Shown piece after piece: positions 1 to 64,000 of a DNA stretch of 64,000 bases. The notes below the pieces were generated by a model that worked only from the letters and a program-made list of their open reading frames with translations, had not been told where the DNA came from and did no database searches. Origin of the DNA: Rhodobacter sp. (GTDB taxonomy: Bacteria; Pseudomonadota; Alphaproteobacteria; Rhodobacterales; Rhodobacteraceae); contig PNJK01000010.1 of the NCBI GenBank assembly GCA_013821825.1, forward strand, positions 1 to 64,000, given 5' to 3'. How positions within the stretch are numbered: the first letter of the stretch is position 1; the number at the start of each line of letters is the position of its first letter. The position numbers and the translations under genes are program-made.

Positions 1-1
1 C

Positions 2-412
2 CCCGCCGACCCGGGTGAGCGTGGTCGCCCGTTGGCCGCCGTCTGCCTGACCGATGTCTTCGCTGACGGGCTGTCGATGGTCTACAGCTTCTACGATCCT
101 GACCTTTCGGACCTCAGCCTTGGCACCCACGTCATCCTTGACCACATCGCCATCGCGCGTGAGGCTGGTCTGCCTTATGTCTACCTTGGCTACTGGGTGC
201 CCGGCAGCCGCAAGATGGGCTACAAGTCCGGCTTTCCGGCGCTGGAGATCTACAAGGCCGGCCAGTGGAGCGATTTGGGCGACCCGGCACAGCATTGCGC
301 CGAGCTGCACCCGCTTTCGGTCGACCCCATTGCCGAACAGGTCGCGCGCATCAGCCTGCCCGACACCCGCGCGCCCGACGTTCGCGGCCCCGATCCGCGG
401 ATCCGGGATTAG
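2..412 (+). CDS. bpt: Aspartate/glutamate leucyltransferase, C-terminal part (5' end outside window)
   Basis: The reading frame is open from the first bases of the window, so the gene starts upstream. Family knowledge: Bpt/ATE-type transferases move an amino acid from aminoacyl-tRNA to the N-terminus of proteins, creating N-degrons for ClpS/ClpAP in the cytoplasm. Visible in the 136 residues are [17 protein letters not shown], then the family signature around [10 protein letters not shown] and KMGYKSGF, which belongs to the C-terminal acyltransferase (GNAT-like) domain. The last 30 residues are a Pro/Arg/Asp-rich tail. The stop lies 3 nt before the VOC gene, suggesting co-transcription. Confidence 0.9.
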
Positions 413-415
413 GCC

Positions 416-808
416 TTGCCCAGTCACATCTCTGCGCTTGCGCTGGTCGTGCCGGACTATGACGCCGGCCTTGCCTTCTATGTCGGCAAACTGGGCTTCC
501 GGCTGTGTGAGGATATCGATCAGGGCCACAAGCGCTGGGTGACGGTGGAACCATCCGGCGGCGGCACACGCCTTTTGCTGGCCCGCGCAGAAGGGCCCGG
601 CCAGATTGCGGCCATCGGCAATCAGGCGGGCGGGCGGGTCTTTCTGTTCCTGCAAACCGATGATTTCGGCCGGGACCACGCAGCAATGCTCGCCGCCGGA
701 GTCACCTTCGAAGAAGCCCCCCGGCATGAGCCCTATGGCACCGTCGCAGTCTGGCGCGATCCGTTCGGCAACCGCTGGGACCTCTTGGAACTCAGCCGCG
801 CTGACTAA
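416..808 (+). CDS. VOC family (glyoxalase/bleomycin-resistance fold) protein
   Basis: A 130-residue single vicinal-oxygen-chelate domain. It opens with the typical first strand and helix (ISALALVVPDYDAGLAFYVGKLGF) and ends with the second metal-site module (PYGTVAVWRDPFGNRWDLLEL), where the Glu of DLLEL is the usual metal ligand position. The start is inferred as TTG because no ATG or GTG fits the family's N-terminus; the TTG lies 3 nt after the bpt stop. Members bind divalent metals and act in glyoxal detoxification, isomerisation or antibiotic binding. Nothing here identifies the substrate. Its 3' end overlaps remnant DNA on the opposite strand. Confidence 0.85.
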   Translation: MPSHISALALVVPDYDAGLAFYVGKLGFRLCEDIDQGHKRWVTVEPSGGGTRLLLARAEGPGQIAAIGNQAGGRVFLFLQTDDFGRDHAAMLAAGVTFEEAPRHEPYGTVAVWRDPFGNRWDLLELSRAD

Positions 809-905
809 CCACCACTCCCACCGCCATCACCACCAGCCCGAGCACCCGTATCGGAGTCACCCCGCGCGGCCAGGCCCACCACGGTATCCACCATCACGAC
901 CGAGA
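792..905 (-). pseudogene. Possible C-terminal remnant of a small drug/metabolite (YdcZ/DMT-like) transporter
   Basis: Read on the minus strand, one frame gives VTPIRVLGLVVMAVGVVV followed by a few residues and a stop. This is the usual closing transmembrane helix of DMT or YdcZ-type transporters. The preceding residues (VVMVDTVVGLAARG) sit in a different frame, so the fragment is frameshifted as well as truncated. It has no start codon and abuts the HxlR remnant head to head. The assignment rests on a short hydrophobic segment and is weak. Confidence 0.35.
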
Positions 906-911
906 AGTCCC

Positions 912-1157
912 CGCCGCTTTTCCGATCTTCGCGCCGATATCCCCCTCGTCCTGGCGAAAGTCCTGACCCAGCGCTTGCGTGAACTGGAAGAGCGGGGCAT
1001 TCTTCGGCGATCGGTGATGGATACCACGCCGCCGTCGGTTGAATACAATCTGACCGCGCCAGGTGTGGAGTTCATGCCCGTGTTCCGCGCTATCGCTGAT
1101 GTCGGACAGCGCCTGAAGGTCCGCGCATCGCCGCTGCTGGCCGAATCGCAGACTTGA
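912..1157 (+). pseudogene. HxlR-family transcription regulator, 5'-truncated remnant
   Basis: About 81 codons match the C-terminal two thirds of HxlR winged-helix regulators: RRFSDLRADIP, then KVLTQRLRELEERGIL, then the wing PPSVEYNLTAPG and a final helix. A complete protein needs about 30 more residues (the first helix, usually carrying DCPV...GGKW), and these are absent. No plausible start codon precedes the match. The upstream sequence reads instead as the other remnant on the opposite strand. I treat it as a decayed gene whose 5' end was lost by deletion. Confidence 0.7.
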
Positions 1158-1259
1158 CCAACTGACACCAAATGTTGTAATTGGGCAAAATAGTTTACCA
1201 GTTCACCAGCTAATCGAAGCACGCCGGAAAACCGGCGGCAACCCAGGGAGGGGATCCGG

Positions 1260-1844
1260 ATGCAGGCTTTGCTAGCCTTGTCGCGCGGTATCGACCGCGT
1301 GACCGAATTCATTGGCAAAAGTGTGATGTGGTTGATCTTGCTGGCCGTTCTGGTCTCGGCGGGCAACGCCGTCGTGCGCAAGGCTTTCAACTACTCTTCG
1401 AATGCCTGGCTTGAGCTGCAGTGGTACCTCTTTGGGGCCGCCTTCATGCTGGCCGCCGCCTATACGCTGTGCCAGAACGAACACGTGCGCGTTGACGTCT
1501 TCTACGCCACCCGGTCGCGCGCGGCGCAGCACTGGATCGACCTGTTCGGCCACGCTGTCTTCCTTCTGCCCTTCGTCGTGCTCATGGCCTGGCTCTTGTG
1601 GCCCTACACGGTGCAGGCCTATCTGAACGGCGACACTTCGGCCAACGCCGGCGGCCTGATCATCTGGCCAGCCCGGGCGCTGCTGTTTGCAGGCTTTGTC
1701 CTTCTCAGTTTTCAGGCCGTCTCCGAGATCATCAAGAAGATCGGAGTGATCATGGGCCTGATCGAGGATCCGCACCCGACGATATCGGCCAAGGAAGCCG
1801 CCGAGATCGAAGTCGCGGCGCTGCTGAAGGATTTGCAGAAATGA
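1260..1844 (+). CDS. TRAP transporter small permease (DctQ-type)
   Basis: This 194-residue inner-membrane protein has four hydrophobic helices, at about residues 19-40, 52-75, 92-115 and 137-160. That is the standard topology of the DctQ subunit, which scaffolds the large permease in Na+-driven TRAP importers. The motif NAWLELQWYLFGAAFMLAAAYTL is typical of the subgroup serving keto-acid and carboxylate systems. ATG follows an AGGGAGGGG ribosome site. The stop codon overlaps the start of the large permease, indicating translational coupling. The convergent takP-like gene downstream is the probable binding-protein partner. Confidence 0.92.
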   Translation: MQALLALSRGIDRVTEFIGKSVMWLILLAVLVSAGNAVVRKAFNYSSNAWLELQWYLFGAAFMLAAAYTLCQNEHVRVDVFYATRSRAAQHWIDLFGHAVFLLPFVVLMAWLLWPYTVQAYLNGDTSANAGGLIIWPARALLFAGFVLLSFQAVSEIIKKIGVIMGLIEDPHPTISAKEAAEIEVAALLKDLQK

Positions 1845-3532
1845 TGGAAATCCTTTCGCAAAACCTGGCGCCGATCATGTTCATCAGCCTGATCGGGTTT
1901 CTGATCCTTGGCTACCCGGTTGCCTTCTCGCTGGCCGCAAACGGGCTGATCTTCTTTGCCATCGGGGTCTGGCTGGCACCGGTTTCGTCGGGCGAAATCA
2001 CCCTCAGCTGGTCGCTGATGGGAACCATGCCGCAGCGGCTGTGGGGGGTGTTCTCGTCCGACACATTGCTCGCGATCCCCTTCTTCACGCTGATGGGGAT
2101 CATCCTTGAACGATCCGGCATGGCGGAGGACCTGCTGGAAACCGTGGGCCAGCTTTTCGGCCCGATCCGCGGCGGTCTGACCTATGCGGTGATCCTGGTG
2201 GGCGCGCTTCTGGCCGCGACCACCGGCGTCGTTGCAGCCTCGGTCATCGCCATGGGCCTGATCTCGCTGCCGATCATGCTGCGCTACGGCTATGACCGGA
2301 GGATCGCTGCGGGGGTCATCACGGCCTCGGGCACCTTGGCGCAGATCATCCCGCCCTCGCTGGTGCTGATCGTGCTGGCCGACCAGCTTGGCCGGTCGGT
2401 GGGCGACATGTACAAGGGCGCGCTGGTTCCCGGCCTGATCCTGGTCGGTATCTACATAATCTACATCATGCTGGTGTCCTTGATCCGCCCGAAATGGGTA
2501 CCCGCCCTGCCGATCGAGGTGCGCACACTGGGTAACGGCATCACCTCGCTTATGGTGGCGCTGTCGGTGATGACGGCGATTGGCTATGGCGCGCAGGTCT
2601 ATTTCAGCGCCGGCTGGGGTGCCAATTCCGACATCCTTGGCGCGGTCATCGGCGTCGTGGTCATCTTCGTGTTCACGCTGGCCGACAAGGTCCTGGGCTG
2701 GAACACCATGTCCCATCTGGCGCAGCAGGTGATCATGGTGCTGATCCCGCCCCTGGGCCTGATCTTCCTGGTTCTTGGCACGATCTTCGTCGGGCTCGCC
2801 ACCCCGACCGAGGCCGGCGCGATGGGCGCCGTCGGCGCCATCGTGATGGCCTTCGTGAAAAAGCGCCTGACCATGGGCGTCCTGATCAGCGCCCTGGCCA
2901 GCACGACGCGCCTTTCGGCCTTCGTCATGTTCATCCTGATCGGGGCGCGGGTGTTCTCGCTGACCTTCTACGGCGTGAACGGCCATGTCTGGGTCGAAGA
3001 GCTGCTGGTCGGCGTTCCGGGCGGCGAGATCGGGTTCCTGATCGTCATCAACGTCATCCTGTTCTTCCTGGGCGCCTTTCTCGACTTCTTCGAGATCGCT
3101 TTCATCATCGTGCCCCTGCTGATCGCCCCGGCCGAAGCCTTCGGGATCGATCTGGTCTGGCTGGGCGTGATCATCGCGATGAACCTGCAGACCTCGTTCC
3201 TGACGCCGCCCTTCGGCTTTGCGCTGTTCTACCTGCGCTCGGTCGCGGCCAAGGTGCCCTATATCGACAAGGTGACGGGCAAGAAGATGGAACCGGTGAC
3301 GACCCCGCAGATCTATGCCGGTTCGTTCAACTTCATCGTGTTGCAGGTGATCATGGTTGCGGTGGTCATCATGTTCCCGAACCTGGTCACACGCTACCGC
3401 AGCGTTGTGATCGACCCTTCGACCGTGACCATCACGGTTCCCACGCTGAAACCGCTTGGCGCGCCTGAAGGCACCGGGACGCTGCCAACGCTTGGCGCGC
3501 CGAACCTCGGGGCGCCGGTCGTCAACCCGTAA
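1841..3532 (+). CDS. TRAP transporter large permease (DctM-type, long variant)
   Basis: The protein is 563 residues and polytopic. It begins MMEILSQNLAPIMF and shows the TRAP large-subunit signatures GVVAASVIAMGLISLPIMLRYGYD and the paired GTLAQIIPPSLVLIVLADQ and NLQTSFLTPPFGFALFYLRS segments. It forms the Na+-coupled elevator-type transport channel. Standard DctM is about 430 residues; the extra length (an insertion near 240-300 and a Pro-rich tail after about 520) matches the large variant annotated in mannitol/chloroaromatic or keto-acid systems. ATG at 1841 overlaps the dctQ stop (ATGATG); the second ATG is an alternative. The substrate is inferred only through the TakP-like neighbour. 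Confidence 0.92.
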   Translation: MMEILSQNLAPIMFISLIGFLILGYPVAFSLAANGLIFFAIGVWLAPVSSGEITLSWSLMGTMPQRLWGVFSSDTLLAIPFFTLMGIILERSGMAEDLLETVGQLFGPIRGGLTYAVILVGALLAATTGVVAASVIAMGLISLPIMLRYGYDRRIAAGVITASGTLAQIIPPSLVLIVLADQLGRSVGDMYKGALVPGLILVGIYIIYIMLVSLIRPKWVPALPIEVRTLGNGITSLMVALSVMTAIGYGAQVYFSAGWGANSDILGAVIGVVVIFVFTLADKVLGWNTMSHLAQQVIMVLIPPLGLIFLVLGTIFVGLATPTEAGAMGAVGAIVMAFVKKRLTMGVLISALASTTRLSAFVMFILIGARVFSLTFYGVNGHVWVEELLVGVPGGEIGFLIVINVILFFLGAFLDFFEIAFIIVPLLIAPAEAFGIDLVWLGVIIAMNLQTSFLTPPFGFALFYLRSVAAKVPYIDKVTGKKMEPVTTPQIYAGSFNFIVLQVIMVAVVIMFPNLVTRYRSVVIDPSTVTITVPTLKPLGAPEGTGTLPTLGAPNLGAPVVNP

Positions 3533-3649
3533 GGCAACGAACCCGGGAAACCGGGCAGACCAAGCCGGAAGACGCGGCGGGCCGGATAGGACCCGCCGCT
3601 TCTTCAGTCCGCCGTGACCCCGACAGCCGGTCGCCACGGCAGGAACCGA

Positions 3650-3677
3650 AAAGGCCCCGGGTCTCCCCGGGGCCTTT
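3650..3677. terminator. Bidirectional intrinsic terminator between convergent TRAP genes
   Basis: A near-perfect inverted repeat has arms AAAGGCCCCGG and CCGGGGCCTTT around a short loop. Because of the flanking A and T runs it can work for both the permease operon (+) and the takP-like gene (-). It sits at the centre of the 172-nt convergent gap. Confidence 0.85.
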
Positions 3678-3704
3678 CCTCTGCGTCCGATCCCTGGTGA
3701 AGGA

Positions 3705-4811
<1,107 letters not shown>

Positions 4812-5297
4812 TTAGTACTCCTCCACTTTAGGCCCCCCAGGTTCGTCGCGACCTGCGCCAGGCACTTCTGCGAGAGAGAACCTAGAGAAGGATCTGCCCG
4901 ATGAGAACCGAAAACTGCATCGGGTTGGCTCATTTTGGTCAGATAACCTTACCAGACTTCAAGTTTCCGCGTCGGAACCCGACTAATTGCGCTGTCAGTC
5001 GCATTCTGATGCCATATGTCGCAAACGATTGCTCGCATCCTGGGCATTCGCAACCGTCCGGAACAGAATCATCCCGGCGCAAGGTGCCTTTTCCATTCGA
5101 CGGGCAACCGGGCAGCCCGGACTATGGCATGAAGATCCCGTCAGGCCCGCGCACCCCGAGGGTGCGTTGCCGGTTGGCAACAGACCCGGCCCTCGGCTCG
5201 GCGCGTCTTCGCGGGCCGGGTCGAATTCCGGGCCGAGACCCTTGCATTCAGTGGGTTGCGGACAGACTTCCCTTGAACGCAACCCCGGGGAGCGGAC
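4812..5297. other. 486-nt intergenic region between takP-like gene and Na+/Ca2+ antiporter
   Basis: I see no credible gene here; open frames lack family signatures and a coding bias. It must hold the takP promoter (minus) and the antiporter promoter (plus). TGGT at 4936-4939 and ACCA at 4951-4954 form a spaced dyad (TGGT-N11-ACCA) of the kind bound by GntR/FadR-type regulators. It lies about 125 nt upstream of the takP start. That is suggestive only. Confidence 0.5.
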
Positions 5298-6212
5298 TTG
5301 ACCTATCTGTATTTCACGCTCGGCCTAGCCGGGCTTTTCCTTGGCGGTGAGTTTCTGGTGCGCGGCGCATCGGCCATCGCCCGCAAGTTCTATTTATCGC
5401 CCCTGCTGATCGGACTGACAATCGTCGGCTTCGGCACTTCGGCTCCGGAGATGCTGGTCTCTGTCGAGGCGGCGATAGACGACAAGCCCGGCATCGCCAT
5501 CGGCAACGTGGTTGGGTCGAACATCGCCAACATCCTGCTGATCCTTGGCATTTCTGCCCTGATCGCCCCCCTGATCATTCCCGGCCGCAAGCTCTGGCGT
5601 GACCTCGGCTTCATGTTTCTGGCCACGGCCGCGATCTGGCTCATGCTCGCCGACGGCTTCGTCTCGCGCGGCGAAGGGTTCTTGCTGTTGGCGGGCCTGA
5701 TCGCATTCCTTGCCACCGCCTTCATCGCCGGCAGCGGCCATGCGCCTCACGCCGACGTCCCACCGGTCGGCCCGATCTGGAAATCCTGGGCGATGACGGG
5801 CGCGGGCCTAGTGCTTCTGGTGATCGGCGCGGGTTTCCTTGTTGACAGCGCCACCACCATCGCCCGCGACTTCGGTATCTCCGAAGCCGTCATCGGCCTG
5901 ACCATCGTCACCATGGGCACTTCGCTGCCCGAGCTTGCCACCAGTGTCATCGCGGCTTGGCGCAGGCACACCGAGATTTCGGTGGGCAACGTGGTCGGCT
6001 CGAACATCTTCAACCTTTTCGGCATCCTCGGGGTCACCGCCGTCATCGCGCCGATCCCGTCGGATCCGCGCTTTGCCGCCATCGACATGTGGTGGGTCGC
6101 AGGCTCTTCGGTCGGGCTGGCGGCTGTTGCTTTCCTTCTGGGCGGGTTGCCCCGGATCGCCGGCCTCGCACTGCTGGGGGCCTATGGCGGCTACCTCGTC
6201 TTCGTGGGTTGA
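5298..6212 (+). CDS. Calcium/sodium antiporter (CaCA superfamily, YrbG-like)
   Basis: The protein is 304 residues with about ten hydrophobic helices and the duplicated alpha-repeats of cation/Ca2+ exchangers. Repeat 1 is GFGTSAPEMLVSVEAA with GNVVGSNIANILLILG. Repeat 2 is TMGTSLPELATSVIAAWR with GNVVGSNIFNLFGILG. The acidic residues in SAPE and SLPE are the family's ion ligands. It is an inner-membrane exchanger expected to expel Ca2+ using Na+ or H+. The start is TTG, after a GGGAGCGGA ribosome site. It appears to be monocistronic. Confidence 0.93.
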   Translation: MTYLYFTLGLAGLFLGGEFLVRGASAIARKFYLSPLLIGLTIVGFGTSAPEMLVSVEAAIDDKPGIAIGNVVGSNIANILLILGISALIAPLIIPGRKLWRDLGFMFLATAAIWLMLADGFVSRGEGFLLLAGLIAFLATAFIAGSGHAPHADVPPVGPIWKSWAMTGAGLVLLVIGAGFLVDSATTIARDFGISEAVIGLTIVTMGTSLPELATSVIAAWRRHTEISVGNVVGSNIFNLFGILGVTAVIAPIPSDPRFAAIDMWWVAGSSVGLAAVAFLLGGLPRIAGLALLGAYGGYLVFVG

Positions 6213-6218
6213 GTGCCC

Positions 6219-6300
6219 GGCGCCCAAGTCATGGCGCCCAAGGTATGGCGCCCGAGTCGTGGTGCGACCTGCTGGCAGGTGGCAGGTGGCAGGTGGCAGG
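6219..6300. repeat. Two adjacent short tandem repeats (14 bp x3, 7 bp x4)
   Basis: Three imperfect 14-bp units (GGCGCCCAAGTCAT, GGCGCCCAAGGTAT, GGCGCCCGAGTCGT) occupy 6219-6260. About four copies of TGGCAGG follow at 6273-6300. They start just after the antiporter stop and lie upstream of the ilv promoter. Confidence 0.85.
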
Positions 6301-6393
6301 GTGAAAATGGGAAAGTTGCGTAACGCGCCATGTCCTCGTAAGAAAAGTTCAAATATACCGGCCATGTGCGACATTTTCTGTTTGCAAATCCCG

Positions 6394-6422
6394 TTGACGC
6401 CCGGCATATCCCCGCCTACTGT
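6394..6422 (+). promoter_or_regulatory. Predicted sigma-70-type promoter of the ilv leader
   Basis: TTGACG (-35, 6394-6399) and TACTGT (-10, 6417-6422) are separated by exactly 17 nt. Transcription would start near 6429, about 20 nt before the leader peptide start, the geometry expected for an attenuated amino-acid operon. Confidence 0.65.
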
Positions 6423-6450
6423 TCCGACCGAACGTGAAGGGGATAGGCCA

Positions 6451-6498
6451 ATGGCCAAAATTCTTGTCATCGTAGGAAGGACGCGCATGGGCCGGTAA
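6451..6498 (+). CDS. ilvBN operon leader peptide (attenuation)
   Basis: A 15-residue open frame, [15 protein letters not shown], follows an AAGGGGA ribosome site. Five consecutive codons read Ile-Leu-Val-Ile-Val, exactly the three end products of the pathway encoded downstream. Ribosome stalling at these codons when charged branched-chain tRNAs are scarce would favour the alternative RNA fold and let transcription pass the terminator. It is too short for routine gene callers. Confidence 0.88.
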
Positions 6499-6555
6499 CG
6501 GTTGACCCATACGAGGTTCCCATGCGCCCCCGAAGGAAACTTCCGGGGGCTTTTT
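6483..6555 (+). promoter_or_regulatory. Attenuator: antiterminator stem and Rho-independent terminator of ilvBN
   Basis: GCGCATGGG (6483-6491, overlapping the last leader codons) can pair perfectly with CCCATGCGC (6519-6527). The right arm of that stem overlaps the left arm of the terminator, GCCCCCG...AAG (6526-6535). The terminator closes with a GAAA tetraloop and CTT-C-CGGGGGC, then T5 (6551-6555). The two folds are mutually exclusive. A small pause hairpin (ATGGG at 6487-6491 with CCCAT at 6506-6510) is also possible. The ilvB start codon is 26 nt after the T run. Confidence 0.88.
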
Positions 6556-6581
6556 GTTGCGCGACGAATGGAGTGGCGAAG

Positions 6582-8336
6582 ATGTCGAAGCAGATGACTG
6601 GCGCGAAGATGGTGATCCAGGCCCTGAAGGATCAGGGGGTCGAGGTGGTCTTTGGCTATCCCGGCGGCGCGGTGCTTCCGATCTATGACGAGATTTTCCA
6701 GCAGAACGACATCCGCCACATCCTTGTGCGCCACGAACAGGGCGCGGTCCACATGGCCGAAGGCTATGCCCGTTCGACCGGCAGGCCCGGCGTCGTGCTG
6801 GTCACCTCCGGCCCCGGTGCCACCAATGCGGTGACCGGCCTGACCGATGCTCTGATGGATTCGATCCCGCTGGTTGTGCTGACCGGCCAGGTTCCGACCT
6901 TCATGATCGGCACGGACGGGTTCCAGGAGGCCGACACGGTTGGCATCACCCGACCCTGCACCAAGATGAACTGGCTGGTGAAGGACACCGCCAAGCTTTC
7001 CGAGACCATTCATCAGGCCTTCCACGTCGCCACGCATGGCCGCCCCGGCCCGGTGCTGATCGACATTCCGAAGGACGTGCAATTCGCCACGGCCGACTAT
7101 ACCCCCGCCGACAAGGTCAAGGTCAGCCACTACCAGCCGCGCACCGAAGGCGACCCGGCCCAGATTGCCCGTCTGGTCGAACTGATGGAAAACGCTGAGC
7201 GCCCGATCCTTTATACCGGCGGCGGCGTGGTGAACTCGGGCCCGCGCGCCAGCCACCTCTTGCGCGAGCTGGTGGCCGAGACGGACTTTCCGGTCACCTC
7301 GACCCTGATGGGCCTCGGGTCCTACCCGGCTTCGGGCAAGAACTGGCTGGGCATGTTGGGCATGCACGGGCTTTACGAGGCCAACCTCGCGATGCACGGC
7401 TGCGATGTGATGATCAACATCGGCGCCCGCTTTGATGACCGGATCACCGGCCGCATCAAGGATTTCTCGCCGCATTCGAAGAAGGCCCATATCGACATCG
7501 ACCCTTCGTCGATCAACAAGGTCATCCGCGTCGATGTACCGATCGTCGGCGACGTGACCCGCGTCCTGGAGGAGGTCCTGCGCCAGTGGCGCGCACGCGG
7601 CAGCCGCACGCGGAAGGACGGCTTGGCGAAATGGTGGGGCCAGATCAACGAGTGGCGCGCGATCAAGTGCCTCAGCTACAAGCCTTCGACCACCACGATC
7701 AAGCCGCAATACGCGCTGGAACGGCTTGAGGCGCTGACCAGGGGGATGGACCGCTATATCTGCACCGAGGTCGGCCAGCACCAGATGTGGGCCGCGCAAT
7801 ACCTGAACTTCGAGGGCCCGAACCGCTGGATGACCTCGGGCGGACTTGGCACCATGGGCTACGGCCTGCCCGCTTCGATCGGCGTGCAGATCGCCCATCC
7901 CGAAGCGCTGGTGATCAACGTCGCGGGCGAGGCGTCCTGGCTGATGAACATGCAGGAAATGGGCACCGCCGTGCAATTCCGTGCCCCGGCCAAGCAGTTC
8001 ATCCTGAACAACGAACGGCTCGGCATGGTCCGCCAGTGGCAGGAACTGCTGCACGGCGAGCGCTATTCGTCGTCCTGGTCGGAAAGCCTGCCCGATTTCG
8101 TGAAGCTGGCCGAGGCTTTCGGCTGCAAGGGCATCCAGTGCAAGGACCCCAAGGACCTTGACGACGCGATCATGGAGATGCTGCGCTACGACGGCCCGGT
8201 GATCTTCGACTGCCTGGTGGAAAAGCACGAGAACTGCTTCCCGATGATCCCGTCGGGCAAGCCGCACAACGAGATGTTGCTTGGCGACGCCGACACCCAG
8301 GGGGTGATCGGGGCCAAAGGCGCGGTGCTGGTGTAA
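6582..8336 (+). CDS. ilvB: Acetolactate synthase, large (catalytic) subunit
   Basis: The 584-residue thiamine-diphosphate enzyme condenses two pyruvates to acetolactate (valine/leucine) or pyruvate with 2-oxobutyrate (isoleucine). The N-terminal PYR domain carries the catalytic Glu ([13 protein letters not shown], about residue 52). The central FAD-type domain is present. The C-terminal PP domain reads [15 protein letters not shown] then [13 protein letters not shown]. In that last motif the usual Asp of G-D-G/A-S, a metal ligand, is Glu450. I chose ATG 6582 ([10 protein letters not shown]); an upstream in-frame ATG would start inside the attenuator. Control is by the attenuator and through IlvN. 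Confidence 0.96.
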
Positions 8337-8339
8337 CGG

Positions 8340-9575
8340 ATGCAGACCGTCGAACAGCGCCAGGCGGCTGATGCGCGGCTGGCTCCGTTCGGCGGGCGGT
8401 CGGCCCGGTTGTTTGCCACCATCGTCGCCCTCTGCGCGCTGGCTTTCGTCGGCGTCGTCATCGCGGTGTCGTTCATTCTGACGTCGAAGCCCGACACTCT
8501 GGCAATGAGCATCGATTTCAGGGTGTTCTGGGCAGCCGGAAAGCTTGCCATGGCCGGCGATCCTCTTGCGGTGCTCGATCTGGCCAAGCTGTCGGCAGCG
8601 CATGCGACCAATCCGGATGCCCATATGCCGTGGGTTTATCCGCCGGGCTATCTGGTTATGGTCACGCCGCTCGGGGCGATGTCCTTTTCCGTGGCGTTCA
8701 CGGTCTGGACGATCCTGTCCCTTATCCTGATCGCATGGGCCGTCCGACCCTTCGTGGCCGGGATCTTGCCGCTCTGGATTCTGATGATCGCCGCCCCGGC
8801 GTATTTCCCTTCGCTCTTGCTTGGCCAGAACAGCCTGTTGTGGATGGCAGGGCTGCTTGGCGCCCTGGCTGCCCTGAGGGCCGAGCGCTGGGTTCTGGCC
8901 GGGATCCTGATTGGTAGTCTGACGCTGAAGCCGCAGCTTGGCATAATGGTCCCGGTTGCACTTCTGGCCATAGGCGCATGGCGGACGATCTTCGCCGCGA
9001 TGGCCACGACGGCACTTCTGGCCGTGCTGCCAACGCTGATCTACGGCCTTGAATACTGGCCGCTTCTGAAAGCCGGCCTGATCGACCACAGCGCGAGCAT
9101 GGTGTTCTCGCTCGGCGACCTGCTGCTGATGATCAGCCCGCTTTCCGCATTGACCTTCATCGGCGTGGACCCCGCGCTTGCCTTGAAAGTCCAATGGGTC
9201 ATCGTTGCCGCTACCGCCGTCGCGGTCTTCGCCCTTTGGCGTTCTGACCGGGTCGGGTTCGATGCCAAGGCGGCGGGTCTTCTCAGCGCGATCCTGCTGT
9301 CGGCGCCCTATCTTTGGTACTATGAAGGGGCGCTGCTGGCCGCTATCGCTTTGTTCATGCTGCGCTCGGGCGTTCTTCAGGCGCGTCCGGCTCACCTTTT
9401 GGTGCTGGGTGCATTGTGGATCGGCGCTGGTCTGCAGGTGCTGAATGTTTTCGCCAAGGTCGTCGATCAAAGATGGCTTGGCGCTGCGATCATCCCACCT
9501 CTGGTGCTTCTCAGTCTGGCCTTGTGCCTGCGGCAGATGTCCGCACCAAGGAACCTCACGCAAGATACGGCCTGA
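8340..9575 (+). CDS. GT87/DUF2029-type membrane glycosyltransferase inserted in the ilv operon
   Basis: This 411-residue protein has about ten transmembrane helices and the GT-C layout of DUF2029/GT87. After the first helix comes a short extracytoplasmic loop with an Asp-led motif (SIDFRVFWAAGK), where the catalytic Asp is expected, then WVYPPGYLVMVTPLG. Family members use polyprenyl-phosphate sugars to glycosylate lipids or glycans. ATG lies only 3 nt after the ilvB stop, and no terminator separates it from ilvN 83 nt downstream. It is therefore presumably co-transcribed under branched-chain control. The acceptor is unknown, and a link to amino-acid synthesis is not evident. Confidence 0.8.
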   Translation: MQTVEQRQAADARLAPFGGRSARLFATIVALCALAFVGVVIAVSFILTSKPDTLAMSIDFRVFWAAGKLAMAGDPLAVLDLAKLSAAHATNPDAHMPWVYPPGYLVMVTPLGAMSFSVAFTVWTILSLILIAWAVRPFVAGILPLWILMIAAPAYFPSLLLGQNSLLWMAGLLGALAALRAERWVLAGILIGSLTLKPQLGIMVPVALLAIGAWRTIFAAMATTALLAVLPTLIYGLEYWPLLKAGLIDHSASMVFSLGDLLLMISPLSALTFIGVDPALALKVQWVIVAATAVAVFALWRSDRVGFDAKAAGLLSAILLSAPYLWYYEGALLAAIALFMLRSGVLQARPAHLLVLGALWIGAGLQVLNVFAKVVDQRWLGAAIIPPLVLLSLALCLRQMSAPRNLTQDTA

Positions 9576-9658
9576 CACATGGCCGGACGACAACTAGAAA
9601 CTGGAACTGCTGCGAACCCTGATGAACGCAAGGGACGGCAGGACAAACGGGGGAAAGC

Positions 9659-10219
9659 ATGTCAGCACTGAACATCAAGAAGGGCGCGTCCAGCCATTCG
9701 GCCTATGACCTTCGTGACAGCCATTCGCAGGTTGAGGAGAGCCATACCCTCGCGGTGATCGTGGAGAACGAGCCCGGCGTCCTGGCGCGCGTCATTGGCC
9801 TTTTCTCCGGGCGCGGCTACAACATCGACAGCCTGACCGTCGCCGAGGTGGATCACACCGGCCACCGCAGCCGCATCACGGTCGTCACCCGGGGCACCCC
9901 CGCCGTGATCGACCAGATCGAGGCGCAGCTGCGTCGCATGGTCCCGGTGCATGACGTCCACGACCTGACCGCCGAAGGCCCCAGCGTCCAGCGCGAACTG
10001 GCGCTGCTGAAGGTCGCGGGCAAGGGCAGCGCCCGGGTCGAGGCGCTGCAACTGGCCGAGATCTTCCGCGCCAACGTGGTCGACAGCACGCTGGAAAGCT
10101 TCGTCTTCGAAATGACCGGAACCCCGGACAAGATCGACGCCTTCGCCGATCTGATGCGTCCGCTTGGCCTGTTGGAAATCGCCCGCACCGGCGTCGCCGC
10201 CCTGTCGCGCGGCGTGTGA
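9659..10219 (+). CDS. ilvN: Acetolactate synthase, small regulatory subunit
   Basis: At 186 residues it has the family's usual architecture. An N-terminal ACT domain (HTLAVIVENEPGVLARVIGLFSGRGYNIDSLTVAEVDHTGHRSRITV) binds valine for feedback inhibition. A C-terminal ALS_ss_C domain (ELALLKV...VDSTLESFVFEMTGTPDKIDAFADLMRPLG) activates IlvB. ATG is preceded by GGGGGAAAGC. It is separated from ilvB by the GT87-type gene, unlike the usual adjacent ilvBN. A short GGGCGC/GCGCCC hairpin at 10234-10249 may end the operon. Confidence 0.95.
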   Translation: MSALNIKKGASSHSAYDLRDSHSQVEESHTLAVIVENEPGVLARVIGLFSGRGYNIDSLTVAEVDHTGHRSRITVVTRGTPAVIDQIEAQLRRMVPVHDVHDLTAEGPSVQRELALLKVAGKGSARVEALQLAEIFRANVVDSTLESFVFEMTGTPDKIDAFADLMRPLGLLEIARTGVAALSRGV

Positions 10220-10233
10220 TCGCGCCTTCAGTC

Positions 10234-10249
10234 GGGCGCCAAAGCGCCC
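10234..10249. terminator. Short GC hairpin after ilvN
   Basis: GGGCGC-CAAA-GCGCCC forms a tight stem with a 4-nt loop 15 nt after the ilvN stop and 6 nt before the 3' end of the hydratase pseudogene. It has no T run on either strand, so its terminator activity is uncertain. Confidence 0.4.
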
Positions 10250-10254
10250 GGCCC

Positions 10255-10484
10255 CTAGCGCCCGGTGAACCGGGGCTTGCGCTTTTCCAGAAAGGTCTTC
10301 ACGCCTTCACGGAAATCGCCGCTGGCCCCGCAGACCCCCTGCAACCAGGCCTCTTGCGCCAGTTGCGTCTCCAGGTCCTGATCGAAAGCGCCACCCGGTT
10401 CAGCGCGTTCATCACCTCTGGCCGGTTCAGCGTGATCGTCGTCACGCCCGCATCCTCGGCCACCGAGATCCATGTCCCACCCAT
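10255..10484 (-). pseudogene. Enoyl-CoA hydratase/isomerase, internally deleted and frameshifted
   Basis: The 5' end is intact: an AGGAGGA ribosome site, ATG at 10484, then MGGTWISVAEDAGVTTITLNRPEVMNALN, the typical crotonase N-terminus. About 30 codons later the frame breaks. In the other frame the C-terminal helix of the same family resumes (DQDLETQLAQEAWLQG...FREGVKTFLEKRKPRFTGR) and ends at the normal stop. A complete enzyme has about 260 residues; roughly 180 are missing, including the oxyanion-hole and catalytic Glu segments. It cannot be functional. It lies downstream of ccmH on the same strand. Confidence 0.85.
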
Positions 10485-10550
10485 GCGCGTTCCTCCTGCT
10501 TTGGCCCAAGGTCAGCGGGCGACGCCGCGAAGCCAAAGCCAAACGCCGCG

Positions 10551-10991
10551 TCACTCGCTCAGGATTTCGCGCAGCCGCGCCTCTTCGGCGTCGCTCAGCT
10601 TTGCCTCGGGCTGGCGCCGCCGCCGCTGCGCGGCGACGGCCACGCCGATCCCGGCCAGCAGCAACACCGGCCCGGCCAGCCACAGGATCAGGGTCGAGCC
10701 TTCGGGCCGCGGGTTGAACAGCACGAACTCGCCGAAGCGGTCGACGATGTAATCCACCACCTCGCTGTCGCTGTCGCCCGCCACCAGCCGCTCGCGGATG
10801 AGGAGCCGCAGGTTGCGGCTGATCGGCGCATTGGAATCGTCGATGGACTCGCCCTTGCAAACCGGACAGCGGATCTCGCGGCTGATCTCGCGGGCGCGGG
10901 CTTCCAGCACCGGATCGGCCAGCATCTCATCAGGTAGCACCGCAAGCGCCGGACTGGCCGCCAACATCAGGACAAGAAGAAGAATCCTCAT
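10551..10991 (-). CDS. ccmH: Cytochrome c maturation protein CcmH
   Basis: The 146-residue protein has a signal peptide (MRILLLVLMLAASPALA) and a periplasmic three-helix domain carrying the redox pair C42-P-V-C45 (RCPVCKGESIDDSNA; the usual form is LVCxxC). A C-terminal transmembrane helix at about 100-122 and a basic cytosolic tail follow. It keeps apocytochrome c thiols reduced for haem ligation together with CcmF. ATG overlaps the ccmF stop (ATGA), so the two are translated as a coupled pair. The short length indicates the CcmH/CycL form without the TPR domain, which must be encoded elsewhere as CcmI. Confidence 0.94.
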   Translation of the reverse strand: MRILLLVLMLAASPALAVLPDEMLADPVLEARAREISREIRCPVCKGESIDDSNAPISRNLRLLIRERLVAGDSDSEVVDYIVDRFGEFVLFNPRPEGSTLILWLAGPVLLLAGIGVAVAAQRRRRQPEAKLSDAEEARLREILSE

Positions 10992-12958
10992 TCCGCAGGC
11001 ACCCCAACCATGGATTTTTGCGCCCCCGCCGCCACGCGGTAGCGCCGGTCGCTCAGGCTCAATCCACCCCCGAGGGCCATCAGCAGCAAACCACCCCAGA
11101 GCCAGTTGGCAAAGGGCTCGATGTAACTGCGCACCGCCCAGCCGCCCGATTGCTGCCGGTCGCCCAGCACCAGATAGACATCGCGCAGAAAGCCGTAGTA
11201 GATCGCCGCCTCGGTCGTGGGCATCCCTGCCACCGGATAGATCCGTTTTTCGGGGAAAAGCACGCTGACCAGCGCGCCGTTTCGTGTCACGGTCATCTGC
11301 GCCATGGTGGACCGGTAATTCGGCCCGTCGACCTCGTCCACCGTGTCGAGCCGCACTTCAAAGCCGCCAAGCGGGAAGGTCTCGCCCAGTTGCACCACGC
11401 GGATATCCTCGATCTTCCAGGCTGTCATCGCCGAGACCGCGAAGATCGTGATCCCAAGCCCGCCATGCGCCGCCGCCTTGCCCCAATCGGCCCGGGGCAA
11501 CCGGAAAAGGCGCCCGGCGCGCGCGCCAAACCCCTCGCGCCCGGTCCGTGCCCAGATGTCGGTCAACGCGCCAAAGACCACCCAGGCCCCCAGCGCCAGA
11601 CCGAGGGGACCAAGCGCCGTCTGACCGGTCTGCATCGCGAACCCCAGCGCGCCCAGGGACAGCGACAGGATCAGCGCCGGCACCAGCGCCCGGAACGACC
11701 GCCCCAGATTGCCCCGCTTCCAGGCCAGCATGGCCCCCGGCGGCAGGATCATCGCAAGCACGACGACAAATGGTGTAAAAGCAGCGTTGAAGAACGGCGC
11801 GCCCACACTGAGACTGCGATCCAGCAACAGTTCCGCGATCAACGGCCAGATTGTCCCGATGAACACGACAAAGGCCGAGACGGCCAGAAGAACATTGTTC
11901 GCCACCAGCGCGCTTTCGCGGCTGGCCAGCGCGAAGACCCCCTTCGCCTCCATCGTGCCGGCCCGCAAGGCAAACAGCACCAGCGCCCCGCCGGTGAACA
12001 CCCCAAGGATCATCAGGATGAAGACGCCCCGCTCGGGGTCGTTGGCAAAGGCATGCACCGAGGTGATCACCCCCGAGCGCACGATGAAAGTGCCGATCAT
12101 GCTGAACCCGAAGGCAATGATCGACAGAAGGATCGTCCAAGCCTTCAGGCTTTCGCGTTTTTCCACGACGACGGCCGAATGCAGCAAGGCGACCGCCAGA
12201 AGCCAGGGCATGAAGCTGGAGTTTTCGACCGGGTCCCAGAACCAGAAGCCACCCCAGCCCAACTCGTAATACGCCCACCAGGACCCCAGCCCGATGCCGA
12301 TGGTCAGGAAGATCCAGGCGGCAAGGGTCCAGGGCCGGACCCAGCGGCCCCATGCGGCATCGACCCGGCCCTCCATCAGCGCGGCCACGGCAAAGCTGTA
12401 GGCTACGCTCAGCCCGACATAGCCAAGATAGAGGAACGGCGGATGAAACGCCAAACCGGGGTCCTGCAACAAGGGGTTCAGGTCCCGCCCGTCCAGGGGC
12501 GGGGTCGCCAGCCGCCAGAACGGGTTCGAGGTGAGCAAAAGGAACAGCATGAACGCTACCCCGATCATCCCCTGCACGGCCAGCGCCCGCGCCCGCAGGC
12601 TGGCCGGCAGGTTGCCCCCGAAGACCGCCACCGCCGCCCCGTAAAGCGCCAGAATCAGCACCCACAGCAGCAACGACCCCTCATGGTTCCCCCAGACGCC
12701 CGTGATCTTGTAAAGCAGCGGCTTGGCGGTATGCGAGTTCGCAACCACCACCGCCAGCGAGAAATCCGAGGCGACGAAGGCCCAGGTCAGCACCCCGAAC
12801 GACGTGGCCACCAGCGCCAGCTGGACCAGCGCCGCAGGCCCAGCCAGCGCCATCAGCCGCGCATCCCGGCGATGCGCGCCCCACAGCGGCAGGGTCGCCT
12901 GGACCATGGCCACCATCAACGCCAGAATCAGCGCGAAATGCCCAAGTTCGATGATCAT
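10988..12958 (-). CDS. ccmF: Cytochrome c-type biogenesis protein CcmF (haem lyase subunit)
   Basis: This 656-residue, about 15-helix inner-membrane protein carries the WWD haem-handling motif near GLGSWWAYYELGWGGFWFWDPVENSSFMPWL and the early signature ITGVWGNHEGSLLLWVL. A large periplasmic domain precedes the last helix. With CcmH it attaches haem covalently to apocytochromes c on the periplasmic side. The start is ATG 12958 (MIIELGHFAL), preceded by AGGGAG; a longer upstream frame lacks similarity. It heads the operon ccmF-ccmH-(hydratase remnant) and is divergent from arginase across 176 nt. Confidence 0.95.
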   Translation of the reverse strand: MIIELGHFALILALMVAMVQATLPLWGAHRRDARLMALAGPAALVQLALVATSFGVLTWAFVASDFSLAVVVANSHTAKPLLYKITGVWGNHEGSLLLWVLILALYGAAVAVFGGNLPASLRARALAVQGMIGVAFMLFLLLTSNPFWRLATPPLDGRDLNPLLQDPGLAFHPPFLYLGYVGLSVAYSFAVAALMEGRVDAAWGRWVRPWTLAAWIFLTIGIGLGSWWAYYELGWGGFWFWDPVENSSFMPWLLAVALLHSAVVVEKRESLKAWTILLSIIAFGFSMIGTFIVRSGVITSVHAFANDPERGVFILMILGVFTGGALVLFALRAGTMEAKGVFALASRESALVANNVLLAVSAFVVFIGTIWPLIAELLLDRSLSVGAPFFNAAFTPFVVVLAMILPPGAMLAWKRGNLGRSFRALVPALILSLSLGALGFAMQTGQTALGPLGLALGAWVVFGALTDIWARTGREGFGARAGRLFRLPRADWGKAAAHGGLGITIFAVSAMTAWKIEDIRVVQLGETFPLGGFEVRLDTVDEVDGPNYRSTMAQMTVTRNGALVSVLFPEKRIYPVAGMPTTEAAIYYGFLRDVYLVLGDRQQSGGWAVRSYIEPFANWLWGGLLLMALGGGLSLSDRRYRVAAGAQKSMVGVPAE

Positions 12959-13134
12959 GGCCAACTCCCTGTTTCGTTTCATGATAGGCTTCCCGGCCCC
13001 CAGAAGAAAGTCCCTGCGCCCTTCCGCCGCGCCTGTGGTCATTTTGCCGGCTCTGCCTGCCCGGAACCGGCCTTTTGTGCGTTGCCAGCCGCGTGTTTCG
13101 CCCGCTACACCCGCACAAAGCCAGCGAGGACCCC

Positions 13135-14058
13135 ATGCCCAAGACCATCCTGATCGGCGCGCCCATCGACAGCGGACAGAAGCGCCCCGGCTGTCTGATG
13201 GGCCCGGCCGCCTACCGCGTAGCCGGACTGGCCCGCGAAATCGCCTCGGAAGGCCACGGGGTCGAGGATTGGGGCGATGTGACCCTGCCGCCATTGCAAG
13301 AGGTCGCCTGCCCTAACCCGTCCGTGCATTCGCTGGCCGAAACGCTGGGCTGGACCAAGATCCTGATGAACCGGGTCGACGATGCGCTGTCCGAGGGCGG
13401 CTTTCCCATCATCATGGGCGGCGACCATTCGCTGGCTCTGGGCTCCGTCGCAGGGGCCGCGGCCTTTGCCGAGCGGCAGGACCGGCCGCTGTTTCTCCTT
13501 TGGCTTGACGCGCATTCCGATTTCCACACGCCGATGACCACCACCACGGGCAACCTGCACGGCACGCCCCTGGCCTATATCGCCGGTCGCGACGGCTTTG
13601 ATGCCTTCCCGCCCTTCCCCGTCCCGGTCCCCGCCGCGCGGATCTGCATGTTCGGCATCCGCTCGGTCGATCCCGCCGAAAAGGCGGCGATGCTTCAGCA
13701 TGACATTCAGGTCAACGACATGCGGGTCATCGACGAACACGGTATCGTCGCTCCCCTGCGCGCCTTCCTGACCAAGTGCCGCAGCGAAGACGGCATGCTC
13801 CACGTCAGCCTTGACGTCGACTTCCTCGACCCCTCCATCGCCCCCGCCGTCGGCACCACCGTCCCCGGCGGCACCACCTTCCGCGAGGCGCATCTGGTGA
13901 TGGAACTTCTGCACGAATCCGGCCTTGTCACCTCGCTTGACCTCGTCGAACTGAACCCCTTCCTCGACGACCGCGGCATGACCGCGCGGTTGATGGTCGA
14001 TCTGGTGGGCTCGCTCATGGGCAAGAAGGTCTTCGACCGCCCGACACGGTCGAAATAG
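13135..14058 (+). CDS. rocF: Arginase
   Basis: The 307-residue ureohydrolase hydrolyses arginine to ornithine and urea in the cytoplasm. All Mn-binding motifs are present: GGDHSLALGS, LDAHSDFHTP (with the His/Asp ligands) and SLDVDFLDPSIAPAVGT. The N-terminal substrate loop is typical (GAPIDSGQKRPGCLMGPAAYR). ATG 13135 is preceded by GAGGACCC; an upstream extension is not conserved-looking. It leads a three-gene arginine catabolic set with the CtlX-like hydrolase (11 nt downstream) and ornithine cyclodeaminase, giving a route from arginine to proline and ammonia. Confidence 0.95.
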   Translation: MPKTILIGAPIDSGQKRPGCLMGPAAYRVAGLAREIASEGHGVEDWGDVTLPPLQEVACPNPSVHSLAETLGWTKILMNRVDDALSEGGFPIIMGGDHSLALGSVAGAAAFAERQDRPLFLLWLDAHSDFHTPMTTTTGNLHGTPLAYIAGRDGFDAFPPFPVPVPAARICMFGIRSVDPAEKAAMLQHDIQVNDMRVIDEHGIVAPLRAFLTKCRSEDGMLHVSLDVDFLDPSIAPAVGTTVPGGTTFREAHLVMELLHESGLVTSLDLVELNPFLDDRGMTARLMVDLVGSLMGKKVFDRPTRSK

Positions 14059-14069
14059 CCCGAAAGCAA

Positions 14070-15002
14070 ATGATGCGCCGCAACCTCCTGCAAGCCCCCG
14101 AAGCGGTGGTGATGATCCGCCCGCACGGCTTTCACTCCAACCCAGAAACCGCCGCCGACAACGCCTTTCAGCGGCTGGACACCAGCCCCGACACGGCCAC
14201 CCGCGCCCGCGACGAATTCGACACCGCCGTCGCAACGCTGCGCGACCGTGGCCTCACCGTGCATGTCTTCGACGATGACGGCAGCAGCAGCACGCCCGAT
14301 TCCGTATTCCCGAACAACTGGTTTTCCACCCATATCGGCGGCCATGTCGCGATCTACCCGATGCACGCCCCGAATCGCCGCCGGGAACGCCGCGCCGATG
14401 TGATCGAGCTCTTGAAATCCCGCTACCGGGTGCAGGACGTGATCGACTATTCAGGTCTGGAGCAAGATGGCCTCGCGCTCGAAGGCACCGGGGCCATGGT
14501 CCTCGATCACGTCGGCCGCATCGCCTACACCGTCCGCTCAAACCGCGCCGATCCGGTGGCGCTTGAACGGTTCTGCACCCATTTCGGCTATGAACCCATG
14601 GTGTTCGATGCCCATGACGAACAGGGCCGCGAGATCTATCACACCAACGTGCTGATGTGCGTCGGCACCGAAATGGCAATGGTCGGCCTCTCCAGCGTCG
14701 TCAACCCTGCGCGCCGGGCCGAGATCGCCCAGCGTCTGGCTGAGGGCGGGCGCGAAGTGATCAACCTGTCACACCGCGAGATTGCCGGCTTTGCCGGCAA
14801 TGCCATCGAACTTTCCGGCGCGGACGGCCGCTTCCTTGCCCTGTCGCGCACCGCCTTTGAAAGCCTGTCGCCCCAAAACCGGACCCGTCTGTCCGCCCAC
14901 CTGCCCCTGGTGCCGCTCCAGGTGCCAACGATCGAGCTCGCCGGCGGCTCCGTCCGCTGCATGATCGCCGGCATCCACCTGACGCCGCGCCCACAGTCCT
15001 GA
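14070..15002 (+). CDS. ctlX: CtlX/DDAH-type amidinotransferase-fold hydrolase (citrulline or methylarginine)
   Basis: The 310-residue protein belongs to the guanidino-modifying (arginine deiminase/DDAH) superfamily. The N-terminus reads VVMIRPHGFHSNPETAADNAFQ, then the substrate segment PDSVFPNNWFSTH, the Glu-containing LEGTGAMVLDH, the catalytic His region EIYHTNVLMCVG, and the nucleophilic Cys near the end (GGSVRCMIAGIHL). This layout fits the CtlX group, linked in other bacteria to citrulline hydrolysis to ornithine. Its position between arginase and ornithine cyclodeaminase supports feeding citrulline or methylated arginine into ornithine. The exact substrate is inferred. ATGATG gives two possible starts. 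Confidence 0.82.
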   Translation: MMRRNLLQAPEAVVMIRPHGFHSNPETAADNAFQRLDTSPDTATRARDEFDTAVATLRDRGLTVHVFDDDGSSSTPDSVFPNNWFSTHIGGHVAIYPMHAPNRRRERRADVIELLKSRYRVQDVIDYSGLEQDGLALEGTGAMVLDHVGRIAYTVRSNRADPVALERFCTHFGYEPMVFDAHDEQGREIYHTNVLMCVGTEMAMVGLSSVVNPARRAEIAQRLAEGGREVINLSHREIAGFAGNAIELSGADGRFLALSRTAFESLSPQNRTRLSAHLPLVPLQVPTIELAGGSVRCMIAGIHLTPRPQS

Positions 15003-15020
15003 ACCAAAAAAGGAAAACCG

Positions 15021-16067
15021 ATGACTGCCCCGTCCCGCCAGGCCTTCGTGCCCTTCGTCTCGGTCGACAACATGATGCAGCTGGTGCTGCGTATCGGCAT
15101 CGAGCAGGTGATGATCGACCTCGCGGCCGAGATCGAGGCCGATTTCCTCCGCTGGCCCGATTTCGACAAGACCCCGCGCGTGGCCAGTCATTCCAGTGTC
15201 GGCGTGATCGAACTCATGCCCACGTCGGATGGTGAGACCTACGGGTTCAAATACGTGAACGGCCACCCGGAAAACATGAAGCAGGGCCGGCAAACCGTTA
15301 CCGCCTTTGGGCTTTTGGCCGATGTCGCCACAGGCTATCCGCTGCTGCTGAGTGAAATGACCATCCTCACCGCACTTCGCACCGCTGCAACCAGTGCCAT
15401 GGCCGCGAAATGGCTGGCCCCCGAAGGCTCGACAACCATGGCGCTGATCGGCAATGGCGCGCAGGCCGAGTTCCAGGCCCTCGCCTTCAAGGCGATCTGC
15501 GGATTGACCGAGGTCAGGCTTTACGACATCGACCCCGCCGCCACGGCGAAATGCGTGAAGAACCTTGCCGGGCGCGGCCTGACCGTGACCCCGTGCCGCA
15601 CGGCAGAAGAGGCGATCCTGGGCGCCCAGATCATCACCACTGTCACCGCCGACAAGCAGTATGCCACCATCCTGACCGACAACATGGTCGGCAATGGCGT
15701 CCACATCAACGGCGTTGGCGGCGACTGCCCGGGAAAGACCGAACTGCACCGCGATATCCTGCTCCGCTCGTCGATTTTCGTCGAATACCCGCCCCAGACC
15801 CGCATCGAAGGCGAGATTCAGCAGCTTGCCCCGGATCATCCGGTGACCGAGCTTTGGCAGGTCATGGCGGGACAGGCAGCGGGCCGAACCAGCGCCGGTC
15901 AGGTCACGCTCTTCGATTCTGTCGGTTTCGCGATCGAGGATTTCTCGGCGCTGCGCTACGTGCATCGGAAACTGCCGGAATCCGGTCTTTGCACCCTTCT
16001 CGACATGATCGCGGACCCCGACGATCCGCGCGACCTTTTCGGCATGATCCTGCGCGCCGCCCGTTAG
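15021..16067 (+). CDS. ocd: Ornithine cyclodeaminase
   Basis: The 348-residue enzyme of the OCD/mu-crystallin family converts ornithine to proline and ammonia using bound NAD+. Visible are the substrate region (GVIELMPTSDGETYGFKYVNGHP), the conserved Thr/Arg stretch ALRTAATSAMAAKWLAP, the Rossmann motif LIGNGAQAEFQALAF, and the catalytic Asp region GVGGDCPGKTEL. ATG follows AAAAAAGGAAAACC. It is the last gene of the arginase cluster. Its stop overlaps that of the convergent usg gene by 2-3 nt, with no room for a terminator between them. Confidence 0.94.
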   Translation: MTAPSRQAFVPFVSVDNMMQLVLRIGIEQVMIDLAAEIEADFLRWPDFDKTPRVASHSSVGVIELMPTSDGETYGFKYVNGHPENMKQGRQTVTAFGLLADVATGYPLLLSEMTILTALRTAATSAMAAKWLAPEGSTTMALIGNGAQAEFQALAFKAICGLTEVRLYDIDPAATAKCVKNLAGRGLTVTPCRTAEEAILGAQIITTVTADKQYATILTDNMVGNGVHINGVGGDCPGKTELHRDILLRSSIFVEYPPQTRIEGEIQQLAPDHPVTELWQVMAGQAAGRTSAGQVTLFDSVGFAIEDFSALRYVHRKLPESGLCTLLDMIADPDDPRDLFGMILRAAR

Positions 16068-16333
16068 TGCAACCGGAACTCACCCACCACATTGCGCCAT
16101 TCCCCCGGCGCAATCAGCCTGCGATGGGTGAAGCGCACCGAATGCAGCGGGCCTTCGATATTGCCCTGCCAGAATTCGATGAAACGGAAAAGTTCGGGGT
16201 AATCCGGGGCAAGATCATATTCCTGCCAGATGAAGCTGTTGAGAACATTGCGATAATCCGGCATGCGATAGTAAAGCTCGGCCGTCGTCAGGCCATAGCC
16301 CTTCAGCATCCTTTCCGTCTCGTTTCCGGCCAT
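16064..16333 (-). CDS. usg: Usg family protein
   Basis: The 89-residue protein matches the small Usg family of alphaproteobacteria: YGLTTAELYYRMPDYRNVLNSFIWQEYDLAPDYPELFRFIEFW, then the His-rich HSVRFTHRRL and a C-terminal GEWRNVVGEFRLH. It has no signal peptide or membrane helix. The name comes from an old link to tryptophan genes; the biochemical role is not established. The start ATG 16333 is followed by a perfect family N-terminus. It is convergent with ocd and divergent from gyrA. Confidence 0.88.
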   Translation of the reverse strand: MAGNETERMLKGYGLTTAELYYRMPDYRNVLNSFIWQEYDLAPDYPELFRFIEFWQGNIEGPLHSVRFTHRRLIAPGEWRNVVGEFRLH

Positions 16334-16524
16334 CCGAAGACTCCTTTTCTAAGGTGCCTTCCCCAATAATGCCTATTTCGATTTAATTTTCCATGAAAAC
16401 AGTGTGTTGTCACTCGTCTGTGACGGCTGCCAACCAGTGACCGCCCGCCATTGCACCCCATAGCTTGAATGGTGTATCCTTTGAACGGCTAAATCTTGAG
16501 ACCGTAGAAAAGGCGCAAGGCATC

Positions 16525-19228
<2,704 letters not shown>

Positions 19229-19242
<14 letters not shown>

Positions 19243-19543
19243 ATCCCGCCTCGCAGCCCTCGCGGCTGCGGGCGAAACCAGCAGCTACGGTGACCTCGCC
19301 CGCGCACTGGGCCTGCGCATGGCCGACCTGACGGCCCAGCTTGAAACCCTGATGGAGGCGGACGCCCGCGAAGCCCGCCCCTTCCGCGCCGCCCTTCTTC
19401 GCCAGCGCCTATCACCCGACCAGCTCCCCGCCCCCGGTTTTTTCCTGAAAGCCGCCGAACTTGGTCGCCCGGCACAAGACCCCGCCGCCTTCATCCAAGC
19501 CGAACGCCAAGCCCTTCTTCTGTTCCCAAATATCCCGGGGTGA
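19229..19543 (+). CDS. Conserved hypothetical protein overlapping gyrA
   Basis: A 104-residue frame overlaps the gyrA end by 14 nt, so it is probably translationally coupled. The N-terminal half ([43 protein letters not shown]) looks like a small helix-turn-helix or winged-helix module in which [20 protein letters not shown] would be the HTH. The C-terminal half is Pro/Ala-rich ([15 protein letters not shown]...[10 protein letters not shown]). There is no signal or membrane segment. I recognise no named family. Codon usage and coupling argue that it is real. It could be a nucleic-acid-binding accessory protein, but this is a guess. Confidence 0.7.
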
Positions 19544-19580
19544 ATTGGCCGCTCACGGCCAAGAGGGGCAGCGCCCCTCC
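19528..19580 (-). repeat. Rhodobacterales-type intergenic repeat, copy 1
   Basis: The plus strand reads AAATATCCCGGGG, then hairpin TTGGCC/GGCCAA (19545-19562), then hairpin GAGGGGC-AGC-GCCCCTC (19563-19579). In reverse complement this is hairpin-hairpin-CCCCGGGATATTT, the same architecture as the copy at 54376-54440. It overlaps the end of the small gene after gyrA and lies just before trmFO. Confidence 0.6.
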
Positions 19581-19617
19581 CTTGCAACACCAGACCCGCA
19601 AGGCTACATCGGCCCGC

Positions 19618-20946
19618 ATGGATACGCTTCACATCATCGGCGGCGGCATGGCGGGCTCCGAGGCTGCCTGGGCCGCTGCAAACGCGGGCATTCCCGTGGT
19701 CATCCACGAAATGCGCCCCAAGGTCGGCACCTTCGCCCACCGCACCGGCGATTTCGCCGAGATGGTCTGCTCGAACTCCTTCCGCTCGGACGACCACGAA
19801 CAGAATGCCGTCGGCCTGCTGCACTGGGAAATGCGCACAGCTGGCGGGTTGGTGATGGAGATGGCCGAGAAATACCGGCTTCCCGCTGGCGGCGCGCTGG
19901 CTGTCGACCGCGATCCCTTTGCCGCGGCCGTCACCGAAAAACTGAAATCCCATCCGATGATTTCCACGTCTTATGCGGAAGTTACAGACCTTCCCTCAAC
20001 CGGACACTGGGTCATCGCCACCGGCCCGCTGACCAGCCCTTCCCTTGCCGAAAGCATCCGCAAAGCCACCGGAGCCGAGGCTCTGGCCTTTTTCGACGCC
20101 ATCGCCCCCATCGTCTATGCCGACAGCATCGACATGGACATCGCCTGGCTTCAGTCACGCTATGACAAGGGCGAGACGCTGGAAGAGCAGACCGCCTACA
20201 TCAACTGCCCGATGACCAGGGACGAATACGAAGCGTTCATCGACGCGCTTCTGACGGCCGACAAGACCGAGTTCCACGAAGGTGAAACCGCCGGTTACTT
20301 CGACGGCTGCCTGCCCATCGAGGTCATGGCCGAGCGTGGCCGCGAAACCCTGCGCCACGGCCCGATGAAGCCGGTGGGGCTGACCAACGCCCACAAACCG
20401 GATCAGAAGGCCCATGCCGTGGTGCAACTGCGCCGCGACAACAAGCTTGGCACGCTTTACAATATCGTCGGCTTCCAGACCAAGATGAAATACGGCGCGC
20501 AAACCTCTGTTTTCAAGATGATTCCGGGATTGCAGGACGCCAGCTTTGCCCGTCTCGGCGGCATCCATCGCAACACGTTCATCAACTCGCCCACGCTGCT
20601 TGACGCACAGATGCGGCTGAAATCACAGCCGAACATCCGCTTTGCCGGCCAGATCACCGGCGTCGAGGGCTATGTCGAAAGCGCGGCCATGGGCCTTTTG
20701 GCAGGCCGGATGGCAGCGGCCGAAATCAAGGGGCAGACCCTGCCGCCGCCGCCCCCCGAAACCGCCATGGGCGCGCTTGTGACCCACATCACCGGCGGGG
20801 CCGAGGCCAGGACCTTCCAGCCGATGAACGTGAACTTCGGCCTCTTTCCTCCGATCGACGCCAAGGGCGGACGCCGGGGTCGGGCTGTCCGCTACAAGGC
20901 CTACACCGACCGCGCCAAACTGGCTTTTGCCGAATGGCTTTCGTAA
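19618..20946 (+). CDS. trmFO: tRNA (uracil-54,C5)-methyltransferase, folate- and FAD-dependent
   Basis: At 442 residues this flavoprotein makes m5U54 (ribothymidine) in the tRNA T-loop using methylenetetrahydrofolate. It has the N-terminal dinucleotide fold [15 protein letters not shown] and the conserved [11 protein letters not shown] segment, whose Cys holds the FAD-iminium intermediate. Also present are [27 protein letters not shown] and the C-terminal [26 protein letters not shown] 19618 is chosen because the fold begins at once; an in-frame upstream extension covers a hairpin repeat. It is followed with a 13-nt overlap by gluQRS, so two tRNA-modification genes are coupled. Confidence 0.95.
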
Positions 20947-21773
20947 CCCGCTTTGCCCCCTCGCCGACCGGCCCTCTGCATCTGGGCCATGCCTATTCCG
21001 CGATCCTTGCGCATGACTTGGCGCGGGCAGAGGGAGGGCAATTCCTTCTGCGGATGGAAGACACCGATCTCGAACGCTGCCGGGCCGAATATGAAGCACT
21101 GATCCTGGAAGACCTCGCCTGGCTTGGCCTGACCTGGGATGGTCCGGTCCTCCGGCAATCCGATCACCTCGCCAGCTATAATGCCCGCCTGGAACCGCTT
21201 GCTGCGCGTGGTCTGCTCTACCCCTGTTCCTGCACCCGCTCCGACATCCGGGCCGCCGCTTCAGCGCCGCAGGAAGGGGTGGCTTTCAATGTCTACCCCG
21301 GAACCTGTCGTGGTCGCCCCATGGCCACACGCCGCCCCGGCGATGCCCTGCGCCTGGACCTTGCTGCCGCATTTGCGGCCCTTGTGGACCATGATCTCAG
21401 CTTTCAGGAGACCGGGGCCGCCCATGCCGGCCTGCACCACATCGCACCAGACCGAGCGCATCAACGCATCGGCGACGTGGTCCTGTCGCGGAAGGGTGAG
21501 GATATCGTGGCCTACTTCCTCGCCTCGGCATTCGACGATGCCGACCAAGGTGTAACCCATGTGATCCGGGGCGAAGACCTTTTCGACTTCACGCCGGTGC
21601 AGGTCCTGCTCCTGCACCTCCTCGGCCTGTCGACGCCAGTCTACCACCACCACCGCCTCATCCGCGACGATCAGGGTAAACGTCTGGCCAAGCGCGACGA
21701 CGCGCGGTCCATTGCGAAATACCGGACCGAAGGCGCGACGCCCGGCGATATCCGCCGGATGGTGGGTCTATAG
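20934..21773 (+). CDS. gluQ: Glutamyl-Q tRNA(Asp) synthetase
   Basis: At 279 residues this is the catalytic half of a GluRS without an anticodon-binding domain. It attaches glutamate to queuosine in tRNA-Asp. Motifs are [18 protein letters not shown] (HIGH class), a zinc site CSCTRSD with a later Cys (GTCRG), HVIRGEDL, and [11 protein letters not shown] (KMSKS-like). ATG 20934 lies inside the end of trmFO (13-nt overlap). The 3' end overlaps the convergent hisI stop by 6 nt. Its presence implies that the organism makes queuosine tRNA. Confidence 0.93.
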
Positions 21774-22124
21774 CGGCTGGGTCAGGATGACCTCCTCGCC
21801 CCCACGAACCGCCGTGTAGAAACACGACTGCCGCCCGGTATGGCAGGCCGGCCCCTCTTGTTCGATCAGCACCAGAAGGCAATCGCGGTCACAATCGACC
21901 CGCAACTCCACCAGCCGCTGATGATGCCCCGAGGTCTCGCCCTTCACCCAGAATGCCTGCCTTGACCGCGACCAGTAGGTCACCTTGCCGCTCTCCAAGG
22001 TCCGGGCGACTGCGCCTGCGTTCATCCAGGCCATCATCAGAACCTCGCCCGACGCATGGTCCTGTGCCACGCAGGGGATCAGGCCCTTGTCGTCGAACTT
22101 GAGGCTGGCGGGATCAAAGCTCAT
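21768..22124 (-). CDS. hisI: Phosphoribosyl-AMP cyclohydrolase
   Basis: The 118-residue Zn/Mg enzyme opens the adenine ring of PR-AMP in the third step of histidine synthesis. The family signatures are all present: LIPCVAQDHASGEVLMMAWMN, VTYWSRSRQAFWVKGETSG, the acidic metal motif VDCDRDCLLV, and the C-terminal CHTGRQSCFY whose cysteines bind zinc. The domain stands alone without a HisE fusion, as is usual in this group. ATG 22124 is divergent from the SufU-like gene 62 nt away. Its 3' end overlaps gluQ. Confidence 0.95.
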   Translation of the reverse strand: MSFDPASLKFDDKGLIPCVAQDHASGEVLMMAWMNAGAVARTLESGKVTYWSRSRQAFWVKGETSGHHQRLVELRVDCDRDCLLVLIEQEGPACHTGRQSCFYTAVRGGEEVILTQPL

Positions 22125-22186
22125 CCGGTCTCTCCTTGGCAGGCGCAGCGCGGAGGACTACATACAACGGCAATCAAGGACATTCC

Positions 22187-22630
22187 ATGAGCGACAGCGA
22201 CCTTCTCAAGCTCTACTCGGCCCGCATTCTGGGGCTTGCGGCTGATATTCCGCATCACGGTCGGCTGACCGCGCCGCAAGGCACGGCCCGCAAACGCTCC
22301 CCGCTCTGCGGGTCGACAGTCACCGTGGACGTTGTGGTCAAGGCTGGCCGCGTGGCGGACTTCGCGCAGGACGTGAAGGCCTGCGCGCTTGGTCAGGCTT
22401 CGGCTGCCATTCTTGGCGCCTCGGTGATCGGTCGCAGCCTGCCCGAACTTCAGGCTGCCCAATCCCAGCTTCGCGCCATGCTGAAGGACGAAGGTCCCGT
22501 GCCCGCCGCCCCGTTCGAGGGTTTCGAAGTCCTCTTCCCCGCCCGGGAATTCAAGAACCGCCACGCCTCGATCCTGCTGGCGCTGGAAGCAGTCTGCGAG
22601 GCGATGGCCGCCGCCGAAGCCACCGCCTGA
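22187..22630 (+). CDS. IscU/SufU (NifU_N)-like iron-sulfur scaffold protein, atypical
   Basis: A 147-residue NifU_N-fold protein. It has LYSARILGLAADIPHHGRL, the first ligand loop PLCGSTVTVDVVV, and the second ligand ACALGQASAAIL. Canonical SufU/IscU proteins carry Cys-Gly-Asp in the first loop and a third Cys after an Arg near the C-terminal helix. Here the Asp is Ser, and the third position reads RHAS, with Ala where Cys is expected. A Cys seven residues on (AVCEAM) might compensate. A scaffold or sulfur-relay role is inferred from the fold only. ATG follows AAGGACATTCC. Confidence 0.82.
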   Translation: MSDSDLLKLYSARILGLAADIPHHGRLTAPQGTARKRSPLCGSTVTVDVVVKAGRVADFAQDVKACALGQASAAILGASVIGRSLPELQAAQSQLRAMLKDEGPVPAAPFEGFEVLFPAREFKNRHASILLALEAVCEAMAAAEATA

Positions 22631-22633
22631 CCC

Positions 22634-22668
22634 AAAAAAACCGCCGCACGTCAAAGGACGGCGGCGGC
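22634..22668 (-). terminator. Intrinsic terminator of the 40-residue membrane protein gene
   Basis: Read on the minus strand, CCGCCGCCGTC-CTTT-GACGTGCGGCGG forms a long stem followed by T7. It faces the SufU-like gene end and terminates transcription coming leftward from the small gene. Its A run on the plus strand gives it little use for plus-strand transcripts. Confidence 0.8.
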
Positions 22669-22760
22669 AGTAGCGCTTCTGGAAACGGCGGGCCGGCGGA
22701 CCATGGCTGGCATGGGGGAAGGCCGGCACCCTTGGGGGACAGAGCGCGGGGCAGAAAGCT

Positions 22761-22883
22761 TCAGGCGACGCCGGGCAAGGCAAGCACGGCAAAGAGCAGA
22801 ACGAAGAGTGCGGCAAGACCAGCCGTATCCTCCACCGCGCCGCGGGGAGTGTGGGTCAGAAGGGTCTTTACGGCGGCTTTCAT
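22761..22883 (-). CDS. Small single-pass membrane protein (40 residues)
   Basis: The frame MKAAVKTLLTHTPRGAVED continues into one hydrophobic helix (TAGLAALFVLLFAVLALPG). It is preceded by a perfect GGAGG eight nt before ATG 22883, and a dedicated intrinsic terminator lies downstream. These three signals make it a real small gene although it is short. A longer frame upstream (67 residues) would bury the ribosome site inside the coding sequence. The predicted topology is a cytoplasmic N-terminus and a C-terminal anchor. The function is unknown. It lies downstream of, and on the same strand as, recG, 167 nt away. Confidence 0.72.
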   Translation of the reverse strand: MKAAVKTLLTHTPRGAVEDTAGLAALFVLLFAVLALPGVA

Positions 22884-23049
22884 CGCGTCCTCCATGCTTG
22901 TTGCCCGATTGTTCTCATATGTCGCTGGGCCTGTAAAGAACTTTTTAAGAACATTCGAGAACAAAGCGCGATTCGCCGGGCTGCGCAGCTTTCAGCCGCC
23001 CAGCGATGGTTGCCGGAAAATCGACCGCAGGGCAGCGACCCAGGGCTTC

Positions 23050-27275
<4,226 letters not shown>

Positions 27276-27303
27276 TTAGGCGCGGTCCCGGGCAAGGTAA
27301 AGA

Positions 27304-28014
27304 TCAGGCGCTTGCGGCAAGCTTCGGCGCGGCCACCGCGACCGGATCGCGCAGCACATAGCCACGGCCCCAGACGGTTTCGATGTAATTCGCGCCTTCC
27401 GTCGCCTCGGCGAGTTTCTTGCGCAGTTTGCAGATGAAGACGTCGATGATTTTCAATTCAGGCTCGTCCATGCCGCCATAAAGGTGGTTCAGGAACATTT
27501 CCTTGGTCAGCGTCGTCCCTTTGCGCAGCGAAAGCAGTTCCAGCATCTGATATTCCTTGCCGGTCAGATGCACCGTCTTGCCTTCAGCCTCTACCGTTTT
27601 GGCGTCAAGGTTCACGGCCACCTTGCCAGTCTTGATGACCGACTGGCTGTGGCCTTTCGACCGGCGGATAATGGCATGGATACGCGCCACCAGTTCCTCA
27701 CGGTGGAAGGGCTTGGTCATGTAGTCATCCGCGCCGAAACCGAAGCCTTTCAGCTTGTTTTCCGTATCATCCGAGCCAGACAGGATCAGGATTGGCGTTT
27801 CCACCCGGGCCTGACGGATCTGGCGCAGCACGTCATGCCCGCTCATGTCCGGAAGGTTCAGGTCCAGAAGGATCAGGTCGTAATCATAAAGCTTCGCCAG
27901 ATCGACACCGTCTTCCCCCATATTGGTGCAATAGACGTTCAGGTTGGCGTGAGTCAGCATCAGTTCGATGCTGCGCGATGTCGTCGGGTCGTCTTCCACA
28001 AGCAGGATGCGCAT
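27304..28014 (-). CDS. ctrA: Cell-cycle response regulator CtrA
   Basis: The 236-residue OmpR-type regulator has a receiver with phospho-acceptor D51 ([16 protein letters not shown]) and a winged-helix domain nearly identical to CtrA of other alphaproteobacteria ([34 protein letters not shown]...[17 protein letters not shown]). It binds TTAA-N7-TTAA sites. In Rhodobacterales it typically drives motility, gene-transfer-agent and competence genes rather than being essential. ATG 28014 (MRILLVEDD) is the family start. A near-consensus CtrA box and a GANTC methylation site precede it, and sciP lies directly upstream on the same strand. Confidence 0.97.
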
Positions 28015-28021
28015 CTTATCG

Positions 28022-28026
28022 GATTC
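28022..28026 (-). promoter_or_regulatory. GANTC (CcrM) methylation site upstream of ctrA
   Basis: GATTC lies 8 nt upstream of the ctrA start codon. GANTC is the target of the CcrM cell-cycle methyltransferase, and in Caulobacter a GANTC in the ctrA promoter couples transcription to replication. Here it sits in the probable leader, so function is inferred. Confidence 0.4.
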
Positions 28027-28071
28027 TCCGCTCCATTTGCCTACATCGTTAATGACATTGATCGGCAATGG

Positions 28072-28086
28072 TTAACTGTCGGTTAC
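28072..28086 (-). promoter_or_regulatory. Putative CtrA binding box upstream of ctrA
   Basis: The plus strand reads TTAA-CTGTCGG-TTAC; the reverse complement is GTAA-N7-TTAAC, one mismatch from the CtrA consensus TTAA-N7-TTAAC. It is 58 nt upstream of the ctrA start, in the gap between sciP and ctrA, suggesting autoregulation. Confidence 0.6.
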
Positions 28087-28113
28087 TTTGCCAGAGCGGG
28101 AGTAGGAAACAAT

Positions 28114-28392
28114 TTAAAGTTGTCTCAATTTCTGGATGGCTGTGACTTTCAGACCCTGATCGCCGTGGCGTTCGACCGCGGACCGCCAAAGCGCGAACTC
28201 TTCCTCGGACAGGGCGTAGCGTTCCAGCGCCTCGCCTTGCGAGATCAGGCCGTAGACCACCGCCTTTACCACCACCGCCTTGCGGCTGGCCACCCAACGC
28301 CGGGTATCGGCCGCGGGCAGATCGGCCCGCGACAGGATGCTGCCATCCGGCAGAGTGATCTGCCTTGGACCGTCGACACGTTTCAAGAACAT
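28114..28392 (-). CDS. sciP: DUF1153 protein, CtrA inhibitor SciP
   Basis: The 92-residue helix-turn-helix protein matches DUF1153/SciP: DGPRQITLPDGSILSRADLPAADTRRWVASRKAVVVKAVVYGLIS, then ALERYALSEEEFALWRSAVERHG and the final ALR-type helix. In Caulobacter SciP binds DNA-bound CtrA and blocks its recruitment of RNA polymerase. The start ATG 28392 is preceded by GAGGG; an upstream frame of 26 codons is not conserved-looking. It is transcribed toward ctrA, with 99 nt between, placing inhibitor and target side by side. Confidence 0.9.
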   Translation of the reverse strand: MFLKRVDGPRQITLPDGSILSRADLPAADTRRWVASRKAVVVKAVVYGLISQGEALERYALSEEEFALWRSAVERHGDQGLKVTAIQKLRQL

Positions 28393-28517
28393 CGGTCTAC
28401 CCTCGCGCATTTGACGCCAGACTGATCCATCAGGCTTAATCAATTCTGAAACTGGGGATTGAGAGTGCACAGCATTTTCATATATTCCCCATCATCTCTG
28501 CATACCGGACAGTAACC

Positions 28518-29663
28518 ATGCCGCGCGACGTCGCCCTGAATTCCCTTGGACTGCCGAAACCCCCGTCCCAGACGCGGGTTGTCGTTGCCATGTCCGGTGG
28601 GGTCGACAGCAGCGTCGTCGCCGCCATGCTGGCCGAGGAAGGCTATGACGTGGTCGGCGTCACGCTTCAGCTTTACGATCATGGGGCGGCGCTTGCGAAA
28701 AAGGGCGCCTGCTGTGCCGGACGCGACATCCATGACGCCCGCCGCGTGGCCGAGACCATGGGCTTTCCGCATTACGTACTCGACTACGAAAATACCTTCC
28801 GTGAGGCAGTGATCGAGGAATTCGCCGACGCCTATCTGGCGGGCGCGACCCCGGTGCCCTGCATCCGTTGCAATGAACGAGTGAAATTCAAGGACCTGCT
28901 GGCCACCGCCAAGGATCTTGACGCCGATTGCATGGCCACCGGCCACTACATCCAGCGCAAGATGGGCGACCACGGCGCCGAGCTGCATCAAGCCGCCGAC
29001 GCCACCCGCGACCAGTCGTATTTCCTGTTCTCGACGACGGGAGAGCAGCTGTCCTACCTGCGTTTTCCGCTGGGCCATCTGCCGTCGAAGGCGGAAACCC
29101 GGGCGCTCGCTGCGAAATACGGGCTGCCGGTGGCCGACAAGCCTGACAGTCAGGACATCTGCTTTGTGCCGAACGGCGACTATGCCGCCGTCATCGAAAA
29201 ACTGCGCCCCGGTTCGGCGGACCCCGGCCAGATCGTCGATCTTGACGGCCGCGTCCTTGGCGACCACCGCGGCGTGATCCACTATACGATCGGCCAGCGC
29301 AAAGGTCTGGGGATCGGCGGGCTGGAAGAGCCGCTCTACGTGGTCCGTCTGGACCCGGCCTCCCGGCAGGTGATCGTCGGCCCGAAAGAGGCATTGTCCA
29401 CCCGGATCATCCCGGTCAGGGAGATCAACTGGCTCGGCGATACCGCCTTCACCTCGCAGACGGAATGGCACCTGAAGGTCAAGGTCCGCTCGACCCGCCC
29501 CCCGCGTGAGGCGATCCTGCGCCCGACCAGCCCCACGACGGCCGAGGTCGAACTCATCGCCCCCGAAGACGGGATCAGCGCCGGCCAGGCCTGCGTCTTC
29601 TACGCCTCCGAAGGCAGCCGGATCTTCGGTGGCGGCTGGATCTGGAAGGGTAACCCCGCGTGA
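28518..29663 (+). CDS. mnmA: tRNA-specific 2-thiouridylase
   Basis: The 381-residue enzyme installs the 2-thio group of mnm5s2U34 in Lys, Glu and Gln tRNAs using ATP and sulfur relayed from IscS/Tus-type proteins. The PP-loop is [18 protein letters not shown]. The catalytic Cys lies in [11 protein letters not shown] and the second Cys in [10 protein letters not shown]. The C-terminal beta-barrel follows. The N-terminal 15 residues before the PP-loop are a short extension common in this group. The stop overlaps the GTG of the DUF2059 gene. Divergent from sciP with a 125-nt shared promoter region. Confidence 0.95.
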
Positions 29664-30127
29664 AACATCTGGTCCTGACGCTTGCGCTGTTGCTCCCGCT
29701 TTCTGCCCATGCCGAAACGCGCGAGGACCGGGTTGCCGCCGCCGAGGAATATGTCGAACTGGCGCTGGCGGGCTTCGACATGGCTGCGGTGATCGAAACC
29801 ATGTACCAGCCGCTTTTGCAGCAGGTGGCCGCCGGCGGACAGACCTTGAGCGAAGATCAGGTCATGGGGATCCGCCAGCTTTACCTCGACACGTTCAACG
29901 ATCCGATGCTGAAACTGATGCGCGACCAGTCGCAGATCATGGCTGACATCATGACGCTGGGCGAAATCACCGCCCTGCGCGATTTCTACGCCACGCCCGA
30001 AGGCAAGTCGGTCATGGCCAAGCTTCCGCAACTGACGGCGGCGCAGCAGCCCGGCGTGATGCAACTGGTGAATGACAACATGGCCGGGCTGATGCCGCAG
30101 GTCCTGGCGATCATCAACGGCGAATAG
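29660..30127 (+). CDS. DUF2059 domain protein, secreted
   Basis: The 155-residue protein has a Sec signal peptide ([19 protein letters not shown]). An all-helical DUF2059 domain follows: [26 protein letters not shown] near the start, and [24 protein letters not shown], the family's most conserved stretch. It is predicted periplasmic. No biochemical role is established for the family. The GTG start overlaps the mnmA stop (GTGA), so it is coupled to mnmA. Its 3' end overlaps the convergent lpxB gene by 14 nt. Confidence 0.85.
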
Positions 30128-31241
30128 CCGCAAGCACCGACCGCGCCGCGCGCAGGCCCGGAGCTTCCCCCCCCCGGCCAAGCCGTTCCATGGTCAGCGC
30201 CATGGCGGCCTTCTGCGATGAGGGGTCGGAAAGCACCGCCTCCAGCGCCGGGGCGATGGCCTCGGCCCGGCAATCGGCGCCGATGAATTCCGGCACCACC
30301 CGCGTCTCGCTGACCAGATTGACCAGCGTCACCGTATCGATCAGCGCCGCCCGCCGCATCAGCCACAGTGTCAGCGGATGCATGTCATAGGCGATCGCCA
30401 TCGGGCAGCCGTTCGCCGCCAGTTCCAGCGACACCGTTCCCGAAGCCGCAAGCGCCACATCGGCGGCGGCAAAAGCCGTGCGCTTGGCGGCGGCGTCCTC
30501 GATGATCTCCGGCACCACCGGCCAACCAGCCGTAAGCTCTCGCACCAGGGGCGCCACGCCCCTTACCGTAGGCAGAAGCACCCGCAGACCGGGATGACGG
30601 GCCAGCATCCGGCCCACAACCTGCCCGAAGACCGGGGCCAGGCGACTGACTTCACCAGGGCGCGATCCGGGCAGGACCAAGAGGATCGGCCCCGCTCCGC
30701 CAGCCCGGAACGCGGCAACCTCGGCCGCTGTTGCCAGCGGTTCCGCCACCACCGGATGCCCGACAAAATCGCAACTCATGCCCGCCGCCGTCATGTAGGG
30801 CGGCTCGAACGGCAGCAGCGCCAGCACATGGTCGATCACCCGCGCCATCCTGGCCGCCCGCCCCGGCCGCCAGGCCCAGACCGAGGGGGCGACATAGTGG
30901 ATCGTGCGAAACCCCGGCCGCGCGGCCTTGACGATTGCCGCCACCCGCAGACAGAAATCCGGCGAGTCGATGGTGACAAGCGCCTCGGACCCGGAGGTCA
31001 GCGCCGCCTTGGCCGCCTGGGCGATCCGGCGTTTCAGGGGAAAGTACTTCGGCAGAACCTCGGCAATCCCCATCACCGAAAGCTCCTCCATCGGGAAGAG
31101 GCTCGCCAGCCCCTCGGCCTGCATATGCGGCCCGCCAATACCCTCGAAGGTCACCCCCGGAACCAGTGCCTTCAGCCCCGCCATCAGCGCGGCACCAAGC
31201 CGGTCGCCCGAGGGCTCGCCCGCGATCAGGAACAGCTTCAT
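30114..31241 (-). CDS. lpxB: Lipid-A-disaccharide synthase
   Basis: The 375-residue GT19 glycosyltransferase joins UDP-diacylglucosamine and lipid X to form the beta-1,6 disaccharide of lipid A at the inner-membrane surface. Signatures are FLIAGEPSGDRLGAALM, FEGIGGPHMQAEGL, YVAPSVWAWRPGRAARMAR and DFVGHPVVAEP, then the UDP-binding half with LPGSRPGEV and SGTVSLELA. A run of nine G (coding strand; nine C at 30167-30175) lies 15 codons before the end. It is the last gene of the envelope cluster. ATG overlaps the lpxI stop by 4 nt. Confidence 0.95.
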   Translation of the reverse strand: MKLFLIAGEPSGDRLGAALMAGLKALVPGVTFEGIGGPHMQAEGLASLFPMEELSVMGIAEVLPKYFPLKRRIAQAAKAALTSGSEALVTIDSPDFCLRVAAIVKAARPGFRTIHYVAPSVWAWRPGRAARMARVIDHVLALLPFEPPYMTAAGMSCDFVGHPVVAEPLATAAEVAAFRAGGAGPILLVLPGSRPGEVSRLAPVFGQVVGRMLARHPGLRVLLPTVRGVAPLVRELTAGWPVVPEIIEDAAAKRTAFAAADVALAASGTVSLELAANGCPMAIAYDMHPLTLWLMRRAALIDTVTLVNLVSETRVVPEFIGADCRAEAIAPALEAVLSDPSSQKAAMALTMERLGRGGEAPGLRAARSVLAAIRR

Positions 31242-32053
31242 TCCCGGGCCCAGAGAAACAGCCCCAGCTCCCCGGCCAGCCGCCGCATTTCCGGCAGGTC
31301 AAGGCAGATCACCCCACCCGCCTGAAACGCCACGCCGCCCAGGCCGGCCGCCGCCACCGCGCGCAAGGTATCCGGCCCGAGCGTTGGCAGGTCGATCCTC
31401 CGGTCCTGCCCCGGCTTCGGCGCCTTGTAGAACACACCCCGCCCGCGCGCCGGATCGGGCCGCAAGGCCCCCAGGCCCGCGACCCCCGCCAGCATCGCAT
31501 CCGTTCCCGGCAGCGCCTCGACCGCAAGGCACAGGCCCTGCACCACGACCGCACCCTGCCCGACATCGACCGCGCCAAGCGCCGCGACAATCCGGTCGGC
31601 GCGGGCGGCATCGGCCTCGTCGCGCGGGGTGACCGATCCGGCCAGCACCCCCGGTCCCGGCAACAGAGCCGGCGCCACATCCTCGACCCCCACGACGCTG
31701 AAACCCGCCTCGGCGAAAATCCCGATCACCGCGCGCAGCGTCGCATCATCCCCCGCCGCCATTGCCTGCATCAGCCGCGGCAGCAGTGTCGCCGTTTCCG
31801 GATCAAGAAGTGCCGGGTCCAGCCGGGGCCGCTGCACCGCGCCGGCAAAGACCACGCGCTCGACGTCCATCTTTGCCAGCTGCCGCAGAAGCGGGGCCAA
31901 CCGCTCCACCCGGAATGTGATATCCACCGCCACGCCTGCGGGCGCAAAGCCATCCAGCGCCGCGACGATCGGGGGCTGCGCCATCGCTCCGGTCAGGGCC
32001 GCAGGCAAGCCGCCGCGCCCGGCGATCAGCGCCGTGCGGCCCTGGCCCGTCAC
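31238..32053 (-). CDS. lpxI: UDP-2,3-diacylglucosamine pyrophosphatase LpxI (DUF1009)
   Basis: The 271-residue protein hydrolyses UDP-diacylglucosamine to lipid X, replacing LpxH in many alphaproteobacteria. The DUF1009 signatures are ALIAGRGGLPAAL, the central LAKMDVERVVFAGAVQRP, the VVQGLCLAVEALPGTDAMLAG region, and KAPKPGQDRRIDLPTLGPDTL with the C-terminal GLGGVAFQAGGVICLD. It sits between lpxA and lpxB in the order of reactions, with 4-nt overlaps at both ends. This arrangement implies a tightly coupled lipid A module. Confidence 0.95.
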   Translation of the reverse strand: MTGQGRTALIAGRGGLPAALTGAMAQPPIVAALDGFAPAGVAVDITFRVERLAPLLRQLAKMDVERVVFAGAVQRPRLDPALLDPETATLLPRLMQAMAAGDDATLRAVIGIFAEAGFSVVGVEDVAPALLPGPGVLAGSVTPRDEADAARADRIVAALGAVDVGQGAVVVQGLCLAVEALPGTDAMLAGVAGLGALRPDPARGRGVFYKAPKPGQDRRIDLPTLGPDTLRAVAAAGLGGVAFQAGGVICLDLPEMRRLAGELGLFLWARE

Positions 32054-32856
32054 CGCCCGCCCTTTGGCGTCAGGAAACTGCGATCCGACTTCGACAGCAC
32101 GAAATCGGCAATCTCGCGCACCAGAGGGCTGTCGCTTTCCTCGGCCAGCTTGCGGGCCCGGTCCTGAAAGCTGCCCTCTTCCTGCGCCAGCGTCTGATAG
32201 GCCGCGCGCAGGGCGGTGATCTCGGCCCGCTCAACGCCCCGGCGCTTCAGGCCGACAAGGTTCAGCCCGTCCAGCTCGCCGCGCGGGGCCTGCACCAGAC
32301 CGTAGGGGATCACGTCATTCGTCACCATCGTCACCGCGCCGATGATCGCGCCCTGCCCGATCCGCACCCATTGGTGCACGCCTGACAATCCACCGACGAT
32401 CACGTCATCGCCCAGCACGCAATGCCCGGCGATGGCGACATGGTTGACCAGGATCACCCGGTTGCCAAGCTGGGCATCATGCCCGACATGCGCGCCGGTC
32501 ATGATCAGGCAGTCGTCCCCGACCCGCGTGACCCCGCCACCGCCTTCGGTCCCGGTATTCAGCGTCGCGGCCTCACGAATGCGGCAGCGCTTGCCGATGA
32601 CGAGCCGCGTGCGCTCGCCATGATACTTCAGGTCCTGCGGCACTTCGCCCACGGTGGCAAAGGGGAAGATCACGCTGTCTTCGCCCACCTCGGTCCAACC
32701 GGTGAGGACCGCATGGCTTTTCACTGTAACGCGCGCCTGCAGCGTCACTTCCGGCCCGATCAGGCTGAACGGCCCGACCTCGCAGCCTTCGCCGATGGTT
32801 GCACCCGGCTCGACCACGGCCGAGGCATGGATACGGGCTGTGGGGTGAATGCTCAT
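32050..32856 (-). CDS. lpxA: UDP-N-acetylglucosamine acyltransferase
   Basis: The 268-residue left-handed beta-helix protein acylates UDP-GlcNAc at O-3 in the first step of lipid A synthesis, using hydroxyacyl-ACP. Hexapeptide repeats run from residue 3 to about 185. The catalytic His lies in [15 protein letters not shown] helical C-terminal domain ([26 protein letters not shown]) is standard. The start is ATG 32856 ([10 protein letters not shown]), overlapping the fabZ stop by 4 nt. A longer frame reading through fabZ in another phase is spurious. Confidence 0.95.
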
Positions 32857-33320
32857 GCCTTGGGGACGTCGAACATCGCCATGAAGGTCGCCTCGCAGGC
32901 CAACTCGCCGTCCACCTTGGCGTGGCCCTCGAACTTCCACACCCGGCCGCCGCCGCGCAGCGCGCGCACATGCAGTTCCAGCACGTCGCCCGGCACCACC
33001 TTGCGGCGGAACTTGACCCCGTCGACGCCCATGAAGAAGACCTTGGCGTTCCTGTCCACCAGATCCATCGACAGACCCACAAGGATCCCCGAGGTCTGCG
33101 CCATCGCCTCGATGATCATCACCCCCGGAAAGATCGGCATGCCGGGGAAATGGCCCTGAAATTGCGGCTCGTTCAGAGTGATGCATTTGATGCCGACGCA
33201 GGAGTCGTTCAGCACGATATCCTTGACCTTGTCGATCAGCAGGAACGGATAGCGATGCGGGATGATCCGCTGGATCAGGTCCAGATCGGCGGTTGTCGTG
33301 GGTGGCGCGGCTGCATCCAT
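32853..33320 (-). CDS. fabZ: 3-hydroxyacyl-ACP dehydratase
   Basis: The 155-residue hotdog-fold enzyme dehydrates 3-hydroxyacyl-ACP in fatty-acid elongation and competes with LpxA for hydroxyacyl-ACP. The catalytic His is in [21 protein letters not shown] and the Glu lies in the same helix (IIEAMAQ). The substrate tunnel region [13 protein letters not shown] precedes it. It lies directly upstream of lpxA, a position found in most Gram-negative bacteria. About 93 nt separate it from ompH; the usual lpxD neighbour is absent. Confidence 0.95.
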
Positions 33321-33413
33321 GGTCTTGTTCCTTCCTGCCCGTCAAACGGCGGCCCGTTCCGTTGCCACCGTTGCTAGCAACTCATCCCGCGGGTGACAAG
33401 TTCGGCCAGACGC

Positions 33414-34031
33414 TTACGGCGTCCCCTGCGGCGCTTCCGGCAGGGTGGTACCTTCGGAAAGCACCGCGTCGATACGGAGGATAGCGTCGCTGGTCAGGTC
33501 GATCGAGGTCAGCGACAGGATCACCGTCGATTTGTCCAGAATCGCCACCGCGCCCTTCTCGCTCATCAGCTCGCCCAGCACCGGCACCACGGCACGCAGG
33601 AACACCTTGCGGTCCTCGTCGCGGGCGCGGGTAAGATCGCGGGCCTTGGCGTCCTGCGCGTCGCGGATCTGCTCTACCTTCGCATCGAAGGCAGCGGCCA
33701 GGGCGGCGAATTCGTTCGAAGGCAGCGTCTGCCGGCGGGTGGTCAGGTCCTGTTCCTCGGCGATCAGCTCGGCCTCGATCTCGGCGTTCTCGGCCTCAAG
33801 CGCGCGGGTGGCAGCGGCCTCGCGTGCAAGGCTTGCCTTGCCGAAGGCGGATTCGGCAAACAGCCGGTCCTGATCGAGGGTCAGGATGACCGGCCCCGGG
33901 ACAGTTGCATCGGTCCCGGCACCAGTGGTCGCGTCAGCCTGAGCCAGCGCAGGCCCGGCCAGGCAGATCGCCACAACCAGAAAGCGCAGCCCGGAAAAGG
34001 CGCGCGTCAGGTGGACCCCGACGCGCATCAT
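33414..34031 (-). CDS. OmpH/Skp-family periplasmic chaperone
   Basis: The 205-residue protein has a long signal peptide (hydrophobic FLVVAICLAGPALAQA, mature from about residue 32). A Skp-like head strand follows (ILTLDQDRLFAESAFGKA), then two long charged helices rich in Ala/Glu/Arg forming the tentacles of the trimeric chaperone, and a final strand segment (AVAILDKSTVILSLTSIDLT). It holds unfolded outer-membrane proteins for BamA. The start overlaps the bamA stop by 1 nt (TGATG), coupling factory and chaperone. ATGATG offers two starts. Confidence 0.88.
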   Translation of the reverse strand: MMRVGVHLTRAFSGLRFLVVAICLAGPALAQADATTGAGTDATVPGPVILTLDQDRLFAESAFGKASLAREAAATRALEAENAEIEAELIAEEQDLTTRRQTLPSNEFAALAAAFDAKVEQIRDAQDAKARDLTRARDEDRKVFLRAVVPVLGELMSEKGAVAILDKSTVILSLTSIDLTSDAILRIDAVLSEGTTLPEAPQGTP

Positions 34032-36376
34032 CAGAACTTGGTCGAGATGGTCAGATCGAAGGTCTGTTCCTTGTCGTAGTCTTCCTTCTTCAGCGCCTGG
34101 CTGAAGTTGAAGCGCAAGGGCCCGATCGGCGTGTTCCAGAACACCGACAGGCCGATGGTCGCCCGCGGGATGAAGCTGTCATCGACCGGGCCACCAAGCC
34201 CGGCGTTGTTGTCCAGGCTCCAGACCGAGCCGACGTCAAGGAACGCCCCGCCACTGATCCCGTATTCCTCCGGCAGGCCCAGCGGGAAGTCCGCCTCGAA
34301 CCGCGCCACCGCGAACAGGTTGCCGCCAAGCGCATCCTGATCCGTCGCGCCAAGATCGCGCGGACCGATCCCGTTCAGCTCAAAGCCCCGGATTTTGCCA
34401 TTGCCGAAGAAGCGCTCCGTCGCGCGGCTGGTATTGTCGCCCAGAGAGGTCAGCACACCGCCCTCGAAGATCGCACGGATCGCAACCTCCTCGTTCAGGA
34501 TGCGCGTCTCGGCAAGGGCAAGCGCGTTGGTCAGGACGTACTTGGTATCGCCACCCAGCCCAGCGAAATCCTGCCCGAAGCGCAGCAGAACCCCGCCCTT
34601 CGGGTTCAACCCGGTGATGCGCGTGTCATACTCATAGGTATAGCCAAGCGATACCGTCCGCAGCGCACCAAGCGCGGATTCGGCAATCAGGATCGGGGAA
34701 TCGCCGCCATAGTCCGACAGTCTGTCCTCGGACAGCCGCAACCGCAGGTCGATGTTGGACTGCTCGCCCAACGGAAAGCCGATTCCCGTCGTGAACCCGA
34801 TATTGCGCGTGTCATAGACCGCGTTTTCGTTGTCGGACGTCCGGTAATAGGCCCCCACGCTGAAGCTCAGCTCCCGGCCCAGCAGCGCCGGTTCCGTGAA
34901 GCTGAAGCTGGAGTTCTGCGAATCCGTCCCCGACGACAGGCTAAGCGACAGCCGCTGACCGCGCCCCAGGAAGTTCGTCTCGGAAAAACCGATGTTGAAG
35001 CCGGTGCCGCTGGCAACGGAATAGCTCAAGCCGAAACTGAGCGAGCCTGTCGGCTGCTCCTCGACATCGACATTGACCACCACCTGATCGGGTGCAGACC
35101 CCGGCTGCGCATCGACCTGCGCGTCCGAGAAGAAGCCAAGCGCCCGGATGCGTTCGGCCGACTGCCTGATCTCACGCGGGTTGAAGGGGTCGCCTTCGAC
35201 CGTGCGGAACTGCCGTCGGATCACCTGATCCAGCGTGGTCGCATTGCCTTCGATGTCGATCCGCTCGACAAACACCCGCTCGCCCCGGACAATCGCAAAC
35301 TCGATGTCCACGGCCTGCCCCCGGTCGTTCCGGGTAATCCGCGGCTCTACCCGCACGAAGTTGAGCCCCTTCTTGAGAGCCAGGGTCTCCATCCGGGTGA
35401 TGTTGTTGTCGATCAGCAGCGGCGTATATGTCTGCCCGGTGCGGATCTTCTGCACTGCCTCGAATTCCGCGGCATCGACGCCTTCGATCTCGGACACGGT
35501 AGAGATGTTGCCGACGGTGTAGGGCAGGCCTTCGCGAATCGTGAAGGTCACAAAGGTCGCATCGCGTTCGCGGCTGACCTCTGCACTGGCATCCGTCACC
35601 TGAAAGTCGATGTAGCCGCGCGACAGGTAGAATTCGGTCAGGACCTGCTTGTCCACCTCCAGCCGTTCGGCCACGAAGGTGTCACGCTTGATCAGGTTGC
35701 GCAGGAAGCCGGCCTGCTTGGTTTCAAGCACCTGGCGCAGACGCCGGTCCGAGAACGCGCGGTTGCCGACGAAGGACAGCCGCTCGATCTCGACCACGCG
35801 GCCTTCGGTCACTTCGAACACCAGATCGACCCGGTTTTCCGAGCGGCGAATGATCTTCGGAGTGACGGTTGCGGCAAGACGGCCGGACACCCGATACGCC
35901 TCGGCAATGGTGGCGGCATCAGACTCCGCCATGCTTGGCGAATAGACCCGGCGGCTTTCCGATTGCACGATCTCGGCAAGCTGCTCGTCCTTGAGCCGCT
36001 TGTTGCCCTCGAAGTTGATCACGTTGACGATCGGATACTCCTGGACCCGGATCAAGAGCGTCGAATCCTGGGGAATGACCTCGACCGTCTCGAACAGACC
36101 CGAGTTCACGATCCGCTGATAGGCGTCGTTCAGGGCAGCCGCCGATACCGCATCGCCGCGGCTGATTCCGGCATAGGCCAGGATCGTCGCCGGATCGACG
36201 CGCACGTTGCCTTCGACAACCACGTTCGAAAAGCTGAAGACCTGTGCATAGGCCGGAAGCAGGAACGGTGTGGAAACCGTTGCCGCACCAATGAAAACCG
36301 CCGTGGCAAGCAAACGTGCCCTCGCCCCGGCCCTGGACGACCGTCCCCTGATCATGCGGAAGGTCCCTTGCATCAT
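34031..36376 (-). CDS. bamA: Outer-membrane protein assembly factor BamA
   Basis: The Omp85 protein folds beta-barrels into the outer membrane. Order: signal peptide (cleavage near LPAYAQ), five POTRA domains from VFSFSNVVVEGNVRVDPATIL to about residue 415 (POTRA 5 GERVFVERIDIEGNATTLDQVIRRQFR), and a 16-strand barrel ending in the Phe-terminal signature (DLTISTKF). The L6-type motif region reads RFFGNGKIRGFELNGIGPRD (the VRGF-like lock is IRGF). I chose ATG 36376 because GAGGA lies just upstream, giving 781 residues; another ATG is 18 nt earlier. Confidence 0.95.
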   Translation of the reverse strand: MMQGTFRMIRGRSSRAGARARLLATAVFIGAATVSTPFLLPAYAQVFSFSNVVVEGNVRVDPATILAYAGISRGDAVSAAALNDAYQRIVNSGLFETVEVIPQDSTLLIRVQEYPIVNVINFEGNKRLKDEQLAEIVQSESRRVYSPSMAESDAATIAEAYRVSGRLAATVTPKIIRRSENRVDLVFEVTEGRVVEIERLSFVGNRAFSDRRLRQVLETKQAGFLRNLIKRDTFVAERLEVDKQVLTEFYLSRGYIDFQVTDASAEVSRERDATFVTFTIREGLPYTVGNISTVSEIEGVDAAEFEAVQKIRTGQTYTPLLIDNNITRMETLALKKGLNFVRVEPRITRNDRGQAVDIEFAIVRGERVFVERIDIEGNATTLDQVIRRQFRTVEGDPFNPREIRQSAERIRALGFFSDAQVDAQPGSAPDQVVVNVDVEEQPTGSLSFGLSYSVASGTGFNIGFSETNFLGRGQRLSLSLSSGTDSQNSSFSFTEPALLGRELSFSVGAYYRTSDNENAVYDTRNIGFTTGIGFPLGEQSNIDLRLRLSEDRLSDYGGDSPILIAESALGALRTVSLGYTYEYDTRITGLNPKGGVLLRFGQDFAGLGGDTKYVLTNALALAETRILNEEVAIRAIFEGGVLTSLGDNTSRATERFFGNGKIRGFELNGIGPRDLGATDQDALGGNLFAVARFEADFPLGLPEEYGISGGAFLDVGSVWSLDNNAGLGGPVDDSFIPRATIGLSVFWNTPIGPLRFNFSQALKKEDYDKEQTFDLTISTKF

Positions 36377-36532
36377 GCGTCCTCGTCGTTCCATGCCGTT
36401 TGAGTTTGACTAGCGGGAAAGCCAAGCTTTGTCAAAAGCCTGCGGTCGTTGTGGATAACTTTCCCACATCTTGTGTCGTTGGTTCTGCGGCCGCCAGTCC
36501 CGGTCGGGTCAGGCATAGCCGACCTTGCGCGT

Positions 36533-37858
36533 TCAGATACAGACCAGATCGCGGCTCAGCGCAAAGAGCATCAGGCCCAGAACCAGGGTCAGACCAATCG
36601 ACATCAACACCTGAAGGGCGCGGTCCGATGGCGGGCGGCCCATCACCGCCTCATAGGCGTGAAACACCAGATGGCCGCCGTCCAGAACCGGGATCGGAAA
36701 CAGGTTCAGGACCCCCACGCCAAGCGACAGCACCGCCATCATTCCGATGAAGCTTTCCACCCCGTTGCGAGCCGCGTCGCCCATGGTTTCGGCGATCCCG
36801 ATCGCCCCCGAGAAGTTGCAGGTGCTGATCGCCCCGGTGATGATGTTCCAAAGCCCCGAAAACGTGGTGGCGACCATCCGCCACATCTGCTCGGCCGTGA
36901 GCGAAAAGGTCTCCAGCAGGCCGGTGCGGCGTGTGGCGGGCTCGAACACCATGCCCGCCGCCAGACCGATCTGATAGCGCTCGACGAAGGTGCCCGTGTC
37001 ATCCTCCATCGTGCGGATACGCGGGGTCAGGCTGACATCGAAGGTCTCGCCCGCGCGCCAGACGGTCAGAGGTACCGGATCGCCCTTGCTGGCCGCCACG
37101 ATACCGGGAAGCTCACTGAAGGTGATGACGTCCTGGCCGCCCGCGCGCAGGATCACGTCGCCCGCCTGCAGGCCCGCATCCATCGCGGCCGACCGGATGA
37201 TGACCTGCCCGATCACCGGCGCAAACGGGTGCGGCCCCGCAACCACCAGCTCATCGCTGCCACGGCGCACGGTGTAATCCATGGTCCGTTGCGCCGGCAG
37301 CTCCGACACCACCGCGCCAAAAGTGTCGCGGTCGGGGGTGGGCCGGCCCTCGATCGCAAGGATCACGTCACCTTCGACCAGCGTCGGCCCGTCCATCGGG
37401 AAGGCGCGCATCGACCCGACGGTCGGCTCTTCGCGCGGAATGCCAAGCACCAGCAGGATGCCGGCCAGCAGCACGAAGGTCAGGATGAAATTCGCCACCG
37501 GCCCGGCCAGCACCGTGGCCGAGCGTGCCCAAAGCGGCGCCCCGGCCATCGTGTGCCGTTGTTCTGCCGCCGAAAGCCCGGACACGTCGGCCTGCTTGAC
37601 CGAGGTGGCATCGACGTCGCCCAGGAACTTGACATAGCCGCCAAACGGCACCGCAGCGATCTGCCAGCGGGTGCCGCGCTTGTCGGTCCGGCTCCACAGC
37701 ACCGGGCCGAAGCCGACCGAGAACACCTCGGAATGGATCCCGGACCAGCGGCCGACGATGTAATGACCGTATTCGTGGACGAAGACGATGATCGACAAGG
37801 CGACGATGAAAAAGAACACCGTCCAAGCCGTGCCGCCGATGGCTGCCATGAATTCCAT
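36533..37858 (-). CDS. rseP: Intramembrane zinc metalloprotease RseP
   Basis: The 441-residue site-2 protease cuts anti-sigma factors and residual signal peptides within the inner membrane. The zinc motif is H28-E-Y-G-H32 in the first helix; the third ligand lies in the last-third motif PIPVLDGGHLVF. Between them are two periplasmic PDZ domains (about 120-205 and 205-290), the second with AAMDAGLQAGDVILRAGG. There are four transmembrane segments. It lies between dxr (3 nt upstream) and bamA, the standard order. A 156-nt gap before bamA contains one DnaA-box-like TGTGGATAA (36450-36458). Confidence 0.94.
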   Translation of the reverse strand: MEFMAAIGGTAWTVFFFIVALSIIVFVHEYGHYIVGRWSGIHSEVFSVGFGPVLWSRTDKRGTRWQIAAVPFGGYVKFLGDVDATSVKQADVSGLSAAEQRHTMAGAPLWARSATVLAGPVANFILTFVLLAGILLVLGIPREEPTVGSMRAFPMDGPTLVEGDVILAIEGRPTPDRDTFGAVVSELPAQRTMDYTVRRGSDELVVAGPHPFAPVIGQVIIRSAAMDAGLQAGDVILRAGGQDVITFSELPGIVAASKGDPVPLTVWRAGETFDVSLTPRIRTMEDDTGTFVERYQIGLAAGMVFEPATRRTGLLETFSLTAEQMWRMVATTFSGLWNIITGAISTCNFSGAIGIAETMGDAARNGVESFIGMMAVLSLGVGVLNLFPIPVLDGGHLVFHAYEAVMGRPPSDRALQVLMSIGLTLVLGLMLFALSRDLVCI

Positions 37859-37861
37859 GCC

Positions 37862-39043
37862 TTAGCGGCTCCTTGCCCTGTCGCGCGCGACCTCGCCCGC
37901 TCTTACCCGTGCCAGATGGTCCATTGCCAGCACATCCTCAAGGGCCTGCGGAAGATTTGACCCCATCTCGGCGTCCAGCGCCTCCAGCGTGGCCTCGACG
38001 GCGCCAGCCATCTCCATGAAACCGAGGCCCCCGGCCAGGAAATGGTCCAACGCCACTTCCTTCGCCGCATTGAAGGCGGCACCGCAGAGTCCGCGCCGCG
38101 CCATCACCTCGCGCGCCAGCCGCAGCGCCGGATAGCGCGTAAGATCCGGCGCGCGGAAGGTCAGCGTCGCCACCTGCGCCAGATCCAGCCGTGCCACCGG
38201 CAGGGCGTTGCGCGCCGGCCAGTTCAGCGCATAGCCGATGGAATGGCGCATGTCGGGGGCGCCCATGTGGGCCATGATCGCCCCGTCATGAAAGCCGACC
38301 ATGGAATGGATCAGCGATTCCGGGTGGATGATGACCTCCACCTGCTCCGGGGCGACGCCGAAGAACTCGCGCGTCTCGATCACCTCCAGCGCCTTGTTGA
38401 ACATGGATGCCGAATCGATGGTGATCCGCTGCCCCATCGCCCAGTTCGGATGCGCCAGCGCCTCGGTCACGGTGGCCTTGGCCAAAGCCTCCAGCGGCCA
38501 GTCGCGCAAGGCGCCCCCTGATGCGGTCAGGATGATCCGCTCAACCGCCGAAATATCCTCGCCGGTCAGCGCCTGGAAGACCGCCGAATGCTCGCTGTCG
38601 ACCGGCAGGATCGTGGCGCCATGCGCCGCCGCCTCGGCCAGCAGAAGCGGCCCTGCCGTCACCAGACTTTCCTTGTTGGCCAGCGCCAGCGTCCGCCCGT
38701 GCCGCAGCGCCCGGAACCCCGGCACCAGCCCCGCTGCGCCGACGATGGCACTCATCACCCAGTCGGCGGGCCGGTCTGCGGCCTCGGCAATCGCCTCTGG
38801 CCCCGCCGCCGCCTGCACGCCCGACCCCGCCAGCCGCTCGCGCAGCTCGGCAAAGCCCGACGCATCGCCGCAGACGGCCACCTCGGCCCGCAACGCGCGC
38901 GCCATCTCGGCCAGCCGCGCCACATTGCGCCCGCCGGTCAGCGCCACCACCCGGTACGCCTCGGCGCCGCCAGCCCGCTGGATCAGGTCCACCGTCTGTT
39001 CGCCGACCGACCCGGTCGCCCCAAAGATCGAGATGCTGCGCAA
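37862..39043 (-). CDS. dxr: 1-deoxy-D-xylulose 5-phosphate reductoisomerase
   Basis: The 393-residue enzyme rearranges and reduces DXP to MEP, the committed step of bacterial isoprenoid synthesis. The NADPH fold is SISIFGATGSVGEQTVDLI. LANKESLVTAG, LPVDSEHSAVFQAL (metal Asp/Glu), ILTASGGALRDWPL and HPNWAMGQRITIDSASMFNKALEVIE follow. The N-terminal motif fixes the start at TTG 39043 after CTGAGGG, 5 nt from the cdsA stop; no ATG is near. It supplies precursors for uppS two genes upstream in the same operon. Confidence 0.94.
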   Translation of the reverse strand: MRSISIFGATGSVGEQTVDLIQRAGGAEAYRVVALTGGRNVARLAEMARALRAEVAVCGDASGFAELRERLAGSGVQAAAGPEAIAEAADRPADWVMSAIVGAAGLVPGFRALRHGRTLALANKESLVTAGPLLLAEAAAHGATILPVDSEHSAVFQALTGEDISAVERIILTASGGALRDWPLEALAKATVTEALAHPNWAMGQRITIDSASMFNKALEVIETREFFGVAPEQVEVIIHPESLIHSMVGFHDGAIMAHMGAPDMRHSIGYALNWPARNALPVARLDLAQVATLTFRAPDLTRYPALRLAREVMARRGLCGAAFNAAKEVALDHFLAGGLGFMEMAGAVEATLEALDAEMGSNLPQALEDVLAMDHLARVRAGEVARDRARSR

Positions 39044-39048
39044 AGCCC

Positions 39049-39870
39049 TCAGTCCCCGATGACCGAGACCAGGGGCACCACCAGTTGCAGCGCCATCACC
39101 GCCACCACCGCCCCGATCAGCGCATCGAACCGGTCCAGCACGCCGCCATGCCCCGGGATCAGCCGCGAGGCATCCTTGACCCCTGCCCGCCGCTTGACCC
39201 AGCTTTCCGCGATGTCCCCCATCTGACCCGCAAAGGCCACCACCGGCGACAGGACGACCAGCCAGAGGCCGCCAGTTCCCGAGGCCCAGAACACAAGGCC
39301 CACCAGCAATGCCCCGATCCAGCCCGCGATCGTCCCCGACCAGGTCTTCTTCGGGCTGATCTTCGGCCAGAACTTCGGCCCACCGAGACTGCGCCCGGCA
39401 AAATAGCCCATCACGTCCGAGGTCACGACCACCGCCACCAGCCACAGGATCGCCGAGGTCCCCGACCCGTGCCGCAAATCCACCAGCCCGTATCCCGCCA
39501 GCATGATCGCCACCGCATAGGCCGCGCTCAGCCGCCGGTCGCGGCGCGGCGTCAGGGCCAGCATCAGCACCGGCACCATCAGGAACAGCACCGCGACCTC
39601 GGTCCGCAGCACCAGTGCCGCCGTCAGCGCCGCGCCCGCCGCCACAGCCAGCGTCACCGGAGTGCTCCGGCGGGCGGGTGCGGTCATCGTCGCCAGTTCC
39701 CATACCATCAGCGCGGTCAGCACGATGACCAGCGCCGCAAAGGCCGTGCCGCCCAGCCAGATTTCCGCCGCCCCGACGGCGACCATGAAGATCGCCGACA
39801 TAACCCGCGTCCGCAGGTCGCCCCACTTTCCCGCAGGGGGCTGGGCGTCCGGCATCGCCTCGGGCGTCAT
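39049..39870 (-). CDS. cdsA: Phosphatidate cytidylyltransferase
   Basis: The 273-residue membrane enzyme makes CDP-diacylglycerol, the precursor of all phospholipids. About seven helices are followed by the family signature near the C-terminus: SWVKRRAGVKDASRLIPGHGGVLDRFDALI, whose Asp residues bind metal and CTP. The FWPKISPKKTWSGTIAGWIGAL segment is also typical. ATG 39870 overlaps the uppS stop by 4 nt; a longer frame upstream reads into uppS and is rejected. Confidence 0.94.
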   Translation of the reverse strand: MTPEAMPDAQPPAGKWGDLRTRVMSAIFMVAVGAAEIWLGGTAFAALVIVLTALMVWELATMTAPARRSTPVTLAVAAGAALTAALVLRTEVAVLFLMVPVLMLALTPRRDRRLSAAYAVAIMLAGYGLVDLRHGSGTSAILWLVAVVVTSDVMGYFAGRSLGGPKFWPKISPKKTWSGTIAGWIGALLVGLVFWASGTGGLWLVVLSPVVAFAGQMGDIAESWVKRRAGVKDASRLIPGHGGVLDRFDALIGAVVAVMALQLVVPLVSVIGD

Positions 39871-40601
39871 GCGCTCACCCCGCCAAACCGCCGCTCGCGG
39901 TTGGAGTAGCGCGCGACGATCCCGGCCAGCTCTTCTACGGTGAAATCGGGCCAAAGCGTGCCGGTGAACTCGTATTCGGCATAAGCCGCCTGCCAGGGCA
40001 GGAAGTTCGAGGTCCGCGTCTCGCCCGACGTGCGGATCACCAGATCGGGGTCTGGCAGCCCGCAGGTGTCCAGCCGGTCGGCAAAGGCGGCTTCCGTCAG
40101 GTGCGCGGGGTCAAGAAGCCCTGCCGCCACCGCCTCGGCCACCTTGCGGGCGGCGCGAAGGATCTCGTCCCGGCCACCGTAATTGACCGCGACCGTCAGG
40201 TTGAGCCGGTCAAGCCCCGCCGTCCGCGCCTCGATCCCCCCCATCAGGCGCTGCAAGTTGGGGTCCAGCCGGCTGCGCTCGCCGATAAAGCGCATCCGCA
40301 CGCCGGCATGCGCCAGCCGTTCGGCCTCGCGTTCGATATAGCGGGAAAAAATCGCCATCAGACCAAGGACTTCCTCGGTCGACCGCTTCCAGTTTTCGGT
40401 CGAGAACGCATAAAGCGTCAACCACCGGATGCCCAGGCCGGGCGCGGCCCGCACGATCTCGCGCACCCGTTCGGCCCCCCTGCGGTGCCCGACCAGACGC
40501 GGCCAGCCCCGATTGGTGGCCCAGCGGCCATTGCCGTCCATGATGATCGCGAGATGATTGATCGGCCGTATGGGTGGCTCGATCGGCAAGTCCTTCGACA
40601 A
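39867..40601 (-). CDS. uppS: Undecaprenyl diphosphate synthase (cis-prenyltransferase)
   Basis: The 244-residue enzyme adds eight isoprene units to farnesyl diphosphate, making the lipid carrier for peptidoglycan and glycans. The catalytic Asp is D22 in AIIMDGNGRWATNRG; then GHRRGAERVREIV, TLYAFSTENWKRS and the C-terminal RTSGETRTSNFLPWQAAYAEYEF. The start is TTG 40601 (TTG TCG AAG), with 15 nt to the frr stop. An ATG at residue 21 lies inside the catalytic motif and is too late. Confidence 0.94.
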   Translation of the reverse strand: MSKDLPIEPPIRPINHLAIIMDGNGRWATNRGWPRLVGHRRGAERVREIVRAAPGLGIRWLTLYAFSTENWKRSTEEVLGLMAIFSRYIEREAERLAHAGVRMRFIGERSRLDPNLQRLMGGIEARTAGLDRLNLTVAVNYGGRDEILRAARKVAEAVAAGLLDPAHLTEAAFADRLDTCGLPDPDLVIRTSGETRTSNFLPWQAAYAEYEFTGTLWPDFTVEELAGIVARYSNRERRFGGVSA

Positions 40602-40616
40602 CGGTCGCCCCTCCGG

Positions 40617-41180
40617 TCAGACCTGCATGATTTCCTGCTGCTTGGCGTCCAGTGCCCGGTCGACGGCGGCAATCGCCTTGTCGGTCAACTCCTGCACCTC
40701 TTCCGACCACATCTTCTGGTCGTCCTCGCCCATGCCCGCAGCCTTGGCCTTCTTGATCTGGTCCATGCCGTCGCGCCGCACGTTGCGAATAGCGACCCTG
40801 GCGCTTTCGGCATAGGTTCCCGCAACCCTTGACAGTTCGCGGCGGCGTTCCTCGTTCAGTTCCGGGATCGGCAGGCGGATCAACGGACCATCGGTGATCG
40901 GGTTGATCCCGATGCCGCTTTCCCGGATCGCCTTTTCGATCTTGCTGATCATCGCCTTGTCCCAGACGTTGATCACCACCATCCGGGGCTCTGGCACGTT
41001 CACCGTGCCAAGCTGGTTGATCGGGGTCATCTGGCCATAGGCATCGACCTGGATCGGTTCAAGGATCGCGGCCGAGGCGCGCCCCGTCCTGAGGCTGGCA
41101 AATTCGGTCTTCAGGGCATTCATCGCACCATCCATCCGGCGTTGCAGCGCGTCGGTGTCGATTTCAAGATCGTCTGCCAT
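40617..41180 (-). CDS. frr: Ribosome recycling factor
   Basis: The 187-residue L-shaped tRNA mimic splits post-termination ribosomes with EF-G. Domain I helices are [25 protein letters not shown] and the C-terminal [38 protein letters not shown]. Domain II contains [31 protein letters not shown] 41180 ([10 protein letters not shown]) is preceded by GAAGTGAAGGAGCC, a clear ribosome site. It follows pyrH at a distance of 282 nt containing repeats, then leads into uppS. Confidence 0.96.
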
Positions 41181-41367
41181 GAACAAGGCTCCTTCACTTC
41201 TGCCCGCCAGACAATGCGGGGTCGCGGCGGGGTCGCGGTTTTCGGCTCTATAGCAGAGCGCGGCAGTCCGGGTATAGGCCAAAGCGCTTTTCCTGACCGG
41301 CAACGCCGCCATCAGGCGGGTGAGTCGCCGCTCAGGGTTAACGCCTTCCGTCCTCGCAGAGCGTAGA

Positions 41368-41400
41368 GACGGAAGGAAGACGGAAAGAAGACGGAAAAAA
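41368..41400. repeat. Three 11-bp tandem repeats with an inverted repeat, pyrH-frr gap
   Basis: GACGGAAGGAA, GACGGAAAGAA and GACGGAAAAAA lie head to tail at 41368-41400. The first unit also pairs with CCTTCCGTC at 41344-41352 (9-bp perfect arms, 15-nt loop). The rest of the 282-nt gap (41181-41462) shows no gene. The elements lie in the leader or spacer transcribed between pyrH and frr. Confidence 0.8.
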
Positions 41401-41462
41401 GGCGCCCTCCTCCCGCCGGAAAACCCGGTTTAAGCCAGCGTCCGCAAGGACTTGGCCCCGGA

Positions 41463-42206
41463 TCAGCCCTGCACCCTTGTGTAGGTCCCCTCACCCGCCA
41501 GAATCCCCCGGAACCCGCCCGGTTCATCCAGCGAAAAGACGATGATCGGCAGGCCGTTGTCGCGCGCCAGCGCAATAGCCGTCGCGTCCATCACGCCCAG
41601 ATGCTTTTCCAGCACCTCGTCATAGGTCACCTCATCGTAACGCTTTGCATCGGCGTGCTTTTTCGGGTCCTTGTCATAGACCCCGTCAACCTTGGTGCCC
41701 TTGAAGATCGCCTGACAGGCCATCTCGGATGCCCGCAAGGTGGCTGCCGTATCGGTGGTGAAATAGGGGTTCCCGGTCCCGGCGGCGAAAATGCAGACCC
41801 GCTTTTTCTCCAGATGCCGCACCGCGCGGCGGCGGATATAGGGCTCGCAGACCTGGTCCATGGGTATGGCACTGATAACGCGGGTAAAAACTCCGATCTC
41901 TTCCAGCGCCGACTGCATCGCAAGCGCGTTCATCACCGTCGCCAGCATCCCCATGTAATCGGCTGTCGTCCGCTCCATCCCCTGGGCGCTGCCTTGCAAC
42001 CCCCTGAAAATATTGCCTCCTCCAATGACCATGCAAATCTCCACCCCCAGGTCGCGCACCGATTTCACCTCTTGCGCGATCCGGGCGACGGTTGGCGGAT
42101 GCAGGCCGAAGCCCTGATCCCCCATCAGCGCCTCACCCGAGATCTTCAGCATCACGCGGCTGTAAGTCACTGCCGCAGCACCGGTTTCGGTGGCTGTTCC
42201 GGACAT
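41463..42206 (-). CDS. pyrH: UMP kinase
   Basis: The 247-residue hexameric amino-acid-kinase-fold enzyme phosphorylates UMP to UDP. Signatures: [75 protein letters not shown] and [16 protein letters not shown] 42206 ([10 protein letters not shown]) follows CAGGGGGTGCC. It begins the large minus-strand envelope cluster and is divergent from miaA across 82 nt. Confidence 0.95.
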
Positions 42207-42288
42207 GGCACCCCCTGCATATCGTTTTCTAATTGGACTGGGCCGCAAAATGTCGCAAAACCGCGGCGGGTTCAACCGGGGTCGAGCC

Positions 42289-43155
42289 ATGAAGATCGAC
42301 ACCATCTCACACGAGGCCCCCGTCCTTGTCGCCGGGCCGACCGCCAGTGGAAAATCAGCCCTCGCAATGGAAATCGCGGCGCGGGACGGGCGGCTGATCG
42401 TCAATGCCGATGCTCTGCAAGTCTATGAAAACTGGCGTATTCTTACCGCCCGCCCGACCCCGGAGGACGAGGCCGCGCTGCCGCATGCTCTCTACGGTCA
42501 CATAGGCCGGGAGCAGCCCTATTCCGTCGGCCACTGGCTGCGCGAGGTCGCCCCGCTGCTGTCGCGTCCGGTGGTGATTGTCGGAGGAACTGGTCTCAAT
42601 TTCAACGCCTTGACCCGCGGTCTGGCCGAGATCCCGCATACCCCGCCACAGATTCGCGCCACGGCAGATGACCGGATGCGGACCGAAGGGCGCGAGCGAC
42701 TTTTTGCCGAGCTTGACCCCGAAACCGCCGCGCGGATCGACCGGCTGAACGGTGTTCGCGTCCAGCGCGCATGGGAGGTGCTGCAGGCCACCGGCCGCGG
42801 GCTGGCGGCCTGGCAGGATGACACCCCTGCGCCCCTCTTGCCGCTGGATCAGGCGGAAACCCTTGTAATCGTGCCGGAAACCTCTTGGCTGAACGGTCGG
42901 ATAGACCGCCGCTTTGCCGCCATGCTTGCCGCAGGTGCGCTGGACGAGGCGCGGGCGAACCTGCGCGGCTGGAACCCGGCACTGCCATCTTCCCGCGCGA
43001 TTGGCGGGCCGGAACTGATCGCGCATCTGCAAGGCCAAATCCCGCTGGACGAGGCCATTTCCGCCGCAACACTGGCCAGTCGCCAATATGCCAAACGGCA
43101 GCGGACCATGTTCAGATCGAACATGGTGGCGTGGCGTCAGGTTTTGTTGCCCTGA
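42289..43155 (+). CDS. miaA: tRNA dimethylallyltransferase
   Basis: The 288-residue enzyme prenylates A37 of tRNAs reading UNN codons using DMAPP. The P-loop is [19 protein letters not shown], with [68 protein letters not shown] and the C-terminal [15 protein letters not shown]. The start is uncertain: ATG 42289 ([10 protein letters not shown]) puts the P-loop at the usual position; an ATG at 42250 would add 13 residues. Expression is probably from the divergent pyrH-miaA promoter region. Confidence 0.94.
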
Positions 43156-43191
43156 CAGGGGTTGCAAGGCGAAGTTACAGCGCTTTTCCGT

Positions 43192-43212
43192 TTATCCACA
43201 GGGTTATACACA
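43192..43212 (+). promoter_or_regulatory. Tandem DnaA boxes
   Basis: TTATCCACA (43192-43200, perfect consensus) and TTATACACA (43204-43212, strong-affinity variant) are in the same orientation, 12 nt apart, followed by TTGACA at 43217-43222. They lie 37 nt after miaA and upstream of the AraC-type regulator, so they could place that promoter under DnaA control. Confidence 0.75.
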
Positions 43213-43327
43213 GGATTTGACAACATTGGTGGGTAACTCGGCCGCCCTCCTGTCGATTTCGCTTGGGTTGTGCTACGTGGGCTGCTTAATTGGTCCCAAC
43301 GCCAGCCTTCCGCCGAGATCGGTCTTC

Positions 43328-44125
43328 ATGAGCACGCCAGTTCCACCTTCGCCCTCGCGACTTGTTGCAATTCCGCGGCTTGCTGCTGGCGGGCGTTGGC
43401 GGGTCGAGGCGATGCGCTCGATCTCGGAGCCGTGCCTTTTGTGGTTCACCAAAGGTCAGGGCCGGATCACCATCTCGGGCGTCACCCGGGGATACACCAC
43501 CCATAACGCGATCTTCATTCCGCCGGGCGTGATGCACGGGTTTGAAGCCGGTCCGCAAGTCTTTGGTACTGCGGTCTTTTTCGGCCGTGATTCCGATATC
43601 GTCCTGCCAAAGACGCCTTTGCACCTGCGCATCCGTGAAGTTCACGCGCAGCAAGAGGTGAATATCCTGCTGGACGCCATCCAGCGCGAAATCGAAAGCG
43701 ACACGCCCGCGCATGACAGGGCGACGCGGCATTACGTTGGGCTTTTGGGTGTCTGGCTTGAGCGCCAGGCCCGCAAGGCCGACCCCGATGCCGCCCGCCC
43801 CGACGCCACACGGCGGCTGATGGCGCGCTATACGGCTTTGCTGGAACGGAACTTCCGCTCCGGCATGGGCGTGGCCGATTTTGCCACCGCACTGGGGGTC
43901 ACCCCCACGCATCTGACCCGGTGCTGCAACACGGCCTGCGGGCGGCCCGCCAGCGCCTTGCTTCAGGATCGCCGCATCTTCGAGGCGCGCAAGCTGCTCG
44001 CCGAGACCCGGATTCCGGTGGGCCGCATCGCCGAGCATCTGGGCTTCAACTCGCCCGCCTATTTCACCCGCGCCTTCCAGCATCTGACCGGCAAATCGCC
44101 ATCGGCATTCCGCCGCGCCAGGTGA
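43328..44125 (+). CDS. AraC-family transcription regulator
   Basis: The 265-residue protein has an N-terminal cupin-like sensor (ARLAAGGRWRVEAM-like segment, GYTTHNAIFIPPGVMHGFEAG with the typical metal/sugar-barrel turn). Two C-terminal helix-turn-helix units follow: FATALGVTPTHLTRCCNTACGRPASALLQDRRIFEARKLLAE and IPVGRIAEHLGFNSPAYFTRAFQHLTGKSPSAFR. I chose ATG 43328 (MSTPVPPSPS); the frame is open far upstream, but that part crosses the DnaA boxes and miaA. It lies 271 nt upstream of the peptide ABC operon in the same direction and is its probable local regulator. Confidence 0.88.
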   Translation: MSTPVPPSPSRLVAIPRLAAGGRWRVEAMRSISEPCLLWFTKGQGRITISGVTRGYTTHNAIFIPPGVMHGFEAGPQVFGTAVFFGRDSDIVLPKTPLHLRIREVHAQQEVNILLDAIQREIESDTPAHDRATRHYVGLLGVWLERQARKADPDAARPDATRRLMARYTALLERNFRSGMGVADFATALGVTPTHLTRCCNTACGRPASALLQDRRIFEARKLLAETRIPVGRIAEHLGFNSPAYFTRAFQHLTGKSPSAFRRAR

Positions 44126-44396
44126 CGACGCCGCGTGCCGAAGTCATAAGACAGCGGCAGATGAACTTGCGTTTCCGGCAGTTGATAGAAAAAAGTCGAC
44201 TGATCAATGTCGCAAACGGGCCACCACACGACGAAAGCAGTCGTTGACGTGGGGCCGAAAAAGTTGCGCAATGGAACTTGGGGCGCAGGGTGTGTGCAGA
44301 CGTCCTTTCCGGGTTCGGCACCGCCGGACAGGGCGGCGGTCTGCAAGACTGTGGTGCCAAAGCCAAGAAACAAAAAAACCTGTCAGGGAGACCAGA

Positions 44397-46034
44397 ATGA
44401 TCGACAAGACCCGTGCTGCCGCTCTTCATCCTGCGGCCAAGATCCACGCTGACGACTTCTCGGCCGGCAAGATCAGCCGCCGCGAGTTTCTGACCCGCAC
44501 GACCGCAATGGGCGTGTCGGCCGCTGCAGCCTATGGCCTGATCGGCCTGCCGACCCCCGCCAATGCCGAAGCGCATGTAAAGGTCGGCGGCATCATCCGC
44601 GTCGGGATGGAAGTGAAAGGCACGAAGGACCCGCGGCTGGCCGACTGGCCGCACATTTCGAACGTCTATCGCGGCTGGCTGGAGTATCTGATCCAGTACA
44701 ACGCCGATGGCACCTTTGAAGGCCGCCTGCTGGAAAGCTGGGAAGCCAATGCCGACGCGACCCAGTATACGCTGAAGGTCCGCCCGGGCGTGACCTGGAA
44801 CAATGGCGAGCCGTTCACCGCCGATGACGTGGTGCGCAACTTCGCGCGCTGGACCGACGGCAACGTCGAAGGCAACGCGATGGCCAGCCGTTTCCCGGGT
44901 CTCGTGGACGAAGCGACGAAGACCCTGCGCGAGGGGGCTGTGGTCAAGGTGGACGAAAGCACCGTGCAGCTGAACCTTACGTCGTCCGACGTCGCCGTGG
45001 TGCCGAACCTTGCCGACTATCCGTCGGCGGTCGTGCACTCCAGCTTTGTCGACGGTGACGACCCGGCGCTGAATCCGATCGGGACCGGGCCTTATGTGCC
45101 GCAGGAAGTCTCGGTCGGCCAGAAGGCCATCCTGGTCCGCGCGCCGAACCACACCTGGTGGGGTGGCACCGCTCCGCTGGACGAGATCCAGTACATCGAC
45201 TTCGGCACCGACCCCTCGACCATGGTGAACCTGGCGGCCTCGGACGAGATTGACGCCAACTATGAAACCACCGGCGACTTCATCGAACAGATGGACACGC
45301 TGGGCTGGAAGAAGCTTGAGGTTGTCACTGCGGCGACCATCGTGGTGCGGATGAACTCCGCCACCAGCGAGCTTTACAAGGAAAAAGCGGTTCGTCAGGC
45401 GATACAGAAGGCCGTCGATCTCAGCGTCGTGCTGGAACTGGGCTACAACGGCCTTGGCGTCACCGCCGAGAACCACCATGCCAGCCCGATCCACCCGGAA
45501 TACGCCAAGATCCCGGATCAGGTCGTCGACCCGGCCGGCCTGCAGCCAGCGCTGGAGGCGGCAGGCATTGCCGACACCGAGTTGGAAGTGATCTCGCTTG
45601 ACGATGGCTGGGAAGCGGCGACCACGGCGGCCGTCGTGGCACAGCTGAAGGATGCCGGTGCCAACGTGAAGCACACGGTGATGCCGGGGTCGACCTTCTG
45701 GAACGACTGGCAGAAGTACCCCTTCTCGTCGACCACCTGGAACCATCGTCCGCTTGCGGTGCAGAACATGTCGCTCGCCTACACCTCGACGGGGTCGTGG
45801 AACGAGACCGGCATGGCCAATCCCGAGTTCGATGCGGCCATGGTCCGGGCCCTGGCCCTGGCCGACGCTGACGCCCGGCGCAACGAGATGGTGACCCTGG
45901 AGACGATCCTGCAGGACGAGGGGTACATCATCCAGCCCTTCTGGCGGTCGCTGTTCGCGCATGTGAAGGAGGGCTTCAACGTCGAGCGGCACCCCTCGAA
46001 CGAGCACCAGCACTACAAGTGGTCGGTGGCCTGA
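44397..46034 (+). CDS. Peptide-type ABC transporter substrate-binding protein (SBP_bac_5)
   Basis: At 545 residues it is a periplasmic cluster-C binding protein. The N-terminus carries a twin-arginine signal (ISRREFLTRTTAMG, then a hydrophobic stretch ending PTPANA). The SBP_bac_5 pattern follows: WPHISNVYRGWLEYLIQYNADGTFEGRLLESWE, TYTLKVRPGVTWNNGEPFTADDVVRNF, and NPIGTGPYVPQE. The Tat signal implies folding, perhaps with a cofactor, before export. ATG is preceded by CAGGGAGACC. It heads the operon with two permeases and a double ATPase. Substrate is unknown (peptides, opines or similar). Confidence 0.92.
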   Translation: MIDKTRAAALHPAAKIHADDFSAGKISRREFLTRTTAMGVSAAAAYGLIGLPTPANAEAHVKVGGIIRVGMEVKGTKDPRLADWPHISNVYRGWLEYLIQYNADGTFEGRLLESWEANADATQYTLKVRPGVTWNNGEPFTADDVVRNFARWTDGNVEGNAMASRFPGLVDEATKTLREGAVVKVDESTVQLNLTSSDVAVVPNLADYPSAVVHSSFVDGDDPALNPIGTGPYVPQEVSVGQKAILVRAPNHTWWGGTAPLDEIQYIDFGTDPSTMVNLAASDEIDANYETTGDFIEQMDTLGWKKLEVVTAATIVVRMNSATSELYKEKAVRQAIQKAVDLSVVLELGYNGLGVTAENHHASPIHPEYAKIPDQVVDPAGLQPALEAAGIADTELEVISLDDGWEAATTAAVVAQLKDAGANVKHTVMPGSTFWNDWQKYPFSSTTWNHRPLAVQNMSLAYTSTGSWNETGMANPEFDAAMVRALALADADARRNEMVTLETILQDEGYIIQPFWRSLFAHVKEGFNVERHPSNEHQHYKWSVA

Positions 46035-46152
46035 CGCCGAGCCGGTTCGGGCGCGCAACCTGTGCGCGCCCGGGCTATCATAGCTACCCCCGCCATCCGC
46101 CGCCGCCCGCAAGGGCCGGCCTGATTGCCCGACGGGAGCAAAGGCCAACGCC

Positions 46153-47232
46153 ATGCTGATTTTCATTGCACGCCGTCTGGGCATCATGTTGCTCACGGCT
46201 TTCGTCCTGACTTTCGTGGTCTTCTTCCTGACCAACCTTCCGCCCAACCTGGAAAAGCTGGCCCGCAGCGAGGGGTCGGTACGGATGTCCGACGAATCCG
46301 TCACCGCCTGGATCGAACAGAACGGTCACGGAGGGTCGGTTCTTACACGGTATGGCCAGTGGCTTGGCATGGTGCCAGGCTGGGTGCTTACCGATGAAAA
46401 GGGCGTGACACGCGGGCGGTGCATCGCCCAGCGCCAGGACCCTGCCGAAGCATCGCGCTTCTGCGGCATCCTGCAAGGCGACTGGGGAAATTCGACATTC
46501 TTCAAGAAAGCCGTCCTGCCCTCGCTTGGCGAGAAGCTTGGCGCGACGGGCTGGCTGATGCTTTGGGTGATGATCGTCATGGTGCCGACGGCATTGGTGA
46601 TCGGGGTCGTGTCGGGCATGCGCGAAGGGACCCGGACCGACCGGGCGCTTTCCACCTTCTCCATAGCCTCGACCGCGACACCGGAATACGTGTCCGGCGT
46701 CATCCTGGTGGCGCTCTTCGCTTCGCCTGTCACCGGGTTGTCACCCATTCTGGCCGAATGGGGCTGGATCGATGGCAAGACACTTTTCCTGGGCGCCGCC
46801 TCGCCCGACAAGATCACCTTCTGGAGCTTCACGCTCCCGGTCCTGACCATCGCCCTTTACGGCATCGGCTACATCGCGCGGATGACCCGCGCCTCGATGA
46901 CCGAAGTAATGACGGCGCAATACATCCGCACCGCGCGGCTGAAGGGCGTCAGCTTCGGACAGGTGGTGATCCGGCACGCGCTGCGCAACGCGCTGATCGC
47001 GCCCTTCACCGTCATCATGCTGCAGTTTCCCTGGCTTCTGAACGGCGTCGTCATCGTCGAGACCCTGTTCAACTACAAGGGCTTCGGCTGGACGCTGGTT
47101 CAGGCTGCCGGCAACAACGACATCAACCTCCTGCTCGGCTGTTCGGTCGTGGCGGTCTTCGTGGTGCTGGTGACCCAGCTTATCTCGGACATCGGCTATG
47201 TCTTCCTGAACCCGCGCATCCGCATATCGTAA
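46153..47232 (+). CDS. ABC transporter permease, DppB/OppB type
   Basis: A 359-residue inner-membrane permease. After the first helix (RRLGIMLLTAFVLTFVVFFLTN) there is an enlarged periplasmic loop of about 90 residues. Five further helices end in the coupling-helix EAA motif (YIRTARLKGVSFGQVVIRHALRNALIAPFTVI). The family is usually about 310 residues, and the extra length lies in the first periplasmic loop. It forms the heterodimeric channel with the next gene product. ATG 46153 lies 118 nt after the binding-protein stop. Ten nt separate it from the DppC-like gene. Confidence 0.92.
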   Translation: MLIFIARRLGIMLLTAFVLTFVVFFLTNLPPNLEKLARSEGSVRMSDESVTAWIEQNGHGGSVLTRYGQWLGMVPGWVLTDEKGVTRGRCIAQRQDPAEASRFCGILQGDWGNSTFFKKAVLPSLGEKLGATGWLMLWVMIVMVPTALVIGVVSGMREGTRTDRALSTFSIASTATPEYVSGVILVALFASPVTGLSPILAEWGWIDGKTLFLGAASPDKITFWSFTLPVLTIALYGIGYIARMTRASMTEVMTAQYIRTARLKGVSFGQVVIRHALRNALIAPFTVIMLQFPWLLNGVVIVETLFNYKGFGWTLVQAAGNNDINLLLGCSVVAVFVVLVTQLISDIGYVFLNPRIRIS

Positions 47233-47241
47233 GGGGCCAGC

Positions 47242-48408
47242 ATGGACGACGCACTCACCTGGGGCGCAATCATCGGCCAGATATTGATGCAGTTCCTGCC
47301 AGTGTGGATTGCACTTGTCGCAACCTATGCCGTGTCGATCACTTTCAAGCGGCGGCTGGGGCTTTACGGCAAGCTCTTTGACAGCCCGGTCGGCATGATC
47401 GGCTTTGGCATCGTGATGTTCTGGGTCTTCACGGCGGTCTTTGCCGACCAGATCGTTACCTTCGACCCGCTTGCCCAGCTTGGCAGCAAGAAGAATCTGG
47501 CGCCGGGTTCGGTGTTCGCGGACGCCGCCGAGGACCAGTACAAGTATTTCCTCTTTGGCGGCGACCACCTGGCGCGCGATGTCTTCAGCCGGATGGTGAT
47601 GGGCGCGCGTTCGGTGCTGTCGATCGCGCCCGCCGCCACAGCCTTCGCCTTCATGGTGGGGATCACGCTGGGTGTTCCAGCGGGCTATTTCGGCGGACGA
47701 CTGGACACGACCCTGTCCTTCGTTGCCAACCTCGTCCTCGCCTTCCCGGTGATCCTGCTGTTCTACCTGCTTGTCACCCCGGAGATCAGGCTGACCGGCA
47801 TCCCGGTCGTCCTGGCTGCGCTTCTCTTCATCTTTCCGATCGTGTTTCTGACCATCCTCTTCAACTCGCGCTACTTCACCGACCCCAAAAAGCGGAACCT
47901 CTATGTCGGGATGGTGCTTGTGGTCGGCCTTTGGGCCTATTCGGGACTTGCCTTCAACATGGACCCCCTGGGCGTCTGGTCGATGGACCCCAACCTTCTG
48001 AACGTCTTCGTGTCGGTGGTCTTCGTGAATTCTCCCACCGTGTTCCGCATCGTGCGCGGCATCGTGATGGACCTGAAGGCGCGCGACTATGTTGCGGCGG
48101 GCCAGACCCGGGGTGAAGGCCCCTGGTACATCATGCTGTGGGAGATACTGCCAAATGCGCGCGGGCCGCTGATCGTCGATTTCTGCCTGCGCATCGGCTA
48201 TACTACGATCCTCCTCGGCACCCTCGGTTTCTTCGGCCTTGGCGTGGCACCGGACAGCCCGGACTGGGGCTCGACCATCGACGATGGCCGAAAGACGCTC
48301 AGCCTCTTCCCGCACGCCGCCGTGGTCCCCGCCCTTGCCCTGATGAGCCTGGTCCTCGGCCTCAACCTTCTGGCCGACGGTTTGCGCGAAGAAAGCCTTA
48401 GGGACTGA
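47242..48408 (+). CDS. ABC transporter permease, DppC/OppC type
   Basis: The 388-residue partner permease begins with a helix at about 10-30, then the OppC_N helix (VGMIGFGIVMFWVFTAVFAD). The BPD_transp_1 core has AARDVFSRM-type text (LARDVFSRMVMGARSVLSIAP) and the EAA coupling motif (KARDYVAAGQTRGEGPWYIMLWEILPNARGPL), closing with GVAPDSPDWGSTIDDGRKTL. It is about 90 residues longer than usual because of an inserted segment between helices near residues 165-230. It is followed by 81 nt with a GC hairpin before the ATPase gene. Confidence 0.92.
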   Translation: MDDALTWGAIIGQILMQFLPVWIALVATYAVSITFKRRLGLYGKLFDSPVGMIGFGIVMFWVFTAVFADQIVTFDPLAQLGSKKNLAPGSVFADAAEDQYKYFLFGGDHLARDVFSRMVMGARSVLSIAPAATAFAFMVGITLGVPAGYFGGRLDTTLSFVANLVLAFPVILLFYLLVTPEIRLTGIPVVLAALLFIFPIVFLTILFNSRYFTDPKKRNLYVGMVLVVGLWAYSGLAFNMDPLGVWSMDPNLLNVFVSVVFVNSPTVFRIVRGIVMDLKARDYVAAGQTRGEGPWYIMLWEILPNARGPLIVDFCLRIGYTTILLGTLGFFGLGVAPDSPDWGSTIDDGRKTLSLFPHAAVVPALALMSLVLGLNLLADGLREESLRD

Positions 48409-48433
48409 TGACATTCATCTGTCCGTGAATATC

Positions 48434-48463
48434 CCGGGGACCAGGGAGCTGGCCCCCGGTCCC
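48434..48463. other. GC hairpin inside the peptide ABC operon
   Basis: GGGACC and GGTCCC arms, with additional CCGGGG/CCCCGG-type pairing, lie in the 81-nt gap between permease and ATPase. No T run follows. It may modulate or stabilise segments of the message rather than terminate it. Confidence 0.4.
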
Positions 48464-48489
48464 GCACTCGAAGTCAAAGCGAGGCTGCC

Positions 48490-50577
48490 ATGACCGACAC
48501 CACCTGGGACCCCTCGAAACCGATCCTGGAAATCGACCATCTGTCGATCAGCTTCTTCACCCGCCTCCGGGAAATCCCGGCGGTGATGGACTTTTCCTGC
48601 ACCGTCATGGCGGGCGAGGCGATGGGGCTCGTGGGCGAAAGCGGCTGCGGCAAGTCTACCGTGGCCCTCGCCGTCATGCGTGACCTCGGCAAGAACGGGC
48701 GGATCACCGGCGGTTCGATCAAGTTCAAGGGCCGCAACCTGACCACCATGAACGACGAGGAACTGCGCCACATCCGCGGCTCGGAAATCGCGATGATCTA
48801 TCAGGAACCGATGGCCTCCCTGAACCCGGCGATGAAGATCGGCGCGCAGCTGGCCGAAGTGCCGATGATCCATTCCGGCATGTCGAAGGCCGAAGCCTGG
48901 AAACTGGCCCGCCAGATCGTCGCCGACGTGCGCCTGCCCGACCCCGACCGCATCATCAACGCCTATCCGCACCAGCTTTCCGGTGGCCAGCAGCAGCGCA
49001 TCGTCATCGCCATGGCGCTGATGGCGAAACCGGCGCTTCTCATCCTTGACGAGCCGACCACGGCGCTTGACGTGACCGTCGAGGCGGGGATCGTCGATCT
49101 GGTCAAGGATCTGGGCGAAAAGTACGGCACCTCGATGCTGTTCATCAGCCACAATCTCGGGCTGGTGATGGATGTCTGCGACCGCATCTGCGTGATGTAT
49201 TCCGGTGAGGCCGTCGAAACCGGCGCCGTCAAGGAAGTCTTCGACGTGATGCGCCACCCCTATACGCAGGCGCTGTTCCGGTCGATCCCGTTGCCGGGGG
49301 CCGACAAGAACGCGCGCCCGCTGATCAGCATTCCCGGCAACTTCCCCCTGCCTCACGAACGCCCGCCCGGATGCAACTTCGGTCCGCGTTGCGATTACTT
49401 CCAGCAGGGCCGCTGCGACGCCGGGGACATCCCGATGGACCCGGTTCCGGGCGGCGACCGGCACGAGACGCGTTGCCTGCGCTGGACCGAAATCGACTGG
49501 GCTGCCCCCCCTGCCAGGCGCGCGGTCAAGACCAAGGCCCCCATCGGCAAGGTCGTCCTGAAGATGGAGGACCTGAAAAAATACTACTCCGTCTCGACCG
49601 GAGCCTTCGGCGGCGGCATGACCAAGGTGGTCAAGGCCAACGAAACCCTCAGCTTCGAGGCCCGCCAGGGCGAGACCCTTGCCATCGTCGGCGAATCCGG
49701 CTGCGGCAAGTCCACCTTCGCCAAGGTCCTGATGGGGCTGGAGACTGCGACCTCCGGCTCGATCATGCTCTTTGACGAGAACGTCCAGTCCACCCCGATC
49801 CAGAAGCGCAACACGGACGTCGTGTCTTCCGTTCAAATGGTGTTTCAGAACCCGTTCGACACGCTGAACCCGTCGATGACCGTAGGCCGCCAGATCATCC
49901 GCGCGCTGGAGATCTTCAAATACGGCAACTCGGATGAAGATCGGCGGAACCGGATGCTGGAGCTTCTTGACCTGGTGAAACTGCCCCGCGCCTTCGCCGA
50001 CCGGATGCCCCGCCAGCTTTCCGGCGGGCAGAAGCAGCGCGTCGGCATCGCCCGCGCCTTTGCCGGGGGTGCCAAGGTCGTGGTTGCCGACGAACCGGTC
50101 TCGGCTCTCGACGTGTCGGTTCAGGCTGCGGTCACCGACCTGCTGATGGACATCCAGCGCGAGAACGGCACGACGCTGCTGTTCATCAGCCACGACCTTT
50201 CCATCGTGCGCTATCTGAGCGACAGGGTGATGGTGATGTATCTTGGCCATGTGGTCGAGATGGGGACCACCGATCAGGTCTTCCAACCGCCCTACCACCC
50301 CTATACCGAGGCGCTCCTTTCCGCCGTGCCGATCGCCGACACCAAAGTCGAACGCAAGCGGATCGTGCTGGAAGGCGACATCCCGTCAGCGATGAACCCG
50401 CCGCCCGGCTGCCCGTTCCAGACCCGTTGCCGTTGGAAATCCAAGGTGCCGGGAAACCGCTGCGAAACCGAGATGCCAGGGGTGCGCACCCTTGCCGGTG
50501 GTCACCAGATCAAGTGCCACCTCTCGACCGAGGTGCTGCAACAGATGGAGCCGGTGATCAAGGTCGCGGCCGAGTGA
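48490..50577 (+). CDS. Fused double ABC ATPase (DppD-DppF type) of the peptide importer
   Basis: The 695-residue protein holds two complete nucleotide-binding domains. NBD1 (about 10-335): Walker A GESGCGKST, Q-loop YQEPM, signature LSGGQQQR, Walker B LLILDEPTTALD, H-loop ISHNL. NBD2 (about 355-680): GESGCGKST, FQNPF, LSGGQKQR, VVADEPVSALD, ISHDL. Each ends with the oligopeptide C-terminal extension containing cysteines (PPGCNFGPRCDYF...RCDAG and PPGCPFQTRCRWK...RCET), the site where an Fe-S cluster is reported in related Dpp/Opp ATPases. It powers the two permeases upstream. Confidence 0.94.
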   Translation: MTDTTWDPSKPILEIDHLSISFFTRLREIPAVMDFSCTVMAGEAMGLVGESGCGKSTVALAVMRDLGKNGRITGGSIKFKGRNLTTMNDEELRHIRGSEIAMIYQEPMASLNPAMKIGAQLAEVPMIHSGMSKAEAWKLARQIVADVRLPDPDRIINAYPHQLSGGQQQRIVIAMALMAKPALLILDEPTTALDVTVEAGIVDLVKDLGEKYGTSMLFISHNLGLVMDVCDRICVMYSGEAVETGAVKEVFDVMRHPYTQALFRSIPLPGADKNARPLISIPGNFPLPHERPPGCNFGPRCDYFQQGRCDAGDIPMDPVPGGDRHETRCLRWTEIDWAAPPARRAVKTKAPIGKVVLKMEDLKKYYSVSTGAFGGGMTKVVKANETLSFEARQGETLAIVGESGCGKSTFAKVLMGLETATSGSIMLFDENVQSTPIQKRNTDVVSSVQMVFQNPFDTLNPSMTVGRQIIRALEIFKYGNSDEDRRNRMLELLDLVKLPRAFADRMPRQLSGGQKQRVGIARAFAGGAKVVVADEPVSALDVSVQAAVTDLLMDIQRENGTTLLFISHDLSIVRYLSDRVMVMYLGHVVEMGTTDQVFQPPYHPYTEALLSAVPIADTKVERKRIVLEGDIPSAMNPPPGCPFQTRCRWKSKVPGNRCETEMPGVRTLAGGHQIKCHLSTEVLQQMEPVIKVAAE

Positions 50578-50607
50578 AGCCTGGCAAGGCGGGCAGCACT
50601 GTCCGCC

Positions 50608-51228
50608 TTACCCGAGAATCGCTTTCACATAGGTCTCGGTCTCGGCGTAGGGCGGAATGCCGTCATACTTTTCCACCGCTTCAGGGCCGGCATTGTAGGC
50701 GGCAAGGGCCAGCTTCCAGGTGCCGAACCGGTCATACATCATGCGAAGATAGCGTGCGCCGCCTTCGAGATTGTTTTTTGGGTCATCGATATCGACACCC
50801 AGTTTCGCCGCTGTCCCCGGCATAAGCTGCGCCAGACCCGTCGCGCCCTTGTTCGACACGGCACCCGGGTTCCAGCCGCTTTCCTGCTGCACCAGACGCA
50901 GGAACAGGTCCTCAGGAACGCCATGCTTGCGCGCTGCTTCCTTGGCCACTGCAAGGTATTCGCCCTTGTAGCTGCCGGTAAAACGCGGGGTCGCCTTGAT
51001 AACCTCACCCTTCTTGTACTTGGGCGTCAGCTTGACCGAACCGCTGTACTGATTGGCCAGCTTGGCGTCGATCAGCCGGGATTGGGATTCGAAAAGCGCC
51101 AGACGCGACTTCGATGAGCCGGTAAGCTTCAACCCCTCGGCCAGCGGCACGCCAGCCGAAACGGCAAGGGCAAGCGTTGCACCGGCAAAACCGGTCATCC
51201 ATCTGCCGCAGTTCCCCACGAAACCCAC
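50608..51228 (-). CDS. Lytic transglycosylase, SLT domain
   Basis: The 206-residue protein has a signal sequence ([19 protein letters not shown]), about 60 residues of basic linker, and a C-terminal SLT family 1 domain. The catalytic Glu is in [29 protein letters not shown], followed by [33 protein letters not shown] and the closing [11 protein letters not shown]. It cleaves peptidoglycan to 1,6-anhydro-muropeptides in the periplasm. The start (51228) is uncertain; a downstream ATG at residue 11 also leaves a signal peptide. Convergent to the ABC operon; an imperfect hairpin (50586-50609) lies between. Confidence 0.9.
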
Positions 51229-51450
51229 CCATCAAGGCCAAGACCGGGTGACTATATCCGAATGGCACTTCTTTTCCAGCCGCAAATCGGCCGGACTTCC
51301 CTACCTGCCCCAGCCCTCTGGCAATCGTCCGCCGACCCGGCAGGCCGCAAGTCGAGTTGCGGCGGCGCATGGGCTCGGTATAGGTTTGTTAACCAAGCGG
51401 CGGCGAAAGTGCCGCACAGAGCCCTTCCGGGCGCAATCAGGGAGAATCGA

Positions 51451-51990
51451 ATGGCGGGGTCGGTCAACAAGGTCATCATCGTGGGAAACCTCGGCCGGGA
51501 CCCGGAGGTGCGCAGTTTCCCTAACGGTGGCAAGGTGGTGAACCTGCGCATTGCCACCTCGGAAACGTGGCGGGACAAGCAGACGGGTGAGCGCAAGGAA
51601 CGCACCGAATGGCACTCGGTCGCGATTTTCAACGAAGCTCTGGGCAAGATTGCCGAGCAATACCTGCGCAAGGGATCGACCGTCTACATCGAGGGTCAGC
51701 TTGAGACGCGGAAGTGGCAGGACCAGTCCGGAGCTGATCGGTACACGACGGAAATCGTGCTGCGGCAATTCCGGGGCGAGTTGACGCTGCTTGGCGGCCG
51801 CGATGGCGGATCGGGCGGCGGTGGCGGCTATGACGACCGGGGCGGCCAGGACGACTTTGGCGGACAGGGCGGCGGCGGGTCTTCATCCGGCGGACGCGGC
51901 GGCTATGGCGGGGGCAGCAGTGGCGGCGCTGCCGGTGGCGGCTCGTCGTCGGGTGGCCGGTCCGACATGGACGACGAGATTCCGTTCTGA
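51451..51990 (+). CDS. ssb: Single-stranded DNA-binding protein
   Basis: The 179-residue OB-fold protein coats single-stranded DNA as a tetramer and recruits repair and replication partners. The OB domain is [38 protein letters not shown]... to about residue 112. A glycine-rich disordered linker ([14 protein letters not shown]...[11 protein letters not shown]) leads to the acidic interaction tip [11 protein letters not shown] 51451 (MAGSV) follows AGGGAG; an in-frame upstream extension of 63 codons has no similarity. The 222-nt upstream gap holds a TTGTTAACC palindrome-like patch but no gene. Confidence 0.96.
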
Positions 51991-52078
51991 TCCCTGCCTG
52001 CCCCGGCGACACTGGACCTTGTCCAAGGTATTCCCTATATAATCGATCAACATCCATGGGGACGCCGGGGCAAACGCG

Positions 52079-52432
52079 ATGCAGGACCAGATCGAGGACA
52101 AGCCACTGATCAAGCCCTCTGCAACCGACCATCCGCTTTATCCCCAGATCGTCGAGGCTTGCCGGACGGTGTTCGACCCGGAGATCCCGGTGAACATCTA
52201 CGATCTGGGTCTGGTCTACACGATCGAGATCGGAGACGAGAACGCGGTGGACATCACCATGACGCTGACCGCGCCGGGCTGCCCGGTCGCAGGAGAGATG
52301 CCGGGCTGGGTAGCCGACGCCGTGGAACCCTTGCCGGGCGTCAAGCATGTTGACGTCCACATGACCTTCGATCCGCCCTGGGGCATGGAAATGATGTCCG
52401 ACGAGGCCCGGCTGGAACTGGGTTTCATGTAG
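52079..52432 (+). CDS. SufT/MIP18-type DUF59 iron-sulfur assembly protein
   Basis: The 117-residue single-domain protein belongs to the DUF59 (FeS_assembly_P) family: QIVEACRTVFDPEIPVNIYDLGLVYTIEI, then VDITMTLTAPGCPVAGEMPGWV with the conserved reactive Cys, and HVDVHMTFDPPWGMEMMSDEARLELGFM. Relatives (SufT, PaaD-like, MIP18) help deliver Fe-S clusters to target proteins. It has no SUF neighbours here. ATG 52079 follows 88 nt after ssb. The IscA/ErpA-like carrier encoded 1.5 kb downstream may act in the same process. Confidence 0.92.
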   Translation: MQDQIEDKPLIKPSATDHPLYPQIVEACRTVFDPEIPVNIYDLGLVYTIEIGDENAVDITMTLTAPGCPVAGEMPGWVADAVEPLPGVKHVDVHMTFDPPWGMEMMSDEARLELGFM

Positions 52433-52461
52433 GCGTGATGGTGCCGGGACCTGGCAATTCA

Positions 52462-52558
52462 TTTGCCTTGCTCCCAAGCTATGCAATGCCTTTGATTTGC
52501 ATTTCATCAAAGCAAATCATTTGACTTGCATTACCAGACTGCAAAGCGAATACTTTGC
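52462..52558 (+). promoter_or_regulatory. 29-bp-period array of TTGC/GCAA half-sites upstream of the SatD-like gene
   Basis: Aligned in rows of 29 nt from 52462, the sequence shows TTTG-N2-TTGC at the start of three consecutive rows (52462, 52491, 52520) and GCAA at position 22 of each (52483, 52512, 52541). A fourth TTGC is in phase at 52555. TTGC and GCAA thus alternate every 15 and 14 bp, giving strong local dyads such as GCAAAG-N6-CTTTGC (52541-52558). The array is AT-rich against its surroundings and ends 2 nt before the ATG, covering the place where a ribosome site should be. It looks like a cooperative operator. Confidence 0.7.
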
Positions 52559-52560
52559 TC

Positions 52561-53211
52561 ATGAAACATGTCGTAGCGATCATGACTGGCGATCTGATCG
52601 GATCGACCGACGCTTCGCGTGAAGCGATCGACAAGGCCATGGCGATCATCCGCGATTGCGCGGATCGGCTCGGCGAGCACACACATTTCACGCGCTTCCG
52701 CGGCGATGGCTGGCAGATTCGGCTTCTGCACCCGAATGACAGTTTGTGGGCCAGCCTCCTCATCCTGGCCAAGCTCCGGTCACAGGCGGACGTGCCGGGC
52801 TGCCGGATCGCGGTTGGCATCGGCGAGGAGTACCCGACCGACGCCAAAGACCTTTCAACCGCGATGGGCCCGGCCTTCACCGCCGCTGGTCATGCGCTGG
52901 ACCGGATGAAGCCCGACCGGTTGTTGGCGCTGGACGGCAAAGGCGTTGATCTGTTCCGAAAGCTGACATTCACAATTGCGGGCGAACTGGCCGGGCGCTG
53001 GACCACAGGCCAGGCTGAAGCCATGGCGATGAAGCTCGACCCCGGAAGCCCGGCCGATGAAAGGCTGTCGAACGAAGCGATTGCGCGCCAGCTTGGCATC
53101 ACGCGTCAGGCGGTGGACGCAAGGCTCAGGGCGGCGGACTATCCCTTGCTTGATGAGATGATCCAGGCATTTCTCGCTGATGCAGTGCATCCGGATGGCG
53201 CCAATGGCTGA
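52561..53211 (+). CDS. SatD-like protein: class III cyclase-like core plus C-terminal HTH
   Basis: The 216-residue protein resembles the SatD family. The first strand and turn read VVAIMTGDLIGSTDAS, a second motif is FRGDGWQI, a third RIAVGIGEE, and then GPAFTAAGHALDRM. These follow the order of class III nucleotidyl-cyclase landmarks (D-x-x-G-S-T with D11, G-D-G with D49, the GIxxGE strand, and the Asn/Arg helix). The usual Asn and Arg of that helix are not clearly present (Thr and His instead). Residues about 170-195 (SNEAIARQLGITRQAVDARLRAADY) form a helix-turn-helix. ATG 52561 lacks a ribosome site. The stop overlaps the DUF3307 gene. Nucleotide binding is inferred. Confidence 0.75.
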   Translation: MKHVVAIMTGDLIGSTDASREAIDKAMAIIRDCADRLGEHTHFTRFRGDGWQIRLLHPNDSLWASLLILAKLRSQADVPGCRIAVGIGEEYPTDAKDLSTAMGPAFTAAGHALDRMKPDRLLALDGKGVDLFRKLTFTIAGELAGRWTTGQAEAMAMKLDPGSPADERLSNEAIARQLGITRQAVDARLRAADYPLLDEMIQAFLADAVHPDGANG

Positions 53212-53929
53212 GACCCTCGCCGCTCTGGTCTTCGCACATGTCCTGGCCGATTTCGTCTTTCAGACCCGCTGGATGGTGGCCAACAAGATCCGCCCGGAGG
53301 CTCTGGCGCTGCATGGTCTGGTTGTCCTTGGCACTGCCATCGCGGCCACAGGCGGGATCGACCCCGGCCTGATCTGGCTGGCGGCCCTGCATGTCGCGGT
53401 GGACGCGCTGAAGGCACGGGCGCCCCGCGGACTGCAACCGTTTCTGATCGATCAGGCGGCGCATCTGGCGGCAATCGCCGCGCTGGCCATGTCGCGACCG
53501 ATGATCTGGGATCACGGCCGGCTGGCAGACATCGCGGCCCTGCCCGCCCTGATGCTGCTTGCCGCCGGGGCAATCCTGGCCACGCGGGCCGGGGGCTTCG
53601 CGGTTGGCCTTCTGATGGAGCCCTTCGCGTCGCGCCTGCCCGCAGGCATCAGCACCGAAAGCCTTCCCGGCGCCGGTCGGGTGATCGGCCTTCTGGAACG
53701 CGGGCTGATCTTTGCGCTTGTCCTTCTGGGCCAGCCCGCCGGCGTAGGGCTGCTGATCGCAGCCAAGTCGATCCTGCGTTTCGGAGCGGTCCGGGATGAC
53801 CGGGCATTGTCGGAATATGTGATCATCGGCACGCTGGCTTCTTTCGGCTGGGCGATTCTGGCGGCCTACGCGACGCTTTCGGCGCTCAACATCTTTCCGC
53901 CGCTTGGAATTCTGCCCGTCACACCCTAG
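53204..53929 (+). CDS. DUF3307 polytopic membrane protein, partner of the SatD-like gene
   Basis: The 241-residue protein has about six or seven hydrophobic segments and the DUF3307 opening AALVFAHVLADFVFQTRWMVANK, followed by a His in the second helix (ALHGLVVLG) and the AALHVAVDALKARAP segment. The C-terminal half has further helices (RGLIFALVLLGQPAG, YVIIGTLASFGWAILAAYATLSAL). ATG 53204 overlaps the SatD-like stop by 8 nt (an ATG at 53195 is also in frame), indicating coupled translation. SatD and DUF3307 genes are, to my knowledge, recurrent neighbours in other bacteria. No biochemical function is established. Confidence 0.78.
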   Translation: MAETLAALVFAHVLADFVFQTRWMVANKIRPEALALHGLVVLGTAIAATGGIDPGLIWLAALHVAVDALKARAPRGLQPFLIDQAAHLAAIAALAMSRPMIWDHGRLADIAALPALMLLAAGAILATRAGGFAVGLLMEPFASRLPAGISTESLPGAGRVIGLLERGLIFALVLLGQPAGVGLLIAAKSILRFGAVRDDRALSEYVIIGTLASFGWAILAAYATLSALNIFPPLGILPVTP

Positions 53930-53953
53930 ATTGCGATCAAAGGAGCCTCTTCC

Positions 53954-54313
53954 ATGTTCGGTATTCCTGGCAAAGCCGCCGTTACCCTCACCCCCGCCGC
54001 CACCCGCCAGATCGCGCGTCTGATGGAGCGGCAGGGTTCAAGCGGTTTGCGCATCGGCGTGAAGAAGGGCGGCTGCGCTGGCATGGAATACACCATGGAA
54101 TACGTCACCTCGGTCAATCCGCTGGACGAGGTGGTGGAACAGGAAGGCGCCAGGGTGATGATCGCACCGATGGCGCAGATGTTCCTGATCGGCACGGAAA
54201 TCGACTATGACACGGGCCTCCTGGAAGCCGGGTTCAAGTTCCGCAACCCGAACGTGGCCGAAGCCTGCGGCTGTGGCGAATCGATCAAATTCAAGGACGC
54301 GCCCGCAGCCTGA
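53954..54313 (+). CDS. A-type Fe-S carrier (IscA/SufA/ErpA family)
   Basis: The 119-residue HesB-fold protein has the three conserved cysteines of A-type carriers: C41 in GVKKGGCAGMEY, and C105 and C107 in VAEACGCGESIKF. It receives Fe-S clusters from a scaffold and hands them to apoproteins. Sequence alone does not decide among IscA, SufA and ErpA. ATG lies 24 nt after the DUF3307 stop, with AAAGGAGCC as ribosome site, so it may be read with the SatD-like pair or from its own promoter. Confidence 0.93.
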   Translation: MFGIPGKAAVTLTPAATRQIARLMERQGSSGLRIGVKKGGCAGMEYTMEYVTSVNPLDEVVEQEGARVMIAPMAQMFLIGTEIDYDTGLLEAGFKFRNPNVAEACGCGESIKFKDAPAA

Positions 54314-54375
54314 GCCGGCGATCTTGCGGAGCGGCAGAGCCGCAAGCTCTTTCTCTCGCCTCCGCGCCAAGGCGC

Positions 54376-54440
54376 GCCGGCTCGGGTCAGGGGGCGTTCC
54401 GCCCCCTCGCCGTACCGGCTGACCCCCTGAGGATATTTCC
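54376..54440 (+). repeat. Rhodobacterales-type intergenic repeat, copy 2
   Basis: Hairpin GGGGGCG-TTC-CGCCCCC, then TCGCCGTACCGGC, then ACCCCCTGAGGATATTT. This is the same order as the reverse complement of 19528-19580 (GC hairpin, second stem, CCCC-GGATATTT). It occupies the 204-nt gap between the A-type carrier and tpiA; the rest of that gap contains further GC stems and no gene. Confidence 0.6.
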
Positions 54441-54517
54441 GGCAGAGAGGAAGACGCGGGGCTTTTCCTTTCGGGGTTCAGGCGCTAGGCCTTTCGCAAC
54501 GCCAAGGGAGACAGTCC

Positions 54518-55258
54518 ATGAAGAAGCTCGCCGCCGGAAACTGGAAGATGAACGGGACGACATCGGCCCTGACCGAAGTGCAGGCCTTGCTGGCAGCGCA
54601 TCCAGCCCCGGCCTGCGAGATGCTGCTTTGCCCGCCCGCAACCTTGATCGCGCAGATGGCAACTGCGGCCAGTGGCAGCGGGCTTCTGGTGGGCGGGCAG
54701 GATTGCCACCCCAAGGCCTCTGGCGCGCATACCGGCGACATCTCGGCGACGATGCTGAAGGATGCCGGGGCCAGCCACGTGATCCTTGGCCATTCCGAAC
54801 GGCGCGCCGATCATGGCGAGACCGATGCGCTGGTCCGTGCCAAAGCCGTGGCGGCAATGGCGGCAGGTCTGGTGGCGGTGGTCTGCATCGGAGAGACCGA
54901 GGCGGAGCGCGACGCTGGCAAGACGCTCGCGGTGATCGGCGGACAACTGGACGGATCCCTGCCAGCAGGCGCAACGGCGGCGACGCTGGTCGTGGCTTAT
55001 GAGCCGGTCTGGGCCATCGGCACCGGCCGCACCCCGACCCTGGCCGAAATTGGCGAAGTGCATGCCTTCCTGCGGGATCGCTTGCGCGGGCTGATCGGCG
55101 ACGAAGCCGCCGCGGTGCGACTGCTGTATGGCGGGTCGGTCAAGCCATCGAACGCGGCCGAGATCTTTGCGGTGCCGCATGTCGACGGGGCGCTTGTCGG
55201 CGGGGCCAGCCTGAAGGCAGCGGACTTCGGCGCGATTGTTGCGGCACTTTCTGCCTGA
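54518..55258 (+). CDS. tpiA: Triose-phosphate isomerase
   Basis: The 246-residue TIM barrel interconverts dihydroxyacetone phosphate and glyceraldehyde 3-phosphate. All hallmarks are present: AAGNWKMNG (catalytic Lys), [16 protein letters not shown] (catalytic His), [14 protein letters not shown] (catalytic Glu) and the phosphate loops [11 protein letters not shown] and [13 protein letters not shown] follows AAGGGAGACAG. The gene stands after an intergenic repeat and 63 nt before an EamA-type exporter; a functional link to the latter is not apparent. Confidence 0.96.
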
Positions 55259-55321
55259 CGACATCTTGGGGTCGCTCGCAGATCAGCCAGCCCCCCCGCG
55301 CTGCCTTTATGCACTGTCGGC

Positions 55322-56236
55322 ATGACAATGCTTTCCCCCGCTGAACGGCGGTCGTTGCTGCTGGCCAACCTGATCTGCCTCGCCTCGATGGTGATCTGGG
55401 CGTCTGGTCTGCCTGCGGCGGACCTGATCATTCCCTATATGCCGCCGATCGCCTTGACGGCGGCGCGGGCAACCCTGGCCGCGATGGTCCTCTTGCCGGT
55501 CTGGTGGGCGCTTGAAGGACCAGAGGCAGTGCTTGGCGCGGACTGGCTGACCGGGGCCGGAGTGGGCTTTGTCACCCTGGGTCTGGCCTCGTTCTTCGTG
55601 ATCGTCGCGCTGCAATTCAACGATCCGGTCACCGTGGCCATCGTGACCGCGGTGATGCCTGTCGCGGGGATCACGCTGGAGTGCCTCGCCGACAAGCGCC
55701 CGTTCACCAAGGCGCTTGCCCTTGGCCTGATCCTGTCGGTCGCGGGCGGGCTGATCGCGGTCAGCGGCAGCGAGGGACATCTAGATCTTGGGGTGGGGGT
55801 GCTGGCAGCCCTTGCCTCGGTCCTGTGCTATACTTGGGGGTCGCGCGAAACGGTCCGGGCCTTGCCCGCACTGACCCCGCTGGGGCGCTCTGCGATCACC
55901 GTGGCCGGCTGCGCTGTCGTGGTCCTGGTCGCAGCCCTTGGAGATGGGTTGATCCGGGGGAACTGGCCGCAGTGGTCCGCAATCGGCGCGCCGGAACTTG
56001 CCGGGCTGGCCATTTTCGGCATCGGGTCGATGGCCGTCAGCCAGCTTTTGTGGATCATCTCGGTCGGTCAAATCGGCATCGGGGCCGCGTCGATGCACAT
56101 GAACGCGGTGCCCTTCTATGTGATGCTGATGGTCTTCGCCCTTGGCGGACCGTGGAACTGGGCCCAGACTTTCGGCGCAGGTATCGTTGTCATTGGCGCC
56201 CTCGTGGCGCAAGGTCTGATCTGGCGTCAGAGGTAA
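55322..56236 (+). CDS. EamA-family (DMT superfamily) exporter
   Basis: The 304-residue protein has ten transmembrane helices in two EamA repeats (about 10-140 and 155-300). Repeat 1 opens LLANLICLASMVIWASGLPAADLII, with a Pro/Arg-bearing TAARATLAAMVLLPVWW segment. Repeat 2 begins LGVGVLAALASVLCYTWGSRETVRA and ends GGPWNWAQTFGAGIVVIGALVAQGL. Family members export amino acids, metabolites or drugs. The P450 gene starts 3 nt after its stop, so the pair is an operon; the exporter may handle the P450's substrate or product. Confidence 0.87.
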   Translation: MTMLSPAERRSLLLANLICLASMVIWASGLPAADLIIPYMPPIALTAARATLAAMVLLPVWWALEGPEAVLGADWLTGAGVGFVTLGLASFFVIVALQFNDPVTVAIVTAVMPVAGITLECLADKRPFTKALALGLILSVAGGLIAVSGSEGHLDLGVGVLAALASVLCYTWGSRETVRALPALTPLGRSAITVAGCAVVVLVAALGDGLIRGNWPQWSAIGAPELAGLAIFGIGSMAVSQLLWIISVGQIGIGAASMHMNAVPFYVMLMVFALGGPWNWAQTFGAGIVVIGALVAQGLIWRQR

Positions 56237-56239
56237 GTC

Positions 56240-57415
56240 ATGGAAACACTTCAGCAATCCCCGAAGGACCCGGATTTCGTCCAGGATCCCTACCGGTTTT
56301 ACGAACGCGCCCGTGCCTTCGGGCCGTTCTTTCTCTGGCAGGACTACAGTCTTGTCTGCACCGGCAATTCCGCTGCAGTGAACGCCATCTTCCGCGACCG
56401 GCGCTTTGGCCGCGAACCCGTCGATCCGCCGCGGGTTCCGGCCCACCTTGCCCCATTCTACGCGGTCGAGGCGCATTCGATGCTTGAACTGGAACCGCCC
56501 AGGCATACGCGGTTGCGCAATCTGGTGCTGCGGGCCTTCACGTCGCGCCGGATCGCCGGGCTGGCCCCGGATGTGGCGGCCCTTGCGACCGAACTGGCAA
56601 GCGCCTTTCCCTCTGGCGACTTCGACCTGCTGCAGGCCTTCGCCCAGCCCCTTCCCGTGCGCATCATCGCCCGGCTTCTGGGGGTGCCGGAGGAGATGGC
56701 GCCAGACCTTCTGCGCTGGTCCAATGCCATGGTCGGCATGTACATGGCTGGCCGCACCCGCGAAATGGAAGACCGCGCGGTTGCAGCAACCGAGGCCTTC
56801 GTGGCCTTCATGCGGTCCTATGTCGAGGAACGTCGGGCCAGGCCCGCTGATGACCTGATCACCCAGTTGATCGCTGCCGAGATGGAGGGCGAGAAGCTTT
56901 CCACCGACGAGCTGATCACCACCTGCATCCTGCTGCTGAACGCCGGGCACGAGGCGACAGTGCACACGATCGGCAACGGGGTGAAGACGCTGCTGGAAAC
57001 CGGGACGCCCGCCAGCTCCCTTGCGCCAGAAGCGGTCGACAGCACGGTCGAGGAAATCCTGCGCTTTGACCCGGCGCTGCACATGTTCACCCGCTGGGCC
57101 TATGAACCGGTCGAGGTGATGGGCCACACTTTCCAGCGTGGCGATCAGGTGGGGCTTTTGCTGGCCGCAGCGAACCGTGATCCCGGGGCCTGGGACCAAC
57201 CGGGAAGATTCCAGCCCGCGCGCCCACCAAGACCGCATGCCAGCTTTGGCGCGGGGCTGCATTTCTGCGTCGGTGCCCCGCTGGCGCGCCTGGAACTGCA
57301 GGTTGCGCTGCCGATCCTGTTTGCGGGACACCCCGGCCTGCGCCTTGCCGCCAGCCCGCGCTATGGCGACGTCTACCATTTCCACGGCTTGCAGCAGCTT
57401 CTGGTTTCGACCTGA
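56240..57415 (+). CDS. Cytochrome P450
   Basis: A soluble bacterial P450 of 391 residues (no membrane anchor). The I-helix oxygen motif is LLNAGHEATVHTIGN (A235-G-H-E-A-T240), the K-helix ExxR is E272-I-L-R275, and the haem loop is SFGAGLHFCVGAPLARLE with the thiolate C343. The early segment LELEPPRHTRLRNLVLRAFTSRRI is the typical C-helix region. It monooxygenates an unknown small molecule. No ferredoxin or ferredoxin reductase is adjacent; the fpr gene 4.7 kb downstream could supply electrons. It is coupled to the EamA exporter. Confidence 0.94.
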   Translation: METLQQSPKDPDFVQDPYRFYERARAFGPFFLWQDYSLVCTGNSAAVNAIFRDRRFGREPVDPPRVPAHLAPFYAVEAHSMLELEPPRHTRLRNLVLRAFTSRRIAGLAPDVAALATELASAFPSGDFDLLQAFAQPLPVRIIARLLGVPEEMAPDLLRWSNAMVGMYMAGRTREMEDRAVAATEAFVAFMRSYVEERRARPADDLITQLIAAEMEGEKLSTDELITTCILLLNAGHEATVHTIGNGVKTLLETGTPASSLAPEAVDSTVEEILRFDPALHMFTRWAYEPVEVMGHTFQRGDQVGLLLAAANRDPGAWDQPGRFQPARPPRPHASFGAGLHFCVGAPLARLELQVALPILFAGHPGLRLAASPRYGDVYHFHGLQQLLVST

Positions 57416-57497
57416 CCCGACCCCTCTGTCGCTGCAATTCAAGGCAGAGCTTGCTCTTTTCCTCAATTACCCATGCCGAAGGTTGACCGAAGCCGGT

Positions 57498-57519
57498 TGG
57501 CGCGCGCCTTCGCGCGCCA
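57498..57519. terminator. Perfect GC hairpin between P450 and Lrp-type genes
   Basis: TGGCGCGCG-CCTT-CGCGCGCCA is a perfect 9-bp stem with a 4-nt loop between convergent genes. There is no T run, so it would act, if at all, as a weak bidirectional terminator or RNA 3'-end stabiliser. Confidence 0.5.
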
Positions 57520-57570
57520 GAGGCGAGACAAAGGCTCGCGCCGCAAGGCGCTCGATCCATCAGACGTTGG

Positions 57571-58032
57571 TCACAGCGGCAGGACGGTTGTCGACTTGAT
57601 CTCTTCCATGCTCAGAAGTGCCGTCACGTTGTAGATCCGCACTTCCGAGATCAGCGCCTGATAGAAGGTGTCATAGGCGCGGGCGTTCTTGACCCTGACT
57701 TTCAGGATATAGTCGATGTCGCCCGCCAGCCGGTGTGCCTCCATCACCTCGGGGCGTTCCTTCAGAGCCTTCAGGAACCGCCGCTGCCATTCGGCCTCAT
57801 GTTCGCTGGTGCGGATCAGGACGAAGAAGCACGCCTCAAGCCCCAAAGCCTCCGGGTCAAGGATGGCAGTGGTGCGGGTGATGACCCCCATGTCGCGCAT
57901 TTTGCGGATCCGGTTCCAGACTGGGGTCTTTGACGACCCGACCTTGCGCGCGATTTCATCAAGCGATTGCTCTGCATCGGTCTGCAGTTCCGACAGGATT
58001 TTCCGGTCAAGCTCATCCAGCTGGGCCGCCAT
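57571..58032 (-). CDS. Lrp/AsnC-family transcription regulator
   Basis: The 153-residue protein has an N-terminal HTH (LDELDRKILSELQTDAEQSLDEIARKVGSSKTPVWNRIRKMRDMGVI) and a C-terminal RAM/AsnC ligand domain (FFVLIRTSEHEAEWQRRFLKALKERPEVMEAHRLAGDIDYILKVRVKNARAYDTFYQALI). It forms octamers that respond to amino acids. It is divergent from the cysteine-biosynthesis operon, with 135 nt between starts. Local control of sulfate assimilation by an amino-acid signal (possibly cysteine) is a reasonable inference. Confidence 0.93.
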   Translation of the reverse strand: MAAQLDELDRKILSELQTDAEQSLDEIARKVGSSKTPVWNRIRKMRDMGVITRTTAILDPEALGLEACFFVLIRTSEHEAEWQRRFLKALKERPEVMEAHRLAGDIDYILKVRVKNARAYDTFYQALISEVRIYNVTALLSMEEIKSTTVLPL

Positions 58033-58167
58033 TCGTCTTCCCCCCGATATATCGGAACCACGTCCCGCCTCACATCAGTATCGGAACAAACGTCCTTATC
58101 TGCAAGGGCTACTGGCCGTATTGCAGGAAAATCTTCTATATTGAGACAGCAAAACCAAGGTCCCGCC

Positions 58168-58926
58168 ATGTTGCATAGTCTCGCTCAGCCAGTCCTGTTC
58201 GTCGGTGCCGGTCCCGGTGCCGCGGATCACCTTACCCTGGGGGCGCTGAAAGCCATCACCGCGGCCGAAGTCGTGATCCATGACCGGCTGGTCGGCCCGG
58301 AGGTTCTGGACCTGATCCCGCCCCTTGCGCGGCGCATCGACGTCGGCAAGGAAGGTTTCGGTCCATCGACCTCGCAGGCAGAGATCAATGCCACGCTGGT
58401 CGCCGAAGCGCTGAGCGGCGCAAGGGTTGTCCGGCTGAAGGGCGGCGACTGCGGCATTTTCGGGCGGCTGGATGAGGAAATCGAGGCGCTGGAAGCGGCG
58501 GGGATCGGCTTCACCATCCTGCCCGGCCTGACTTCGGCCACCGTTGCCGCCGCCGCCATTGGCCAAAGTCTGACGCGCCGGGGCCGCAACGCCAGCCTGC
58601 GCATCATCACCGGGCATGACATGGCCGGCTTTGCCGAACAGGATTGGCGTGGACTGGCACGCGCCGGCGAAGTGGCGGCCATCTACATGGGCAAGAAATC
58701 CGCCCGCTTCATTCAGGGCAGGTTGATGATGCACGGCGCTGCCGGTGACACGCCTGTCACCGTCGTGGCCAATGTATCCCGCATCGATGAACGCGTGATC
58801 CCCGCCACCCTTGCCACCCTGTCTGAGGCCGTAGCCACGGCGGAAGGCCCCGCCGTCATCCTGTTCGGCCTGGCGCCCCGCCGGGCTGCATCCGTCCTTT
58901 CCACTCTGAAGGAGGCCCGCGCATGA
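58168..58926 (+). CDS. cobA: Uroporphyrinogen-III C-methyltransferase (SUMT)
   Basis: The 252-residue SAM-dependent enzyme makes precorrin-2, here most likely for sirohaem of the sulfite reductase encoded downstream. Motifs: LFVGAGPGAADHLTLGALKAI, VIHDRLVGPEVLDLI, VVRLKGGDCGIFGRLDEE (usually GGDP, here GGDC), VLPGLTSATVAAAAIGQSLTRRG-type text and ARAGEVAAIYMGKKSA. The CysG dehydrogenase/ferrochelatase domain is missing, so that step is elsewhere. ATG 58168 follows CAAGGTCCCGCC. The stop overlaps the DUF2849 start by 4 nt. Confidence 0.93.
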   Translation: MLHSLAQPVLFVGAGPGAADHLTLGALKAITAAEVVIHDRLVGPEVLDLIPPLARRIDVGKEGFGPSTSQAEINATLVAEALSGARVVRLKGGDCGIFGRLDEEIEALEAAGIGFTILPGLTSATVAAAAIGQSLTRRGRNASLRIITGHDMAGFAEQDWRGLARAGEVAAIYMGKKSARFIQGRLMMHGAAGDTPVTVVANVSRIDERVIPATLATLSEAVATAEGPAVILFGLAPRRAASVLSTLKEARA

Positions 58927-59228
58927 ACCGTCGTTTCACTCCGAAGGTCGTCACCGCCAACCGCCTCAGAGAGGGCGATGTCGTCTATCTGACCGCCGAT
59001 GACCGGTGGTCGCAATTGCACAACGAAGCCGAGCTGATCGAGGACGAAGCCCACGCGCAGCTGCGCCTGCTGCACGCCGCCGCACAAAGGCGGCTTGTCG
59101 TCGGCGCCTATCTGGCCGATGCCAAGCCCGGCCCCAACGGTCCCGAGCCGACGCATTTCCGCGAGGAATTCCGCACCCGCGGGCCGTCAAACTACAATCA
59201 CGGCAAACAGGCCGATCTGGCGAACTGA
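58923..59228 (+). CDS. DUF2849 protein of the cys operon
   Basis: The 101-residue protein matches the small DUF2849 family: KVVTANRLREGDVVYLTADDRWS, then a charged helix (EAELIEDEAHAQLRLLHAAAQRRLVVGAYLADA) and EPTHFREEFRTRGPSNYNHGK. It has no signal or cofactor motif. It sits between SUMT and sulfite reductase with an ATGA overlap upstream and 7 nt downstream. This position recurs in alphaproteobacterial cys clusters, so a role with the reductase is likely but unproven. Confidence 0.88.
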   Translation: MNRRFTPKVVTANRLREGDVVYLTADDRWSQLHNEAELIEDEAHAQLRLLHAAAQRRLVVGAYLADAKPGPNGPEPTHFREEFRTRGPSNYNHGKQADLAN

Positions 59229-59235
59229 GACAGTC

Positions 59236-60906
59236 ATGTATTCCTATTCCGACTTCGACGAAGCCTTTGTCCGCGCCCGCGTGGCCCAGTTCTCGCAGCA
59301 GGTGGGCCGTCGCCTTGACGGCTCTCTGAGCGAGGATGAGTTTCGTCCGCTGCGCCTGATGAACGGGCTTTACCTGCAATTGCATGCCTACATGCTGCGC
59401 GTGGCCATTCCCTACGGAACCGTCAGCCCGCGCCAGATGCGCCAGCTGGCGCTTATCGCCGACACCTGGGACAAGGGCTACGGCCATTTCACCACCCGGC
59501 AGAACATCCAGTTCAACTGGCCAAAGCTGCCGGATGTGCCCGCGATCCTTGGCGCGCTGGCCGATGTCGAGATGCATGCGATCCAGACTTCCGGCAACTG
59601 CGTGCGCAACGTCACCGCCGACCACTTTGCCGGTGCCGCTGCGGATGAGGTCGAGGATCCCCGCCCCTATGCAGAGCTTCTCCGCCAGTGGTCCACCGAC
59701 CACCCGGAATTCCAGTTCCTGCCCCGCAAATTCAAGATCGCCATCACCGGCTCGCCCAATGACCGCGCCGTCACCCGTGCCCACGACATCGGCCTTCGGA
59801 TGCACCGCAACGCGGCCGGCGAGCCTGGCTTCGAGGTAATGGTCGGCGGTGGCCTTGGCCGCACGCCGATGATCGGCATCACGGTGCGGGAGTTTCTGCC
59901 GGTGGCAGACCTGCTTCCGTATGTCGAGGCGGTGCTCAGCATCTACAACACGCTTGGCCGGCGCGACAACAAGTACAAGGCGCGGATCAAGATCACCGTG
60001 CACGAAACCGGGGCCGAGGAAATCACCCGGATGATCGAAGCACGCTTTGCCGAACTGCGCCCGCTCTTTGGCGGCAACGATCAGAAGCTGCTGGCCGACA
60101 TCCGCGAGGCCTTTGCCCCGCCTGCCTTCCGCAATGCGCCCGTCGACGCCTATGACGCCTTTTACAAGGCCGACCCGGTGTTCCGGTCCTGGGCCGACAC
60201 CAACCTTGCGGCCCACCGCAACGCGCAATATGCCATCGTGACCGTCAGCCTCAAGGCGCACGGCGCGACACCGGGCGATGCATCCAGCGACCAGATGAGG
60301 GTGTTGGCCGATCTTGCTGAAAAATATGGCCATTCCGACCTGCGCGTCAGCCACGAACAGAACGTGATCCTGCCGCATGTCCACAAATCCGACCTGCCCA
60401 CGCTGCACGCGACACTTTTCCAGGCGGGTCTTGGCACGGCCAATGTCGGGCTCCTGTCCGACATCATCGCCTGCCCCGGAATGGACTATTGCTCCCTTGC
60501 CACCGCCCGCTCGATTCCCGTCGCGCAGGAACTGGCGACGCATTTCGAGGCGCTGAAGCTGGAACATGAGATCGGCCCGCTGAAGATCAAGATTTCCGGC
60601 TGCATCAACGCTTGCGGGCACCACCATGTCGGCCATATCGGCATCCTGGGCCTCGATCGCGCGGGGGTCGAAAACTACCAGATCACCCTTGGCGGCGACG
60701 GCACGGAAACCGCCGTCATCGGCGACAAGACCGGCCCGGGCTTTGCCTATCACGAGATCACGCCGGCCATCGAGCGCATCCTGCGCGCATATCTTGCCCT
60801 GCGGACCGAGCCGTCCGAGACCTTCCTTCAGGCCTACCGCCGGGTCGGGCTGGAGCCTTTCAAGGCGGCGCTTTACAGCTCCGAAGGCGAAAAAGATGCC
60901 GCTTGA
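59236..60906 (+). CDS. cysI: Sulfite reductase haemoprotein (nitrite/sulfite reductase family)
   Basis: The 556-residue sirohaem and [4Fe-4S] enzyme reduces sulfite to sulfide with six electrons. There are two ferredoxin-like half-domains (GYGHFTTRQNIQFNW in the first, GHSDLRVSHEQNVILPHV in the second). The cluster/sirohaem ligands are C-x5-C in ACPGMDYCSLA and C-x3-C in SGCINACGHHHVG. No flavoprotein subunit (CysJ) is present, so electrons probably come from ferredoxin via the FNR encoded downstream. ATG 59236 is the family start. It overlaps cysH by 11 nt. Confidence 0.93.
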   Translation: MYSYSDFDEAFVRARVAQFSQQVGRRLDGSLSEDEFRPLRLMNGLYLQLHAYMLRVAIPYGTVSPRQMRQLALIADTWDKGYGHFTTRQNIQFNWPKLPDVPAILGALADVEMHAIQTSGNCVRNVTADHFAGAAADEVEDPRPYAELLRQWSTDHPEFQFLPRKFKIAITGSPNDRAVTRAHDIGLRMHRNAAGEPGFEVMVGGGLGRTPMIGITVREFLPVADLLPYVEAVLSIYNTLGRRDNKYKARIKITVHETGAEEITRMIEARFAELRPLFGGNDQKLLADIREAFAPPAFRNAPVDAYDAFYKADPVFRSWADTNLAAHRNAQYAIVTVSLKAHGATPGDASSDQMRVLADLAEKYGHSDLRVSHEQNVILPHVHKSDLPTLHATLFQAGLGTANVGLLSDIIACPGMDYCSLATARSIPVAQELATHFEALKLEHEIGPLKIKISGCINACGHHHVGHIGILGLDRAGVENYQITLGGDGTETAVIGDKTGPGFAYHEITPAIERILRAYLALRTEPSETFLQAYRRVGLEPFKAALYSSEGEKDAA

Positions 60907-61645
60907 CCTGCACGCAGGCGAAGTGGCCCAACGGGTCGCAGCGCTGAACGCGCGCTATCGCCACCATTCCGCTACGGCGGTTCTGGAACACAGTCTGAAG
61001 GACGCCGATCTGGGCCGTGTGGCGCTGGTGTCGTCGTTCGGTGCCGAGTCGGTGGTCCTTTTGCACCTCGTCAGCGTCATCGCCCCGGAAACCCCGGTGC
61101 TGTTCATCGACACGCGGATGCTGTTTCCCGAAACGCTTGACTACCAGCGTGAACTGGCAGCGAAACTGCCGCTTTGCGACATTCGCACGATCCGCGCGAA
61201 CCCGGCGCGGGTGGATTTCGAGGACCCGGACGGGACCTTGCACCAGTTTTCCACCGACTCCTGCTGCGCGGTGCGGAAAGTTGAACCGCTGGAGCGTGCA
61301 TTGTCCGGCTTTGACGGCTGGATCACCGGCCGCAAGCGGTTTCAGAACGCTGACCGCGGGACGATCGACTTCTTCGAGAACGAAGGCGACTTCCGGATCA
61401 AGGTTAACCCCTTGGCACATTGGGGCCGTGAAGATCTGGAAGAATACATGGTGGAAAACCGCCTTCCCCGGCATCCTCTGGTTGCCAAGGGCTTCCCCTC
61501 CATTGGTTGCGCGCCATGCACCTCGGCCGTGAAACCGGGCGAGGATCCCCGCGCAGGTCGTTGGCGCGGCAGCAATAAAATCGAATGCGGCATTCATTTC
61601 ATCGACGGCAAGGCCGTGCGTATCCCCAAGGAGACTGCGGCATGA
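60896..61645 (+). CDS. cysH: Assimilatory adenylyl-sulfate (APS) reductase
   Basis: The 249-residue enzyme reduces activated sulfate to sulfite with thioredoxin or glutathione-type donors. The P-loop-like region is ALVSSFGAESVVLLHLV. The cluster cysteines are a CC pair in STDSCCAVRKVEPL and a CxxC in IGCAPCTSAV, the pattern of [4Fe-4S] APS reductases rather than cluster-free PAPS reductases. The catalytic Cys is in the C-terminal KIECGIHF. ATG 60896 overlaps cysI by 11 nt; the stop overlaps the DUF934 start by 4 nt. Confidence 0.94.
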   Translation: MPLDLHAGEVAQRVAALNARYRHHSATAVLEHSLKDADLGRVALVSSFGAESVVLLHLVSVIAPETPVLFIDTRMLFPETLDYQRELAAKLPLCDIRTIRANPARVDFEDPDGTLHQFSTDSCCAVRKVEPLERALSGFDGWITGRKRFQNADRGTIDFFENEGDFRIKVNPLAHWGREDLEEYMVENRLPRHPLVAKGFPSIGCAPCTSAVKPGEDPRAGRWRGSNKIECGIHFIDGKAVRIPKETAA

Positions 61646-62046
61646 CCGTGATCGTGACCGATACCGGCTTTCACCCCGCCACCGACATCGACGCCGTGAC
61701 GTTGGCGGATATCGCTAGCCACAAGGGTGCACTTGATCTGACCAACACCGACGACCCGACGCTGGTCATGCCGCATCTGGCCGCGCTGTCCCTGATCCGC
61801 ATCGCTTTTCCGGCGTTCAACGACGGTCGCGCCCTGACCATCGCACGCCGCCTGCGGATGATGGGTTATCGCGGAGAACTTCGCGCGTTTGGCCCGGTGA
61901 TCGCCGACCAATATGCCATGATCCGCCGCACCGGCTTTGACGCCGTGGAAATCCCGGACGATCTCGCCGCGCGCCAGCCTGTAAGCCAGTGGCAGTTCCG
62001 CGCAGATTGGCAAGCGCATGACTATCAGTCGCGACTGCGTGCCTGA
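61642..62046 (+). CDS. DUF934 protein of the cys operon
   Basis: The 134-residue DUF934 family member lies in the usual place after cysH. It begins with a short variable strand region, then VMPHLAALSLIRIAFPAFNDGRALTIARRLRMMGYRGELRAFGPVIADQYAMIRRTGFDAVEI, and ends with a WQFRADWQAHDYQSRLR helix. It has no metal or catalytic signature. Conservation of position suggests an accessory role in sulfite or sulfate reduction. The ATG overlaps the cysH stop (ATGA). Confidence 0.88.
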   Translation: MTVIVTDTGFHPATDIDAVTLADIASHKGALDLTNTDDPTLVMPHLAALSLIRIAFPAFNDGRALTIARRLRMMGYRGELRAFGPVIADQYAMIRRTGFDAVEIPDDLAARQPVSQWQFRADWQAHDYQSRLRA

Positions 62047-62097
62047 TTTTCCGGTTTCCTGCCGCGCCCGCCTCACGTATTCCCGAAAGTGACCGAA

Positions 62098-62928
62098 ATG
62101 ACCGAAGCGATTGCCATGCAACACGCCAGCCACGCGCCCGCGCGCGCGCACCTGCCCGACGCCCAGACAGTGACCGCCGTCACCCACTGGACCGACCGGC
62201 TGTTTTCATTCCGCGTGACCCGGCCTCAAAGCCTGCGGTTCCGTTCGGGTGAGTTCGTGATGATCGGCCTGATGGGTGACAATGGCAAACCGCTGCTGCG
62301 CGCCTATTCCATCGCCTCTCCCGCCTGGGACGAAGAACTGGAGTTCTATTCGATCAAGGTACCCGATGGCCCGCTGACCAGCCGGCTTCAGCACATCAGG
62401 GTCGGGGACGAGATCATCCTGCGCCCCAAGCCGGTCGGCACGCTGGTGCATGACGCACTGATGCCGGGAAAGCGGCTGTGGCTGCTGGCGACCGGCACCG
62501 GCATCGCCCCCTTCGCCAGCCTGATGCGTGAGCCGGAGACCTACGAGAAGTATGATCAGGTCATCGTGATGCACACCTGCCGCGAGATTGCCGAACTGGA
62601 ATACGGCCGCCGGCTGGTGGAAAGCCTCAAGGACGATCCGCTGATCGGCGAGATGGTGGGTGACAAGCTGGTCTACTACCCGACCACGACCCGCGAGCCC
62701 TTCCCGCGCATGGGCCGGGTGACCGACAATCTGGCCTCGGGCAAGGTCTTCGCCGATCTGGGGCTGCCGCCGATGAACCCGGCAGAGGACCGGGCGATGG
62801 TCTGCGGATCGCTGGCCTTCAACATCGACGTCAAGGCGATCCTGGAAGGCTTCGGGCTGCGCGAAGGCGCGAATTCCGAGCCTCAGGAATTCGTGGTCGA
62901 GAAGGCCTTCGTCGGCGATGGAATCTGA
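62098..62928 (+). CDS. fpr: Ferredoxin-NADP(+) reductase
   Basis: The 276-residue FAD enzyme of the bacterial FPR class exchanges electrons between NADPH and ferredoxin or flavodoxin. The FAD domain reads FRSGEFVMIGL and the binding motif RAYSIASPAWDEELEFYSIKV. The NADP domain reads WLLATGTGIAPFASLMREP, VMVHTCRE-like text and AMVCGSLAFNIDVKAIL, and the protein ends FVVEKAFVGDGI. I chose ATG 62098; GTG 62089 or ATG 62116 are alternatives. It lies 51 nt after DUF934, in line with the cys operon, and is a likely electron source for CysI. Confidence 0.93.
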   Translation: MTEAIAMQHASHAPARAHLPDAQTVTAVTHWTDRLFSFRVTRPQSLRFRSGEFVMIGLMGDNGKPLLRAYSIASPAWDEELEFYSIKVPDGPLTSRLQHIRVGDEIILRPKPVGTLVHDALMPGKRLWLLATGTGIAPFASLMREPETYEKYDQVIVMHTCREIAELEYGRRLVESLKDDPLIGEMVGDKLVYYPTTTREPFPRMGRVTDNLASGKVFADLGLPPMNPAEDRAMVCGSLAFNIDVKAILEGFGLREGANSEPQEFVVEKAFVGDGI

Positions 62929-62949
62929 GTATCCCGGGTCGGGATACTC
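62927..62949. repeat. Perfect 10-bp inverted repeat at the fpr stop codon
   Basis: GAGTATCCCG-GGT-CGGGATACTC begins inside the fpr stop codon. It contains the same GGGATA core found in the two Rhodobacterales-type repeats. There is no T run. Confidence 0.75.
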
Positions 62950-63044
62950 CGCCAGGGCGCCCCAAGTCAGTGAATGACCGTCTGCATTGGCCAGCCGGTC
63001 ATGAGCCGCCTGCCGGAAGACCGTGCCGTTCACAGATCAAAACG

Positions 63045-63073
63045 AAAGGCCGCAGGGTTACTCCTGCGGCCTT
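63045..63073. terminator. Bidirectional intrinsic terminator
   Basis: AAAGGCCGCAGG-GTTAC-TCCTGCGGCCTTT forms a strong stem flanked by A and T runs between fpr (+) and the alanine-rich gene (-), so it can terminate both convergent transcripts. Confidence 0.88.
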
Positions 63074-63098
63074 TGTCTTCCGGCCTTGGCCGAAAATC

Positions 63099-63509
63099 TT
63101 ACATACCGAGCGCGGTCTTGACCTGAGCGATGGTGTCAGCCACCAGCGCCGGGTTGGCTTTGGCAGCCTCGACGGCGGTCTTCAGGGTGGTCTTCGTCGC
63201 GTCGTCCAGCGTCGAGCCGTCAATCAGCGCGACGACCGAGTCGGCGTTGAAGGTGGCCGGATCGAGAGCAGCGGCAGTCGCAGCTGCGGCTGCTGCTTCG
63301 GCAGCGGCAGCTTCTGCGGCGGCAGCTTCTTCTGCGGCCTTGGCGGCTGCTTCAGCGGCGGCGGCTTCCGCAGCAGCGGCTTCTTCGGCGGCCTTCTTCT
63401 CGGCTTCCGCGACCATCGCGGCTTCTTGTGCCGGCTTATAGCTGAACTGGTAATAGCCACCAGCAGCCAGAAGGACGACGATTGCGCCGATGATTACAGT
63501 TCTGTTCAT
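63099..63509 (-). CDS. Alanine/glutamate-rich membrane-anchored coiled protein
   Basis: The 136-residue protein starts MNRTVIIGAIVVLLAAGGYYQFSYKP, an uncleaved N-terminal anchor. A low-complexity helix of AAEEAAAAEAAAAEAAA-type repeats (about residues 35-85) follows. The C-terminal globular piece contains LDPATFNADSVVALIDGSTLDDATKTTLKTAVEAAKANPALV. ATG 63509 follows GGGAG; an upstream 15-codon extension is unlikely. The helix could span part of the periplasm, placing the small end domain away from the membrane. I do not recognise a named family. Confidence 0.75.
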   Translation of the reverse strand: MNRTVIIGAIVVLLAAGGYYQFSYKPAQEAAMVAEAEKKAAEEAAAAEAAAAEAAAKAAEEAAAAEAAAAEAAAAAATAAALDPATFNADSVVALIDGSTLDDATKTTLKTAVEAAKANPALVADTIAQVKTALGM

Positions 63510-63720
63510 ATCAAATACTCCCATGACCGGTGCTTGGGCCCGGATGTCGCCCATATGGCACCTCAGCCCTCGAAAGAAAAGGCTGGACCGAGGGTTGCGG
63601 CAGCAAAAGGCCGGGTTTTGACCGTTTTTCGATCATCTATTCCGGCTGGCTGGGTTGCAGGAGGCGGGCAGCGCGTCTAGATTGCGCGCGCTTGATGCAA
63701 CAACACAAAGGACGATCACC

Positions 63721-64000
63721 ATAGCCCGCCGCCCCCACAATGCCCCGCCGCAACGCGAAACCGGCCCCAGGATCAATGACCGCATCCGCGCTACGGAAAT
63801 CCGCCTGATCGGCGCAGATGGTGAAAACGTCGGGGTCGTGACCCCAGCCCGCGCCATGCAGATGGCAGAAGAGGCCGGGCTTGATCTCGTCGAGATTTCG
63901 CCGAACGCCGTGCCGCCGGTGTGCAAGATCATGGACTTCGGCAAGTTCAAGTACGAGACGCAGAAGCGCGAAGCCGAAGCCCGGAAGAAGCAGAAGGTCA
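63721..64000 (+). CDS. infC: Translation initiation factor IF-3, N-terminal part (3' end outside window)
   Basis: 93 codons are visible: [39 protein letters not shown], then [37 protein letters not shown], the complete IF3 N-domain, and the start of the basic linker. The best start is AUA at 63721, 9 nt after AAAGGA; no ATG or GTG is in frame nearby. A TTG at 63682 is in frame but has no good ribosome site. Rare start codons (AUU in E. coli) let IF3 repress its own translation, so AUA here fits the same autoregulation. The gene runs off the window. Confidence 0.9.

Follow-up and report, generated by a model that had tools for sequence, protein, structure and literature searches.

Two adjoining genes on the forward strand are the subject of this analysis, within a window that is the whole 64,000-nucleotide stretch of Rhodobacter sp. 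DNA analyzed here. Gene A (52561-53211) codes for a 216-aa SatD-type protein with a nucleotidyl-cyclase-like domain (about residues 1-145) and a C-terminal helix-turn-helix (HTH, about 166-195), and gene B (53204-53929) for a 241-aa long-form DUF3307 membrane protein. The coordinates confirm the 8-nt overlap reported in a first-pass annotation made from the sequence alone, the ATG of gene B lying at 53204 and the TGA of gene A at 53209-53211. The sequence motifs listed in that annotation are likewise all present in protein A: D11, GDG at 48-50, GIGEE at 86-90, the helix GPAFTAAGHALDRM at 103-116, and the HTH at about 166-192.

Gene B matches the Pfam family DUF3307 (PF11750) over residues 5-96, with 44 bits (cut-off 23) and an E-value of 2.7e-11. 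The window's gene A protein (P0001) has no match to Pfam SatD (PF16264) at E<=1; its Pfam matches are HTH models at about 166-192, all below their cut-offs, and, weakly, GGDEF_2 (E 0.08). PF16264 is matched at E<=1 by nine of 45 aligned gene A proteins, and one of the relatives, L018, which is the gene A allele at the same chromosomal place in a congener (locus L159), scores 29.8 bits, above the cut-off of 29. Among ten gene A proteins scanned singly at E<=0.01, L018 (29.8 bits) and L035 (22.9 bits) match and the other eight do not; among seven scanned singly at E<=0.1, L057 (26.3 bits) and L062 (25.9 bits) match and the other five do not. Gene A of L065 and of L067 gives no match to PF16264 at E<=0.1. 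A Pfam SatD search of the window's own genome returned nothing, as did the controls of that search. Given the score of L018 and the nine matching family members, the gene A group appears best filed with SatD, through its relatives rather than through P0001; the earlier label "SatD-like" thus suits the relatives, whereas the window protein itself does not match the family.

A probable, divergent cyclase-like domain in protein A

In 48 aligned gene A proteins, including that of the window, G10, D11, G48-D49-G50-W51-Q52, R82, G103, and G110 are invariant. Eight distant gene A proteins, which include two pairs of near-copies, all retain D11, D49, and R82 (8/8), with GDGWQ changed to GDSWQ, GDGFQ, GDSFQ, GDEFQ, or GDYIE. 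Neither D11 nor D49, whose loss across orthologues had been named in advance as speaking against the first-pass reading, is lost in any of the 48 and eight proteins. In the helix VNxAxR of class III cyclases, the catalytic Asn presumably aligns with position 107 and the Arg with position 111. The window protein has T107 and H111 at these positions, and the annotated replacement of both catalytic residues is thus true of it; yet, while position 107 is variable in the family, 111 is Arg in 24 of the 48 homologues and in all eight distant ones.

Profile comparisons show weak, remote homology to nucleotidyl cyclases. A search of PDB profiles with gene A gives the class III cyclase Ma1120 as best match (E 0.0099), the C-terminus matching HTH regulators. 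With hhalign, gene A aligns weakly to 26 class III cyclases (those with a recognisable motif among 30 loci fetched) at E 0.005 and 7% probability and slightly better to nine GGDEF domains at E 0.0011 and 20% probability, each as a single comparison, and to six unrelated controls at E 0.2 or worse. Used as a profile, the gene A alignment finds six weak matches in five of 289 alphaproteobacterial genomes; four of the six, read as ORFs, resemble class III cyclases (first-strand D, GD, RIG), and at the fifth locus there is no ORF of 250 aa. The class III cyclase family PF00211 is absent from the matches of P0001 at E<=1 and from the 25 families listed of the 40 matched by A1 members. The GG[DE]EF motif is also absent: the window protein has RGDGW in its place, and the eight distant proteins have RGDS, RGDG, RGDE, or KGDY. 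The proposed resemblance to class III cyclases is therefore upheld in part: there is weak profile homology and both Asp are kept, but there is no Pfam match and the catalytic Asn/Arg are replaced in the window protein. The N-terminal domain of gene A likely belongs to the nucleotidyl-cyclase/palm superfamily, an assignment that we make at the superfamily level.

Such a domain might have no ligand at all, in which case gene A would be a plain autorepressor whose dead palm domain serves dimerisation only, a role that the GGDEF-like domain of PucR/CdaR regulators may also have. The weak GGDEF_2 match and the hhalign alignment to GGDEF domains are in line with this, as is the architecture of PucR regulators, which combine a palm-like domain with an HTH and for whose GGDEF-like domain no specific function has been reported (PMC7652997). 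A dimer interface, however, need not fix D11, G48-D49, and R82 amid about 30% identity within the genus, and we regard this explanation as unlikely.

An operator-like array over the predicted gene A promoter

Immediately 5' of gene A lie four 18-bp operator-like dyads of the form GCAA-N10-TTGC, spaced by a step of 29 bp: dyad 1, GCAATTCATTTGCCTTGC (52454-52471); dyad 2, GCAATGCCTTTGATTTGC (52483-52500); dyad 3, GCAAATCATTTGACTTGC (52512-52529); and dyad 4, GCAAAGCGAATACTTTGC (52541-52558). On the forward strand, consensus matching predicts a -35 hexamer, TTGCAT (52526-52531), at -35 from the start codon of gene A, and, 17 nt from it, a -10 hexamer, AATACT (52549-52554). The right arm of dyad 3 forms the start of the -35 box, and dyad 4, which spans -20 to -3 relative to the start codon, overlies the -10 box, so that the transcript is predicted to start at or near the ATG and to be leaderless. 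The sites thus cover the predicted core promoter of gene A itself, as expected of an autoregulator.

Chains of such dyads are common in the regions upstream of gene A. With a detector of fixed-width 18-bp dyads at a step of 28-30, chains of at least two dyads are present in 42 of 56 regions and of at least three in 30 of 56. The same detector finds them in 131 and 8 of 3951 random stretches from the same loci (a control that may contain a few gene A regions, which would raise its counts), or in 25 and 6 of the 666 among these stretches with a G+C content under 0.56, and in 14 and 0 of 349 regions upstream of eight neighbouring genes. The gene A counts are not blind, since the fixed-width detector was devised after the 28-29-bp step had been seen; an earlier, stricter detector of variable width gave at least two dyads in 34 and at least three in 15 of the 56. 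Nor are the 56 regions independent, several coming from congeners and L066/L100, L097/L099, and L060/L063 being near-copies. By group, 38 of 43 alphaproteobacterial and four of 13 other regions have a chain. The 14 without one are G001, G021, L033, L052, three Verrucomicrobia, both Chloroflexi, Sphingomonas, Desulfococcaceae, Segatella, and both Salinivibrio.

What is conserved is the step: among 91 arm-similar dyad pairs (lags 18 to 45), 66 are spaced by 29 bp and 21 by 28 bp. The arms themselves differ, comprising GCAA..TTGC, TCAAG..CTTGA, ACAAG..CTTGT, TTAGCC..GGCTAA, GTAAC..GTTAC, and ACACCC..GGGTAT, and dyads at a 28-29-bp step, with sequences other than the window's, also precede gene A of Vibrio, Pseudoalteromonas, and Acidobacteriota, and that of a Bacteroidota-like element. 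The latter (L209, outside the 56) has two dyads, one about 100 and the other about 70 bases ahead of the start, at a step of 29 bp. Upstream of position 5986 in L042, TCAAG-type dyads adjoin gene A and are preceded further upstream by partly GCAA-type ones, like the remnant of an older array.

A search of the window's genome for a two-dyad pattern of its own arm type, with up to two mismatches, finds exact matches only in the gene A array, as three overlapping matches; a control with the reversed pattern finds none. Two other places in the genome match with two mismatches, so that further targets of gene A are possible. Across the entire window, chains of three or more dyads turn up in the gene A array and in one G+C-rich periodic dyad-like stretch at 63242-63330 (step 28-30), which is probably coding repetition. 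In the five empty sites that could be extracted from congeners lacking the pair (see below), no 7-base inverted repeats are present.

The type of arm goes together with the allele of the HTH. With arm types assigned by eye, all 24 G-arm proteins have Arg at residue 182 and none of the 12 T-arm proteins does, Arg182 going with GCAA arms and Pro or Ala182 with TCAAG arms; G005, G022, and L064 were dropped from this comparison, and G014 had no full-length protein. In G022, residue 183 is Ala instead of Gln, and the arms are of a further type. The promoter geometry was compared by arm type as well, using a loose consensus: a TTG hexamer at -35 and a -10-like hexamer at -12 with a spacing of 17 are found in 11 of 12 G-arm loci tested (window included), and this -35/-12 geometry in one of five T-arm loci tested, one other being a base off and three having none. 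On a tree of the N-terminal domain, the association between arm and residue 182 corresponds to only one or two independent changes, too few for an independent-pairs test to give a p-value, and it is therefore suggestive rather than conclusive. Because the operator-like array lies on the gene's own predicted promoter and its arms track the HTH allele, we consider that the HTH very probably binds DNA, as the first-pass annotation had proposed.

Dyads are common targets, and the array might instead serve a regulator unrelated to gene A, mark a site of insertion or replication, or form RNA hairpins; the 14 chainless regions among the 56 would be compatible with this. Against such a different element stand the occurrence of the exact pattern at a single place in the genome, right before gene A, the five empty sites in which no inverted repeats were seen, and an array sequence that follows the HTH allele and covers the predicted core promoter. 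We hold this explanation to be very unlikely.

A widespread pair, with a fixed place in the genus

Of 61 genomes searched, 23 have gene A and 24 have gene B, and every one of these belongs to the genus, which contributes 32 genomes (the window's own included, which has one gene A match); the sole disagreement is G016, where gene B lies at a contig end. A scan of genome contigs gave 37 loci, mostly from Rhodobacterales but also from Chloroflexi, Verrucomicrobia, Acidobacteriota, and Desulfococcaceae, and plasmid searches added Sphingomonas, Pseudoalteromonas, Segatella, Vibrio, and Salinivibrio, with gene B following gene A in all seven plasmid loci opened. A good gene B match lies beside gene A in 60 of 64 loci, a count in which some loci are the same place fetched twice. 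The exceptions are L016 and L038 (the same contig end), L049 (where the contig ends within gene B, 46 bits), and L058 (Desulfococcaceae), where no gene B was found. The neighbourhood survey thus bears out the statement in the first-pass annotation that SatD and DUF3307 tend to be neighbours, and the two-gene module is real and widespread.

Neither gene A, nor gene B, nor a distant gene A matched any of 50,697 phage records by tblastn. A scan of viral contigs gave nothing with query A1 and a single Bacteroidota-like element, L209, with query A2; in this record of a viral collection (4268-8571) a long open frame lies after A and B, and its product looks, judged by eye, like a helicase/primase-type protein.

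Within the genus, some genomes carry the pair and others lack it at a site flanked by a DUF59 gene and an IscA-like gene. This order is kept in most other Rhodobacterales loci. In L035 and L043 about 4 kb separate DUF59 from gene A, and L052 has none of the usual flanks. Both genes are absent from eight congeners, and in all six of these where DUF59 was found IscA adjoins it, with a gap between the two matches of 63-159 nt in five and a partial IscA match in the sixth.

The 3' end of gene B contains a predicted promoter of the IscA-like gene (TTGGAA-N17-TAGATT, 53904-53932, forward strand), the stop codon of gene B lying within its -10 hexamer. A similar promoter-like element, TTGGAA-N17-TAGATT or a close variant, is near-invariant in the genus (24/24 occupied loci shown), and may explain the conserved C-terminus PPLGI of gene B.

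A hydropathy scan of the window's gene B predicts five hydrophobic regions. In 20 gene B sequences from several phyla, H12, D16, Q84, H87, E165, R166, K188, S189, E204, Y205, G209, and S213 are among the invariant residues, and Q20, K28, H37, H63, D67, K70, and D83 are near-invariant. No PDB relatives were found at E<=10. What gene B shares with DUF3307 (PF11750), at 44 bits, is its N-terminal half; beyond this it has a conserved C-terminal half (G158, I161-G162, E165-R166, A187-K188-S189, E204-Y205, G209, S213). In a class survey, the three genomes with gene A have gene B frames of 250-265 aa, against 131-188 aa in eleven DUF3307 genomes without gene A, one of them below cut-off; on this basis the C-terminal half looks like a mark of the form paired with gene A.

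Separate exchange of the two genes

The median pairwise identity within the genus is 38.5% for A (fragments included) and 72.0% for B, compared with 93.2% for DUF59, 89.1% for IscA, and 83.3% for TPI in the flanks, and 88.9% for SSB, 84.1% for P450, 98.0% for Lrp, 75.7% for EamA, and 75.7% for SLT further out. On a gene A tree, from which the fragments G012 (73 aa) and G014 (80 aa) were dropped, G012 being represented by the piece on its other contig, allele class I is a clade with 100/100 support. The tree of flanking proteins, in which G014 was left out, rejects class I as a clade (p-AU 4.8e-5), and also class II (1.7e-4) and the short form of B (9.7e-7); the allele classes had been defined from genes A and B ahead of this tree. 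Moreover, every combination of A class I or not with B short or long is found. Since the flanks reject the allele clades and all combinations of A and B classes occur, the sequence comparisons indicate that A and B are exchanged separately at one locus, which makes the locus a clear natural example of a two-gene cassette with its members replaced individually at a fixed place.

Three loci of the genus carry a broken gene: among L151 (G014), L145 (G005), and L162 (G029), two from incomplete genomes have gene A broken and B whole, and the third has gene B broken near its start, with unread letters. Assembly error is possible in all of these.

Neighbourhood and possible defence function

We do not favour a defence island at the window as the main interpretation: the pair is surrounded by housekeeping genes whose order is conserved in most Rhodobacterales loci, and PADLOC gives no match at E<=0.1 for A, B, or four relatives. 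In two distant loci among those with neighbours examined, Pycsar effector genes lie near the pair. A Sphingomonas plasmid (L065, 2962-10452) carries PycTM genes, a TIR protein, an E2-type gene, and a cyclase close to it, and a Chloroflexi contig (L057, 4796-5395) carries PycTM along with terminase and GH25 genes.

These neighbourhoods bear on whether gene A encodes a working nucleotidyl cyclase or polymerase with a product that acts on B, in a Pycsar-, CBASS-, or Panoptes-like manner, autoregulation serving only to set the level. The invariant metal Asp (48/48 and 8/8), the frequency of Arg at 111, and the membrane nature of B would all suit an enzyme with an effector, as would PycTM with a TIR protein and a cyclase in Sphingomonas, PycTM amid phage-like genes in Chloroflexi, and, within 6 kb of the pair on a Vibrio plasmid, an Rpn-type nuclease and a type I restriction subunit; presence or absence with allele exchange at one locus also resembles immune genes. 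Conversely, the Asn is lost, the PADLOC models have no match, and the Rhodobacterales pair mostly lies between the same housekeeping genes. Moreover, in the part of each neighbourhood that was covered, there is no common defence context near the pairs of Salinivibrio, Pseudoalteromonas, Verrucomicrobia, and Acidobacteriota, nor near those of Desulfococcaceae and the second Chloroflexi. An active enzyme of this kind appears to us rather unlikely.

A model for the A-B operon

Our preferred reading, which we hold to be fairly probable, is that gene A is a local autoregulator of the A-B operon with a nucleotide-binding palm domain, and that gene B is the output. With both metal-binding Asp kept and the catalytic Asn lost, the diverged palm domain most likely binds a nucleotide, possibly a cyclic one. 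The C-terminal HTH would bind the 18-bp dyads, one every 29 bp, as dimers. Because dyads 3 and 4 overlie the -35 and -10 boxes of the predicted leaderless promoter, occupation of the array should repress A and B, and binding of the ligand would change this occupancy. Gene B, polytopic and with invariant His, Asp, Lys, and Glu, would provide the output as a membrane enzyme, a transporter, or an effector. Since the B allele need not match the A allele, the link between the two would be regulatory or would rely on a small molecule that both share, and not on a variable contact between the proteins. The first-pass annotation, which had read the pair as a DNA-binding nucleotide sensor or synthase coupled to a membrane effector or transporter, is thus partly supported: the module, the very probable DNA binding, the conserved Asp pair, and a weak cyclase homology all stand.

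A more speculative variant is a guard circuit, in which a nucleotide made or held by A would silence B and, read through the array, set the dose of A; an invader or stress that removes the nucleotide would open the array and let B act on the membrane. We give it a small chance; if it were true, an arms race would have left its mark in the way A and B alleles were swapped independently of each other at a fixed chromosomal place.

Both SatD and DUF3307 occur widely as domains of unknown function, and the array offers a first testable idea for the pair and, for SatD proteins, a concrete proposal of autoregulation via evenly spaced sites. The 105-bp array fragment lends itself directly to gel-shift assays with candidate nucleotides, a route to the ligand.

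Comparison with known systems

Our searches of the open-access literature found no description of a SatD or DUF3307 mechanism or operator. Among 5.39 million open papers a single one mentions DUF3307, in a gene table, and in the text available from two others SatD or satCDE is named and linked to acid tolerance or protein translocation, on the basis of annotation or expression only. The likeness of gene A to the SatD family (PF16264; satD of Streptococcus mutans) lies in full-length profile matches of some of its relatives, and not of P0001 itself. With class III cyclases (PF00211; best solved relative Ma1120), it shares the alignment of D11 and D49, and G103 stands as far from position 111 as the Gly does from the catalytic Arg; unlike them, it has no Pfam match, a replaced Asn, His111 in the window, and a C-terminal HTH.

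Regulators of the PucR/CdaR type also have a palm-like domain followed by an HTH. According to the available part of PMC7652997, about half of PucR-family regulators carry the GGDEF-like domain, and members of the family bind inverted repeats of 17-24 bp. Gene A differs from them in having no PucR match, a different HTH, mostly two to four evenly spaced dyads, and a DUF3307 partner. 

In Pycsar, a small cyclase enzyme is encoded beside a membrane protein. The A-B pair resembles this system and Panoptes in that a small palm or cyclase protein adjoins a membrane protein, but it has no Pfam or PADLOC match to such families, and it adds an HTH and an operator-like array. To our knowledge, neither PucR-family regulators nor Panoptes have such an array or involve the SatD and DUF3307 families. 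Panoptes (mCpol-2TMbeta), as described in the accessible part of PMC12657230, is itself a small palm enzyme paired with a membrane effector.
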